From Mitsuokella jalaludinii DSM 13811 (lineage in GTDB: Bacteria > Bacillota > Negativicutes > Selenomonadales > Selenomonadaceae): DNA of 44,737 nt. Within the stretch, counting starts at the first letter, position 1; the number at the start of each line of letters is the position of its first letter. Below are positions 1 through 44,737 of this stretch, one piece after another. The stretch spans positions 1 to 44,737 of the forward strand of contig NZ_JNKR01000017.1 of assembly GCF_000702905.1 (NCBI RefSeq). The letters run 5' to 3'. The notes under the pieces are model-generated. The model ran no database searches, had not been told where the DNA came from, and worked only from the letters and a program-made list of their open reading frames with translations. A program made the position numbers and the translations under genes.

Positions 1-180
1 ACAGGCCTCGGCTTCTAACAAGTTCACCTGTTTCCACCGACACAGTTCCCTTAAGATTTGACCAATCTCGTACCGCTTCTGACCATAAAAGACCTTTCTT
101 CTGTATTTAGGGGCAAATACAATATGATATTTACACTCCCATTTTGTATGTGATAAACTATGTACATCGTAATCTTTCAT
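1..180 (-). CDS. tnpA: IS200/IS605-family transposase TnpA, N-terminal part (cut by window edge)
   Basis: The 60 codons visible encode a protein beginning MKDYDVHSLSHTKWECKYH and continuing with IVFAPKYRRKVFYG. This is the characteristic N-terminus of the small (about 130-150 residue) Y1 transposases of IS200/IS605 elements, which move single-stranded DNA as a dimer. The HUH histidine pair and the catalytic tyrosine lie beyond the left edge, so activity cannot be judged. The ATG at 180 follows a strong AAAGGAGG at a normal distance. The AT-richer codon use differs from the GC-rich neighbours, as expected for a mobile gene. It sits just downstream of the proS terminator and reads in the same direction. 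Confidence 0.9.
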   Translation of the reverse strand, partial: MKDYDVHSLSHTKWECKYHIVFAPKYRRKVFYGQKRYEIGQILRELCRWKQVNLLEAEAC

Positions 181-188
181 TACGATAT

Positions 189-247
189 ACCTCCTTTGTC
201 GTATTGGTTGCAGTTGACGGACCGCAACTTCATACTTCAAGGGAGGT
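189..247 (-). promoter_or_regulatory. Ribosome-binding-site-sequestering stem of the IS200 tnpA leader
   Basis: On the minus strand the tnpA Shine-Dalgarno segment (189-198, CAAAGGAGGT) is complementary at 9 of 10 positions to a segment 40 nt upstream (238-247, ACCTCCCTTG). A smaller GTTGC/GCAAC hairpin (207-228) lies between them. Leader stem-loops that hide the tnpA ribosome binding site are established for IS200. The pairing here is seen directly; its effect is inferred. Confidence 0.6.
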
Positions 248-289
248 TTATTAAATCCTTTAAAGACTCATCGCTAAAGCTTTATCGAG

Positions 290-308
290 CCCCTGGTCTA
301 ACCAGGGG
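290..308. repeat. Perfect 8-bp hairpin, probable subterminal palindrome at the left end of the IS200 element
   Basis: CCCCTGGT and ACCAGGGG flank a 3-nt loop (CTA). IS200/IS605 ends carry such imperfect or perfect subterminal hairpins that the transposase recognises. The location upstream of tnpA and only 20 bp from the proS terminator fits the left end of the element. The exact end and target tetranucleotide cannot be fixed from one copy. A read-through-blocking terminator is the alternative, because TTTTC follows on the plus strand. Confidence 0.5.
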
Positions 309-321
309 TTTTCTATATACA

Positions 322-353
322 AAAAGAGCTGCACCAGATGGTGCAGCTTTTTT
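322..353. terminator. Bidirectional rho-independent terminator downstream of proS
   Basis: GCTGCACC-AGAT-GGTGCAGC (328-347) is a perfect 8-bp stem, flanked by an A-rich run on the left and six T on the right. It therefore terminates transcripts from either side. It lies 18 bp beyond the proS stop and closes the long leftward cluster. Confidence 0.9.
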
Positions 354-370
354 GATTGCCGTTTTGGATC

Positions 371-2086
371 TCAAAGGTCCTTGAGCAGCGCCTGGACTTT
401 CTCGAGGTAGTCGGCGCGGGTGAAGTTGTAGACTTCGCCGGTCTTGCGGACTTTGACTTCGATGACGTCTTCCTCGACAGCCTTCGGGCCGATGGTCACG
501 CGGACCGGATAGCCGATGAGGTCGCAGTCTTTGAACTTGACGCCGGCGCGCTCCTTGCGGTCGTCGAGCAGGACGTCGAGGCCGGCCTTGCGGCACTCTT
601 CGTAGATGCCCTCGGCGTACGTCAGCTGCTCTTCCTTCTTGGCGTTGACGGCGACGACGACGACTTCGAACGGCGCGATGGCGCGCGGCCAGACGATGCC
701 CTGGTCGTCGTTGTTCTGCTCGATGGCGGCGGCCATCGAGCGGCCGACGCCGATGCCGTAGCAGCCCATGACGAGCGGCTGCTCTTTGCCGTTCTCGTCG
801 AGGAAGGTCGCGCCCATCGCCTGGCTGTACTTCGTGCCGAGCGTGAAGACCTGGCCGGCCTCGATGCCGCGCGTCATCTTGAGTGGTGCGCCGCAGTGCG
901 GGCACGGGTCGCCCTCTTTGACCATGCGCAGGTCGGTGACGATGATGGCGTCCTTATCGAAGTCGCGCTGCGGGTTGACGTTCTTATAATGGACGTCTGT
1001 CTCGTTGGCACCCGTGACGGCGTTGTGCATGTTCATGACGGTCGCGTCGACGAGCACGTGCGTGCCCTTCTTGATGCCGATGGGGCCCATGAAGCCGGGG
1101 CAGCCGCCGGCAGCGCGGATGGCCTCTTCGTCGGCCATGCGCAAGTCGAGTGCGCCCTCGATCTGGTTGATGACCTTGATTTCGTTGACATCGTGGTCGC
1201 CGCGGATGAAGGCGAGCACGAGCTCATCCTTGTCGGTCTGGTAAGCGACGGCCTTAATCGTCTTGTCGGCCGGCACATGGAGGAAGTCGCAGAGGGCCTC
1301 GATGGTGTTCGTGCCCGGCGTGCTGACTTTCTCGAGCGGCAGTTCGTCCTCAAAGGGGATCTCTACCGGCTTGAGCTCGGCCTTCTCGTCGCTCGCTGCG
1401 TAGTCGCACTTCGTGCAGACGGCGATGTTCGACTCGCCGGCGTCGGCGAGGACAGTGAACTCGTGGGAGTGGCCGCCGCCGATGGCGCCGTTGTCGGCCT
1501 CGACCGGGCGGAACTCAAGGCCCATGCGGGTGAAGATGTTCGTGTAGGCGTCGTACATCTTCTTGTACGACTCGTTCATTCCCTCGACGTCCTTGTCGAA
1601 GGAGTAGAGGTCCTTCATGATGAACTCGCGGCTGCGCATGAGGCCGAAGCGCGGGCGGCGCTCATCGCGGAACTTGTCCTGGATCTGGTAGAGCATCAGC
1701 GGCAGCTGCTTGTAGGAGCGGACTTCGTCGCGCACGAGCGCCGTGATCATCTCTTCATGCGTCGGTCCGAGGCAGAAGTCGCGGCCATGGCGGTCCTTGA
1801 TGCGCATCATCTCATCGCCGTAGACGCCCCAGCGGCCGCTCTCCTGCCAGTACTCTGCCGGCTGCAGGATCGGCATCATGATTTCCTGGCCGCCTGCTGC
1901 GTCCATCTCCTCGCGGATGATCTGCTCGATCTTGCGGATCGTGCGCCATGCGAGCGGCAGGAAGGTGTACATGCCGCCGGCCGTCTTACGGATCATGCCG
2001 GCGCGGTACATGAGCTGATGGCTGGCAATCTCGGCCTCAGCTGGCGTGTTTCTAAGTGTTGGTGCGTAAAGGTTACTTGCTCGCAT
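371..2086 (-). CDS. proS: Prolyl-tRNA synthetase (bacterial type with editing insertion)
   Basis: ProS charges tRNA-Pro in the cytoplasm. The 571-residue protein starts [13 protein letters not shown] and has the class II motif 2 region [17 protein letters not shown] around residues 140-160. Motif 3, [10 protein letters not shown], lies near residue 440. Between them is the roughly 180-residue insertion that hydrolyses mischarged Ala-tRNA-Pro. A C-terminal anticodon-binding domain ends in [10 protein letters not shown]. Length matches the family. The ATG at 2086 is chosen because GGAGG lies 9 nt upstream; an in-frame codon 9 residues earlier lacks this. The start overlaps the end of ispG by 14 bp, so translation is probably coupled. 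It is the last gene of the cluster. Confidence 0.97.
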
Positions 2087-3161
2087 GTTTGCGTTCCTCC
2101 AATATCTGGTCAATTTCCTGGAATAATTCGTTCACGAGGTCGGCTTCGGGCACTTTGCGGACGATCTCGCCCTTGCGGAAAATGAGGCCCTCGCCGTTGC
2201 CGCCGGCAATGCCGACGTCGGCGCCGCGCGCCTCGCCCGGGCCGTTGACGACGCAGCCCATGACGGCCACCTCGATGGGCTCTTCGATGTCCCTGAGCTT
2301 CTCCTCGACCTGGGCGGCGATGGCCGGCAGGTCGATGCTCGTGCGGCCGCAGGTCGGGCAGGCGACGAGCGTCGGACCGTACTCCTTGAGGCCGAGTGAC
2401 TTCAAGATCTCATTGGCGACGCGGACCTCGACGACGGGGTCGCCCGTCAGCGAGATGCGGAAGGTGTCGCCAATGCCCTCGGCGAGCAACGCGCCGATGC
2501 CGACGGCCGACTTGATGATGCCCGTGTTGACCGTGCCAGCCTCGGTGATGCCGAGGTGCAGCGGGTAGTCGACCGTCTGGCTCATGAGGCGATAGGCCGC
2601 AATCGTCAGCGGCACGTCGTGCGCCTTGAGGGAGATCTTCATGTCGTGGAAGTCGAGTGCCTCTAGGATGCGCACGTGCTCCATCGCCGACTCGACGAGC
2701 ACCTCCGGCGTGACGCCGCCGTACTTCTTGAGGATCTTCTTGTCGAGGGAACCGGCGTTGACGCCGATGCGGATCGGGATGCCGGCCTCTTTGGCGGCCT
2801 CGACGACGGCCTTGACCTTCTCCTCGCCGCCGATGTTGCCCGGGTTGAGGCGCAGGGCGTGGATGCCCTGGTGGATGGCCTCGAGCGCGAGCTTGTAGTC
2901 AAAGTGGATGTCGGCAACGAGCGGCACGGTGACCTGGCGCAGGATATTGCCGAGGTTCCTGGCGGCCTCCATGTCGGGCACGGCGAGCCGCACGATATCG
3001 CAGCCTGCGGCCTGCAGGGCGCGGATCTGGGCGACAGTCGCCTCGGTGTCCGTCGTCTTCGTATTCGTCATCGACTGCACGGAGATCGGCGCACCGCCGC
3101 CAATCGCGACCTTGCCGATGTGGATCTGGCGCGTCGGACGGCGCTTCTGTAAATCGTACAA
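2073..3161 (-). CDS. ispG: 4-hydroxy-3-methylbut-2-enyl diphosphate synthase (IspG/GcpE)
   Basis: IspG makes HMBPP in the methylerythritol phosphate pathway using a [4Fe-4S] cluster and an electron donor. The protein shows the TIM-barrel start [20 protein letters not shown]. It has the cluster cysteines in CPTCGRTS and CVVNGPGEA. Length (about 362) is typical of the short bacterial form. Two starts are possible. A GTG at 3170 abuts the Shine-Dalgarno AAAGGAA with no spacer. A TTG at 3161 has a 9-nt spacer, so I prefer it. A 9-bp direct repeat (GTACGATTT) creates this double start. It follows rseP closely and shares the cluster with dxr of the same pathway. Confidence 0.95.
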
Positions 3162-3197
3162 ATCGTACACTTCCTTTCGAATTAGTCGGTGTCAGCC

Positions 3198-4235
3198 TCA
3201 GCCGCCGAAGATCACGCGGACGATGTCGTTCTTCGTCGCGAGCAGCATCAAGAGGAGCAGCAGGACGATGCCGACGTTCTGCGTGTAGCGCAGGGCAGTC
3301 GGACTCAGCGGCTTGCCGCGCACGGCCTCGACGCAGAGCGTCAGGAAGTGGCCGCCGTCGAGTGCCGGTATCGGGAAGAGGTTGACGATGCCGAGGTTGA
3401 GGCTCAGGAAGGCCGCGAAGTTGAGGAGCGGCACGAAGCCCATCTGGGCGACCTCACCCGCCATCTGCGCGACACCGATTGGGCCGGCGAGCTCCGCGCC
3501 CGACAGCTCGAGGACGATCTTGTAGAGGGCGTCGACCATCATGTAGAGGATGGCCCCCGTCTTCTGCACGGCGAGCTTGGCCGACTCGACAAAGCCCGGG
3601 TAGTGCGTGTCGACGGAGCCCATGACGCCGACCATCGCGCGCTGCGAGCTCGAGTCGTAGGCCGGCGTGACCGTCGTATCAAACGACTCCCCGCCGCGCT
3701 CGACGGTCAGGTTGACAGGCTTTCCCGCGCTGTCCTTGACGCCGGCGACGAAGTCGGACCACGTCGCGATTGGCGTTCCGTCAATGGCGAGCACGCGGTC
3801 GCCGTCCCTGAGGCCAGCTTCGGCCGCCGGCTTGCCCGCGAGCACCGTGCCGAAGACCGGCTCTGTGCTCGGCGTGCTGACGCCGGCGAAGAAGAAGATG
3901 CCGAAGAACAGGAAGAGCGGCAGTATGAAATTCATGATGGAGCCCGCGAGGATCACAATCATGCGCGAGCTCACAGGTTTCTCGCAGTAACCGCGGCTGC
4001 CTGCATCGTTCTGCTCGGGGTCCATGCCGGCGATGTCGTTGAAACCGCCGAGCGGGATCGCGCGGATGGAGTACACCGTCTCACCGCGCTGGAAGCTCAC
4101 GAGCTTCGGCCCAAAGCCGATGGCAAACTCGTCGACGCGCATGCCCGTCATCTTCGCCGTGACGAAGTGGCCGAGCTCATGCACGAGGACGAGCAGGCCG
4201 AAGACAAAGACAGCTGCTGCTATTGTCAATACCAT
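3198..4235 (-). CDS. rseP: Site-2 zinc metalloprotease RseP
   Basis: RseP is an inner-membrane protease that cuts anti-sigma factors and leftover signal peptides within the membrane. The 345-residue sequence has the zinc motif HELGH at residues 19-23 in the first membrane helix. One PDZ domain lies around residues 110-200 (LAGKPAAEAGLRDGDRVLAI). The second metal-ligand motif, NLFPIPALDGGH, is near residue 290, and final hydrophobic helices follow. Only one PDZ is evident, the usual Firmicutes form. It lies between dxr and ispG, its conserved position in this lineage. Confidence 0.95.
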   Translation of the reverse strand: MVLTIAAAVFVFGLLVLVHELGHFVTAKMTGMRVDEFAIGFGPKLVSFQRGETVYSIRAIPLGGFNDIAGMDPEQNDAGSRGYCEKPVSSRMIVILAGSIMNFILPLFLFFGIFFFAGVSTPSTEPVFGTVLAGKPAAEAGLRDGDRVLAIDGTPIATWSDFVAGVKDSAGKPVNLTVERGGESFDTTVTPAYDSSSQRAMVGVMGSVDTHYPGFVESAKLAVQKTGAILYMMVDALYKIVLELSGAELAGPIGVAQMAGEVAQMGFVPLLNFAAFLSLNLGIVNLFPIPALDGGHFLTLCVEAVRGKPLSPTALRYTQNVGIVLLLLLMLLATKNDIVRVIFGG

Positions 4236-4295
4236 TGCTTCACCATCCTTTTATCGTGTCATAGTGAATCTTGCAGTGAATCAAATGAGGACGCA

Positions 4296-5444
4296 TCACT
4301 TCGCGAGCAGCGAGGCAGCGTATGCGCGCGCCCACTTGTCTTCCTCGAAGAGCTCCTCGAGTGTCGGCTCGACGATGCATTCGCGCTTCATCATCGTCTC
4401 TTCGATGATGTCGTAGATGTCGAGGAAGTGGATGGCATCCTTGAGGAAGGCGCCGACGGCGACTTCGTTGGCCGCATTGAAGACGCACGGCATCGAGCCG
4501 CCCATCTTGCCGGCCTCGTAGGCAAAGCGCAGACCCTTGAAGGTATCGGTGTCCGGCTTCTCGAAAGTCAGGTCCTTGAGCTTCCAGAAGTCGAGTCGCT
4601 CAAAAGTCGAACTCTGGCGCGTCGGGTACGTCAGGGCGTACTGGATCGGCAGCTTCATGTCGGGGCAGCCGAGCTGCGCGATGACGGAGCCGTCGCAGAA
4701 CTGGACCATCGAGTGGATGATGCTCTGCGGGTGGACGACGACCTGGATCTTGTCGTAGTCGACGCCGTAGAGCCACTTCGCCTCGATGACCTCAAGGCCC
4801 TTATTGACGAGCGAAGCTGAGTCGACCGTGATCTTCTGGCCCATGTTCCAGGTCGGATGCGCGAGGACCTGCGCCTTCGTCGCGCCGATGAGCGCTTCGC
4901 GCTTCTTGCCGCGGAACGGGCCGCCGGAGCAGGTCAAGAGGAGCTTCTCGATCGTCTCGCGCTTCTCGCCCTGCAAGCACTGGAAGAACGCACAGTGCTC
5001 GCTGTCGACAGGCAGGATGGAGACGCCCTGCTCCTTCGCGCGGCGCATGACGATCTCGCCGGCGACGACGAGCGTCTCCTTGTTGGCGAGCGCGATGTTC
5101 TTCTTGGCGTCGAGCGCCTTCATCGTCGGCTCGAGGCCGGCAAAGCCCATCATCGAGGTCACGACGGTGTCGACGTCCGGGTAGGCCGCCGCGTCGATGA
5201 AGGCCTGGCGGCCACCGGCGAGCTTCGTCTTGCCCGTGTAGCGCGACTTGAGGCGCGCGTAGGCGGCCTCGTCGGAGAGCACGGCGAGCTCCGGCTCGAA
5301 CTCGCGGATCTGCTTTTCGAGCAGTTCGTCGCTCGCATTGGCCGCGAGCACGGAGATGTGGAAGAGCTCGCGATGGCCGCGCACGACGTCGAGCGTCTGC
5401 GTGCCGATGGAGCCCGTAGAGCCTAATACAGCAATATTCTTCAT
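4296..5444 (-). CDS. dxr: 1-deoxy-D-xylulose 5-phosphate reductoisomerase
   Basis: Dxr converts DXP to MEP with NADPH, the first committed step of the MEP isoprenoid pathway. The 382-residue product opens with the nucleotide-binding motif GSTGSIGTQTLDV. It carries the metal/substrate motif VDSEHCAFFQCL and the conserved block SASLVNKGLEVIEAKWLYG. Length matches the family. GAGGG lies upstream of the ATG at 5444, and the cdsA stop is 10 bp away. It feeds the same isoprenoid pool as ispG and uppS in this cluster. Confidence 0.97.
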   Translation of the reverse strand: MKNIAVLGSTGSIGTQTLDVVRGHRELFHISVLAANASDELLEKQIREFEPELAVLSDEAAYARLKSRYTGKTKLAGGRQAFIDAAAYPDVDTVVTSMMGFAGLEPTMKALDAKKNIALANKETLVVAGEIVMRRAKEQGVSILPVDSEHCAFFQCLQGEKRETIEKLLLTCSGGPFRGKKREALIGATKAQVLAHPTWNMGQKITVDSASLVNKGLEVIEAKWLYGVDYDKIQVVVHPQSIIHSMVQFCDGSVIAQLGCPDMKLPIQYALTYPTRQSSTFERLDFWKLKDLTFEKPDTDTFKGLRFAYEAGKMGGSMPCVFNAANEVAVGAFLKDAIHFLDIYDIIEETMMKRECIVEPTLEELFEEDKWARAYAASLLAK

Positions 5445-5454
5445 AGCATTTCCC

Positions 5455-6285
5455 TCACTTCAGGCCAAGGCCCGCGATCAGCACAAAGTAGTAGACGAGC
5501 GGTGCCGTGAAGAGCACGCTGTCAAAGCGGTCCCAGACGCCGCCGTGCCCCGGGATGATATTGCCCGAGTCCTTGATGCCCGTGTAGCGCTTCGCCACCG
5601 ACTCGACGAGGTCGCCGAGCGTCGCCAGGAGCGAGATGCAGAAGCCGAGCACGGCCATCTCGACAATCGGCAGCGAGAAGAACGCGCCGAGGCCGGCGAC
5701 GGCTGCCGTCGTGCCGATGACAGAGCCGAGGAAGCCCTCGACCGTCTTGTTGGGGCTGATCGTCGGGCAGAGCTTGTGGCGGCCGATGGCCGAGCCCGTG
5801 AAGTAGGCAAACGTGTCGCTGGCCCAGGTGCCGATGAACATGACCCAGATCATCGCGCAGCCGAACTCAAAGGAGCCCAGCGAGGTCATGAGGTGCTGCT
5901 CTGGATAGAGGTAGCGCAGCATGACCATGTGCGCAAACGGCAGGCCGAGGTAGAGGATGCCGGCGACCGACGTGCAGGCGTCGACGAAGGAGACGCGGCC
6001 GTGCAGCAGGACGCTCTCCAAGAGCACGATGAGCACGATGCCCGTCGTGACGGCCATCGACTCCTCGGCGTTGCCGAGCCACGCGCAGCCCCAGAGCAGG
6101 ATGAGCCCGAGAATGCCCGTCAGGAACGTCAGATTGTTGCCCTTCCGGTGGAAGGCGCGCGCGTATTCAAACCAGGCCAACACGGAGAGCACGAGAGCAA
6201 AGCCAGCGAACAGGGCTCCGCCCGTCTGGATGACGAAAGCAGCCAGCGCGATGCCGACCACGCCTGTGATGATTCTTGTAAACAA
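5455..6285 (-). CDS. cdsA: Phosphatidate cytidylyltransferase
   Basis: CdsA makes CDP-diacylglycerol from phosphatidic acid and CTP in the membrane, the precursor of all phospholipids. The 276-residue protein is mostly hydrophobic helices. It carries the family signature near the C-terminus, KRYTGIKDSGNIIPGHGGVWDRFDS, preceded by SPNKTVEGFLGS. The start is a TTG at 6285 with AGGAG 8 nt upstream; no ATG fits the N-terminal helix MFTRIITGVVGIAL. It sits between uppS and dxr, the conserved order. Confidence 0.95.
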   Translation of the reverse strand: MFTRIITGVVGIALAAFVIQTGGALFAGFALVLSVLAWFEYARAFHRKGNNLTFLTGILGLILLWGCAWLGNAEESMAVTTGIVLIVLLESVLLHGRVSFVDACTSVAGILYLGLPFAHMVMLRYLYPEQHLMTSLGSFEFGCAMIWVMFIGTWASDTFAYFTGSAIGRHKLCPTISPNKTVEGFLGSVIGTTAAVAGLGAFFSLPIVEMAVLGFCISLLATLGDLVESVAKRYTGIKDSGNIIPGHGGVWDRFDSVLFTAPLVYYFVLIAGLGLK

Positions 6286-6301
6286 CGAAACCGCTCCTAT
6301 C

Positions 6302-7099
6302 TTATTTATTGGTCAGGCCGCCAAAGCGGCGGTCGCGCCCGGCAAAGTCGACGAGCGCGTCGACGAAGCAGGCGGGCGTGAAGTCCGGCCAGTTGACATC
6401 GGTGAAGTAGAACTCCGCATAGGCCGACTGCCAGAGCAGGAAGTTCGAGAGGCGCTGGTCGCCGCTCGTGCGGATGACGAGGTCGACGGGCGGGTCGCCA
6501 GCCGTGTCGAGCTGCTGATCGATGGCCTCGGCGTCGATGTCCTCTGGGGCAATCTCCCCTGCCGCTGCCTTGCGCGCGAGCGACTGCGCCGCGCGGATGA
6601 GCTCATCCTGGCCGCCGTAATTGGCCGCGACGTTGAAGCGGATGCCCGTGTTGTCCTTCATGAGCGCCTCCGCCTCGCGCATCTGGCGCTGCAGGCCCTC
6701 GGGCATGCCCTCCATGCGGCCGATGAAGCGGATGCGCACATTGTAGTCGTTCATCTCCTCGAGCTCCTTGATGAGGTACTCCGAGAAGAGCTTCATGAGA
6801 AATTCGACCTCAGGGCGCGGGCGCTTCCAGTTCTCCGTCGAGAAGGCGTAGACCGTCAGGGCCTCGATGCGCAGATCGATGGCCGCCTTGAGGATGTTCT
6901 TGAGCGTCTTGACACCGGCCTTGTGGCCCGCCGTGCGGATGAGGCCCTTGCCCTGTGCCCAGCGGCCGTTGCCGTCCATGATGATGGCGACATGGCGCGG
7001 CAAGCGCTGCCAGTTGATTCTATCGTAGAGCGGGTTCTGATTGGCGGGCGCTTTTTCCTCGCGCGCCGTTTTTCCACCGCCAAATATCTTTTTCCACAT
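6302..7099 (-). CDS. uppS: Undecaprenyl diphosphate synthase (cis-prenyltransferase)
   Basis: UppS builds the C55 lipid carrier for peptidoglycan from IPP. The 265-residue protein has the catalytic signature HVAIIMDGNGRWA with Asp42, the substrate motif STENWKRP, and the C-terminal block DLVIRTSGDQRLSNFLLWQ. A 30-residue N-terminal extension rich in Lys and Gly precedes the domain. GGAG lies 7 nt before the ATG at 7099. A hairpin terminator (7146-7171) precedes it and no clear promoter was found between them, so it probably depends on read-through. Confidence 0.96.
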   Translation of the reverse strand: MWKKIFGGGKTAREEKAPANQNPLYDRINWQRLPRHVAIIMDGNGRWAQGKGLIRTAGHKAGVKTLKNILKAAIDLRIEALTVYAFSTENWKRPRPEVEFLMKLFSEYLIKELEEMNDYNVRIRFIGRMEGMPEGLQRQMREAEALMKDNTGIRFNVAANYGGQDELIRAAQSLARKAAAGEIAPEDIDAEAIDQQLDTAGDPPVDLVIRTSGDQRLSNFLLWQSAYAEFYFTDVNWPDFTPACFVDALVDFAGRDRRFGGLTNK

Positions 7100-7143
7100 A
7101 CTATATCTCCATCCTGAGAGACTATTCCGTGTAGAATAACGAA

Positions 7144-7173
7144 AAGCCCCTCTCGCATAAAAAAGAGGGGCCG
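7144..7173 (-). terminator. Partial terminator between the ferredoxin gene and uppS
   Basis: GCCCCTCT (7146-7153) pairs with AGAGGGGC (7164-7171), and CTTTTC follows on the minus strand. The short T run suggests incomplete termination. This would set the ratio of the upstream frr/ferredoxin part to the downstream lipid part of the cluster. Confidence 0.65.
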
Positions 7174-7184
7174 CTCGTCATCCA

Positions 7185-7355
7185 TCAGGGAGCTTCGATT
7201 GCGGATACCGGGCAGCCGGCAGCGCAAGCACCGCACTCAACGCACTTGTCTGCGTCGATCTCGTAGTGCTCTGCACCCTCGCTGATTGCCTCAACCGGGC
7301 ACGTAGCAGCGCAGGAACCGCAGGAAATGCAGTCATCAGTGATCTTGTAAGCCAT
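7185..7355 (-). CDS. 2[4Fe-4S] ferredoxin
   Basis: This 56-residue protein, MAYKITDDCISCGSCAATCP..., is a clostridial-type small ferredoxin that shuttles low-potential electrons. Both cluster motifs are intact: C9-x2-C12-x2-C15-x3-C19-P and C38-x2-C41-x2-C44-x3-C48-P. The ATG at 7355 has AAGGAGG 8 nt upstream. It follows the 72-residue unknown by 24 bp and precedes a terminator. Ferredoxin or flavodoxin donates electrons to IspG in many bacteria, and ispG lies downstream in the same cluster. That partnership is inference only. Confidence 0.96.
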   Translation of the reverse strand: MAYKITDDCISCGSCAATCPVEAISEGAEHYEIDADKCVECGACAAGCPVSAIEAP

Positions 7356-7379
7356 TCATCTCGCCTCCTTCTCTAGTTT

Positions 7380-7598
7380 TTAGTGGTCCAGCTTCCTCTG
7401 CTTTGCCGCAAGAGTCAGCAGGATCGTGCCATCCGCCTGCTCTCGCACGCGGACGACGTAAAGACAGGTTGAATCTGTCTTGAAAAAATCACGCGTTGGG
7501 CGTGTTATTTCCGTTTGCCAGGGGCGGCCGGCCTCGCGAAGCATCGCTTCGGCCTCGGCGAGCGGCCGCGCCAGGATGTCAGGCGTCATCTGAGTCAT
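7380..7598 (-). CDS. Small conserved-looking protein of unknown function (72 aa)
   Basis: The reading frame starts at an ATG that almost touches the frr stop (1 bp between them), which implies coupled translation. The product MTQMTPDILARPLAEAEAMLREAG...RKLDH has no signal peptide, membrane segment or cysteine cluster; its lone cysteine is in STCLYVVRVRE. The LAEAEAMLREAG helix followed by short strands resembles the shape of PASTA-like modules, but I would not assign it. Codon use matches the neighbours and position in the operon supports a real gene. Confidence 0.75.
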   Translation of the reverse strand: MTQMTPDILARPLAEAEAMLREAGRPWQTEITRPTRDFFKTDSTCLYVVRVREQADGTILLTLAAKQRKLDH

Positions 7599-7599
7599 A

Positions 7600-8156
7600 T
7601 CAGACTTCCATGACCTCTTTCTCCTTGACGTCCTTCGCCGCATCGGCGAGCTTGACGTACTTGTCAACGAGTTTCTGCATGGACTCCTGACCGCGCTTCG
7701 AATCGTCCTCAGTGATCTCCTTGGACTTCTCGAGCTTCTTGATGGCCTCATTGCCGTCGCGGCGGATGTTGCGCAGGGCGACCTTGGCCTCCTCCGTCTT
7801 CTTGTTGACCGTCTTGACGAGCTCCTGGCGACGCTCCTGCGTCAGAGCCGGGATGGAGAGGCGGATGGCCGTGCCATCGGAGTTCGGGCTCAGGCCGAGA
7901 TCCGACTTCATGATCGCGACTTCGATGTCGTGCAGGATGGATTTCTCCCACGGCTGGATCATGATCATGCGCGGCTCCGGCACGGAAACCTTCGCGATCT
8001 GGTTGACCGGCGTCGGGGCGCCGTAGTAGTTGACCATGACCTTGTCGAGCAGGGACGGCGTAGCGCGGCCTGCACGCAGCGAGGCGAACTCGTGCTTGAG
8101 GGCCTCGATGCTCTTCTTCATGCGTTCCTCATGGGACGCGAGAATGTCTTTTACCA

Positions 8157-8157
<1 letters not shown>
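7600..8157 (-). CDS. frr: Ribosome recycling factor
   Basis: RRF with EF-G splits the post-termination ribosome. The 185-residue protein shows the hallmark LRAGRATPSLLDKVMVNYYG around residues 27-46. It also has the domain II segment VPEPRMIMIQPWEKS and the long C-terminal helical rod ending VKEKEVMEV. Length equals the family norm. Its ATG overlaps the pyrH stop by 1 bp (TAATG), so it is translationally coupled to pyrH. Confidence 0.98.
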
Positions 8158-8897
<740 letters not shown>

Positions 8898-8921
8898 CTA
8901 AATGTCACTGCATCTTTCTCT

Positions 8922-8950
8922 ATTATAAGGCCATTGTTCCAGATTTTCCA
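8922..8950 (-). promoter_or_regulatory. Predicted sigma-A promoter of the pyrH-frr operon
   Basis: TATAAT (8922-8927) and TGGAAA (8945-8950) are separated by 17 bp on the minus strand, 25-50 bp before the pyrH start. The -10 is perfect and the -35 matches 4 of 6 positions. Confidence 0.65.
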
Positions 8951-8960
8951 TAGGAAAATC
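8942..8960. promoter_or_regulatory. Perfect palindrome overlapping the pyrH -35 element
   Basis: GATTTTCC-ATA-GGAAAATC is an 8-bp perfect inverted repeat covering the -35 box of the predicted pyrH promoter. This geometry suits a repressor site. The binding protein is unknown. Confidence 0.4.
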
Positions 8961-8976
8961 CACCTTGCAGCCTTTC

Positions 8977-9048
8977 AACGAGGCGGGAGATAGGCTCACC
9001 GCCTATTTCTAGATGTTTCCCCCATTTACGGAGATTTTCTGCCTCGTT
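8977..9048 (-). other. Potential three-way-junction structure between tsf and pyrH
   Basis: AACGAGGC (8977-8984) and GCCTCGTT (9041-9048) form an 8-bp outer stem. It encloses ATAGGC-TCACC-GCCTAT (8990-9006) and a second arm that pairs better on the minus strand (UCUCC with GGGGGA, using G-U). It lies downstream of the tsf terminator and upstream of the pyrH promoter. I know of no family that it matches. Confidence 0.35.
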
Positions 9049-9057
9049 ATAACCTCT

Positions 9058-9091
9058 AAAAAAAGAGAACACAATCCATTATGTGTTCTCT
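9058..9091 (-). terminator. Rho-independent terminator of rpsB-tsf
   Basis: AGAGAACACA (9064-9073) and TGTGTTCTCT (9082-9091) form a 10-bp perfect stem. Seven T follow on the minus strand, about 30 bp after the tsf stop. Confidence 0.92.
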
Positions 9092-9120
9092 TTCTTTCCG
9101 GTCTGGCTTTTTCCGGTTGA

Positions 9121-9990
9121 TTATTTCATCTGAGCAGCGACTTCAGCAGCGAAGTTCTCCTGCTTCTTCTCGATGCCTTCGCCGAGCTGGTAGCGCGTGA
9201 ATGCCGTTACCTTGACGTCGCCGAGGATGTCCTTGACCGTCTTGTCGGAATCCTTGACGAAGATCTGCTCGTTGAGGCAGACTTCCTTGTAGTACTTGTT
9301 GATGCGGCCTTCGACCATGCGCTCAACGATTTTCTCCGGCTTGCCCTCTTCGAGAGCCTGCTTGCGGAGGACTTCCTTCTCGTGCTCGAGAGCTGCTGCA
9401 TCGACACCGCTGCGGTCGATGGCTGCCGGAGCTGCTGCAGCGATCTGCATAGCAACGTCCTTGCCGAGCTCTTCATCGCCGCCCGTCATGTCGACGAGGA
9501 CGCCGATCTTGCCGCCCATGTGAATGTAGCTGGCAACGCGGCCTTCCGACTCATAGCGGACAAAACGGCGCAGGGAGATCTTCTCGCCGATCGTAGCCGT
9601 AGCTTCCGTCACGAGAGCAGCGACCGTCTTGCCGTCAATCTCGCTTGCATTGAGGGCATCGAGGTCAGCCGGGTTCGTTGCAGCGATGTGCTTCGCGATC
9701 TTCTCTTCGAGAGCGCGGAACTGCTCGTTGCCAGCAGCGAAGTCCGTCTCGCAGTTGACTTCGACGAGAACGCCGACTTTTGCATCGTCGCTGATGTAAG
9801 CGGCGACAGCACCCTCTGCAGCGATGCGGCCAGCCTTCTTCTCAGCCTTCGAGATGCCCTTCTCACGGAGCCAGTCGATTGCCTTTTCCTTGTCGCCGTC
9901 CGTAGCCGTCAGGGCCTTCTTGCAGTCCATCATGCCTGCGCCCGTCGTCTCGCGCAGCTCTTTTACCATTGCAGCCGTAATCTTTGCCAT
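9121..9990 (-). CDS. tsf: Elongation factor Ts
   Basis: EF-Ts exchanges GDP for GTP on EF-Tu. The 289-residue protein has the N-terminal UBA-like module with [12 protein letters not shown]. It also has the core motif VNCETDFAA and a C-terminal segment ending EVAAQMK. Its start at 9990 has AGGAGG upstream, directly behind a terminator hairpin that separates it from rpsB. Length is typical. Confidence 0.98.
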
Positions 9991-10005
9991 TGGTTCTTTT
10001 CCTCC

Positions 10006-10046
10006 TAATAAAAAGGAGGGGCAAGGGATAACTCCCTTACCCCTCC
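10006..10046 (-). terminator. Intergenic hairpin/attenuator between rpsB and tsf
   Basis: On the minus strand a 14-bp stem (10033-10046 with 10015-10028, one G-U pair, loop GTTA) is followed at once by TTTTT ATTA and then the tsf ribosome binding site. It has all parts of an intrinsic terminator and could set the S2 to EF-Ts ratio. Confidence 0.8.
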
Positions 10047-10076
10047 CGGTCTTCTTATCGAATCTGGATTTCTGGA

Positions 10077-10802
10077 TTATTCAGCAGCCGGTGCTTCTGC
10101 AGCTTCTGCTTCGCTATCCTCACCCTGACGACCCTCGAGGACTGCATCAGCCATGCGGCCCGTGAGGAGCTTGACAGCGCGGATTGCGTCATCGTTGCCC
10201 GGAATGACGTAGTCGATCTCATCCGGATCGCAGTTCGTGTCGACGATTGCAACGATAGGAATGTTGAGCTTGCGAGCCTCAGCAACGGCGATGCGCTCCT
10301 TGCGCGGATCGACGATGAAGAGTGCGCCCGGCAACTTGTTCATCTCTTTGATACCGCCGAGGTACTGCTCGAGCTTCTCCATCTCGTGGCGAAGACCCTG
10401 GACCTCTTTCTTCGTGAGGACTTCGAACGTGCCGTCTGCTTCCATAGCCTCGAGCTCTTTGAGACGAGCGATGCGCTTCTGGATCGTGCGGAAGTTCGTC
10501 ATCATGCCGCCGAGCCAGCGCTCGTTGACATAGAACTGGCCAGCACGCGTAGCTTCTTCCTTGATGGCTTCCTGAGCCTGCTTCTTCGTGCCGACGAAGA
10601 GGACGCTCTTGCCTTCCTCTGCAACGCTGCGAAGGAATGCATAAGCCTCGTCAACCTTCTTGACCGTCTTCTGAAGGTCGATGATGTAGATGCCGTTGCG
10701 CTCCGTGAAGATGTACTTTGCCATCTTCGGGTTCCAACGACGGGTCTGATGTCCGAAGTGGACACCTGCTTCAAGTAACTGTTTCATGGAAATAACTGCC
10801 AT
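10077..10802 (-). CDS. rpsB: 30S ribosomal protein S2
   Basis: S2 binds the 30S head-body junction. The 241-residue protein begins [20 protein letters not shown], the family signature. It contains [12 protein letters not shown] and the second signature [16 protein letters not shown], then an acidic Ala/Glu tail. The ATG at 10802 is used because GGAGG lies 9 nt upstream; an in-frame codon 13 residues earlier would give a non-S2 extension. It is followed by tsf, its universal partner. Confidence 0.98.
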
Positions 10803-10909
10803 GTTGGTGCACCTCCTGTTTTTTTCTTCCGCACCTTTCATTTCTCTGCACCACCCATTTCGGGCACAGGGCAGCGATCGAGGCGCGTGCTATTTTTACA
10901 CCGTTAGAA
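10803..10909 (-). promoter_or_regulatory. Untranslated leader of rpsB
   Basis: About 100 nt lie between the predicted transcription start and rpsB. The segment contains possible pairings such as GUGCCCGAAAUGGGU. Ribosomal protein S2 controls its own operon in other bacteria through the leader. I see no recognised family, only room for such control. Confidence 0.35.
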
Positions 10910-10938
10910 ATTATATCATAAGAGAAGTGCCTTGACAA
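10910..10938 (-). promoter_or_regulatory. Strong promoter of rpsB-tsf
   Basis: TTGTCA (10933-10938) and TATAAT (10910-10915) are 17 bp apart, with TGA directly before the -10 (extended -10). This is among the best sigma-A matches in the window, as expected for a ribosomal operon. Confidence 0.85.
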
Positions 10939-11129
10939 TCGTTTCCCCGCATTTTTTTTGCGCGCTGCTCACAGGAATCATGCACGGCAAAGCTGTCTTC
11001 CTTATTATAAGCAAAATTATACGCAAAGAGATTGTGTCAAGGAATCGGATTCGATTTACAATAATACAGAATACTGCCCCGCATTGTCCACGTACGATGT
11101 ATGTATACCGTATACTTATTCCATACCAG

Positions 11130-11158
11130 TGGACATCCCCTGCTCTTTTCTCTATAAT
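11130..11158 (+). promoter_or_regulatory. Promoter of the dicarboxylate symporter gene
   Basis: TGGACA (11130-11135), 17 bp, TATAAT (11153-11158). It leaves a leader of about 105 nt before the ATG at 11271. The AT-rich stretch 10940-11129 contains no gene that I can support. Confidence 0.75.
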
Positions 11159-11270
11159 AAAAAACTGTAATAAGGAATTGGCATTATCTATCATACAAAT
11201 GCGAAAATATATCGCAGCCAATGACTGATCACGCATACGCGAAGTACGCAATACCCAAGGAGTGATTTTC

Positions 11271-12485
11271 ATGAACTTATCGATCAAGATCTTCATCGCG
11301 CTCGTGCTGGCCGTCATCGTCGGCCTGATTGCGGGCGAACCGGCACTGCCGTTCATCAACTGGTGGATCGCCCCGATCGGCACGATCTTCATCAACCTCA
11401 TCAAGATGATGATCGTCCCCGTCGTCCTCTGCTCGCTCGTCGTCGGCATGACGAGCCTCGGTGACACGACGAAGCTCGGCCGCATCGGCATCAAGACGAT
11501 CCTGCTCTACCTCGTCACGACGGCTATCGCCATCATCATCGGCTTCAGCGTCGCAGGCCTCGCGCATCCGGGCCTCGGCCTCCAGATGACATCGGACGCT
11601 GTCGTCAAGGTCAAGGAAGCGCCGTCGATCATGCAGGTCTTCGTCGCGATGGTCCCGGCTAACCCGGTCGCTTCGATGGCCAAGGCGGATATCCTGCCGG
11701 TCATCGTCTTCGCGCTCTTCATCGGCGTCGGCATCCTCAAGGTCGGCGGCGAGCGCGCAGACATCCTGATCAAGTTCTTCGACGCCTGCGCGGAGGTCTC
11801 CTACAAGATCATCGGCATCGTCATGAGCTTCGCTCCTATCGGTGTCTTCGCCCTGCTGCTGCCGGTCGTCGCCAAGAACGGCCCATCCGTCCTGCTGCCG
11901 CTGATCTCCGTCATCGCCTGCGTCGCCGTCGGCTGCCTCATCCATGCGGTTGCCGTCTACTCGACGCTCGCCAAGGTCTGGGGCGGCCATACGCCGGCAC
12001 AGTTCTTCCGTGGCATGAGTGAGGCGATGCTGATCGCCTTCACGACTTGCTCGAGTGCAGCGGCGCTGCCGGTCAACATGAAGAACAGCCAGGAGAAACT
12101 CGGCGTCTCGCGCGATGTCTCCTCCTTCGTCCTGCCGCTCGGCGCGACGATCAACATGGATGGCACGGCACTCTACATGGGCGTCTGCTCCCTCTTCATC
12201 GCGAACGTCTTCGGCATCGACCTGACGTACGGCCAGATGGCCATGATCGTCCTGACGGGCACGCTGGCCTCCATCGGCACGGCAGGCGTCCCGGGCGCCG
12301 GCCTCATCATGCTCGCGATGGTCCTGCAGAGCGTCAACCTCCCGATGGAAGGCCTCGCTCTCGTCGCCGGCATCGACCGTGTCCTCGACATGTTCCGCAC
12401 CTGCCTGAACATCACCGGTGACGGCGCCGTCGCCATCGTCATGGATCAGGAAGAAAAGAGATACGCCAAGAAGCAAGCTGCGTAA
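11271..12485 (+). CDS. Dicarboxylate/amino acid:cation symporter (DAACS family)
   Basis: This 404-residue membrane protein belongs to the GltP/DctA/SstT family, which imports glutamate, aspartate, serine or C4-dicarboxylates with Na+ or H+. It shows the hairpin-1 serine-rich motif TTCSSAAALPVNMK, then PLGATINMDGTALYM, and the TM8 block GDGAVAIVMD near the end. About eight helices and two re-entrant loops are predicted. Substrate cannot be fixed by eye. AAGGAG at 11258-11263 favours the ATG at 11271 over an in-frame GTG at 11262. It is monocistronic, with its own promoter and terminator. Confidence 0.93.
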   Translation: MNLSIKIFIALVLAVIVGLIAGEPALPFINWWIAPIGTIFINLIKMMIVPVVLCSLVVGMTSLGDTTKLGRIGIKTILLYLVTTAIAIIIGFSVAGLAHPGLGLQMTSDAVVKVKEAPSIMQVFVAMVPANPVASMAKADILPVIVFALFIGVGILKVGGERADILIKFFDACAEVSYKIIGIVMSFAPIGVFALLLPVVAKNGPSVLLPLISVIACVAVGCLIHAVAVYSTLAKVWGGHTPAQFFRGMSEAMLIAFTTCSSAAALPVNMKNSQEKLGVSRDVSSFVLPLGATINMDGTALYMGVCSLFIANVFGIDLTYGQMAMIVLTGTLASIGTAGVPGAGLIMLAMVLQSVNLPMEGLALVAGIDRVLDMFRTCLNITGDGAVAIVMDQEEKRYAKKQAA

Positions 12486-12513
12486 TCGCTTCCCACAACG
12501 ACACACATTACAA

Positions 12514-12542
12514 GAAGCCTCCTGCATGGCAGGGGGCTTTTG
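12514..12542 (+). terminator. Terminator of the symporter gene
   Basis: AAGCCtCCTGC-ATGG-CAGGGGGCTT followed by TTT, 30 bp after the stop codon. Confidence 0.85.
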
Positions 12543-12595
12543 ATTTGCAGGTGATTTGCGGATTCAGATTCGATTTACATCGAGTCATATAAGAC

Positions 12596-12785
12596 GCCGC
12601 AGCGGGCAGACAACACTGCGCAGGGCAGGCTGCTGAAAGAATTTTTTTGCCCTTCAATTTGACCCTGAAAAAGACAAAAACGCGCTGCGCTTGGACGCTT
12701 GTCTTTTTCAGGGGATCTGGTCGGCAAAAAAATTCTTTCTTGACGCAGCTCTGCCAATGCTCCGCTTATGTCTGCCCACTGCGGC
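12596..12785. repeat. Long multi-helix hairpin element, copy 1
   Basis: Four nested helices stack on one axis. P1 is 12596-12612 with 12769-12785 (16 of 17 pairs, the remaining one a G-U on the minus strand). P2 is 12624-12633 with 12745-12755 (one bulge). P3 is 12635-12651 with 12723-12739 (17 of 17, AT-rich). P4 is 12663-12677 with 12699-12713 (15 of 15). The 21-nt terminal loop contains AAACGCGCTGCGCTTGGACG. Asymmetric internal loops carry AACACTGCGC on the left and ATGCTCCGCTTA on the right. It is far too long and regular for a simple terminator and no T run follows. Confidence 0.85.
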
Positions 12786-12919
12786 TCAGTTCCTTCCCGC
12801 CCTATTCACTCGCTTCATTCATCTTCTTTTTTGCAGCTTCCATGAAACGAGATGAAGCCTTCTGTCAACACACGGAACTGCCTGGCTATCTCGATGTCCG
12901 AAGGCTCAGTTGCTCGAAA

Positions 12920-13118
12920 GACGGCGGCACCAGCACCCCGTTAGCGGAGCGTTCAAATTCCTGCGTGAAGAAGCGATTTTTGTCTTCCTCTCATGCCCCT
13001 AGAAAAGAGCAGCCGTTCAAGCGCAGCGCGTTTTGCTCTTTTCTAGGGATTCATTGGAAGACAAAAATCGCTTTAGCAGGAATTTGCCGCGCAGCGTTGG
13101 GGTGCTGGTGCCGCCGTC
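12920..13118. repeat. Long multi-helix hairpin element, copy 2 (inverted relative to copy 1)
   Basis: It has the same plan as copy 1. P1 is 12920-12939 with 13099-13118 (20 of 20). P2 is 12954-12964 with 13076-13086 (11 of 11). P3 is 12971-12988 with 13056-13073 (18 of 18). P4 is 12997-13011 with 13034-13048 (15 of 15). Read on the minus strand, its terminal loop is AAACGCGCTGCGCTTGAACG, nearly identical to copy 1. The internal loops again hold AACGCTGCGC on one side and AACGCTCCGCTAA on the other. Helix sequences differ from copy 1 but always on both sides, so pairing is kept. Confidence 0.85.
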
Positions 13119-13197
13119 TCGCCATGCTGGATGTCACGCAGTCCTGCACAGCGCAACGTTGACAAGCAGCTACGGCGCCTCCCCATGCGAGATGGCA

Positions 13198-13237
13198 ACA
13201 AAAAAGCCGCCTCTATCCAAGAAGCGGCTTTTGACGG
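13198..13237 (-). terminator. Terminator of the amino acid permease gene
   Basis: AAAAGCCGC and GCGGCTTTT arms enclose a 13-nt loop, with a T run on the minus strand, just beyond the permease stop at 13245. Confidence 0.8.
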
Positions 13238-13244
13238 ATTCGAT

Positions 13245-14624
13245 TCAGTGAAGTGCACGTGCGGCGCTGGTGGCGCGGCGGTGCTGGCGCAGGCGGTACC
13301 AGGCCATCGGGAATACGAGCATGGGGACGCCGGCGTAGAGGGCCTCGCGCAGCTCTGGCTCGAAGACCATGACGACGAGGCAGAAGACCTGTGCCCAGAT
13401 GCCGAACAGCGTGACATACGGGAAGAACGGCGTCTTGTAGCGCAGCGCCCCTTCCGTGCCCTCGGCGATCTTGCGCTTGCGGCTGCGGTACTCGCTCCAG
13501 CAGATCGAGATCCAGGCAATCGCGCCCGTGAAGCCCGATACGGCCAAGAGGTACGTGTAGAGCGCTGAATCCGGGTCAAACGAGTAGAGCAGGATGACGG
13601 CCCAGCACGCGCAGATCGAGACGAGGATGGAGCGCGACGGCATGCCGTTCTTGTTGATGTGGCCGAGCGTGCTCGGGGCCATGTCCATGCGCGCGAGCGC
13701 ATGCAGGGCGCGAGCCGCACCGTAGAGGCCCGAGTTCGAGCACGAGATGGCCGCCGTCAGGATGACGAAGGCGAAGAACGCGCCGAAGCCCGAAAGGCCG
13801 TACTGCGTGACAGCTGCCGCAAAGACACTCTCATCGAGGCCCGCCTTGTCCCAAGGCAGGATGGAGATCAGGAGCGAGATTGGGATGATGTAGAGCGCGA
13901 TGATGCGCCATGTCACGTTGCGCACCGCAATCGGGATGCTCTTCTCCGGCTTCTCGCACTCGCCGGCGGCAAGGCCGATAATCTCCGTGCCCTGGAAGTT
14001 GACGAGGATGATGACCATCGTCAGCACGATCGACCAGTAGCCGTTCGGCGCGAAGCCGCCGCTGCCGAGAAGGACCTTTGTGCCGATATAGCCCTGATCG
14101 CCGATGAGGCCGAGGCAGATGAGGCCGGCCACGATACTGAAGGCTGCAAGAGCGATGATCTTGATCAGAGACAGCCAGAACTCACTCTCGCCGAACTTAT
14201 CGACATGGAACAGATTGAGAATCGTCACCAGGAGTCCGAAGAACACAGCCCACCAGAGCTGGCTGACTTCTGGTATAAAGTTATTCATGATGATGCCAGC
14301 GGCAATCATCTCGGATGGAACGTACGCAACCCAGGTCGTCCAGTAGGCCCAGCCCACACCGCAGGCCCAGGTCGGAGAGATGTGCTCCCTTGCATACGTG
14401 ACAAAAGAACCCGATACAGGTTTTTCCACCGCCAGCTCCGCGAGGCAGAGCATGACGCAAAGCACGATGACCCCGCCCAAGAGATAGGCGAGGATCGCGG
14501 CCGGGCCCGCTTTTTCGAGAACATACCCGGTGCCGAGGAAGTAACCACTGCCGATGACCCCGCCCAGCGAGATCAGTTGCAGATGGCGATTCTTTAACCC
14601 TCTGTTCATTTTCGACTCGTTCAT
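13245..14624 (-). CDS. Amino acid permease (APC superfamily)
   Basis: This 459-residue polytopic protein has 12 predicted helices. It shows the APC signature in helix 1, LISLGGVIGSGYFLGTGYVL, where GxGxG-type backbone binds the amino acid carboxylate. FQGTEIIGLAAGECEKPEKSIP around residue 220 is typical of the amino acid transporter (AAT) branch of GabP, LysP, AroP and CycA. Substrate is not deducible. The ATG at 14624 has only a weak, close AAGG upstream; Met6 is an alternative. An extended -10 (TGCTATACA, near 14670) may be its promoter. It is divergent from yigZ. Confidence 0.92.
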   Translation of the reverse strand: MNESKMNRGLKNRHLQLISLGGVIGSGYFLGTGYVLEKAGPAAILAYLLGGVIVLCVMLCLAELAVEKPVSGSFVTYAREHISPTWACGVGWAYWTTWVAYVPSEMIAAGIIMNNFIPEVSQLWWAVFFGLLVTILNLFHVDKFGESEFWLSLIKIIALAAFSIVAGLICLGLIGDQGYIGTKVLLGSGGFAPNGYWSIVLTMVIILVNFQGTEIIGLAAGECEKPEKSIPIAVRNVTWRIIALYIIPISLLISILPWDKAGLDESVFAAAVTQYGLSGFGAFFAFVILTAAISCSNSGLYGAARALHALARMDMAPSTLGHINKNGMPSRSILVSICACWAVILLYSFDPDSALYTYLLAVSGFTGAIAWISICWSEYRSRKRKIAEGTEGALRYKTPFFPYVTLFGIWAQVFCLVVMVFEPELREALYAGVPMLVFPMAWYRLRQHRRATSAARALH

Positions 14625-14768
14625 TACCTTAATAACACAACCTTCCCAGTGCCGCTTCGATCTGTGATTTGTATAGCATTGCCATCCGCGACACTTCCAT
14701 TATTTCAACCTAAAGGATACTACAAAACGATAGCAATTACCATAGCTCTGCAGATAAAATTTTCAGAT

Positions 14769-14798
14769 GAGACATACGCGCAGGAAATAGGGTATAAT
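14769..14798 (+). promoter_or_regulatory. Predicted promoter of yigZ
   Basis: GAGACA (14769-14774), 18 bp, TATAAT (14793-14798). The -10 is perfect and the -35 moderate; it lies 35 nt before the yigZ start. Confidence 0.55.
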
Positions 14799-14832
14799 TA
14801 TTTTAAGAAAGAAATACATCCAGGAGGCAATC

Positions 14833-15471
14833 ATGAACGGCTACCGAACCATACGCGAGACGGACGACTCCGTCGAGACGCTCTACGAGATACAGAAATC
14901 GAGATTCATCACGCACATCCGCCACGTCGAGACGGAGGAAGAAGCGCGCGCCTTCATCCAGGCCATGAAGAAGCAGTACTTCGACGCGCGCCACAACTGC
15001 TCTGCCTACGTGCTCGGCGAGCGCGCCGACAAGCAGAAGTCAAACGACGACGGCGAGCCGGGCGGCACGGCGGGCAACCCCATCCTCGAGGCCATCAAGA
15101 AGAACGCATTGACGGACGTTGTCATCGTCGTCACGCGCTACTTCGGCGGCATCAAGCTCGGCGCGGGCGGACTCATCCGCGCCTACGGCCATGCCGCCGT
15201 GCTCGGCATCGAAGCGGCCACGCGCATCGAGATGACGCCCTTTACCGAGCTCCATGTGACAATCGGCTACGACCTCCTGGCGACAGTCGAGCACTGGATC
15301 CGGCAGCAGGAGATCCGCACAGAGGAGGCCGACTACGCCGAAGCTGTCACGCTCCACCTCCTGCTGCCGCCCGCAGAAGTCGAGTCGCGGCTGATGGAAC
15401 TGCGCGACCTCACAAGCGCCAACTTCCAGTCGGAAGAGGGTGCGACGCGGCGCATCGCCCTGCCGTGCTGA
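14833..15471 (+). CDS. yigZ: YigZ/IMPACT family protein (UPF0029)
   Basis: The 212-residue protein has the N-terminal IMPACT fold with the diagnostic DDGEPGGTAGNPIL near residues 71-84. It also has VVTRYFGGIKLGAGGLIRAYG, followed by the DUF1949 ferredoxin-like C-terminal domain. The biochemical role is unsettled; links to translation stress responses come from the eukaryotic homologue. AGGAGG 5 nt before the ATG fixes the start. It ends six bases before the -35 of the next gene. Confidence 0.93.
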   Translation: MNGYRTIRETDDSVETLYEIQKSRFITHIRHVETEEEARAFIQAMKKQYFDARHNCSAYVLGERADKQKSNDDGEPGGTAGNPILEAIKKNALTDVVIVVTRYFGGIKLGAGGLIRAYGHAAVLGIEAATRIEMTPFTELHVTIGYDLLATVEHWIRQQEIRTEEADYAEAVTLHLLLPPAEVESRLMELRDLTSANFQSEEGATRRIALPC

Positions 15472-15476
15472 TGTCA

Positions 15477-15506
15477 TTGACAAGAACAGCTGCTTTCCCT
15501 TATAAT
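15477..15506 (+). promoter_or_regulatory. Promoter of the cystathionine enzyme genes
   Basis: Perfect TTGACA (15477-15482), 18 bp, perfect TATAAT (15501-15506). Confidence 0.85.
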
Positions 15507-15513
15507 AGCAGCT
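15488..15513. promoter_or_regulatory. Inverted repeat bracketing the -10 box, possible operator
   Basis: AGCTGCT-N12-AGCAGCT is a perfect 7-bp inverted repeat with the -10 TATAAT in its centre-right. A repressor bound here would block the promoter. No S-box or T-box leader is present in the short 5' region, so this repeat is the only control element seen for the two PLP enzymes. Confidence 0.45.
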
Positions 15514-15566
15514 ATACCTACTAGAACGATATGTCTTCCAAAGATTTGCTTAACAGGAGGAATCTC

Positions 15567-16706
15567 ATGAACGATTACACCCTTGAAGTGCACGGCTGCC
15601 ACAAATACGATGCGACCGGCGCCATCAGCGAACCGATCTACCTCTCGGCGACATACCGCCACCCGGGCTACAAGCAGAGCACGGGCTTTGACTACGGCCG
15701 CGTCGCCAATCCGACGCGCAAGGAGCTCGAGGACGTCCTCGCCAAGCTCGAGCGCGGCCAGCGCGCCTGGGCCGTCTCATCGGGCATGGCCGCCATCAAC
15801 ATGGTGCTCCATCTGCTGAATCCCGGCGACCACATCCTGCTCTCCGAGGACCTCTACGGCGGCACCGTCCGACTCGTCAACGACATCTACAAGAAGTACG
15901 GACTGACCTTCGACTACGTCAACACGGCCGACCTCGAGGCGACGGCGGCAAAAATCCGCCAGGAGACGAAGATGATCTTCATCGAGACGCCGTCAAACCC
16001 GATGATGCTCGTCAGCGATATCCGCGCCCTCGCTGCGCTCGCCCACGAGAACGGCGCCCTGCTCACCGTTGACAATACCTTCCTCTCGCCGCATTTCCAG
16101 AAGCCGCTGACGCTCGGCGCCGACATCGTCGTCCACAGTGCGACGAAGTACATCTGCGGCCACAACGACATCATCGCGGGCGTCATCGCGATTGCCGACG
16201 CTGATGCCGGCTACGGCAAAGATCTCGAGCTCTACATCAAGTCGGAAGGGCCGAACCTGACGCCGATCGACTCGTGGCTGCTGCTGCGCAGCATCAAGAC
16301 GCTCGGCCTTCGCGTCGAGCGCCAGGAAAAAAATGCCATGAAGATTGCCGACTGGCTCAAGCGTCAGCCGACTGTCACCGATGTCTACTACGTCGGACTG
16401 CCCGACCATCCGGGCCACGCGCTCCACAAGAGCCAGGCCACGGGCTTTGGCAGCATGATCTCCTTCAAGGTCAAGTCGCCAGAACTCGCCATCAAAGTGC
16501 TCGGCCGCCTCAAGCTCATTGCCTTCGCCGAGAGCCTCGGCGGCGTCGAAAGTCTGCTGACGTACCCGATCGCCCAGACGCATGCCGAGATGCCGAAGGA
16601 GCTGCTCGCGCGCACGGGCCTCGACGACCGCCTGCTGCGCTTCTCTGTCGGCATTGAGGATCCCGAGGACCTCATTGCTGACCTCGACCAGGCCTTGAAC
16701 AGCTGA
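15567..16706 (+). CDS. Cys/Met metabolism PLP enzyme (cystathionine gamma-synthase/lyase type)
   Basis: The 379-residue protein belongs to the cystathionine gamma family: FDYGRVANPTRKELE for PLP phosphate contacts, SSGMAAINMVL, and the PLP lysine in SATKYICGHND near residue 195. The C-terminal block FAESLGGVESLLTYP matches the family. Synthase, gamma-lyase and O-acylhomoserine sulfhydrylase cannot be separated by eye. Pairing with the downstream PatB-like beta-lyase favours transsulfuration to homocysteine. AGGAGG 6 nt upstream supports ATG 15567. Codon use matches its neighbours. Confidence 0.9.
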   Translation: MNDYTLEVHGCHKYDATGAISEPIYLSATYRHPGYKQSTGFDYGRVANPTRKELEDVLAKLERGQRAWAVSSGMAAINMVLHLLNPGDHILLSEDLYGGTVRLVNDIYKKYGLTFDYVNTADLEATAAKIRQETKMIFIETPSNPMMLVSDIRALAALAHENGALLTVDNTFLSPHFQKPLTLGADIVVHSATKYICGHNDIIAGVIAIADADAGYGKDLELYIKSEGPNLTPIDSWLLLRSIKTLGLRVERQEKNAMKIADWLKRQPTVTDVYYVGLPDHPGHALHKSQATGFGSMISFKVKSPELAIKVLGRLKLIAFAESLGGVESLLTYPIAQTHAEMPKELLARTGLDDRLLRFSVGIEDPEDLIADLDQALNS

Positions 16707-16754
16707 TCCCTCCGGCTCCCTGCTAGCCCTTCCCACAGAAAGCGAGTGATTTTT

Positions 16755-17930
16755 ATGCCAATTGATTTTGATACAGTCATCGACCGCCGCGGCACCTCGT
16801 GCTTCAAATACGACTTTGCCGTCGAGCGCGGCTATCCGCAGGGCATCCTGCCGTTCTGGGTCGCCGACATGGACTTTTCCACACCGCAGCCCGTCATCGC
16901 GGAGCTCACGCGCCGCGTCCAGCACGGCATCTTCGGCTACACCGACCCGAAAGAGTCGTACAAGCAGACCATCGTCGACTGGATGACGGAGCACCACGAC
17001 TGGACGCCCTCGACGAAGGCCCTGACCATCACGCCGGGCGTCGTCTTCGCGCTGGCCACAGCCGTGCGCTGCTTCACGAAGCCCGGCGATGCCGTCCTCC
17101 TGCAGCAGCCCGTCTACTATCCGTTCAGCGAGGTCATCCGCCAGAACGGCCGCCAGCTCGTCAACAGCTCTCTTGTCCTCAAGGACGGCCACTACGAGAT
17201 TGACTTTGCGGACTTTGAAGATAAGATTGTCAAAAATAATGTCAAGCTCTTCCTGCTCTGCAGCCCGCACAATCCGGCCGGCCGCGTCTGGACGCGCGAG
17301 GAGCTGCTGCGCATCGCCTCCATCTGCCTCAAGCACGATGTGCTGATTGTCTCCGACGAGATCCATGAGGAGTTCGTGCGCCCTGGCTTCCGCCACACAG
17401 TGCTCGCCTCGCTCTCGCCGGAGATTGCGGCGCAAACGATCACCTGCACCTCGCCGTCGAAGACCTTTAATCTCGCCGGCCTGCAGATCTCGAACATCTT
17501 CATCGAGAATGACGAGCTTCGCAAGCGCTTCCGCGCTGAGATCTCGGCGGCCGGCTACAGCCAGCCGAACGCGCTCGGCCTCTTCGCCGCCCAGGCAGCC
17601 TACGCAGAAGGCGGCTCGTGGCTCAAGGAGCTCTTGGCCTACATCGAAGGCAATTACAAGAAGACGAAGGCCTTCCTCGCCGAGAAGATGCCCAAGGTGA
17701 CGCTTATCGAGCCTGAGGGCACGTACCTTCTCTGGCTCGACTTCTCGGCCTACGGCCTCTCCGACGAAGAGCTCGACGACATCATCATCAACGACGCGAA
17801 CCTCTGGCTCGACTCCGGCCACATCTTCGGCAAGGCGGGCCGCGGCTTCCAGCGCCTCAACATCGCCTGCCCCTGGAGCACGCTCCAAAATGGCCTCGAG
17901 CATCTGGCCAAGGCCTTTGAGAACCGCTGA
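16755..17930 (+). CDS. MalY/PatB-family PLP aminotransferase, likely cystathionine beta-lyase
   Basis: The 391-residue fold-type I enzyme opens with the family hallmark DFDTVIDRRGTSCFKYD and LPFWVADMDF. It has SDEIHEEF, and the PLP lysine in TSPSKTFNLAGLQ near residue 235. MalY/PatB proteins cleave C-S bonds of cystathionine to homocysteine, pyruvate and ammonia. It lies 48 bp behind the cystathionine gamma-type enzyme and probably shares its transcript. The ATG at 16755 follows GCGAG by 8 nt; an in-frame GTG three codons earlier is less likely. Confidence 0.93.
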   Translation: MPIDFDTVIDRRGTSCFKYDFAVERGYPQGILPFWVADMDFSTPQPVIAELTRRVQHGIFGYTDPKESYKQTIVDWMTEHHDWTPSTKALTITPGVVFALATAVRCFTKPGDAVLLQQPVYYPFSEVIRQNGRQLVNSSLVLKDGHYEIDFADFEDKIVKNNVKLFLLCSPHNPAGRVWTREELLRIASICLKHDVLIVSDEIHEEFVRPGFRHTVLASLSPEIAAQTITCTSPSKTFNLAGLQISNIFIENDELRKRFRAEISAAGYSQPNALGLFAAQAAYAEGGSWLKELLAYIEGNYKKTKAFLAEKMPKVTLIEPEGTYLLWLDFSAYGLSDEELDDIIINDANLWLDSGHIFGKAGRGFQRLNIACPWSTLQNGLEHLAKAFENR

Positions 17931-17958
17931 CTCGCTTATCCAGAAAGGTCGCATCCAC

Positions 17959-18483
17959 ATGCTCTGTATCGGACTGTCGCCCAGCATCGACAAGGATTGC
18001 CGGGCGCTCATCTTAGGCTCCATGCCCGGCGTCAAGTCGCTCGAGGAACAGCAGTACTACGCCCATCCGCAGAACCGCTTCTGGCCGATGATGGCCGACC
18101 TGCTCGGCGAAGCGCTGCCCTCCCGCTATGAGGAAAAGCTCGCTATGCTGCTAGACCACCACATTGCCCTCTGGGATTCTATCGGGCAGTGCGAGCGCGA
18201 GGGCAGCCTCGACTCCGCCATCCGCGAGGAGCGGGGCAATGACTTCACTGCGCTATTGCAGGCGTACCCGGCCATCCGGGCCATCTTCTTCAACGGCGGC
18301 AAGTCGTCCCAGGCCTTCCGGCGCCACAACAAGGCGCTGCTCCAGCGTCCCGACATCGCCTTTTACGCCATGCCCTCGACGAGCCCGGCCAACGCCCGCT
18401 GGCGCCTGCCCATGCTCGAAGAGACGTGGCGAAAAGCTTTGACAGAGGCCGGAATCCTCTGCTATACTGAAAGCAAGAAATAG
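17959..18483 (+). CDS. DNA-deoxyinosine glycosylase (UDG superfamily, family 6)
   Basis: This 174-residue protein removes hypoxanthine from DNA after adenine deamination. The motif LGSMPGVKSLEEQQYYAHPQ includes the family GSxPG loop and the HPxNxFW segment (HPQNRFW). The C-terminal MPSTSPANARW forms the second DNA-reading loop. The start at 17959 was picked by AAAGG 10 nt upstream and by homologous length; upstream in-frame codons overlap the previous gene. It is 28 bp behind the beta-lyase gene. Confidence 0.9.
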   Translation: MLCIGLSPSIDKDCRALILGSMPGVKSLEEQQYYAHPQNRFWPMMADLLGEALPSRYEEKLAMLLDHHIALWDSIGQCEREGSLDSAIREERGNDFTALLQAYPAIRAIFFNGGKSSQAFRRHNKALLQRPDIAFYAMPSTSPANARWRLPMLEETWRKALTEAGILCYTESKK

Positions 18484-18541
18484 CGGCGAACCATTCGTCC
18501 GCTGCCGATTCACCCCATGCCATAATCGACAGGAGGTCTAT

Positions 18542-18625
18542 ATGCCATCTTCCATCTGGCTGATCTTAGCCATCATCGTCACCGCGTTCTTCTTCTATCT
18601 CGAGACACGGGACGTCGAAGATTGA
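18542..18625 (+). CDS. 27-residue single-span membrane protein
   Basis: The short frame MPSSIWLILAIIVTAFFFYL plus ETRDVED is preceded by a perfect AGGAGG at 6 nt and followed within 8 bp by a strong terminator. A hydrophobic helix of about 16 residues is capped by an acidic tail. No homologue is known to me. The strong ribosome binding site and the position between the glycosylase gene and its terminator make a real microprotein plausible. Confidence 0.6.
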   Translation: MPSSIWLILAIIVTAFFFYLETRDVED

Positions 18626-18632
18626 CATGCAG

Positions 18633-18666
18633 AAAAGCGGCTGTACATCGCGTACAGCCGCTTTTT
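18633..18666. terminator. Bidirectional terminator between the glycosylase/microprotein unit and feoAB
   Basis: AAAAGCGGCTGTAC-ATCGC-GTACAGCCGCTTTT is a perfect 14-bp stem serving both converging transcripts. Confidence 0.92.
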
Positions 18667-18690
18667 AGTATCTCGATATCTTGATCTTGA

Positions 18691-21036
18691 TTACAGGAGC
18701 ATGCCGATTGTATGGACGATAAAGGCGACGATCCAGGCGATGACGCACTGGAAGATGACGACCCAGATGGCCCACTTCGTGCCGAGCTCGCGTTTGACGG
18801 AGGTGATGGCAGCGACGCACGGCGTGTAGAGCAGGCAGAAGGCCAGAAGCGATGCAGCCGCAAGAGGCGTCAGCACCGTCGAGATGGAGCTCGTGCCGAA
18901 CAGGACGCCGAGTGTCGAAACGACGCTCTCCTTGGCCATGAAGCCCGAGATCAGCGCCGTCGAGATGCGCCAGTCGCCGAAGCTGAGCGGCGCAAAGACA
19001 GGCGCGATGACGCCCGCGATCGAGGCGAGCATGCTCTCGGAGGAATCCGCGACCATGTCGAGGCGGAAGTCGAACGTCTGCAGGAACCAGATGACAATCG
19101 TCGCGATGAAGATGACGGAGAAGGCGCGCTCGAGGAAGTCCTTCGACTTTTCCCAGAGCAGCTGCATGACATTGCGGCGGCCCGGCATGCGGTAGTTCGG
19201 CAGCTCCATGACAAAAGGCACGGCCTCGCCCTTGAAGATGGTGTTCTTGCCGAGGTAGGCCATGAGGATGCCGACAAGCATCGCGCCGAAGTAGAGGACG
19301 ATCATCGGCAGGGCGCCGTAGTCGCCGAAGAATGCCGCGATGAAGAAGCCGTAGATTGGCAGCTTGGCCGAGCAGCTCATGAACGGCGTCAAGAGAATCG
19401 TCATGCGGCGGTCGCGCTCAGAAGGCAGCGTGCGCGTCGACATGATGGCCGGGACCGAGCAGCCGAAGCCGATGAGCAGCGGCACGATACTGCGGCCCGA
19501 CAGTCCGATCCTCCTGAGCCACTTGTCCATGACGAAGGCGATGCGCGCCATGTAGCCCGTGTCCTCGAGCAGGGACAGGAAGAAGAAGAGAGTCACGATG
19601 ATCGGCAGGAACGACAGCACCGTGCCGACGCCCTGGAAGATGCCGTCGATGACGAGCGAGTGCATCGCCTCATTGACGCCGGCAGCCGTCATGGCGGCAT
19701 CCGCCTCATCCTGCAGGAAGGCAATGGCTGCGGCCATGAGGTCCTGCAGGGCCGCGCCGATGACATTGAACGTCAGGTAGAAGACGAGGCTCATGATGGC
19801 GATGAAGGCCGGGATGGCCGTGTACTTGCCCGTCAGGATCTTGTCGATGCGGCGGCTGCGCTCGTGCTGGCGGCTCTCGTGCGCCTTGTGGAACGTGCGG
19901 TCGACGAGCTTGCCGATGAAGGAAAAGCGCATGTCGGCGATGGCCGCCGAGCGGTCGAGGCCGCGCTCCTTCTCCATCTGGCAGATGATGTGCTCGATCA
20001 TCTCCATCTCGTTCTGGTCGAGCATCAGCGCTTCGATGACATGGCTGTCGCCCTCGACAATCTTCGTCGCGGCGAAGCGGACCGGGATGCGCGCTTCCTT
20101 CGCGTGATCCTCGATGAGGTGCATGATGCCGTGCAGGCAGCGGTGCACCGCGCCGCGATGACTCTCCGCATCGCAGAAGTCCATGCGGCCCGGCTTCTCC
20201 TGGTAATGCGCGACGTGCAGGGCGTGCGCGACGAGTTCCTCGATGCCCTCGCCCTTGGCTGCCGAGATCGGCACGACCGGGATGCCGAGCAAGGACTCCA
20301 TCGCATTGATGTCGACGGAGCCGCCATTGCCCGTGAGCTCGTCCATCATGTTGAGTGCGAGGACCATCGGGCGGTCGAGCTCGATGAGCTGCAGCGTCAG
20401 GTAGAGGTTGCGCTCGATGTTCGTCGCGTCGACGATGTTGATGATGCCCGTCGGCTGCTCGCGCAGGATGAACTCGCGCGAGACGATTTCCTCTTCAGTA
20501 TACGGCGACATCGAGTAGATGCCCGGCAGGTCCGTGATTTTCGTGTTCGCGTGGCCGCGGATGCTGCCGCTCTTTTGGTCGACCGTGACGCCCGGGAAGT
20601 TGCCGACATGCTGGTTCGAGCCCGTCAGCTGGTTAAAAAGCGTCGTCTTGCCGCAGTTCTGGTTGCCCGCGAGCGCAAACGTCAGCAACTGGCTGTCGGG
20701 CAGCGGGTGCTCGCCCTGCTGCACGTGGTAGCGGCCGCCCTCGCCGAGGCCCGGATGGTCCGTCGGTTCATGCGGGATGTGGACCGCTGGATGCTGGTCC
20801 GACTCCCAGCCCGGCAGCTTCTCGATACCAATCTGCTTCGCATCGTCGATGCGCAGTGTCAGCTCATACTCGTGGATGCGGAACTCAATGGGATCCCCCA
20901 TCGGCGCGAACTTCACGAGCGTGATCTCCGCGCCCGGTATCACGCCCATGTCGAGGAAATGCTGCCGCAGCGCTCCCTCTCCGCCGACCGAGCGCACCAC
21001 TGCGCGCTCACCGGCTTTTAATTCATTCAGATACAT
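18691..21036 (-). CDS. feoB: Ferrous iron transporter FeoA-FeoB fusion
   Basis: One 781-residue protein carries a FeoA SH3-like domain (residues 1-75, ELKAGERAVVRSVGGEGALR), then a His-rich linker (80-114, six histidines). A G-protein domain follows with G1 GNQNCGKT (124-131), NFPGVTV, G3 DLPG (169-172) and G4 NMMD. The membrane part has the gate motifs GYMARIAFVMD, GFGCSVPA and SCSAKLPIYG. It imports Fe2+ with GTP-driven gating. AAGGAGA upstream of 21036 sets the start. No separate feoC is seen. Most species split feoA and feoB; fusion is known but less common. Confidence 0.96.
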   Translation of the reverse strand: MYLNELKAGERAVVRSVGGEGALRQHFLDMGVIPGAEITLVKFAPMGDPIEFRIHEYELTLRIDDAKQIGIEKLPGWESDQHPAVHIPHEPTDHPGLGEGGRYHVQQGEHPLPDSQLLTFALAGNQNCGKTTLFNQLTGSNQHVGNFPGVTVDQKSGSIRGHANTKITDLPGIYSMSPYTEEEIVSREFILREQPTGIINIVDATNIERNLYLTLQLIELDRPMVLALNMMDELTGNGGSVDINAMESLLGIPVVPISAAKGEGIEELVAHALHVAHYQEKPGRMDFCDAESHRGAVHRCLHGIMHLIEDHAKEARIPVRFAATKIVEGDSHVIEALMLDQNEMEMIEHIICQMEKERGLDRSAAIADMRFSFIGKLVDRTFHKAHESRQHERSRRIDKILTGKYTAIPAFIAIMSLVFYLTFNVIGAALQDLMAAAIAFLQDEADAAMTAAGVNEAMHSLVIDGIFQGVGTVLSFLPIIVTLFFFLSLLEDTGYMARIAFVMDKWLRRIGLSGRSIVPLLIGFGCSVPAIMSTRTLPSERDRRMTILLTPFMSCSAKLPIYGFFIAAFFGDYGALPMIVLYFGAMLVGILMAYLGKNTIFKGEAVPFVMELPNYRMPGRRNVMQLLWEKSKDFLERAFSVIFIATIVIWFLQTFDFRLDMVADSSESMLASIAGVIAPVFAPLSFGDWRISTALISGFMAKESVVSTLGVLFGTSSISTVLTPLAAASLLAFCLLYTPCVAAITSVKRELGTKWAIWVVIFQCVIAWIVAFIVHTIGMLL

Positions 21037-21069
21037 AAGACTCTCCTTTTGTCGTAAATACACACCTTC

Positions 21070-21097
21070 ATTGTACTCAAAAAATCTGAGATTGCAA
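21070..21097 (-). promoter_or_regulatory. Predicted feoAB promoter
   Basis: TTGCAA (21092-21097), 16 bp, TACAAT (21070-21075) on the minus strand, 34 nt before the start codon. I see no convincing Fur box. Confidence 0.55.
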
Positions 21098-21152
21098 ATC
21101 AAGTTTAACCGACTGCCCGTCATGACACGATGTTGGGCGACAACAAGGGGTT

Positions 21153-21191
21153 AAAAAAAGAGCATCCCTGAGGTATTCCTCAAAGATGCTC
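21153..21191 (-). terminator. Terminator of tatA
   Basis: GAGCATC (21160-21166) pairs with GATGCTC (21185-21191). An inner CTGAGG/CCTCAA arm and seven T on the minus strand support it. Confidence 0.88.
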
Positions 21192-21208
21192 GTGCACGGA
21201 TGCGAGAT

Positions 21209-21412
21209 TCACTTTGCAACAGTCTCGGTCTTCTGCTCTGCCTGGGCAATCTGTTTGGCCTCCGCCTTCTCGTCTTCGGTGACGGCGGATTTGAATTCGC
21301 GGACGCTCTTGCCGAGCGATTTGCCGACGAGCGGCAGTTTGCCCGGTCCGAAGACCAGCAAGCCGATTGCGAAGATCAGCAGGAGTTTTGGTACGGTAAG
21401 ACCCATCAACAT
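21209..21412 (-). CDS. tatA: Sec-independent (Tat) translocase subunit TatA/TatE
   Basis: TatA oligomers form the pore of the twin-arginine system. The 67-residue protein has one N-terminal helix (TVPKLLLIFAIGLLVFGPGKL) with the family FGPGKLP hinge. An amphipathic helix (VGKSLGKSVREFKSAV) and a charged tail follow. GAGGTG 6 nt upstream favours ATG 21412; the GTG at 21421 and ATG at 21406 are alternatives. No tatC is in the window. Confidence 0.93.
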   Translation of the reverse strand: MLMGLTVPKLLLIFAIGLLVFGPGKLPLVGKSLGKSVREFKSAVTEDEKAEAKQIAQAEQKTETVAK

Positions 21413-21473
21413 AAGAAGCACCTCTATCTTTCATCTATCCACTGCGAGTGACGACTCTGTCTCATTGTTTCTC

Positions 21474-21502
21474 ATTATATCATGAATCATCATATATGGA
21501 AA
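21474..21502 (-). promoter_or_regulatory. Promoter of tatA
   Basis: TTTCCA (21497-21502), 17 bp, TATAAT (21474-21479) with TGA before the -10. Confidence 0.65.
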
Positions 21503-21543
21503 ATATAGATTCCCTATCGGGTACATAGCAAATATCTATACGG

Positions 21544-22944
21544 TCACGCCTCAAGGCATGAGACGATGCGGTCGATGGCCTCGTCGAGGCAATCCTCTTC
21601 CATGCCAGAGTAGTTGAGCACGAAGGTGTGCGCCGCGCCCTCGGCACTACCGACGTAATAGTCGCTGAGCGGACGCATGCGGATGCCCTTCTGCGACAAT
21701 TCCTGCTGCAGCACATGATCGTCTTTCCCCGTGTGGAAGCGCAGCAGGAAGTGGAGGCCGGAGCCGCGCTCGATGAGGTCGGCGTGATGGAAGAGGCCGC
21801 CCGCCTTCATCGTCTGCAGCAAGGCCTCGCGCCGCTTGCGGTAGCAGTTGCGCATGCGGTTGATGTGCTTCTCGAAGTAGCCTGCGCGGATGAAGCGCGC
21901 GAGCGTATACTGCTCAAAGTTCGAGACGGTGCAGCTGTAGAAGCCGAGTTCTCGGTGGAAGACCTTGACGAGCTTGTCGGGCAGGACCATGTAGCTGATG
22001 CGGATGGTCGGCGTCAGTGTCTTCGAGAAGGTGTTCATGTAGATGACACGGCCGCTGACATCGATGCCCATCATCGTCGGGATGGGGCGGCCCGTCAGCC
22101 GGAATTCACTGTCGTAATCGTCCTCGATGATAAAGCGGCCCTCGCCCGCGCTCGCCCATCCCAGCAGCTCATAGCGCCGGCTGATCGGCGTGATGCAGCC
22201 CGTCGGGAAGTGGTGCGACGGGCTGATGTGCAGGACGTCGACACCTTTTTCTTGGAGTTCCTGCGGGCAGATGCCCTGCTCGTCCATCGCCACGGGCACG
22301 CAGCGCACGGCATTCTGGCGGTAGACCTGGCGGATCTTGTCAAAGCCGGGATTCTCAACGCCGAAGCACTTGTCGCGCCCCAAAAGCTGCACGAGCAGTC
22401 CGTAGAGGTACTCCGTGCCCGCGCCGACGACGATCTGCTCCGGCGCGACATCGAGGCCGCGGAAGCTGCGCAGATGATTGGCGATTGTCTCGCGCAGGCT
22501 CATGATGCCCATACCGGGCGAGCGCTCCAAGAGCTCTTCGGCCTGCTGCGCCATGACCTGGCGCAAGAGGCGCGTCCACGTCTTAAACGGGAAATCCTCG
22601 GGGCGCAGACTGTTGGCCGTGAAGTCGGCCAGGTACTCAGGCAAACACGCTTCCGGTTTGCGATGGACACGCTGCGCCTGAGCGGGCTTGATGGGCAGGC
22701 TGGAAAGACGCGCGACAAAGAATCCCTTCTTCGGCACCGACTGGCAATAGCCTTCCGCCACCAACTGACCATATGCGCCCTCGACCGTGATGACGCTGAT
22801 GCCGAGCTGGTGCGCGAGCGAGCGCTTCGACGGCAGCTTCTCGCCCGCCTGCAGGCGCCCGGCGAGTATGTCCGCACGGATGCAGCGGTAGAGGTGCTCG
22901 TAGAGCGATTCCGCCCCGATGTTCTCGAATGAATAGGTCAGCAC
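21544..22944 (-). CDS. MocR-type GntR/aminotransferase transcriptional regulator (PdxR-like)
   Basis: The 466-residue protein joins an N-terminal winged helix (residues 10-78, KLPSKRSLAHQLGISVITVE) to an aminotransferase-like domain with the PLP-binding lysine at 308 (MNTFSKTL). MocR proteins sense PLP or aldimines and act on divergent promoters. I use the GTG at 22944, giving MLTYSFENIGAESLYEHLY. That start has GAGAGG about 9 nt upstream and matches the usual MocR N-terminus; a TTG 22 codons earlier would be atypical. It is divergent from an ECF S component, which suggests control of vitamin B6 uptake. Confidence 0.92.
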   Translation of the reverse strand: MLTYSFENIGAESLYEHLYRCIRADILAGRLQAGEKLPSKRSLAHQLGISVITVEGAYGQLVAEGYCQSVPKKGFFVARLSSLPIKPAQAQRVHRKPEACLPEYLADFTANSLRPEDFPFKTWTRLLRQVMAQQAEELLERSPGMGIMSLRETIANHLRSFRGLDVAPEQIVVGAGTEYLYGLLVQLLGRDKCFGVENPGFDKIRQVYRQNAVRCVPVAMDEQGICPQELQEKGVDVLHISPSHHFPTGCITPISRRYELLGWASAGEGRFIIEDDYDSEFRLTGRPIPTMMGIDVSGRVIYMNTFSKTLTPTIRISYMVLPDKLVKVFHRELGFYSCTVSNFEQYTLARFIRAGYFEKHINRMRNCYRKRREALLQTMKAGGLFHHADLIERGSGLHFLLRFHTGKDDHVLQQELSQKGIRMRPLSDYYVGSAEGAAHTFVLNYSGMEEDCLDEAIDRIVSCLEA

Positions 22945-23007
22945 AGCAAACGCCCTCTCTCCATCTGGTACTATCTTATCGTCATGCTTTGAATCTTTTT
23001 CTAAGGT

Positions 23008-23030
23008 CAAAACCAGTATATACTAGTCAG
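23008..23030. promoter_or_regulatory. Probable MocR operator/promoter region
   Basis: The intergenic segment between the divergent genes holds the perfect palindrome AGTATATACT. A related GGTACTATC lies about 40 bp away near 22970. Paired sites of this kind are usual for MocR autoregulation and activation; the assignment is inference. Confidence 0.4.
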
Positions 23031-23082
23031 CAATAGGACACAAGTCCAGATTGAAAAAACAAGACGAAAGAAGGAAATCATC

Positions 23083-23607
23083 ATGGCATCATCTGTACAT
23101 CCATCCTCTTCATTCACCACGCGCGAGCTCTGCCTGGCGGCCGTCATGGCGGCCGTCGTCTTCCTCGCGACCTTCGTGCCGCGCATCCCGATCCCGCTCG
23201 GATACGCGCATCTCGGCGATGCGGCCATCTTCCTCATGGTGCTCTTCTGCGGGCGCCGCGAGACACTGATCGCGGCCTGCTTCGGCTCGGCGCTCTCGGA
23301 CCTCATCGGCGGCTTCCCGCTCTGGATCTTGCCGACGCTCATCATCAAGTACTTCATGGCGGACATTGCCTGGCGCGTCATCCGACCAGACAAGACAAAG
23401 GCCTCGCCCGCTCGCCTCGTCGTCGGCTTCCTGCTCGCCTCGGCCTGGATGGCTGCTGCCTACACGCTCTTCGGCGCACTGCTCTACGACAGCCTCGCAG
23501 CAGGCCTCGCCTCAGCACCGGGCCTCATCGCAGAAGGCGTGCTGAACAGCGCGATCGCGATCGTCGCAGCGGGCATCCTGCAGAAGACACCGCTCGGACA
23601 GCGTTAA
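23083..23607 (+). CDS. ECF transporter S component (possible vitamin B6 importer)
   Basis: This 174-residue membrane protein has about five to six helices and the AAVMAAVVFLATFVPR/IPLGYAHLGDAAIF pattern of energy-coupling-factor substrate-binding subunits, which share an EcfAAT module encoded elsewhere. Substrate is not readable, but divergence from a PdxR-like MocR gene points to pyridoxine or a related vitamer. AAGGA 7 nt upstream supports ATG 23083. The stop codon overlaps that of the convergent ogt gene by 3 bp (TTAA). Confidence 0.85.
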   Translation: MASSVHPSSSFTTRELCLAAVMAAVVFLATFVPRIPIPLGYAHLGDAAIFLMVLFCGRRETLIAACFGSALSDLIGGFPLWILPTLIIKYFMADIAWRVIRPDKTKASPARLVVGFLLASAWMAAAYTLFGALLYDSLAAGLASAPGLIAEGVLNSAIAIVAAGILQKTPLGQR

Positions 23608-24065
23608 CGGCGCTCCAGCTCCAATAAAGCCTCCTTCATCGGCAGCCCCCAGGCATATCCTGTGAGACTGCCGTTCGTGCCAATGACGCGGTGGCACGGG
23701 ACACAGATACTCAGGGGATTGGCTCCGACGGCGCCGCCGACAGCATGGTAGGCCCCCGGCCGCCCGATGGCCTCCGCCAGTCTCTTGTAAGTCGTCGTCT
23801 CGCCGTAGGGGACTTTCTCGAGCTCCTTCCAGACCTGCAGGCGAAACGGCGTGCCCACGAGCCTGTAGGGGAACGTGAACGCGCGCCGCTCCCCTTCCAG
23901 ATACTCGTGGAGCTCCCGCGCCGCCCAGTCCGTCACCTCGCTCGGGCGCTCTTCCTCCTGCCGCTCCTTCACGACATCGATAGCAACAACCGCGCCCCCT
24001 TCCTCCACGATGCGGAAGAAGCCGAACGGGCAGAGATACAGTCCGATGTGCTTTATCTTTTCCAT
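23604..24065 (-). CDS. ogt: Methylated-DNA-[protein]-cysteine S-methyltransferase
   Basis: Ogt repairs O6-methylguanine by suicidal transfer to its active cysteine. The 153-residue protein has the active-site motif PCHRVIG with Cys124. It also has the helix-turn-helix segment YGETTTYKRLAEAIGRP and the N-terminal ribonuclease-like fold. ATG 24065 follows GAGGTG by 6 nt; codons three residues upstream are possible. It converges on the ECF gene without a separate terminator. Confidence 0.95.
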   Translation of the reverse strand: MEKIKHIGLYLCPFGFFRIVEEGGAVVAIDVVKERQEEERPSEVTDWAARELHEYLEGERRAFTFPYRLVGTPFRLQVWKELEKVPYGETTTYKRLAEAIGRPGAYHAVGGAVGANPLSICVPCHRVIGTNGSLTGYAWGLPMKEALLELERR

Positions 24066-24128
24066 GATCATCACCTCATGGCCATTCTAGCAGGATGCAT
24101 GGCCATTTTCTACGAAAAAGCTCACCAA

Positions 24129-24170
24129 AAAAGAGATTCCCGATGTGCCCAATCACATCGTGGAATCTCT
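24129..24170 (-). terminator. Terminator downstream of the 224-residue unknown gene
   Basis: GAGATTCC and GGAATCTC arms with an inner CGATGTG/CACATCG stem, followed by TTTTTT on the minus strand. Confidence 0.88.
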
Positions 24171-24187
24171 TTCTGTCTCACATAGTC

Positions 24188-24862
24188 TCACTGCCAGCCC
24201 TGCAGTGTCCAGTAATCCTCGATGCCCTTGACGATCGGGTCGAAGATCTCGTCGGTGTTCGTGATGTGCGTGACCTGGAAATGGCCATCGCTTTTCTGCA
24301 CGAGCTCGACTTTGACGGTCATCTGCGGCACGAGGCGGCCGTAGTCGGAATCATCGCCTGTGACGAGGAACGTCGCCTCAGCCCAGTCGCCCCCCTTGCG
24401 CTCGACGCCCTGGAGCTTGGCGCTGTAGTGCTGCGTGAATTTCTCAGCCTCGCCCGCAATCCACTTCGCCTGCTCGTCGCTCTCGCCGATTGGCGCGATG
24501 GTCGGCGTCAGGAAGAATTCGAGACTGCGGTTGATGAAGACGAGATCGCTCTCGCGGCGCTCCTTGATGTACGATTCCATGAAGGCCGTGTCGTGGCAGA
24601 AGAACCAGTCCTGCGGATACTCTCGGTGGAGCCGCTCAATGTCGCGCGCGAGAATCTCTGTGCTGCTGTCATACCCTTTCGTGACGATAGAGGAAAGGTC
24701 AGCATAGCGCTGCACCTTCTGCGCGTCATGCTCTCTGGCGCCCTCCATGAGCTCGTTCAGCGCATATTCCGGCGTGCGGGCCGACTGGTAGCAGTAACCG
24801 CTGACACCGATGGCCACGAGCAAGAGGACCACGATCGCGATGAATCCCTTCCTGCGCTTCAT
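24188..24862 (-). CDS. Membrane-anchored protein of unknown function (DUF2939-like)
   Basis: The 224-residue product begins MKRRKGFIAIVVLLLVAIGV, a positively charged N-terminus and one membrane helix. A periplasmic or extracellular domain of helices and strands follows. The stretch SARTPEYALNELMEGAREHDAQKVQRYADL looks like the small helical start of DUF2939-type domains, which recur in secreted Negativicutes proteins. No catalytic motif is seen. AGGAGG precedes the ATG at 24862. It is divergent from the copper-chaperone-like gene. Confidence 0.8.
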   Translation of the reverse strand: MKRRKGFIAIVVLLLVAIGVSGYCYQSARTPEYALNELMEGAREHDAQKVQRYADLSSIVTKGYDSSTEILARDIERLHREYPQDWFFCHDTAFMESYIKERRESDLVFINRSLEFFLTPTIAPIGESDEQAKWIAGEAEKFTQHYSAKLQGVERKGGDWAEATFLVTGDDSDYGRLVPQMTVKVELVQKSDGHFQVTHITNTDEIFDPIVKGIEDYWTLQGWQ

Positions 24863-24967
24863 AAATAAAACCTCCTAGAAGAATAAAATGATGGATGGAT
24901 AGTATTCCCCGATTGTATTCAGTCATTTTAGCAGGCTTTTCTGAGTATTATCTGGAGACAGTAAGGC

Positions 24968-24996
24968 TTGACAGATACCCCCAGCTGGTATATAAA
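24968..24996 (+). promoter_or_regulatory. Promoter of the HMA-domain membrane protein gene
   Basis: Perfect TTGACA (24968-24973), 17 bp, TATAAA (24991-24996). Confidence 0.8.
24975..24991. promoter_or_regulatory. CsoR-type copper operator inside the promoter spacer
   Basis: ATACC-N7-GGTAT with a C-rich centre (ATACCCCCAGCTGGTAT) has the same 5-7-5 geometry as known CsoR sites such as that of Bacillus copZA. It fills the spacer between -35 and -10, so an apo-repressor would block transcription and copper would relieve it. No csoR gene lies in the window. Confidence 0.6.
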
Positions 24997-25046
24997 TAGT
25001 AATGAAGTTTATTTTCAATTACGTTGTTATACAGGGGGAATCCATC

Positions 25047-25409
25047 ATGGCTACAGCAATCGTCGGCATCGTCGTCCTCGTCGCGCTCTTCTTTGCCGTC
25101 AAGGGCGTGCTCAAGCATTTCCGTGGGGAAAGCAGCTGCTGCGGAGGCGGGGATGTCAAAGTCCCGAAAAAGAAACTCACAGGCACCATTGTCGCGACGA
25201 AGGTCGTCGATATCGAGGGCATGACCTGCGGTCACTGCAAGGCCCGCGTCGAGCAGGCACTCGACACGATTGACGGCGCTGCTGCTGAGGTCAACCTGCA
25301 CCGCAATCACGCCATCGTCAAGATGACGCGCGAGGTCAGCGACGACGAGATCCGCCGCGCCCTCGCCGGCAGCGGCTATACGATCACGGGCATCCATATC
25401 AAAGACTGA
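25047..25409 (+). CDS. Membrane-anchored HMA-domain protein, probable copper chaperone
   Basis: A 120-residue protein combines two parts. Residues 1-36 are an N-terminal helix plus SSCCGGGD (Cys31, Cys32), the pattern of the FeoB-associated Cys-rich membrane family. Residues 51-120 are a ferredoxin-like heavy-metal-associated domain with MTCGHC (Cys61, Cys64). CopZ chaperones are normally soluble and about 70 residues, so the tethered form is unusual. GGGGGA upstream supports ATG 25047. The CsoR-like operator supports copper rather than iron. Confidence 0.88.
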   Translation: MATAIVGIVVLVALFFAVKGVLKHFRGESSCCGGGDVKVPKKKLTGTIVATKVVDIEGMTCGHCKARVEQALDTIDGAAAEVNLHRNHAIVKMTREVSDDEIRRALAGSGYTITGIHIKD

Positions 25410-25420
25410 CTGCGCACCAA

Positions 25421-25456
25421 AAAAGCCGCATTCCATGACACGGAATGCGGCTTTTT
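25421..25456. terminator. Bidirectional terminator
   Basis: GCCGCATTCC (25425-25434) pairs with GGAATGCGGC (25442-25451), with A and T runs on either side. It serves the HMA gene and the convergent SGNH hydrolase gene. Confidence 0.9.
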
Positions 25457-25478
25457 GACGTATGAAACTGACACGCGG

Positions 25479-26870
25479 TCAGGAATTCGTCTTCTTCGTC
25501 AGGCTCTGCGTGACCCAGGGAAAGGTCGCCTCGAGGTACTGGCCGATCTTCTCGCCCATCGACTTCTTGGCGAGATAATCGGGGTGCAGACCGTCCGTCG
25601 TGTAGTCGGAGCGCAGCCAGCCGCGCTCGTCGGCCAGAGCGCTGGCTACATCGACAGAATACGGCTGCTTCTTGACCCAGGCGCAGACAAACTGCTGATG
25701 CGTGAGCCAGTCCGGCGTCGGATGCTCGATGCCGGCGCGGTGGATCATGAGGCTCGGATTGATCGGCGTCGGCGTCACGAAGACCGGGATGATGCCGTAG
25801 GCCGCGCACTTCTCCTTGAGCGCCTTGAGATGCTGCACGACGGTCCAGCCGTACGTGCCGGCGCGGTAGTCATTTACGCCGCCCATGATGACGAGGATGC
25901 GCGGGGAGAACGGCAGGACATCGTGCTCGAAGCGGTCGATCATGTCCTGCGTCGTGTTGCCGCTGACGCCGAGGTTCTTGATGGGCACGGACGAATACGT
26001 CTCCCAGTTGTAGAGCGGATACGAGGGCGGCACGCTCATGACGCCGCCGCCGTGCGTGATGCTGTCGCCGAGCGCCGCGATCGGGGTCGGCGAAGTCACC
26101 GTGAAGCCGTTCTTCGCCGACCAGTCACTCAAGGGCGCGCCGTCCGCATCCACAGAGCGCACGCGCCAGTAGTAGCGGCCCTGCGTCGTGTAGGCGTCCC
26201 AGTCGTAGACATCGTACTCACCAGCCTGCAGCGTCTTTAAGTACATGTCCTGCGAGCCCACCTCGCGGTAGACCTGCACCTCATGGTGCTTCGCGCCCGG
26301 CATCGGTATCCACGAGTAGACAGGGTACTCCGCCGCATAGTCCATCGCGTCGTAGTCCGACGTCGCAAGCGGTGCCGTCGGGTTCAGCGTGCCAGACGTC
26401 AGCGGCTGCGGCGTGGAATACGAGTTGACGGGATTGCCGTTGTAGTCGAGTCCGCGCACCTTCCAGTAGAAATTCGCCGCAGCCTTGCCGTAGCGGCCGA
26501 CCTCAATGTCAACGCCATTGGCAAAAATCTGATTCTGCGTCATGATGACATTCGGCAGTGTGTCCTCTGCAGAGCCGAGGATCTCGACCTGGTACTTGAC
26601 GGCCCCCGGCACGTGATCCCAGACCAGGCGCACACTGCGGATGTCAACCGACTGGCCCGCAGATGTATCCGCCTTGGCCGCCGCCTCGATCTGCTGCGCC
26701 GCCTTCGTCTCCGTCACAGCCGGTTTCTGCCCCGCCTTCTCCGCGAGCACCGATGTCGCCGTGACATGGCCATCATCCCCCGTCGCTGCCTGCGCGGCAG
26801 ACGGCAGGGCCAGCCCTGCCGTCAGGCAGCAAAGCCCCAGCAGTTTCGCGAGTTTCTTTATCTTCATCAT
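25479..26870 (-). CDS. Secreted SGNH/GDSL hydrolase with fibronectin-III-like domains
   Basis: The 463-residue precursor has a signal peptide (MMKIKKLAKLLGLCCLTAGLA... cut near AQA-ATG). Two beta-sandwich modules follow around residues 60-160 and 165-265 (YYWRVRSVDADGAPLSDWS is typical). Then comes an SGNH lipase/esterase domain: block I ALGDSITHGG, block II GVSGNTT, block III GGVNDY, block V DGLHPDY. Such enzymes deacetylate or de-esterify cell-surface or plant glycans, or lipids. The substrate is unknown. Start at the ATG-ATG pair was chosen because of the signal peptide and AGGAAGAG upstream. Confidence 0.9.
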   Translation of the reverse strand: MMKIKKLAKLLGLCCLTAGLALPSAAQAATGDDGHVTATSVLAEKAGQKPAVTETKAAQQIEAAAKADTSAGQSVDIRSVRLVWDHVPGAVKYQVEILGSAEDTLPNVIMTQNQIFANGVDIEVGRYGKAAANFYWKVRGLDYNGNPVNSYSTPQPLTSGTLNPTAPLATSDYDAMDYAAEYPVYSWIPMPGAKHHEVQVYREVGSQDMYLKTLQAGEYDVYDWDAYTTQGRYYWRVRSVDADGAPLSDWSAKNGFTVTSPTPIAALGDSITHGGGVMSVPPSYPLYNWETYSSVPIKNLGVSGNTTQDMIDRFEHDVLPFSPRILVIMGGVNDYRAGTYGWTVVQHLKALKEKCAAYGIIPVFVTPTPINPSLMIHRAGIEHPTPDWLTHQQFVCAWVKKQPYSVDVASALADERGWLRSDYTTDGLHPDYLAKKSMGEKIGQYLEATFPWVTQSLTKKTNS

Positions 26871-27003
26871 GATGGATTCATCTCTTCCTTTTCCTTCTTT
26901 TTGTTTGCGTTCCGTTCCAGACAAGCCCCTGCGGGGCATCTGGCGATTGCCTTTCCATCTTATCACGGTTGGCACAGTCAGGCAAATTTTTCAATTTCCC
27001 CGA

Positions 27004-27042
27004 AAAAGAAAAGAGATGCACTCTGCCAGAGAGTGCATCTCG
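27004..27042 (-). terminator. Terminator of the sorbitol operon
   Basis: GAGATGCACTCT-GCC-AGAGAGTGCATCTC stem (10-12 bp) followed by TTTTCTTTTTC on the minus strand, about 50 bp beyond srlD. Confidence 0.88.
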
Positions 27043-27089
27043 AAAGACATAAAGAATGGGTAAGGATGGTGGATTGCGGCAGAAGGGCA

Positions 27090-27908
27090 TCAGCCTCTCG
27101 TCTTGCCGCCGGCCACGTTGTACGTGACACCGTGGATATACGAAGCGCGGTCACTGGCGAGGAAAAGGACGAGATTGGCCACCTCGGTGAGCTTGCCGCT
27201 GCGGCCGAGCGGCGTCGTCTTCGTGTTCTTATAGCCCTTGCGCAGGTCTTCGACCGTGATGCCGCGCGTGTAGGAAAGCGCTTCTTCATAGGCCAGTGTG
27301 CGCAGGCCCGTCGCCTCGAGGATGCCCGGCGCCACGCCGACAACACGGACATTGTAGCGGCCGAGTTCCTTGGACCACGAACGCGTAAAGGAGTTGACCG
27401 CATTCTTCGTCGCCGCATAGATGCTCTGGCCTTCAGAGCCTTCGAGACCGCTCTCCGAGCTCATGTTGATGATGACACCAGCGCCATTGCGGACAAATTC
27501 ATGGCCCAGGGCCTGTGCCATGAGGTACACGCCCTTGATGTTGACGCTCGTGACTTTGTCATAGACTCTTTCACTGAGCTCATACTTGCCGTGCGGATCC
27601 TTTGGATCCACGAGCAGGCACGGGATGTTGATGCCTGCGTTGTTGACGAGGATGTCGAGCTTGCCAAAAGCCGCTTTTGCCTTCTCGACCATCGCTGTGA
27701 CGCTCTCCGCTTTCGTGACATCGGTCACGACGTAGAGCAGCTTTCCCCTGCTCCCGCCGAGCTCAAATTCCGGCTCGTCCGGGTTCATGTCACAGACTAC
27801 GACATTCGCACCATTATCGAGAAATGACTGCGCAACCGTTTTGCCGATGCCGGATGCACCGCCCGTCACTACTGCTGTTTTCCCTTCCAGATTCAACCAC
27901 GAAGTCAT
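27090..27908 (-). CDS. srlD: Sorbitol-6-phosphate 2-dehydrogenase (SDR family)
   Basis: The 272-residue short-chain dehydrogenase oxidises sorbitol-6-P to fructose-6-P with NAD+. It has the Rossmann motif TGGASGIGK, NNAG at the core, the catalytic Ser (MSSESG) and YAATK (Tyr-x3-Lys), and ends NVAGGKTRG. The N-terminus MTSWLNLEGKTAVVTGGASG resembles clostridial GutD. It is the last gene of the PTS operon, which settles the substrate better than sequence alone. Confidence 0.92.
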   Translation of the reverse strand: MTSWLNLEGKTAVVTGGASGIGKTVAQSFLDNGANVVVCDMNPDEPEFELGGSRGKLLYVVTDVTKAESVTAMVEKAKAAFGKLDILVNNAGINIPCLLVDPKDPHGKYELSERVYDKVTSVNIKGVYLMAQALGHEFVRNGAGVIINMSSESGLEGSEGQSIYAATKNAVNSFTRSWSKELGRYNVRVVGVAPGILEATGLRTLAYEEALSYTRGITVEDLRKGYKNTKTTPLGRSGKLTEVANLVLFLASDRASYIHGVTYNVAGGKTRG

Positions 27909-27992
27909 GAATATCTCTCCTATCTTTTCTTACCACACGACATCTGAATGATGTCTGATGCTGGGGACGTTTCACATCGCTTGCCAGCCCCT

Positions 27993-28361
27993 TCATCTCT
28001 TATAGATGGCAATCTCCTCGCCGGGAGCAATGTCGCCGATCTCTTTGTCCTCGAGATAGAGGCTACCTTCCAGATTCTCCCCTTCTTTGTTTCCATTGAA
28101 GCGCAGTGTGATGTGACCGAGGTCGCGCAGGTTCTTCTGGACCTGGCTGCCGACATAGATGATCTTGTACGCTTCCTTGCCGAGCTGGAAGATGTCGCCT
28201 GGTTCGACGATATCCTCGAGCTTGTTGCCGCGGTGCAGGACGCAGTATTCGCGGAGTTCCTGAGGCGCATTCTCATTGAACAGGATGAGCATGCGCGCCC
28301 CCTTGAACGCATGAACCTGAGCACCGAGTTCCTGTACGATTGTACTGTAATATTTTTTCAT
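27993..28361 (-). CDS. srlB: PTS glucitol/sorbitol-specific EIIA component
   Basis: EIIA-Gut receives phosphate from HPr on a histidine and passes it to EIIB. The 122-residue protein starts MKKYYSTIVQELGAQVHAFKG. It contains LILFNENAPQELREYCVLHRG, where the phospho-histidine block lies, and a C-terminal beta region ending EEIAIYKR. ATG 28361 has AGGAGG 7 nt upstream. It lies 35 bp after srlE and 84 bp before srlD. Confidence 0.93.
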   Translation of the reverse strand: MKKYYSTIVQELGAQVHAFKGARMLILFNENAPQELREYCVLHRGNKLEDIVEPGDIFQLGKEAYKIIYVGSQVQKNLRDLGHITLRFNGNKEGENLEGSLYLEDKEIGDIAPGEEIAIYKR

Positions 28362-28396
28362 TGGAATACCTCCTGATATACATCCATGGAAATTCA

Positions 28397-29413
28397 TCAA
28401 GCCTCATAGAGCCCGAAGCTGGCGAGCCAAGCGAGAATGACGGAAAGCGGTCCCGTGATGAAGCGGGAATAGAGCACGGAAGGCACACCGACTTCGACCG
28501 TCTTCGCATCTGCTTCGGCCAAGCCGAGACCGACCGGGATAAAATCACAGGCGCACTGCGCATTGATGGCGAACAGCGCCGGCAGGGCAAGATGCGGCGG
28601 GACTGCGCCCTTGCCGATCTCGACGCCGATGAGCACGCCGATGACCTGCGCGATAACGGCCCCCGGTCCGAGGAACGGTGAGAGGAACGGGAAGGAGCAG
28701 ATCAGCGACAAGATGATGAGTCCGCCCACATTGCCAGCTAGCGGCACGAGCAGGTGGGCAATGATGTCGCCGATGCCTGTCGAGAGGATGATGCCGATGA
28801 GCATCGAGACGAAGGCCATGAACGGCAGGATGGTCTTGATCATCGTGTTGATGGTCTCACGGCCGGCCTGATAAAAGACAGCAACGATACCGCCCATGAA
28901 CTGACCGACCTTCGCCATAAAACCGGCCTGCTGCTCCGAGATTTTCTTCGACGTGTCATAGTGACGGCTGCCCATGCCGCCCGGTGCCGCCGCATCATGC
29001 TGCACTTCTTCTGCCGCGGCCGGTTCAGCAGCGTCAGTTTCCTCTGCAAAAGCCAGATCCTTTTCGCGCACAGCCGAGACGTAGATATCCGGTTTGATGA
29101 ACTGCGCGAGCGGACCGCTCGGGCCAGTCGGATTGAGGTTGATCGTCCGGATACGCTTCTGCGGGTAAATGCCACAGCGCAATGTGCCGCCGCAATCAAT
29201 GACGACTGCCAGGATTTCCGCGTCAGGAACACTCGTCTTGAAGCCATCCACCAGCTCACAGCCCGTCATTTCCGCCAGTCTCTTGGCAACGGGCGAGATG
29301 ACACCGCCCGTGATATTGACGATCTTGTTCTGTTTCTTATTGGGATGCAGGTGCAGCGGACCGCCGAAACCGCCGGAACCAGCTGTGACGATGACGTCTT
29401 TATACTTTGCCAT
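28397..29413 (-). CDS. srlE: PTS glucitol/sorbitol-specific EIIB (EIIBC2) component
   Basis: The 338-residue protein has an N-terminal cytoplasmic IIB domain with the phospho-cysteine motif [16 protein letters not shown] near residue 70. An Ala/Glu-rich linker (about 120-150) and a C-terminal membrane part follow, with [19 protein letters not shown] and [14 protein letters not shown]. This two-part layout is that of SrlE. ATG 29413 is preceded by AAGGAG. A sequence resembling the operon operators (ACATATGTGATA) lies just upstream. Confidence 0.95.
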
Positions 29414-29484
29414 GATGCCTTTCTCCTTTTTCATGTATCACATATGTCCATATGTTGTAGTATCAGCCTAAAATTTTTTAGGGA

Positions 29485-30039
29485 TCACGATTTTGTCGGC
29501 ACAAGCTCCTTGCTGAGCTTCACTCCCTGCTGCTTTTGCACGTAAGCCGTCATGAAATCTGTGATCCAGCCGCGCAGGAAATTGATGACAATGCCGATGA
29601 GGAAGTAGCGCAGTGCAAGATCAACCGTCGGCAGTCCGAGTGCCGAGATGCCGTTTGCCACACCGAGGAAGACAAAGAGTTCCGCCGGGTCGACGTGCGG
29701 GAAGAGCCCGTTCATCGTATGGCAGGAAGCGGATGCTGCTGCGTAATACGATGGCTTATAGTACTCCGGCAGGAATTTGCCCAGAGACAAGGTCATCGGA
29801 TTGCAGAAGAAGAACGTGCCGACGACCGGCAGCAGGATGTAGCGCGTGATGACGTTGCCACCGCAGATGCGCGCAAACTTCTCGATTTTTTCCTGCCCCA
29901 CAAAAGCGATGATCGAATTCATGGCGACAAGCAGGCAGATGAGTGTCGGAATGATGCCGCCCACCCAGCCGACAAAGGTCTCACCACCTTTGTTGAACAT
30001 GCCGATAAAGCCCTGTGCCAATAAAACCATGGTGTCCAT
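29485..30039 (-). CDS. srlA: PTS glucitol/sorbitol-specific EIIC component
   Basis: SrlA forms the sorbitol channel together with SrlE. The 184-residue membrane protein has about four helices and the family segments ETFVGWVGGIIPTLICLLV, CNPMTLSLGKFLPEYYKPSYYA and FPHVDPAELFVFLG. Length equals the E. coli protein. ATG 30039 is favoured over the TTG just before it by AGGAGAG spacing. Order IIC-IIB-IIA is as in enteric srlAEB. Confidence 0.95.
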   Translation of the reverse strand: MDTMVLLAQGFIGMFNKGGETFVGWVGGIIPTLICLLVAMNSIIAFVGQEKIEKFARICGGNVITRYILLPVVGTFFFCNPMTLSLGKFLPEYYKPSYYAAASASCHTMNGLFPHVDPAELFVFLGVANGISALGLPTVDLALRYFLIGIVINFLRGWITDFMTAYVQKQQGVKLSKELVPTKS

Positions 30040-30080
30040 CAAAATCTCTCCTTTTCTTTTTCCCTTTCTTTTTCCCTATT

Positions 30081-30500
30081 CTATCTTCCAGCAGGCGTCA
30101 CGGATACATGGCGTTTTTCTTGCTGGAGCTCCTGATAGGAAAGATAGTCCTGACGCGCATTCAACGCGGCTCTGACCTGTTGGCGTGTCAGGCCTCTTTC
30201 CTCACAGATCGATTTGTGAATACTTAGAAGATTTAGTTCATTAAGAGCGGTGAAGGGGCGGCATTTGGCAAAGACCGTGACACCTTCCAATAATTCTCCC
30301 TTGATGATGCGGCAATCTTCGTCAATGCAGAGCAGGACAATGGCTCCCGCCAGGAACCTCCCCTTCGATTTGCCGATGGCCACGCGCCCAAACCGGCGGA
30401 GCTCCTTGACGCGGCGGTTGAAGCGGCGGAATTGCCAGAGCGCCAGCAGGGTCTGCATAACCCAGACTACAATCGCCGCCAAGAACAACATCCCTATCAT
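30081..30500 (-). CDS. gutM: Glucitol operon activator GutM
   Basis: The 139-residue protein has one N-terminal membrane helix (MIGMLFLAAIVVWVMQTLLALWQ), then a basic segment (RFNRRVKELRRFGRVAIGKSKGRF). The conserved LLCIDEDCRIIKGELLEGVTVFAKCRPF block follows. GutM is an auxiliary activator of glucitol genes in E. coli, where its mechanism is poorly known. It sits between the SorC regulator and srlA. Confidence 0.9.
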   Translation of the reverse strand: MIGMLFLAAIVVWVMQTLLALWQFRRFNRRVKELRRFGRVAIGKSKGRFLAGAIVLLCIDEDCRIIKGELLEGVTVFAKCRPFTALNELNLLSIHKSICEERGLTRQQVRAALNARQDYLSYQELQQEKRHVSVTPAGR

Positions 30501-30518
30501 GAAATCTCACCCTCCTCA

Positions 30519-31457
30519 TCATTCATGCAGCAGAATGGTTGCCGTCGACTCGTCCGTGATCAGCACATTGATGAGATGGCCGCGCAAGGCCCCCATGATC
30601 GCTGGAACTTTCTCACGTGAAGCAGCCATGCCGATGCTGTACGGCAAGCCGCGCAAGGTATCGAGCGGTATGGCAATCGTGCGATCCGTAAAGGGCGTCT
30701 GCACGGGACTTCCATCCTTGTCGTAGAAGACGGAGCAAATCTCCCCCACGGCCCCAGTGCGCCGCATGGAATCGATAGCATCCCGGCCAAAGTATCCCGC
30801 CCAGACGAGATTCGACGACTTGACCGGTGCACCGATACCGACAATCGCAATGTCAAGGCGCTGCCAGAACTGCGAGATCTTCTCATAATTCGCATCCTGT
30901 ACGATGGCATCGCGGATCTCCGGCGTGCGCGTAATGGCCGGTGCGTAGATGTAATGACTGCGGCCGCCGACCGTCTTGGCCATCTCATAACAGATTGTAT
31001 TGACGTGATGATCACTGTCAATGCTCTCCGGCCCTCCGTCAATCGGCACAAAATCGATGTCAAGCTGCGGCATCTTCTCGTGATGCGCGTATTTCGTGAG
31101 TTCCTGGATGGTAGAACCCCACGCCATGCCGACGACCTGTCCATCCGCCATGATGCGGCGCAGCAGGTTGAGTCCGGCCTGCGCCATGCTCTGCTTGATG
31201 GCGAGCATGTCGTAGCTCTTGGGCACGACGTAAGCCTCGCGCAGACCGAAACGCCGTTCCAGGGCCGCTTCAAGATCTTCATACGAATCGCTCTCAACCT
31301 CTATCTTGACAATGCCGCTCTTCATCGCCTTCTTGAGATACTTGCTGATGGTCGTGCGGTCAACGCCCATGCGCGAGGCAATCTCGCTCTGCTTCAGATG
31401 GTCGAGATAGTACATGCTGGCCGCCTTGATCAGGATGCGTCGCTCTACTGGCATCAT
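30519..31457 (-). CDS. SorC/DeoR-family sugar-binding transcriptional regulator
   Basis: The 312-residue protein has an N-terminal HTH (residues 15-50, YYLDHLKQSEIASRMGVDRTTISKYLKKA). A C-terminal sugar-phosphate sensor domain of the SorC type carries GMAWGSTI and IVGIGAP. It is the first gene of the sorbitol operon and likely controls its own promoter in response to sorbitol phosphate. GGGAGG 10 nt before the ATG supports the start. Confidence 0.93.
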   Translation of the reverse strand: MMPVERRILIKAASMYYLDHLKQSEIASRMGVDRTTISKYLKKAMKSGIVKIEVESDSYEDLEAALERRFGLREAYVVPKSYDMLAIKQSMAQAGLNLLRRIMADGQVVGMAWGSTIQELTKYAHHEKMPQLDIDFVPIDGGPESIDSDHHVNTICYEMAKTVGGRSHYIYAPAITRTPEIRDAIVQDANYEKISQFWQRLDIAIVGIGAPVKSSNLVWAGYFGRDAIDSMRRTGAVGEICSVFYDKDGSPVQTPFTDRTIAIPLDTLRGLPYSIGMAASREKVPAIMGALRGHLINVLITDESTATILLHE

Positions 31458-31482
31458 GATGTCTTCGCCTCCCTTTTTATTG

Positions 31483-31494
31483 TCACATTTGTGA
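31483..31494. promoter_or_regulatory. Operator-like site 1 of the sorbitol operon
   Basis: Perfect palindrome TCACATTTGTGA within the shared word ACAAATGTGACAATAAA (minus strand). It lies between the promoter and the regulator gene, where a repressor would block elongation or initiation. Confidence 0.5.
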
Positions 31495-31527
31495 TATTAT
31501 TTCTCGTTTGCTCTCTTGTTGGTTCTT

Positions 31528-31556
31528 ATATTAGCAGTAAAGCTACCTACTTTCAA
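31528..31556 (-). promoter_or_regulatory. Promoter of the sorbitol operon
   Basis: TTGAAA (31551-31556), 17 bp, TAATAT (31528-31533) with TGC before the -10, on the minus strand about 70 nt before the regulator start. Confidence 0.75.
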
Positions 31557-31610
31557 TCTTTTTCTTATGTTTTCTAATGATTTTTCTGCTATTCTCAATG
31601 AATTTCTCAT

Positions 31611-31630
31611 TTATTGTCACATATGTTTCA
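31611..31630. promoter_or_regulatory. Operator-like site 2 of the sorbitol operon
   Basis: ACATATGTGACAATAAA on the minus strand repeats site 1 with one change, about 60 bp upstream of the -35. Two sites flanking the promoter suggest looping or activation by the SorC protein. Confidence 0.5.
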
Positions 31631-31652
31631 ACTACGTCTCATTTGTGCGAAT

Positions 31653-31676
31653 CAAAAAAGCCCCTTGCGGGGCTTC
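31653..31676 (-). terminator. Terminator of thiD
   Basis: AAGCCCC-GCAA-GGGGCTT followed by TTTTT on the minus strand. Confidence 0.9.
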
Positions 31677-31699
31677 TGTCACACAGGCACATCAGATAT

Positions 31700-32506
31700 T
31701 CAGTTCTCGAAGAAATCGCCATGGAGATTCCAGCTGTGGTCGACCGGCCCGCTGCCCATGCCAAGGTCCATCTTCGCCAGCAGAGCCCCAAACAGGTATG
31801 ACTTCGCGCGGCCAATCGACTCCGCAAGGTCGAAACCTTTGGCGAGGTTTGCCGCAATCGCGCTCGAGAGCGTGCAGCCCGTGCCATGCGTATTGGGATT
31901 CTCGACGCGCGTGCCGCGGTACCATTTCTCACCCTTGCCGTCTGCCATGACGAGCAGGTCGCTCGCCTCGCCAGCGGAGTGACCGCCCTTGGCCAGCACA
32001 TTGACACCGGCCTGCGCCGCGAGATGTTCGGCCGCCCGCTGGAAGGCCGCCTCATCCGCAATCTCTTGTCCCGTCAGGACGCTGAGCTCTGGGATGTTCG
32101 GCGTGATGACCTCTGCGAGCGGGAAGAGCTCCTGCACGAGTACCTCGACGGCATCATCGGCGAGCAACTTTGCCCCGCTCGTCGCGACCATGACGGGATC
32201 CACCACCACGTGTTCTGCCCCGTAGCCCTGCAGCTTTTCTGCGATGACGTGAATGAGTGCGGGCGAAGCAACCATGCCGATCTTGACGGCATCCGGGCGG
32301 ATGTCTTCCAAGACAGCATCGAGCTCTGCCGCCAGGAACTCCGGCGTGGCCTCCTGCACCATGCGGACGCCCTGCGTGTTCTGCGCCGTCAGGGCCGTGA
32401 TGGCACTCATGCCGTAGACGCCGTTGGCCAGCATCGTCTTGAGGTCCGCTTGCACGCCTGCGCCGCCGCTCGAATCACTGCCCGCGATTGTCAGTACCTT
32501 TTTCAT
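31700..32506 (-). CDS. thiD: Hydroxymethylpyrimidine/phosphomethylpyrimidine kinase
   Basis: ThiD phosphorylates HMP twice for thiamine synthesis. The 268-residue ribokinase-fold protein has the N-terminal TIAGSDSSGGAGVQADLKTM, VVDPVMVATSG, and the C-terminal GTGCTLSSAIAA with the catalytic aspartate neighbourhood. Length is typical. It has AGGAGG before its start and its own promoter. No TPP riboswitch is present in the short leader. A role in pyridoxal salvage is also possible for some ThiD-like kinases. Confidence 0.94.
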   Translation of the reverse strand: MKKVLTIAGSDSSGGAGVQADLKTMLANGVYGMSAITALTAQNTQGVRMVQEATPEFLAAELDAVLEDIRPDAVKIGMVASPALIHVIAEKLQGYGAEHVVVDPVMVATSGAKLLADDAVEVLVQELFPLAEVITPNIPELSVLTGQEIADEAAFQRAAEHLAAQAGVNVLAKGGHSAGEASDLLVMADGKGEKWYRGTRVENPNTHGTGCTLSSAIAANLAKGFDLAESIGRAKSYLFGALLAKMDLGMGSGPVDHSWNLHGDFFEN

Positions 32507-32547
32507 ATGGATTCCTCCTGCATATCACGAAAAATTTTAACACTTCC

Positions 32548-32576
32548 ATCTTACAACGCAGGCCGCTTCCTGTAAA
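32548..32576 (-). promoter_or_regulatory. Predicted promoter of thiD
   Basis: TTTACA (32571-32576), 17 bp, TAAGAT (32548-32553) on the minus strand. Confidence 0.55.
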
Positions 32577-32645
32577 GGAAATCAGTCGGTTCCATTCGGA
32601 TTCCATCGGCTCAGTGATGAATTGCTCCGACTTCTCGCCGGGCCC

Positions 32646-32673
32646 TTGCATTTTCCTGAGAATCCGTTAAAAT
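32646..32673 (+). promoter_or_regulatory. Predicted promoter of the MFS transporter gene
   Basis: TTGCAT (32646-32651), 16 bp, TAAAAT (32668-32673), with the palindrome at 32684-32709 immediately downstream. Confidence 0.5.
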
Positions 32674-32683
32674 AACAATAACG

Positions 32684-32709
32684 CATTCAGCTGTCATGAC
32701 AGTTGAATG
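32684..32709. promoter_or_regulatory. 26-bp palindrome, probable operator (NiaR-like)
   Basis: CATTCA-G-CTGTCATGACAG-T-TGAATG is symmetric at 24 of 26 positions. It lies at the expected transcription start of the transporter gene. The TGTC-N2-GACA core is of the kind recognised by the niacin repressor NiaR in Firmicutes, which would fit a NiaP-type transporter. I cannot verify the match to the published consensus. Confidence 0.55.
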
Positions 32710-32764
32710 AAGATATCATCATCGATTCATCTCATTTGAGGATTTTGGGAAAGAGGTTATTTGC

Positions 32765-34108
32765 ATGATTCTCGAACGCCTGGAAGCCCTGCCGGTTGGC
32801 TCCTTCCACTACAAGCTTCTCTTGGTCACGGGCCTCGGCTGGCTCTTCGACTCGATGGACACGGGTCTGATTGCCTTCGTCCTGCCTGTCTTGACAAAGG
32901 ACTGGGGACTCACGCCTGCACAGGCCGGCTGGATTGGCTCGATTGGCCTCATCGGCATGGCGCTTGGCGCCGTGCTCGCCGGCACGGTCGCCGACCGCAT
33001 CGGCCGCAAGAAGGTCTTCACGATCACAGTACTGCTCTACAGCATCTCGACAGGACTCTGTGCTCTTTCTTGGAGCTATGAGTCGCTGCTCGTCTTCCGC
33101 TTCCTCGTCGGCTTCGGACTCGGCGGTGAGTTGCCGGTCGCTGCGACGCTCATGAGCGAGTACGCACCGAGCCATCTGCGCGGGCGCTTCATCGTCCTGC
33201 TCGAGAGCTTCTGGGGCGTGGGCTGGCTCGTCGCCGCCTGCATCGCCTACCTGCTGATCCCGCGCTTTGGCTGGCAGATTGCCTTTGTCATCGGCACGAT
33301 TCCGGCGCTCTACGTCTTCCTAATCCGCCTGCACATGCCGGAGTCCGTGCGCTATCTGATCTCGCACGGCCGCATCAATGACGCCAAGGACATCATCCTC
33401 GAACTCGAGCGCAAGCTCCACGTCGAGAGCCGCCCGTTCGCCAAAGAGCTCAGTGAAGCAGAGCGCGAACAGCCAAACGCCGCTGCGACGAGCTTCACGA
33501 CGCTCTGGACGAAGCCATTCCGCACGCGCACCATCATGCTCTGGCTCGCCTGGTTCGGCATTGTCTTCAGCTACTACGGTATCTTCATGTGGCTGCCGTC
33601 CATCGTCTTTGCCCAGGGCTTTGCCGTCGTCAAGACGTTTGAATACGTGCTCATCATGACGCTCGCCCAGCTGCCAGGATACTACGCTGCCGCCTGGCTC
33701 GTCGACGTCATCGGCCGCAAGTACACGCTCTCGCTGTTCCTTCTGATGTCCGGTATCTGCAGTTTTTTCTTCGGCAATGCCGCAAGCGCTTCTTCGCTTC
33801 TCGCCTGGGGTGCGGCCATGAGCTTCTTCAACCTCGGTGCCTGGGGCGTCATCTACACTTACACGCCAGAGCAGTACCCGACGACGATCCGCGCACTCGG
33901 CTCCGGCTGGGCGGCAGGCTTCGGCCGCATCGGCGGCATGATTGCCCCGATGCTCGTCGGCATGATGCTCGCCAACGCCTTCGGCATGAGCACCATCTTC
34001 CTGATGTTCGCCTCTGTCTTCGTCATCATCTCCGCCGTCGTCCTGACACTCGGCAAGGAGAGCAAGCAGAAGACGCTCGAAGAGCTCGAAGAAGCCTACG
34101 AGAACTGA
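32765..34108 (+). CDS. MFS transporter, NiaP/SV2-like (possible niacin importer)
   Basis: The 447-residue protein has 12 helices. It shows the sugar-porter motifs GWLFDSMDTGLIAFVLP in helix 1, ADRIGRKKVF between helices 2 and 3, and SEYAPSHLRGRFIVLLESFW in helix 4-5. TPEQYPTTIRALGSGWA lies in the C-terminal half. This set is shared by B. subtilis NiaP (YceI) and aromatic-acid carriers. The palindromic operator upstream makes niacin the first guess. AGAGG 8 nt upstream supports the start; the terminator is at 34151. Confidence 0.85.
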   Translation: MILERLEALPVGSFHYKLLLVTGLGWLFDSMDTGLIAFVLPVLTKDWGLTPAQAGWIGSIGLIGMALGAVLAGTVADRIGRKKVFTITVLLYSISTGLCALSWSYESLLVFRFLVGFGLGGELPVAATLMSEYAPSHLRGRFIVLLESFWGVGWLVAACIAYLLIPRFGWQIAFVIGTIPALYVFLIRLHMPESVRYLISHGRINDAKDIILELERKLHVESRPFAKELSEAEREQPNAAATSFTTLWTKPFRTRTIMLWLAWFGIVFSYYGIFMWLPSIVFAQGFAVVKTFEYVLIMTLAQLPGYYAAAWLVDVIGRKYTLSLFLLMSGICSFFFGNAASASSLLAWGAAMSFFNLGAWGVIYTYTPEQYPTTIRALGSGWAAGFGRIGGMIAPMLVGMMLANAFGMSTIFLMFASVFVIISAVVLTLGKESKQKTLEELEEAYEN

Positions 34109-34148
34109 TTTCCGTTCACCACATTTCAAATCTCGCACATCGCATGCA

Positions 34149-34177
34149 AAAAAGAGCTTGGCCGCCAAGCTCTTTTT
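34149..34177 (+). terminator. Terminator of the MFS transporter gene
   Basis: AAAGAGCTTGG-CCG-CCAAGCTCTTT is a perfect 11-bp stem followed by a T run. Confidence 0.92.
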
Positions 34178-34271
34178 CTGTCATAATCTGCATCGTTGAC
34201 AGGACTTTGGGCCATGGAGCGCGAAGAAGATAGGCAAACGTATTATAATCTTATTCGCAGAGGTAATCACT

Positions 34272-34901
34272 ATGAGCAAAATCCTTTTGATCAACGGCAG
34301 TCCCAATGAGAAGGGCTGCACCTACACCGCACTGGCAGAGATTGCCGCCACACTCCACGAGCAGGGCGTCGAGACGGAGATGATCTGGCTCGGCAAGAAA
34401 CCGGTGCAGGACTGCATTGCCTGCCACAGCTGTATGAAGACCGGCCGCTGTGTCTTTGCGGACATCGTCAATGAGACGGCCGACAAACTCGCCGCTGCCG
34501 ATGGCCTCGTCGTCGGCTCGCCCGTCTACTACGGCGGCCCGACGGGCTTCATCACGAGCTTCCTCGACCGCCTGACCTTCAGCTGCACGAAGGACACCAG
34601 AATGCACGGCAAAGTGGCCGCCTCCATCGTCTCCTGCCGCCGCGGCGGCGCGACGGCAGCCTTTGACCGCCTGAACAAGTACTTCCAGATGTCCAACATG
34701 GTCGTCGTCGGCTCCCAGTACTGGAACCAGGTACACGGCTTCACACCGGACGAAGTCCGCAAGGACCTCGAAGGCCTGCAGACGATGCGCACACTCGCGC
34801 GCAATATCGCCTGGATCACGAAGTGCATCGAGGCCGGCAGACAGGCTGGCATCGACTATCCCACGCACGAACTCGTCACCATGACGAACTTCATCGACTG
34901 A
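34272..34901 (+). CDS. Iron-sulfur flavoprotein / NADPH-dependent FMN reductase family
   Basis: The 209-residue flavodoxin-fold protein begins with the FMN phosphate loop LLINGSPNEKGCT. It carries a compact cluster motif Cys48-x2-Cys51-x2-Cys54-x5-Cys60 as in archaeal and clostridial Isf proteins. The flavin contact GSPVYYGGPTGF is also present. Such proteins pass electrons from ferredoxin or reduce quinones and peroxides. The partner is unknown. AGAGG lies upstream of ATG 34272. A good -10 (TATTATAAT) at 34240-34248 lacks a clear -35. Confidence 0.9.
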   Translation: MSKILLINGSPNEKGCTYTALAEIAATLHEQGVETEMIWLGKKPVQDCIACHSCMKTGRCVFADIVNETADKLAAADGLVVGSPVYYGGPTGFITSFLDRLTFSCTKDTRMHGKVAASIVSCRRGGATAAFDRLNKYFQMSNMVVVGSQYWNQVHGFTPDEVRKDLEGLQTMRTLARNIAWITKCIEAGRQAGIDYPTHELVTMTNFID

Positions 34902-34910
34902 TCTTCCCAT

Positions 34911-34958
34911 AAAAAATGCTGCCATAGAGGAGCGCTCTCCTCTGTGGCAGCATTTTTT
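34911..34958. terminator. Bidirectional terminator
   Basis: A stem of about 20 bp (AAAAAATGCTGCCA... with ...TGGCAGCATTTTTT, inner GAGGAG/CTCCTC) separates two convergent genes. Confidence 0.92.
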
Positions 34959-34965
34959 GTCGCAA

Positions 34966-35373
34966 TCAGTTCAGCACGACGTAGCCGATAACAAAGCTGA
35001 TGATGAAGATCATGAAGTAGATGACGATGGCCTTGTTGCTGAGCCAGTCGCTCGAGAGGTCGACCTCGGGCAGTTCGACATGGGGCTTCTCGAGATGCGG
35101 CATCGCGACATGTGGGACCTCGATATGCGGTGTCTCAATATGAGGCATCGTGACATGCGGTGCTTCAAGATGCGGCTTCTCGATGGAGGGTACCTGCGGC
35201 AGCCTGCCCTGCTTGGCCCGCGCGCGCAGCTCCGGCACGAGCGGGATGAGGAAGGCCAGCGCTGCGAATATCACAGCGCCGCGCGTCCCCACGGTCTTGA
35301 TGGCGATGACACCGAGCAAGATGCCGATGGCCACGCCGAAGCACAGGACTTTCTTTTCTCTATCACTCATCAT
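34966..35373 (-). CDS. Membrane protein with PH-x-x-x pentapeptide repeats
   Basis: The 135-residue protein has two N-terminal helices (about 9-26 and 31-46) and a basic stretch. A tandem repeat (67-106) of seven PH-[VIL]-x-x units and one PE unit follows, then a C-terminal helix (114-134). Proline and histidine recur every five residues, so the segment should be an extended rod presenting a row of histidines. The matching 15-bp DNA repeat shows it grew by duplication. No family is recognised. The start is the ATG-ATG pair at 35373; AAGGA is 13 nt away. It lies beside the pcrA 3' end but transcribes alone. Confidence 0.8.
   Translation of the reverse strand: MMSDREKKVLCFGVAIGILLGVIAIKTVGTRGAVIFAALAFLIPLVPELRARAKQGRLPQVPSIEKPHLEAPHVTMPHIETPHIEVPHVAMPHLEKPHVELPEVDLSSDWLSNKAIVIYFMIFIISFVIGYVVLN
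35056..35175 (-). repeat. Eight tandem 15-bp coding repeats
   Basis: Degenerate 15-bp units, each reading Pro-His-hydrophobic-x-x, lie head to tail within the membrane protein gene. Third positions vary while the Pro-His codons are kept, which suggests selection on the peptide. Confidence 0.8.
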
Positions 35374-35439
35374 GATTCCATTCACATCCTTTTCCTGAAG
35401 TATAGCACCGCGGCCGCATTCAGGCAAGGAGAGCGATAG

Positions 35440-37605
35440 TCAGCCGATTTTCTGCAACTTCGCGCGGAAGGCAATGCTGCGGTTCGTCGCCAGCTCATCA
35501 AAGTGGATGACATACGCTCCCTTTTCTGCATCGATGGCAACGACGGTTCCGTCACCGAAGACACGGTGTGTCACGCGGTCCCCCTCCCGGAAAGCCAGGG
35601 ATTCCGTCTGGCGCGAAAGGCGACGCGCGGAGGCCCGGACGAAGTCGCGCGCCGCGCGCACGAGGCGCTCGGGCAGCGGCGCGGTGAAGTCGAGGAGCGC
35701 GTGGTCGATGTCGAGGATGAAGCGCGAGGGGTAGCGCATCGAGCCGTCGATGTTGAGTCCTTCGGCATCCGACAGATAGAGGCCCTTCTCCGCCCGCGTC
35801 ATCGCGACGAAGGCGAGCCGCCGCTCCTCCTCCATCGCCTCCGGCGTGCGCGTCTTGCGCGAGGGGAAGACACCCTCGTTGAGCGCCACGAGAAATACGT
35901 ACGGGAACTCCAGCCCCTTGGCCGTATGAACGGTCATGAGCTTCACTTTGTCGCCCGGATCGCCGACATCCTGATTCGTGAAGAGCGCCGCATGCGCGAG
36001 GTAGTCTGTGAGCCCCGCCTCCTCGCCGCAGCTGACTTCGTACTCGCGGACAGACTGCTTGAGCTCCGCGAGGTTGTCGAGGCGCGCCTGACTGCCCTCC
36101 GTGCGCAGCATGGCCTCGTAGCCGCTCCTGTCGAGCACCTCCGCCAGCACCTCCGAGACGGACGCCCCCTCACTGACATCAGCCAGCCCCTCGACGAGCT
36201 GCAGGAATTCCCTTGCCTTCGTGCCCTTCCAGATTGGGTCCTCGATACTCGCCTGCATGGCCTGATAGAGCGTCATCTCATGTGCTTCAGCATATTCCGT
36301 CAGGAACTTGCGCCGCCGCTGGCCGATGTTGCGCTTCGGCACGTTGACGACGCGCAGGAAGGACAGGTCATCGCGGTAAGCGAGAAGGCGCAGGTACGAG
36401 AGCGCGTCCTTGATCTCGCGCCGCGCGAAGAACTGGACACCGCTGTAGATCATGTAGGGAATCTCCGCCCGGAGGAGCTGCTCTTCGATACTGCGCGTGA
36501 TGTAGTGGGCGCGGTAGAGCACTGCCATCTCGCGGTAGGCGACGCCCTCTTCGTGGAGCCTCGCCATCTCGCCGGCCAGCCAGCTCGCCTCCTCGCTCGC
36601 GGCAGTCGCATGGTGGCAGATGACCTTATGGCCATGTCCCTTGACAGGCACAAGGTCCTTCTCGATGCGGCTTGTGTTCTTGGCAATCAGCGAGTTGACG
36701 ACAGAAAGAATCTCCGGTGTCGAGCGGTAGTTCTCGAGCATGTAGATTGTCTTTGTCCCCGGGAAGTGCGTATCGAAGTCCAGGAGATAGCGCCCCGAAG
36801 CACCGCGCCACGTGTAGATGGTCTGGTCGGGGTCGCCGACGACGAAGAGGTTCTTGTGCCAGCCGCAGAGCACATTCATGAGGCGGTACTGCGGCTCGTC
36901 GATGTCCTGGAACTCGTCGATCATGATGTACTCGAGGCGCTGCTGCCACTTCTTGCGGATGTCCTCGTGCTCGGCGAAGATGTGCAGCGAGAACTTGATG
37001 AGGTCGTTGTAGTCGAGGCCGAAGCACTTCTTCTCTTCATAGAGATAGCCGTAGAAGAGGATGTCCTGCTTCGTCTGCGCCCTGTCGTACTTCTCCTTGA
37101 GCGCGGTGAGCGGCAGAGCAATGAGCTCCTTGTAGTAGTCGGGCTGCTGCACGAGCTTGCGCATCTCGAACATGTCGCGCGCCTGGCCGTACGTCATATC
37201 GCGCAGGGTCAGGCCGCGCTCCTCGTAGATCTTGGCGAGCATGTCGTCGATGTCGGCGTTGTCGAGCACGAGGAAACTCTTCGGGTAGCCAACGGCATGG
37301 CTGTCCTCCTGCAGGATGGAGACGCAGAAGCCGTGGAACGTGTTGATGTAGCCCGTGTCGTTGTCGCCCGTCAAGGCGTGAATGCGGCTGCGCATCTCCG
37401 TCGCCGCCTTGTTGGTAAACGTCACGCAGAGGATGTTGCCCGGCAGGATGCCGAGCTCCTCGACGAGGTAGGCAAAGCGGTGCGTGAGCGCCCGCGTCTT
37501 CCCTGAACCCGCGCCCGCCAGCACACGCACAAAGCCCTCTGTCGTCGTCACCGCCTCGCGCTGCGCATCGTTGAGCCCCTCGAGCAAATCCTGCCAATCT
37601 TCCAT
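35440..37605 (-). CDS. pcrA: UvrD/PcrA-type superfamily I DNA helicase
   Basis: The 721-residue 3'-5' helicase has motif I AGAGSGKT (residues 30-37), Ia TFTNKAATEMR, II DEFQD, III GDPDQTIYTWRGA, V TVHTAKGLEF and VI FVAMTRAEKGLYLSDA. The C-terminal GDRVTHRVFGDGTVVAID is the Tudor-like RNA-polymerase/DNA-binding tail. It acts in excision repair and conflict removal. Start 37605 has AGGAGG 9 nt upstream; a longer frame starts 42 codons earlier without support. An extended -10 (TGGTAGAAT) lies at 37643-37651. Confidence 0.95.
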   Translation of the reverse strand: MEDWQDLLEGLNDAQREAVTTTEGFVRVLAGAGSGKTRALTHRFAYLVEELGILPGNILCVTFTNKAATEMRSRIHALTGDNDTGYINTFHGFCVSILQEDSHAVGYPKSFLVLDNADIDDMLAKIYEERGLTLRDMTYGQARDMFEMRKLVQQPDYYKELIALPLTALKEKYDRAQTKQDILFYGYLYEEKKCFGLDYNDLIKFSLHIFAEHEDIRKKWQQRLEYIMIDEFQDIDEPQYRLMNVLCGWHKNLFVVGDPDQTIYTWRGASGRYLLDFDTHFPGTKTIYMLENYRSTPEILSVVNSLIAKNTSRIEKDLVPVKGHGHKVICHHATAASEEASWLAGEMARLHEEGVAYREMAVLYRAHYITRSIEEQLLRAEIPYMIYSGVQFFARREIKDALSYLRLLAYRDDLSFLRVVNVPKRNIGQRRRKFLTEYAEAHEMTLYQAMQASIEDPIWKGTKAREFLQLVEGLADVSEGASVSEVLAEVLDRSGYEAMLRTEGSQARLDNLAELKQSVREYEVSCGEEAGLTDYLAHAALFTNQDVGDPGDKVKLMTVHTAKGLEFPYVFLVALNEGVFPSRKTRTPEAMEEERRLAFVAMTRAEKGLYLSDAEGLNIDGSMRYPSRFILDIDHALLDFTAPLPERLVRAARDFVRASARRLSRQTESLAFREGDRVTHRVFGDGTVVAIDAEKGAYVIHFDELATNRSIAFRAKLQKIG

Positions 37606-37786
37606 ATCGCTGCACCTCCTGATCCTGTCCGCATTCCCTTCCATTCTACCACAGCCCCGCCCGAGAATAACAAAAACTTTACATGCCGGTAACAACGCCA
37701 ATGCATTCAGATGATAGAGTGGAATCGTCAAGAATCAAGTGACAGTATCGAAGAGAATATGGTGTATATCTGAGGAGGTTCTTTTC

Positions 37787-38127
37787 ATGTCGATGTCAAG
37801 ATCCACAGCCAGAACCCGGATACATCCGCGCGGGCGCTCTTCAAGAGCGGCATGCGCGTCGGGCAGGATGTCATGGGCACGATGGCCGCCACGCTGATTC
37901 TCGCCGTCTTCGGCGGCAGCCTCAGCACCTGGGTGCTCGACTACGTCTACGACCTGCCGTTCCTGCAGCTGCTGAACTCGAACAGCCTCGACATTGTCAT
38001 CATGCAAGGCCTCTCAGGCGGCATCGGCGTCATCCTGACCGTCCCCATCGCGGCGGGATGTTCAGCCTTCCTACTCGCCCACAAGAGAGCCTCTGTCCAC
38101 GAGACGAGCCCATCCCAGATTGGATGA
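37787..38127 (+). pseudogene. Truncated yibE/F-family membrane protein gene
   Basis: A strong GAGGAGG and ATG (37787) survive. However, the downstream coding sequence (from about 37796: VKIHSQNPDTSARALFKSGM, then RVGQDVMGTMAATLILAVFGGSL) is in another frame. It equals only the last third of a YibE/F protein, normally about 350-400 residues. The C-terminal block IMQGLSGGIGVILTVPIAA is intact to the stop. A large internal deletion plus frame loss best explains this. An internal ATG at 37852 could still yield a 91-residue fragment with two helices. Confidence 0.75.
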
Positions 38128-38162
38128 GCCGGATATCTTCCATCTTCTTCTAACAAGACATA

Positions 38163-38202
38163 GCAAAAGAAGGGCGCGCCCAGAGCGCAGCCCTTCTTTT
38201 TT
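38163..38202. terminator. Bidirectional terminator after the yibE/F remnant
   Basis: AAGAAGGGC and GCCCTTCTT arms enclose a GC-rich loop, with TTTT runs on both sides. Confidence 0.88.
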
Positions 38203-38230
38203 GACGTATAGCGAGTTGACACGTGTCGGC

Positions 38231-38470
38231 TCAGCGAGGAAGCTGGCCGTTCTCCGATACCTCGACAACACCGGCCTGGCCGCCCTCATAGTAGGCGACT
38301 TTATAGACCTTGTCTGCCCCGACCTGCGTGACGTTCTCGACTTCTGCCTGCGGGTGCATCGTCTGCACGACTTCTGCAGCGATCTCCTCGCTGACTTTCG
38401 GCGTGCCCTGCAGCATGAGCAGGCCACCCCATACGCATAAGCCGACGATTGCCAGGATCCCATTCTTCAT
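38231..38470 (-). CDS. Small secreted or membrane-anchored protein of unknown function
   Basis: The 79-residue product begins MKNGILAIVGLCVWGGLLMLQG, a signal peptide or anchor. A compact alpha-beta segment (TPKVSEEIAAEVVQTMHPQAEVENVTQVGADKVYKVAYYEG) follows, resembling a single PepSY-like strand-helix unit but too short to assign. AAGGGA precedes the ATG. A promoter is likely at 38524-38552: TAAACA, 17 bp, TATACT. Confidence 0.75.
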   Translation of the reverse strand: MKNGILAIVGLCVWGGLLMLQGTPKVSEEIAAEVVQTMHPQAEVENVTQVGADKVYKVAYYEGGQAGVVEVSENGQLPR

Positions 38471-38638
38471 GATACCATTCCCTTTCCATACAGACCTAGA
38501 TGAGTTCTTCTTTCCAGGGACTAGTATACTCTATTTTTCAGCAATTGTTTACACTTCAACCGGAAGTATTCTGTATTCTTGCAAAGTTGTGTAACAATTA
38601 AGATTAATACTTGTGCATATACTGTATGCATGTATATC

Positions 38639-40855
38639 TCAGCGTTCAAAACCGTAGTGGAGGCGCTCGGCCAGCAGCGTGTAGCGCTTGCTCGTGCGGT
38701 TGTTGGCAACAGCCGTGTTAAGCGCAGCTTTGGAGCCGAGCAGGATGACCTCGCGCTTGGCGCGCGTCACGGCCGTGTAGAGCAGGTTGCGCTGCATCAT
38801 GATCGTGTGCGAGCGCACGAGCGGCAGGATGACGACAGGGTACTCGCTGCCCTGGCTCTTATGGACGGTCAGTGCGTAGGCGAGCGAGAGTTCACCGAAC
38901 TCGCCGCTCTCGTAGTCGACCTCGAGCTCATCACCGAAGTGGACCGTCATGCGGCCCGGCTCGATGGCCATGACGAAGCCGATGTCGCCGTTGAAGACCT
39001 GCTTCGTGTAGTTGTTCTTCGTCTGGATGACCTTGTCGCCGAGGCGGAAGGTCTGCGCGGCGTTCGTGAGTTCCGGCCGCTGCGGCGACTTCGGGTTCAG
39101 GGCCGCCTGCAGGACCTTGTTGAGGTTGTCCGTGCCGCAGGCCTGGCGGTGCATCGGCGCCAGCACCTGGATGTCCGTCAGCGGGGAGAAGCCCTGCTGC
39201 GGCAGGGTCTTCGTGCAGAGTTCGACAATCTTCTGGGCCACAGCATCCTCATCGTCGATTTCCCAGAACTGGAAATCCCCCTGCGGCGAGCAGACGGGCA
39301 GGCGGCCCGCATTGATCGCATGCGCGTTCATGACGATGCTGCTCTCCCCCTTCTGACGGAAGATGTCGGTCAGTCGGACGCTCGGGATGACGCCGGAGCG
39401 CAGGATGTCGCGCAGGACCGTGCCCGGGCCGACGGACGGCAGCTGGTCGACATCGCCGACGAAGATGACGTGCGAGCCGTCCGGCACGGCGGCGAGGAAG
39501 TGCTGCATGAGCGTGATGTCCATCATCGAGACTTCATCGAGGATGATGACATCGGCCTCGAGCTGCTCGTCCTCGTTCTTGCCGAAAGTCGGCGCGCCCG
39601 AACCGCCTGCGCCCTGCGCCTCGAGCATGCGGTGGACAGTCACAGCCTTCTGCCCCGTCGCCTCGGCGAGGCGCTTGGCCGCGCGCCCCGTCGGCGCGCC
39701 GAGCAGGACAGTAAGGCCCTGCAGGTGCAGGAGGTCGATCATGCCGCGCACGACAGTCGTCTTGCCCGTGCCGGGGCCGCCTGTCAGCACGAAGACGCCG
39801 TACTGCAGAACGTCTTCGAGCGCTTCTTTCTGCTTGTCCGCGAGCTGGATGCCCGCAATCTGCTCCCAGTGCGCGACGAGCGTCGACGGGTCCGTCTCCA
39901 TCGCGATGGAATCGGCGTACTTCTGCAGGTAGAGCAGCTTGCGCGCTGCTTTGATCTCCGCGCGGTAGAGGTACGGCGGGTAGATGAGCGTCTCCGCGCC
40001 AACATACTCGACAGCGAGCTGCTTGGCCTGAAGAAGGTCTTTCAGGACCTTGCGCACCGTCTCCTGCTCGACTTTGAGGAGGTCTGCTGCCTGCTTCTCA
40101 AGCGCTGCTTCAGGGATGCAGCAGTGCCCCTGCTGTGCGATCTTCTGCAGGGCAAAGTCGATACCCGCAGAGATGCGACTGCGATCCTCCGCGGCGATGC
40201 CGAGGCTCTTCGCGATGGAGTCCGCGATGATGAAGCCGATGCCTTCGACCTCTCTGGCCAGCTGGTACGGGTGATTCTCGAGGGTGTCGATGGAGAAGGA
40301 GCCGTACTTCTTGAAGATGCGCGCCGCATACGTGCCCGAGATGTGATGTGTCTCTAGCCAGAGCATGATGTCGCGGAGCTCCGACTGCGAGGTGTACGAG
40401 GCCGTGATCTTCTCGATGGTCTTCTTGCCGATGCCTGCTACCTCGCTGAGGCGGTGTGGCGTCTGCTCGATGACGGTCAGCGTTTTCTTGCCGAACTTCT
40501 GCACGATGCGCTTGGCCAGCGACGGGCCGATGCCGTCGACGACGCCGGAGGCTAGGAAGCGCTCAATGCCCTCGGCACTTGACGGCGCCTCGATGCGAAG
40601 CCCCGTGACCTGGAACTGCTGGCCGTAGCGCTTGTGCTGTGTCCAGTGGCCGCGCAGGCGAAGCTGCTGGCCGACGAGCGGTGCCTCGACGTTCGCGAGT
40701 GCTGTGATGCGGCTTTTCTTGCGCAGCGGCTTGAACGAGAAGACCGTGAAGGGGCTCGCCTCATTCGTAAAGACGATGCGCTCAACGACGCCCTCGATCT
40801 CCTCTTCCGTCTCCAATCCCGGCAGGGATGTCTGAATCGTTTCGTTCTTCATCAT
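38639..40855 (-). CDS. recD2: RecD2-like SF1B ATP-dependent DNA helicase
   Basis: The 738-residue protein has an N-terminal OB-like region and tandem helix-hairpin-helix segments (GVVDGIGPSLAKRIVQKFG; VAGIGKKTIEKI). The helicase core has Walker A GGPGTGKTT and Walker B ILDEVSMMD. The C-terminal VHKSQGSEYPVVILP is motif V/VI of RecD. RecD2 works without RecBC in 5'-3' unwinding and repair. Start at the ATG-ATG pair has GAGGAGG upstream. It lies 21 bp behind the ABC-F gene, so it is co-transcribed. Confidence 0.95.
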   Translation of the reverse strand: MMKNETIQTSLPGLETEEEIEGVVERIVFTNEASPFTVFSFKPLRKKSRITALANVEAPLVGQQLRLRGHWTQHKRYGQQFQVTGLRIEAPSSAEGIERFLASGVVDGIGPSLAKRIVQKFGKKTLTVIEQTPHRLSEVAGIGKKTIEKITASYTSQSELRDIMLWLETHHISGTYAARIFKKYGSFSIDTLENHPYQLAREVEGIGFIIADSIAKSLGIAAEDRSRISAGIDFALQKIAQQGHCCIPEAALEKQAADLLKVEQETVRKVLKDLLQAKQLAVEYVGAETLIYPPYLYRAEIKAARKLLYLQKYADSIAMETDPSTLVAHWEQIAGIQLADKQKEALEDVLQYGVFVLTGGPGTGKTTVVRGMIDLLHLQGLTVLLGAPTGRAAKRLAEATGQKAVTVHRMLEAQGAGGSGAPTFGKNEDEQLEADVIILDEVSMMDITLMQHFLAAVPDGSHVIFVGDVDQLPSVGPGTVLRDILRSGVIPSVRLTDIFRQKGESSIVMNAHAINAGRLPVCSPQGDFQFWEIDDEDAVAQKIVELCTKTLPQQGFSPLTDIQVLAPMHRQACGTDNLNKVLQAALNPKSPQRPELTNAAQTFRLGDKVIQTKNNYTKQVFNGDIGFVMAIEPGRMTVHFGDELEVDYESGEFGELSLAYALTVHKSQGSEYPVVILPLVRSHTIMMQRNLLYTAVTRAKREVILLGSKAALNTAVANNRTSKRYTLLAERLHYGFER

Positions 40856-40876
40856 GCTGCCTCCTCTCGCATATCA

Positions 40877-42868
40877 TCACGCCTCTGTCAGGCGCTCCCA
40901 CTTCTCATAGCGCATCTCGATCTCCTTCTCCTTCGCCGCATACGCCTCGGCAATGGCCTGGCTCTGCTGCGGGTCGGCCTGGACGGCCGGATTGTTCATC
41001 TGGAATTCGAGGCCCTTGAGCTCTGCCTCGGCCATCGCGATCTCCGCCTCGGCGCGCTGGACCATCTCCTCGCGTTTCGCATCGCTCATACTCTGGATGC
41101 GCCCGAGCTCAGCGCGCTTCTTCTCCTCGGCACGGCGCTCTGCCGCCTTTTTCACCTCATCATCTGTCTTCTCTTCCTGCGCCGCAGCCTTTCGTCTCGC
41201 CTCTGCCTCGTGCTTGGCTTTGGCCTGCTGTTCCCGTTCGGCTGCTTCAAGCGCTTCGCGCTCCTCGCGCGCCTCTTCCTCCGCGACTTCCTTCTTCATG
41301 AGGTAGTAGCTGTAGTTGCCGAGGTATTCCGTCAGCTTGCCGTTCTCGAGCTCTAACGTGCAGTTTGCGACCTTATCGAGGAAGTAGCGGTCGTGTGAGA
41401 CGGCCAGGAACGTGCCAGGGAAGGCCATGAGCGCCTCCTCGACGGCCTCGCGCGCGGGAATGTCGAGGTGGTTCGTCGGCTCGTCGAGCACGAGGAAATT
41501 CGCGCCCGTGAGCATGAGCTTGAGGAAGGCCACGCGCGACTGTTCGCCGCCTGAGAGGTCACCGATGCGCCGCAGGACTTCGTCACCATGGAACAGGAAA
41601 GCGCCGAGGTAGCGGCGCGCCTGCTCCTCGTTGATGCCGTACTCGTAGATGAGCTCATCGAGGATGGTGTTGTCCATGTTCAGGCCCTCGTGCTGCTGCG
41701 AGAAGTAGCCGATCTTGACGCGGCTGCCGATCTTGACGCGGCCCGTCGAGGATTCGAGTTCGCCGACGAGGACACGCAAGAGCGTCGTCTTGCCCGCGCC
41801 GTTCGGTCCGACGAGGGCCACACCGTCACCGCGTCGGATGAGCATCGAGAGGTGATCGAAGATCTTGTGGCTGCCGAACGACACCGAGACGTCCTCAAGC
41901 TCTGCCACGCGCTCCGCGCACTCAGGCGGCTTATTGAGCGCGAAGTAGTTGAAGGACGCATCTTCCGGCGGCAGCACGATGCGCTCGAGCCGGTTGAGCT
42001 GGCTCTGGCGGCCGCGCGCCTGCTTGCTCTTGATGCCCGCCTTGTACTTGCGGATGTACTCCTCCGTCTTCCTGATGTGCTCCTGCTGCTTCTCGTAGGC
42101 TGACTGCAGCGCCGCGCGGCGCTCTGTCTTTACCTTCATGTAGTAGGTGTAGTTTCCGTCGTAATCCGTGACCGTATGGCCAGAAAGCTCGAGAATACGC
42201 GTGGCGACGCGGTCAAGGAAGTATCGGTCATGCGAGATGATCAGGACCCCGCCGGAGTAATTCTTGAGGAAGCCCTCGAGCCACTCGATCATGTGGATGT
42301 CGAGGTGGTTCGTCGGCTCGTCGAGGAAGAGGAAGTCCGGCTCGCGCAAGAGCGCCTTCGTCAGGCAGATGCGCGTCTTCTGGCCGCCGGAGAAATGCGC
42401 GACGTTCTTCTCAAAGTCCTCCTCTGTGAAGCCGAGGCCGAAGGCCACACGGCGGATGCGGCTCTCGTAGTCGTAGCCGCCGAGCAGTTCGAAGCGCTCG
42501 ACGACCTTGCTGTAGGCGCGCATCGTCTCCTCTGCGTGGTCGACGGCAATCTTCTTCTCGAGCGCCTTCTTGCGCTCGCCGAGCGCGATGACATCGTCAA
42601 AGGCGCGCAGGAACTCCTCGTAGAGCGTCCCTGTGCCGAAGTCGGCCTGCTGCTCGACATAGCCGATAGTCGCCGCCTCATCGAGCTGTATCGTGCCGCC
42701 GTCATTCTCCTCCTGGCCGAGCAGGCAGCGCATGAGCGTCGTCTTGCCGGCACCATTTGCCCCGACAAAGCCGACCTTGTCGCCGCGCGCGACCTCGAAA
42801 CTGACATCGTGGAAGAGCTCGTCGATGCCGAATGACTTCTTGAGCCCCGTAACTCGTAGCATTGCCAA
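40877..42868 (-). CDS. ABC-F family ATPase (Uup/YdiF-like)
   Basis: The 663-residue protein has two ATPase modules and no membrane domain. Module 1 has GANGAGKTT, FSGGQKTRICL and FLDEPTNHLD. Module 2 has GPNGAGKTT, LSGGEQSRVAF and VLDEPTNHLD. A charged inter-domain linker (KTERRAALQSAYEKQQEHIRK) and a long C-terminal coiled coil (about 520-660) place it with YdiF/Uup rather than EttA. ABC-F proteins act on the ribosome. Three starts compete: GTG 42877, TTG 42868 and ATG 42862. I chose TTG because GGAG is 8 nt upstream. Confidence 0.92.
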   Translation of the reverse strand: MAMLRVTGLKKSFGIDELFHDVSFEVARGDKVGFVGANGAGKTTLMRCLLGQEENDGGTIQLDEAATIGYVEQQADFGTGTLYEEFLRAFDDVIALGERKKALEKKIAVDHAEETMRAYSKVVERFELLGGYDYESRIRRVAFGLGFTEEDFEKNVAHFSGGQKTRICLTKALLREPDFLFLDEPTNHLDIHMIEWLEGFLKNYSGGVLIISHDRYFLDRVATRILELSGHTVTDYDGNYTYYMKVKTERRAALQSAYEKQQEHIRKTEEYIRKYKAGIKSKQARGRQSQLNRLERIVLPPEDASFNYFALNKPPECAERVAELEDVSVSFGSHKIFDHLSMLIRRGDGVALVGPNGAGKTTLLRVLVGELESSTGRVKIGSRVKIGYFSQQHEGLNMDNTILDELIYEYGINEEQARRYLGAFLFHGDEVLRRIGDLSGGEQSRVAFLKLMLTGANFLVLDEPTNHLDIPAREAVEEALMAFPGTFLAVSHDRYFLDKVANCTLELENGKLTEYLGNYSYYLMKKEVAEEEAREEREALEAAEREQQAKAKHEAEARRKAAAQEEKTDDEVKKAAERRAEEKKRAELGRIQSMSDAKREEMVQRAEAEIAMAEAELKGLEFQMNNPAVQADPQQSQAIAEAYAAKEKEIEMRYEKWERLTEA

Positions 42869-42917
42869 TGTATTCACTCCAATAAATCAAGTCTGTAAAA
42901 ATCCAGCGAATTGCGAG

Positions 42918-42943
42918 AAAGACGGAGCGTCTGCTCCGTCTCT
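42918..42943 (-). terminator. Weak hairpin terminator between the LCP gene and the ABC-F gene
   Basis: AGACGGAGC (42920-42928) pairs with GCTCCGTCT (42933-42941). Only TTTC follows on the minus strand, so read-through into the ABC-F gene is likely. Confidence 0.6.
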
Positions 42944-42951
42944 TTCATCCG

Positions 42952-44262
42952 TCATTTCCCTTTTTTGTGATAGTCACGGCCGATGTTGACGACAGCCTGG
43001 TTCGAACTGCCGCCGTCGCGGATGACGCAGGCAAATGGCATGCCGTAGAAGACATCCGTATTGCGCGTCGACGTCGTGATCGTCGTCGTCGGGTTCGAGC
43101 TCGTCTTGCCCGTCTCGACACCCGAGATGATGAAGCCCTTGCGCTGCAGGGCAGCGGCGACTTCCGCACCGGCACCGTCGATGCCGCTCGAGTTGATGAC
43201 CATGACCGCGATCTCCTCCGGCTTCATCGGCTCATCATCCGAATCCTTCTTATCCTGATCCGTGAGCTTCGTGCCGCCGCTCGTCTTGTGGGCGAGCATC
43301 TTGAGGTCCTTCGGCAGATCCGCATCATACTTGTCCTCAGCCTCCTGCGCCTCCTGCTCTGCCTGCTCTGTCAGAGTGAGGCCGAGCTCTGACGCCAGCA
43401 GATCGCGCACGTCCGTGATATCCGGGATCCAATAGCTGATATCCTTGTGGTAGGCTGGCTGACCCGGGACCATCTGCGCCTCGAGACCGTTTGCCTGGAA
43501 CGTCTTCATCATCTTGGCAAAGCTCAAGAGCTCTGTCACCGACATGTCCGTCTTGACAGCCGAACTGACTTCCTTGACGATGTCCGGCAGGCGCGGCAGA
43601 ATCTCCGGCGTGAGGACCTGAGCGAGGCAGGCCTTCATGAACTTCTGCTGACGCCCGATGCGCCCGATATCGCCCTCTCCATCGCGGTAACGCACGTATT
43701 GGATGGCTTTTTTGCCATCCATATGCTGTTCTCCAGGATAAAGATCGATGACGAGTCCGCCGTTATCGTCCCAGGGATCCTCATAATGCATGCGCTTCTC
43801 GACGTCGATGTCAACACCGCCAATCGCATCGATGATGCGTTCAAAGGATTTCGTATCGATGATGATGTAATGATCCATCGGCACGCCGAGCAGTCCTTCG
43901 AGGGACTTCTGCGACAGTTCATGACCGCCGTAGGCGTAAGCATGATTGATCTTATCGTAACCATGGCCGTCGATTGCCACGCGCGTATCGCGGGGAACAG
44001 ACAGCAGCGCAGCCTTCTCCGCCGTCTTGTCGATGGAAGCCACCATCAAGGTATCACTGCGGCCCACATCATCCTTGCGGCTGTCCACACCCATGATCAT
44101 GACGTGGATGATCTCATGGTCTGTATCACCGATCTCATGAGCAGGATTCTTTCTATTTATGCCAGCGTAGCAGCCAAGCACGACAGCAATGATGACGACG
44201 AGGATGAGTCCAAGCCACTTGACCCGTCGAAAGCTGCGTCTCTGTTTGCGCATCTCAGGCAT
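42952..44262 (-). CDS. LytR-CpsA-Psr (LCP) family cell-wall glycopolymer ligase
   Basis: LCP enzymes attach teichoic-acid-like or capsular polymers to peptidoglycan outside the membrane. The 436-residue protein has a basic N-terminus, one membrane helix (about 16-34) and an LCP domain (about 55-210). The domain carries the catalytic arginine motifs SVPRDTRV and RYRDGEGDIGRIGRQ. A C-terminal LytR_C domain (about 340-425, VMVINSSGIDGAGAEVAAAL) follows. The linker is rich in Asp, Glu and Lys. GGGG precedes ATG 44262. It is downstream of the rRNA operon but has its own promoter. Confidence 0.95.
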   Translation of the reverse strand: MPEMRKQRRSFRRVKWLGLILVVIIAVVLGCYAGINRKNPAHEIGDTDHEIIHVMIMGVDSRKDDVGRSDTLMVASIDKTAEKAALLSVPRDTRVAIDGHGYDKINHAYAYGGHELSQKSLEGLLGVPMDHYIIIDTKSFERIIDAIGGVDIDVEKRMHYEDPWDDNGGLVIDLYPGEQHMDGKKAIQYVRYRDGEGDIGRIGRQQKFMKACLAQVLTPEILPRLPDIVKEVSSAVKTDMSVTELLSFAKMMKTFQANGLEAQMVPGQPAYHKDISYWIPDITDVRDLLASELGLTLTEQAEQEAQEAEDKYDADLPKDLKMLAHKTSGGTKLTDQDKKDSDDEPMKPEEIAVMVINSSGIDGAGAEVAAALQRKGFIISGVETGKTSSNPTTTITTSTRNTDVFYGMPFACVIRDGGSSNQAVVNIGRDYHKKGK

Positions 44263-44307
44263 CCAATATCGCCCCTTATATCTAAAATAAAACGTTACAA
44301 CTCATTC

Positions 44308-44336
44308 AGTATATCAAATATCAAATCGGTCTGCAA
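44308..44336 (-). promoter_or_regulatory. Promoter of the LCP gene
   Basis: TTGCAG (44331-44336), 17 bp, TATACT (44308-44313) with TGA before the -10. Confidence 0.7.
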
Positions 44337-44375
44337 ATACGAAAACCATCTCCATGAGATACGGAAGGACAATAC

Positions 44376-44408
44376 ACAAAAAGGGCTCCACCTCAGCGGA
44401 GCCCTTGC
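44376..44408 (-). terminator. Terminator of the rRNA operon
   Basis: AAGGGCTCC and GGAGCCCTT arms with TTTTT following on the minus strand, directly behind the 5S gene. Confidence 0.92.
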
Positions 44409-44412
44409 TTAA

Positions 44413-44527
44413 CCGGCAACTTCCTATCCTCCCAGTCCGTCTCCAGACAAGTACTTTCGGCCTCTGAATGCTTAACTACTGTGTTCGGTATGGGAACAGG
44501 TGGAACCATTCAGGCATCATCACCGGA
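44413..44527 (-). rRNA. rrf: 5S ribosomal RNA
   Basis: The minus strand carries the conserved core CCACCTGTTCCCATACCGAA CACAG, then AGTTAAGC and CGAAAGTACTTG. The 5' CCGGTGAT and 3' GTTGCCGG ends pair to form helix I. Length is about 115 nt. It follows the 23S gene by a spacer of about 70 nt (44528-44599). Confidence 0.95.
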
Positions 44528-44599
44528 TATTCTATTTGAATGCTTGCACATTCAAAACTATACAGAAGAAACTACTCTGCGAACACTTCAGTTCTCTAG

Positions 44600-44737
44600 T
44601 TAAGCCCTCGACATATTAGTAGTAGTCAGCTTCATGCCTTGCAGCACTTCCACATCTACCCTATCAACCTTGTCTTCTTCAAGGTGTCTTACTAGCTTGT
44701 GCTATGAGATACTTCATCTCGGGACGGGCTTCACGCT
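44600..44737 (-). rRNA. rrl: 23S ribosomal RNA, 3' end (partial)
   Basis: The minus strand shows the terminal domain VI sequence of 23S: GTTGATAGGGTAGATGTG..., then AGCTGACTACTACTAATATG and the closing CGAGGGCTTAAC. The gene continues past the right edge. The exact 3' end is uncertain by a few bases. Confidence 0.92.

Follow-up and report, generated by a model that had tools for sequence, protein, structure and literature searches.

The two long hairpins that lie head-to-head between convergent genes in the 44,737-nucleotide stretch of Mitsuokella jalaludinii DNA analysed here (the window) probably belong, as old copies, to a MITE-like family of palindromic DNA elements that are short, non-coding and mobile. 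The gap that holds them (Table 1) lies between the end of a plus-strand gene at 12485 and the 3' end of a minus-strand gene at 13245. The original prediction, made from the sequence alone, had described two inverted, related hairpins in a gene-free island, and this description holds: the gene caller places both between genes, and their common hairpin plan is beyond chance, with MFE values of -104.8 kcal/mol for copy 1 (z -9.95) and -131.0 kcal/mol for copy 2 (z -14.06) that none of 200 shuffles equalled in either case. One ORF in the mechanical ORF list (12647-13162) spans the hairpin region. The proposed helix lengths were recovered as well. P1 of copy 2 comprises 21 consecutive pairs, P3 of copy 1 has 16 consecutive Watson-Crick pairs in a 17-bp frame (17 in the MFE fold), and P2 measures ~10 bp in the MFE folds of both copies. 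The terminal loops are nearly identical, reading AAACGCGCTGCGCTTG(G/A)ACG in both, and the side words and the helix plan are also common to the two copies, while the helix sequences differ. Elsewhere in the window, an IS200-like Y1 transposase is matched by a fragment at the very edge (positions 7-144, minus strand), and positions 44411-44737 (minus strand) hold a 5S rRNA and the 3' end of a 23S rRNA.

Table 1. Coordinates of the two hairpins, their parts and nearby features in the window, and of a second repeat at related loci.
Feature	Position	Strand	Remark
Hairpin copy 1 (P1-P4 and tip)	12596..12785	+	covariance-model E 1.5e-39 for core 12605-12776
Copy 1 P1, 5' arm	12596..12612	+	3' arm 12769-12785, 16/17
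Copy 1 P4, 5' arm	12663..12677	+	3' arm 12699-12713, 15/15
Copy 1 tip word AAACGCGCTGCGCTTGGACG	12678..12697	+	contains GCGCAGC on the complementary strand, matching GC(GNA)GC
Copy 1 conserved bulge TTGAC (family TTnAC), between P2 and P3	12740..12744	+	
Copy 1 3' junction word AATGCTCCGCTTA (family GCTNCGC)	12756..12768	+	
Hairpin copy 2, opposite orientation	12919..13119	-	covariance-model E 9.7e-37 for core 12933-13105
Copy 2 P1 arm	12919..12939	-	partner 13099-13119, 21/21
Copy 2 P3 arm	12971..12988	-	partner 13056-13073, 18/18
Copy 2 P4 arm	12997..13011	-	partner 13034-13048, 15/15
Copy 2 tip word AAACGCGCTGCGCTTGAACG	13014..13033	-	
Terminator-like hairpin 3' of the left gene	12513..12545	+	context, outside the element; by eye
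Terminator-like hairpin 3' of the right gene	13202..13232	-	context; by eye
Second ~170-bp repeat	L078:9361-9527, L077:6419-6594, L073:9213-9369, L074:9071-9252		
Second ~170-bp repeat	L072:9293-9495, L076:1474-1627, L084:13845-14022		

With up to three mismatches allowed, the tip word has 17 matches in the 2.41-Mb genome and none in a reversed control, and the same kind of hairpin surrounds all 17. A covariance-model search, proposed with the original prediction, was run with a model built from these copies and returned 18 full copies in the own genome as well as matches in 11 of 59 other genomes. The relatedness with compensatory helices first noticed between two copies thus extends to 17 loop matches and 18 model matches in this genome and to 88 places in a wider alignment. 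A lack of further copies, or covariation that faded on alignment of more copies, would have spoken against the original prediction; further copies exist, and the covariation grew stronger instead. In the 17-copy alignment, 92.7% of 848 cells are paired and 34 of 50 pairs have changed on both sides; the covariation score is 0.471, a value that none of 500 shuffles reached (0.146) and that compares with no more than 0.121 when the partners were slid. Both controls favour the structure, because it was derived from the same 17 sequences. The 88-copy set, obtained from 109 rows after removal of 21 that matched the same place on the opposite strand, is less biased than loci found by their tip, although its model was itself built from tip-matched copies. 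Seventeen of the 18 own-genome copies are intergenic, and the remaining one (L074) is overlapped by a probably spurious ORF call on the opposite strand. At 190-230 bp and without coding capacity, the element has the dimensions of a MITE (70-300 bp); a coding element was considered for L008, whose frame stays open across the hairpin, but most of the 17 copies have stops or length changes that disrupt the frame. Weak 48-bp matches to the model also occur in series with ~100-bp spacing in this genome, three at G000:C3:48685-48925 and two at G000:C2:103463-103622.

A second repeat of ~170 bp is palindromic by eye and contains GCGAAGC; in five of its seven places (Table 1) it follows the hairpin element downstream at no more than 150 bp. 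A ~440-bp block consisting of hairpin and second repeat is inverted between two Mitsuokella species (L226:2904-3345 versus L078:9119-9562). A gene segment flanked by hairpin copies likewise has opposite orientations in different species (L072:7634-8990 versus L229:3816-5172), which indicates that the elements mark rearrangement.

Across 60 genomes, searched with the covariance model under stricter filters, 12 including the own genome were matched, all from the same bacterial family; the element was found in 11 of 36 other genomes of that family, with no match in the other 25 or in 23 genomes from other families of the class. Copy number is patchy, ranging from 18 places in M. jalaludinii and 16 in M. 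multacida DSM 20544 to a single one in a third genome of the genus (G001). The hosts of the hairpin family are bacteria of the gut, the rumen and the mouth. A search with the tip pattern reached further and hit at least 116 stretches in named genomes, those among the matches listed including Selenomonas, Centipeda, Mitsuokella, Lachnospiraceae, Eubacterium, Blautia, a Bacteroidales MAG and others. As the pattern is expected ~4 times by chance in the collection at equal base frequencies, most of the matches listed are relatives. Among the 128 listed (L085-L200), where identity of the tip is given by construction because the loci were found by it, 106 contain at least 40 symmetric pairs, compared with 31 of 600 random positions; the rest are 10 matches near a sequence end and 12 interior misses. 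Long symmetric hairpins also occur in 31 of the 39 matches listed from records labelled outside Selenomonadaceae, though single MAG records in this set may be misbinned. Viral carriage was dismissed, the one tip match in viral contigs (27 symmetric pairs) being taken as chance. No prior description of the family was found in the literature searched, which comprised listings and the openings of abstracts, and four 14-letter tip words were absent from the papers searched.

The unpaired words, the tip among them, are conserved. In 87 copies, the inner pair of the tip (positions 7-13) is GC in 74, AT in 10 and CG in three, without any G-U; the closing pair is C-G in 86, and T and C flank the free middle base. 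On the complementary strand the pattern reads GC(GNA)GC, and the GNA loop is described in PMC4686876 as an extraordinarily stable DNA mini-hairpin. Counting the tips, the 18 own-genome copies hold 45 GCTNCGC words on the plus strand against a single one on the minus strand. GNA mini-hairpins were considered for all three words of the element and are consistent with the data at the tip only, since at the two junction words the outer pairs are conserved only inconsistently; there, such a structure is speculative.

In Selenomonas massiliensis, a family member that shares the tip has spread recently and did so as a MITE. This species contains 16 copies at 92-98% identity over 218-261 bp, besides shorter ones, which are related to the Centipeda locus L130. 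Alignment of 20 S. massiliensis copies with L130 delimits a 227-bp unit with the ends GGGTCTATGGCAACTGTTACGGA and TCCGTAACATTTATCATAGTGCC; its other end, read inward, is GGCACTATGATAAATGTTACGGA and pairs with GGGTCTATGGCAACTGTTACGGA as ISL3-like terminal inverted repeats (TIRs). Insertion sequences of the ISL3 family generate target-site duplications (TSDs) of 8 bp. Duplications of this length, with an identity of at least 6/8, flank 12 of the 21 aligned copies (six of them at 8/8) but only 6 of 420 mismatched pairings, and the nine copies below 6/8 include L307 and L312-L315, whose ends are unlike those of the 227-bp unit. A 99-bp deletion derivative retains both ends. Two empty counterparts were found in other species (L182 versus L111 and L154 versus L200), where the imperfect end repeats agree at 8/11 and 8/12 letters by eye; with these two sites, in oral Selenomonas and Centipeda, the element is multi-copy and varies in presence between close genomes, as is typical of MITEs. 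Two S. massiliensis copies (L323:1153-1540 and L324:1201-1590) carry apparently the same further insert inside the hairpin.

Among candidate sources of a transposase, a Centipeda ISL3 locus has one end, GGCTCTTTGTCAATAGTTACGGA, that is similar to the TIR of the 227-bp unit; a matching other end was not found there, and two S. massiliensis ISL3 copies end differently. One ISL3 gene in Centipeda was rejected as a partner, as it adjoins a TIR-like word but on its outer side, and nine regions with the TIR word in S. massiliensis contain no recognisable transposase in the gene calls by eye. No autonomous element whose two ends both match was found, and PF01610 (ISL3) was matched in only 7 of the 20 genomes in which tip or model had revealed the hairpin element. 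A linked mobility gene was also sought by all-versus-all comparison of ORFs from 131 sources; the largest clusters, from 17 and 15 sources, are unannotated, and no transposase stood out. A match to a catalogued insertion-sequence end would have contradicted the original reading of the hairpins, and an ISL3-like end was indeed seen, albeit in the related genus and not at the window copies.

The S. massiliensis element and the window copies have the tip and the general plan in common, but not the helix sequences and, by eye, not the TTnAC bulge. None of the 18 copies in the own genome has an exact 8-bp TSD at the stem boundary or a separate outer TIR beyond the P1 stem. Exact 8-bp direct repeats within 100 bp accompany five of them (both L076 copies, L077, L078 and one of L082), none at the stem boundary, and those of L076 go along with the tandem duplication of this locus. 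In the sole case of presence and absence in Mitsuokella (L228 versus L080), the P1 arms are still in place and the difference may stem from a deletion between GGGCCC repeats; the L076 site in M. multacida looks like a product of deletion. As candidate empty sites, L144/L109 and L193/L154 were not clean, nor was the junction at L163, where the aligned relatives G061 and G063 are without the element; four copies in G005 have inverted ends with no clear TSD by eye. For Mitsuokella, the evidence of movement is weaker than for the related genus. A family of mobile palindromes, originally named as the main alternative to a structured RNA, is favoured by the patchy copy number, the recent spread with 8-bp TSDs in a related genus and the two empty sites, whereas the lack of a TSD at the window copies speaks against it. 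We infer that the window's own copies were once mobile as well, and that the Mitsuokella copies would have spread in a way comparable to the 227-bp unit.

What exactly moved is a separate question. Among element pairs less than 1 kb apart, 18 are oriented '+-', none '-+' and one '++', the last being the tandem duplication. Some of the '+-' pairs share flanks across strains or species, which leaves ~14 independent ones by eye, and genome G017 adds six more. In Selenomonas ruminantium and S. ruminis, the stems of the two partners differ in sequence and the pairs are enclosed by an outer inverted repeat (for example AATTACAGTTTGTrGG), which in L105 differs on both sides. These observations would suit a head-to-head pair that is itself the mobile unit, with single hairpins as broken units. 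This reading is conceivable but rather doubtful, because the recently mobile unit in S. massiliensis is a single hairpin with TIRs and TSDs, spacer lengths vary, no TSD was seen around the pairs by eye, and other arrangements, such as '-+' at L072, occur farther apart. Between the paired hairpins of L105, L141 and L147 (S. ruminantium and S. ruminis), another, distinct repeat (GGATGAGGT...ACCTCATCCGCCCC) is nested.

The strong covariation raises the question of whether selection acts on a folded RNA. Twelve pairs of copies at matching places in two Mitsuokella species, with long flanks mostly 84-92% identical, were compared on the basis of the G000 fold and without polarising the direction of change. 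In these, 693 base pairs are unchanged and 42 have changed on both sides to another Watson-Crick pair; the one-sided changes comprise 47 to a mismatch, 17 to G-U and 14 from G-U to Watson-Crick. The double changes are bursty: 41 of the 42 fall, in blocks, within four of the 12 pairs, whose true orthology is uncertain, whereas the other eight show 28 changes to a mismatch, seven to G-U and one double change. Double changes are absent from copy 1 of the window; copy 2 shows 17 relative to its partner, with which it is only 65% identical and may not be truly orthologous. One pair differs almost solely in the 5' arm. Decaying static copies together with bursts that affect both arms fit copying or replacement from arm to arm better than slow selection. 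Template switching between the arms of inverted repeats is described as homogenising arms and inverting spacers (PMC8604942) and as producing multi-base compensatory changes (PMC8794818), and may be the cause of the bursts in this hairpin family.

A functional structured RNA (an sRNA or 3'-UTR element) that many loci express and whose stems are kept by selection for RNA folding is quite improbable, and the original claim of selection on structure is weakened: the covariation itself stands and is very strong, and the loops are conserved, but changes in the eight burst-free orthologous pairs are mostly one-sided. G-U pairs are few, with 188 (3.6%) against 5011 Watson-Crick pairs in the stems of the 88 copies, compared with 11.7% G-U in shuffled sequence, and four against 382, with 22 mismatched cells, in P2 and P3 of the 17 copies. 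This rarity is not unique to DNA, as small comparators indicate (2 of 33 pairs in a SAM riboswitch, 7 of 36 in 5S rRNA). Of 103 elements, two overlapped by ORFs and three lacking a flanking gene were set aside, leaving 98 contexts, orthologues included, of which 32 are convergent, 57 tandem and nine divergent. An upstream gene is co-directional at 62 of the 98 copies and divergent gaps are rare, which speaks for an RNA, yet 32 of these 62 are convergent, where either orientation counts. In tandem gaps, the element runs with the genes 30 times and against them 27 times, and this absence of an orientation bias argues against a strand-specific transcript. Finally, neither the window nor 19 related loci matched any Rfam family.

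Repeats of the REP/REPIN kind, moved as folded single-stranded DNA by an HUH Y1 transposase (IS200/IS605 or RAYT), are least likely of all: although the tip has a folded-DNA signature, close pairs are nearly always head-to-head, reminiscent of the inverted arrangement of REPIN doublets, and the own genome has 14 Y1_Tnp matches, six of the 12 bearing genomes (G015, G018, G022, G023, G027 and G033) have none, among them G023 with 17 places (G023 and G027 being incomplete at 91% and 82%), the units measure ~190-230 bp instead of 20-40, and the recent S. massiliensis unit carries 8-bp TSDs, which Y1 elements are not known to make.

For the preferred reading, old copies of MITE-like palindromes, a mechanism can be outlined. 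One stem arm might serve as template for the other during replication, by template switching or hairpin mismatch correction, which would rewrite both arms at once with Watson-Crick pairs and so keep complementarity while the sequence changes. The unpaired words (tip, TTnAC bulge and GCTNCGC) would be kept by selection, probably because a transposition or replication protein must recognise the folded single DNA strand. A far-reaching extension, namely a class of mobile DNA across distant gut bacteria that works as a folded single strand, with a d(GCGNAGC) mini-hairpin at the tip bound by a conserved protein, stems of any sequence copied from arm to arm in replication, and head-to-head movement, is unlikely as a whole; if true, it would imply that RNA-like compensatory evolution arises without selection on RNA. 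If the MITE-like reading is right, strong covariation, which usually points to a structured RNA, would here be largely a by-product of the copying and spread of palindromic DNA, and searches for new RNAs could misfile such families. The hairpins would also offer a natural test of arm homogenisation by template switching in bacteria, and a tip sequence that distant gut bacteria have in common.

Like the named bacterial MITEs, among them RUP, NEMIS, ERIC, YPAL, Nezha and QMITE as presented in PMC3733652 and PMC10969869, the hairpin family is short, non-coding, mostly intergenic, multi-copy and palindromic, and one of its lineages has TIRs and 8-bp TSDs. It differs from them by its nested helix plan, conserved unpaired words, stems that differ on both arms, head-to-head pairs, and a single tip word found in Selenomonadaceae, Lachnospiraceae and other MAGs; a tip able to form a DNA GNA mini-hairpin, head-to-head pairing and arms that change in concert are unusual for a MITE. 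The TIR of the S. massiliensis and Centipeda unit resembles one end of a Centipeda ISL3 locus, and the 8-bp TSD is also that of ISL3 insertion sequences, but the hairpin element has no transposase inside and the window copies have neither a separate TIR nor a TSD. With REP/REPIN sequences and their RAYTs it shares palindromes thought to act as folded DNA (for REPs, see PMC3733652) and inverted doublets, but it is several times longer, and half of the bearing genomes are without a Y1_Tnp match. Hairpins maintained by template switching (PMC8794818, PMC8604942) are the closest parallel in the way the stems change, with several compensatory changes per event and homogenised arms; in these sources they are described in RNA genes and in yeast coding genes, whereas here the process is proposed for a mobile family.
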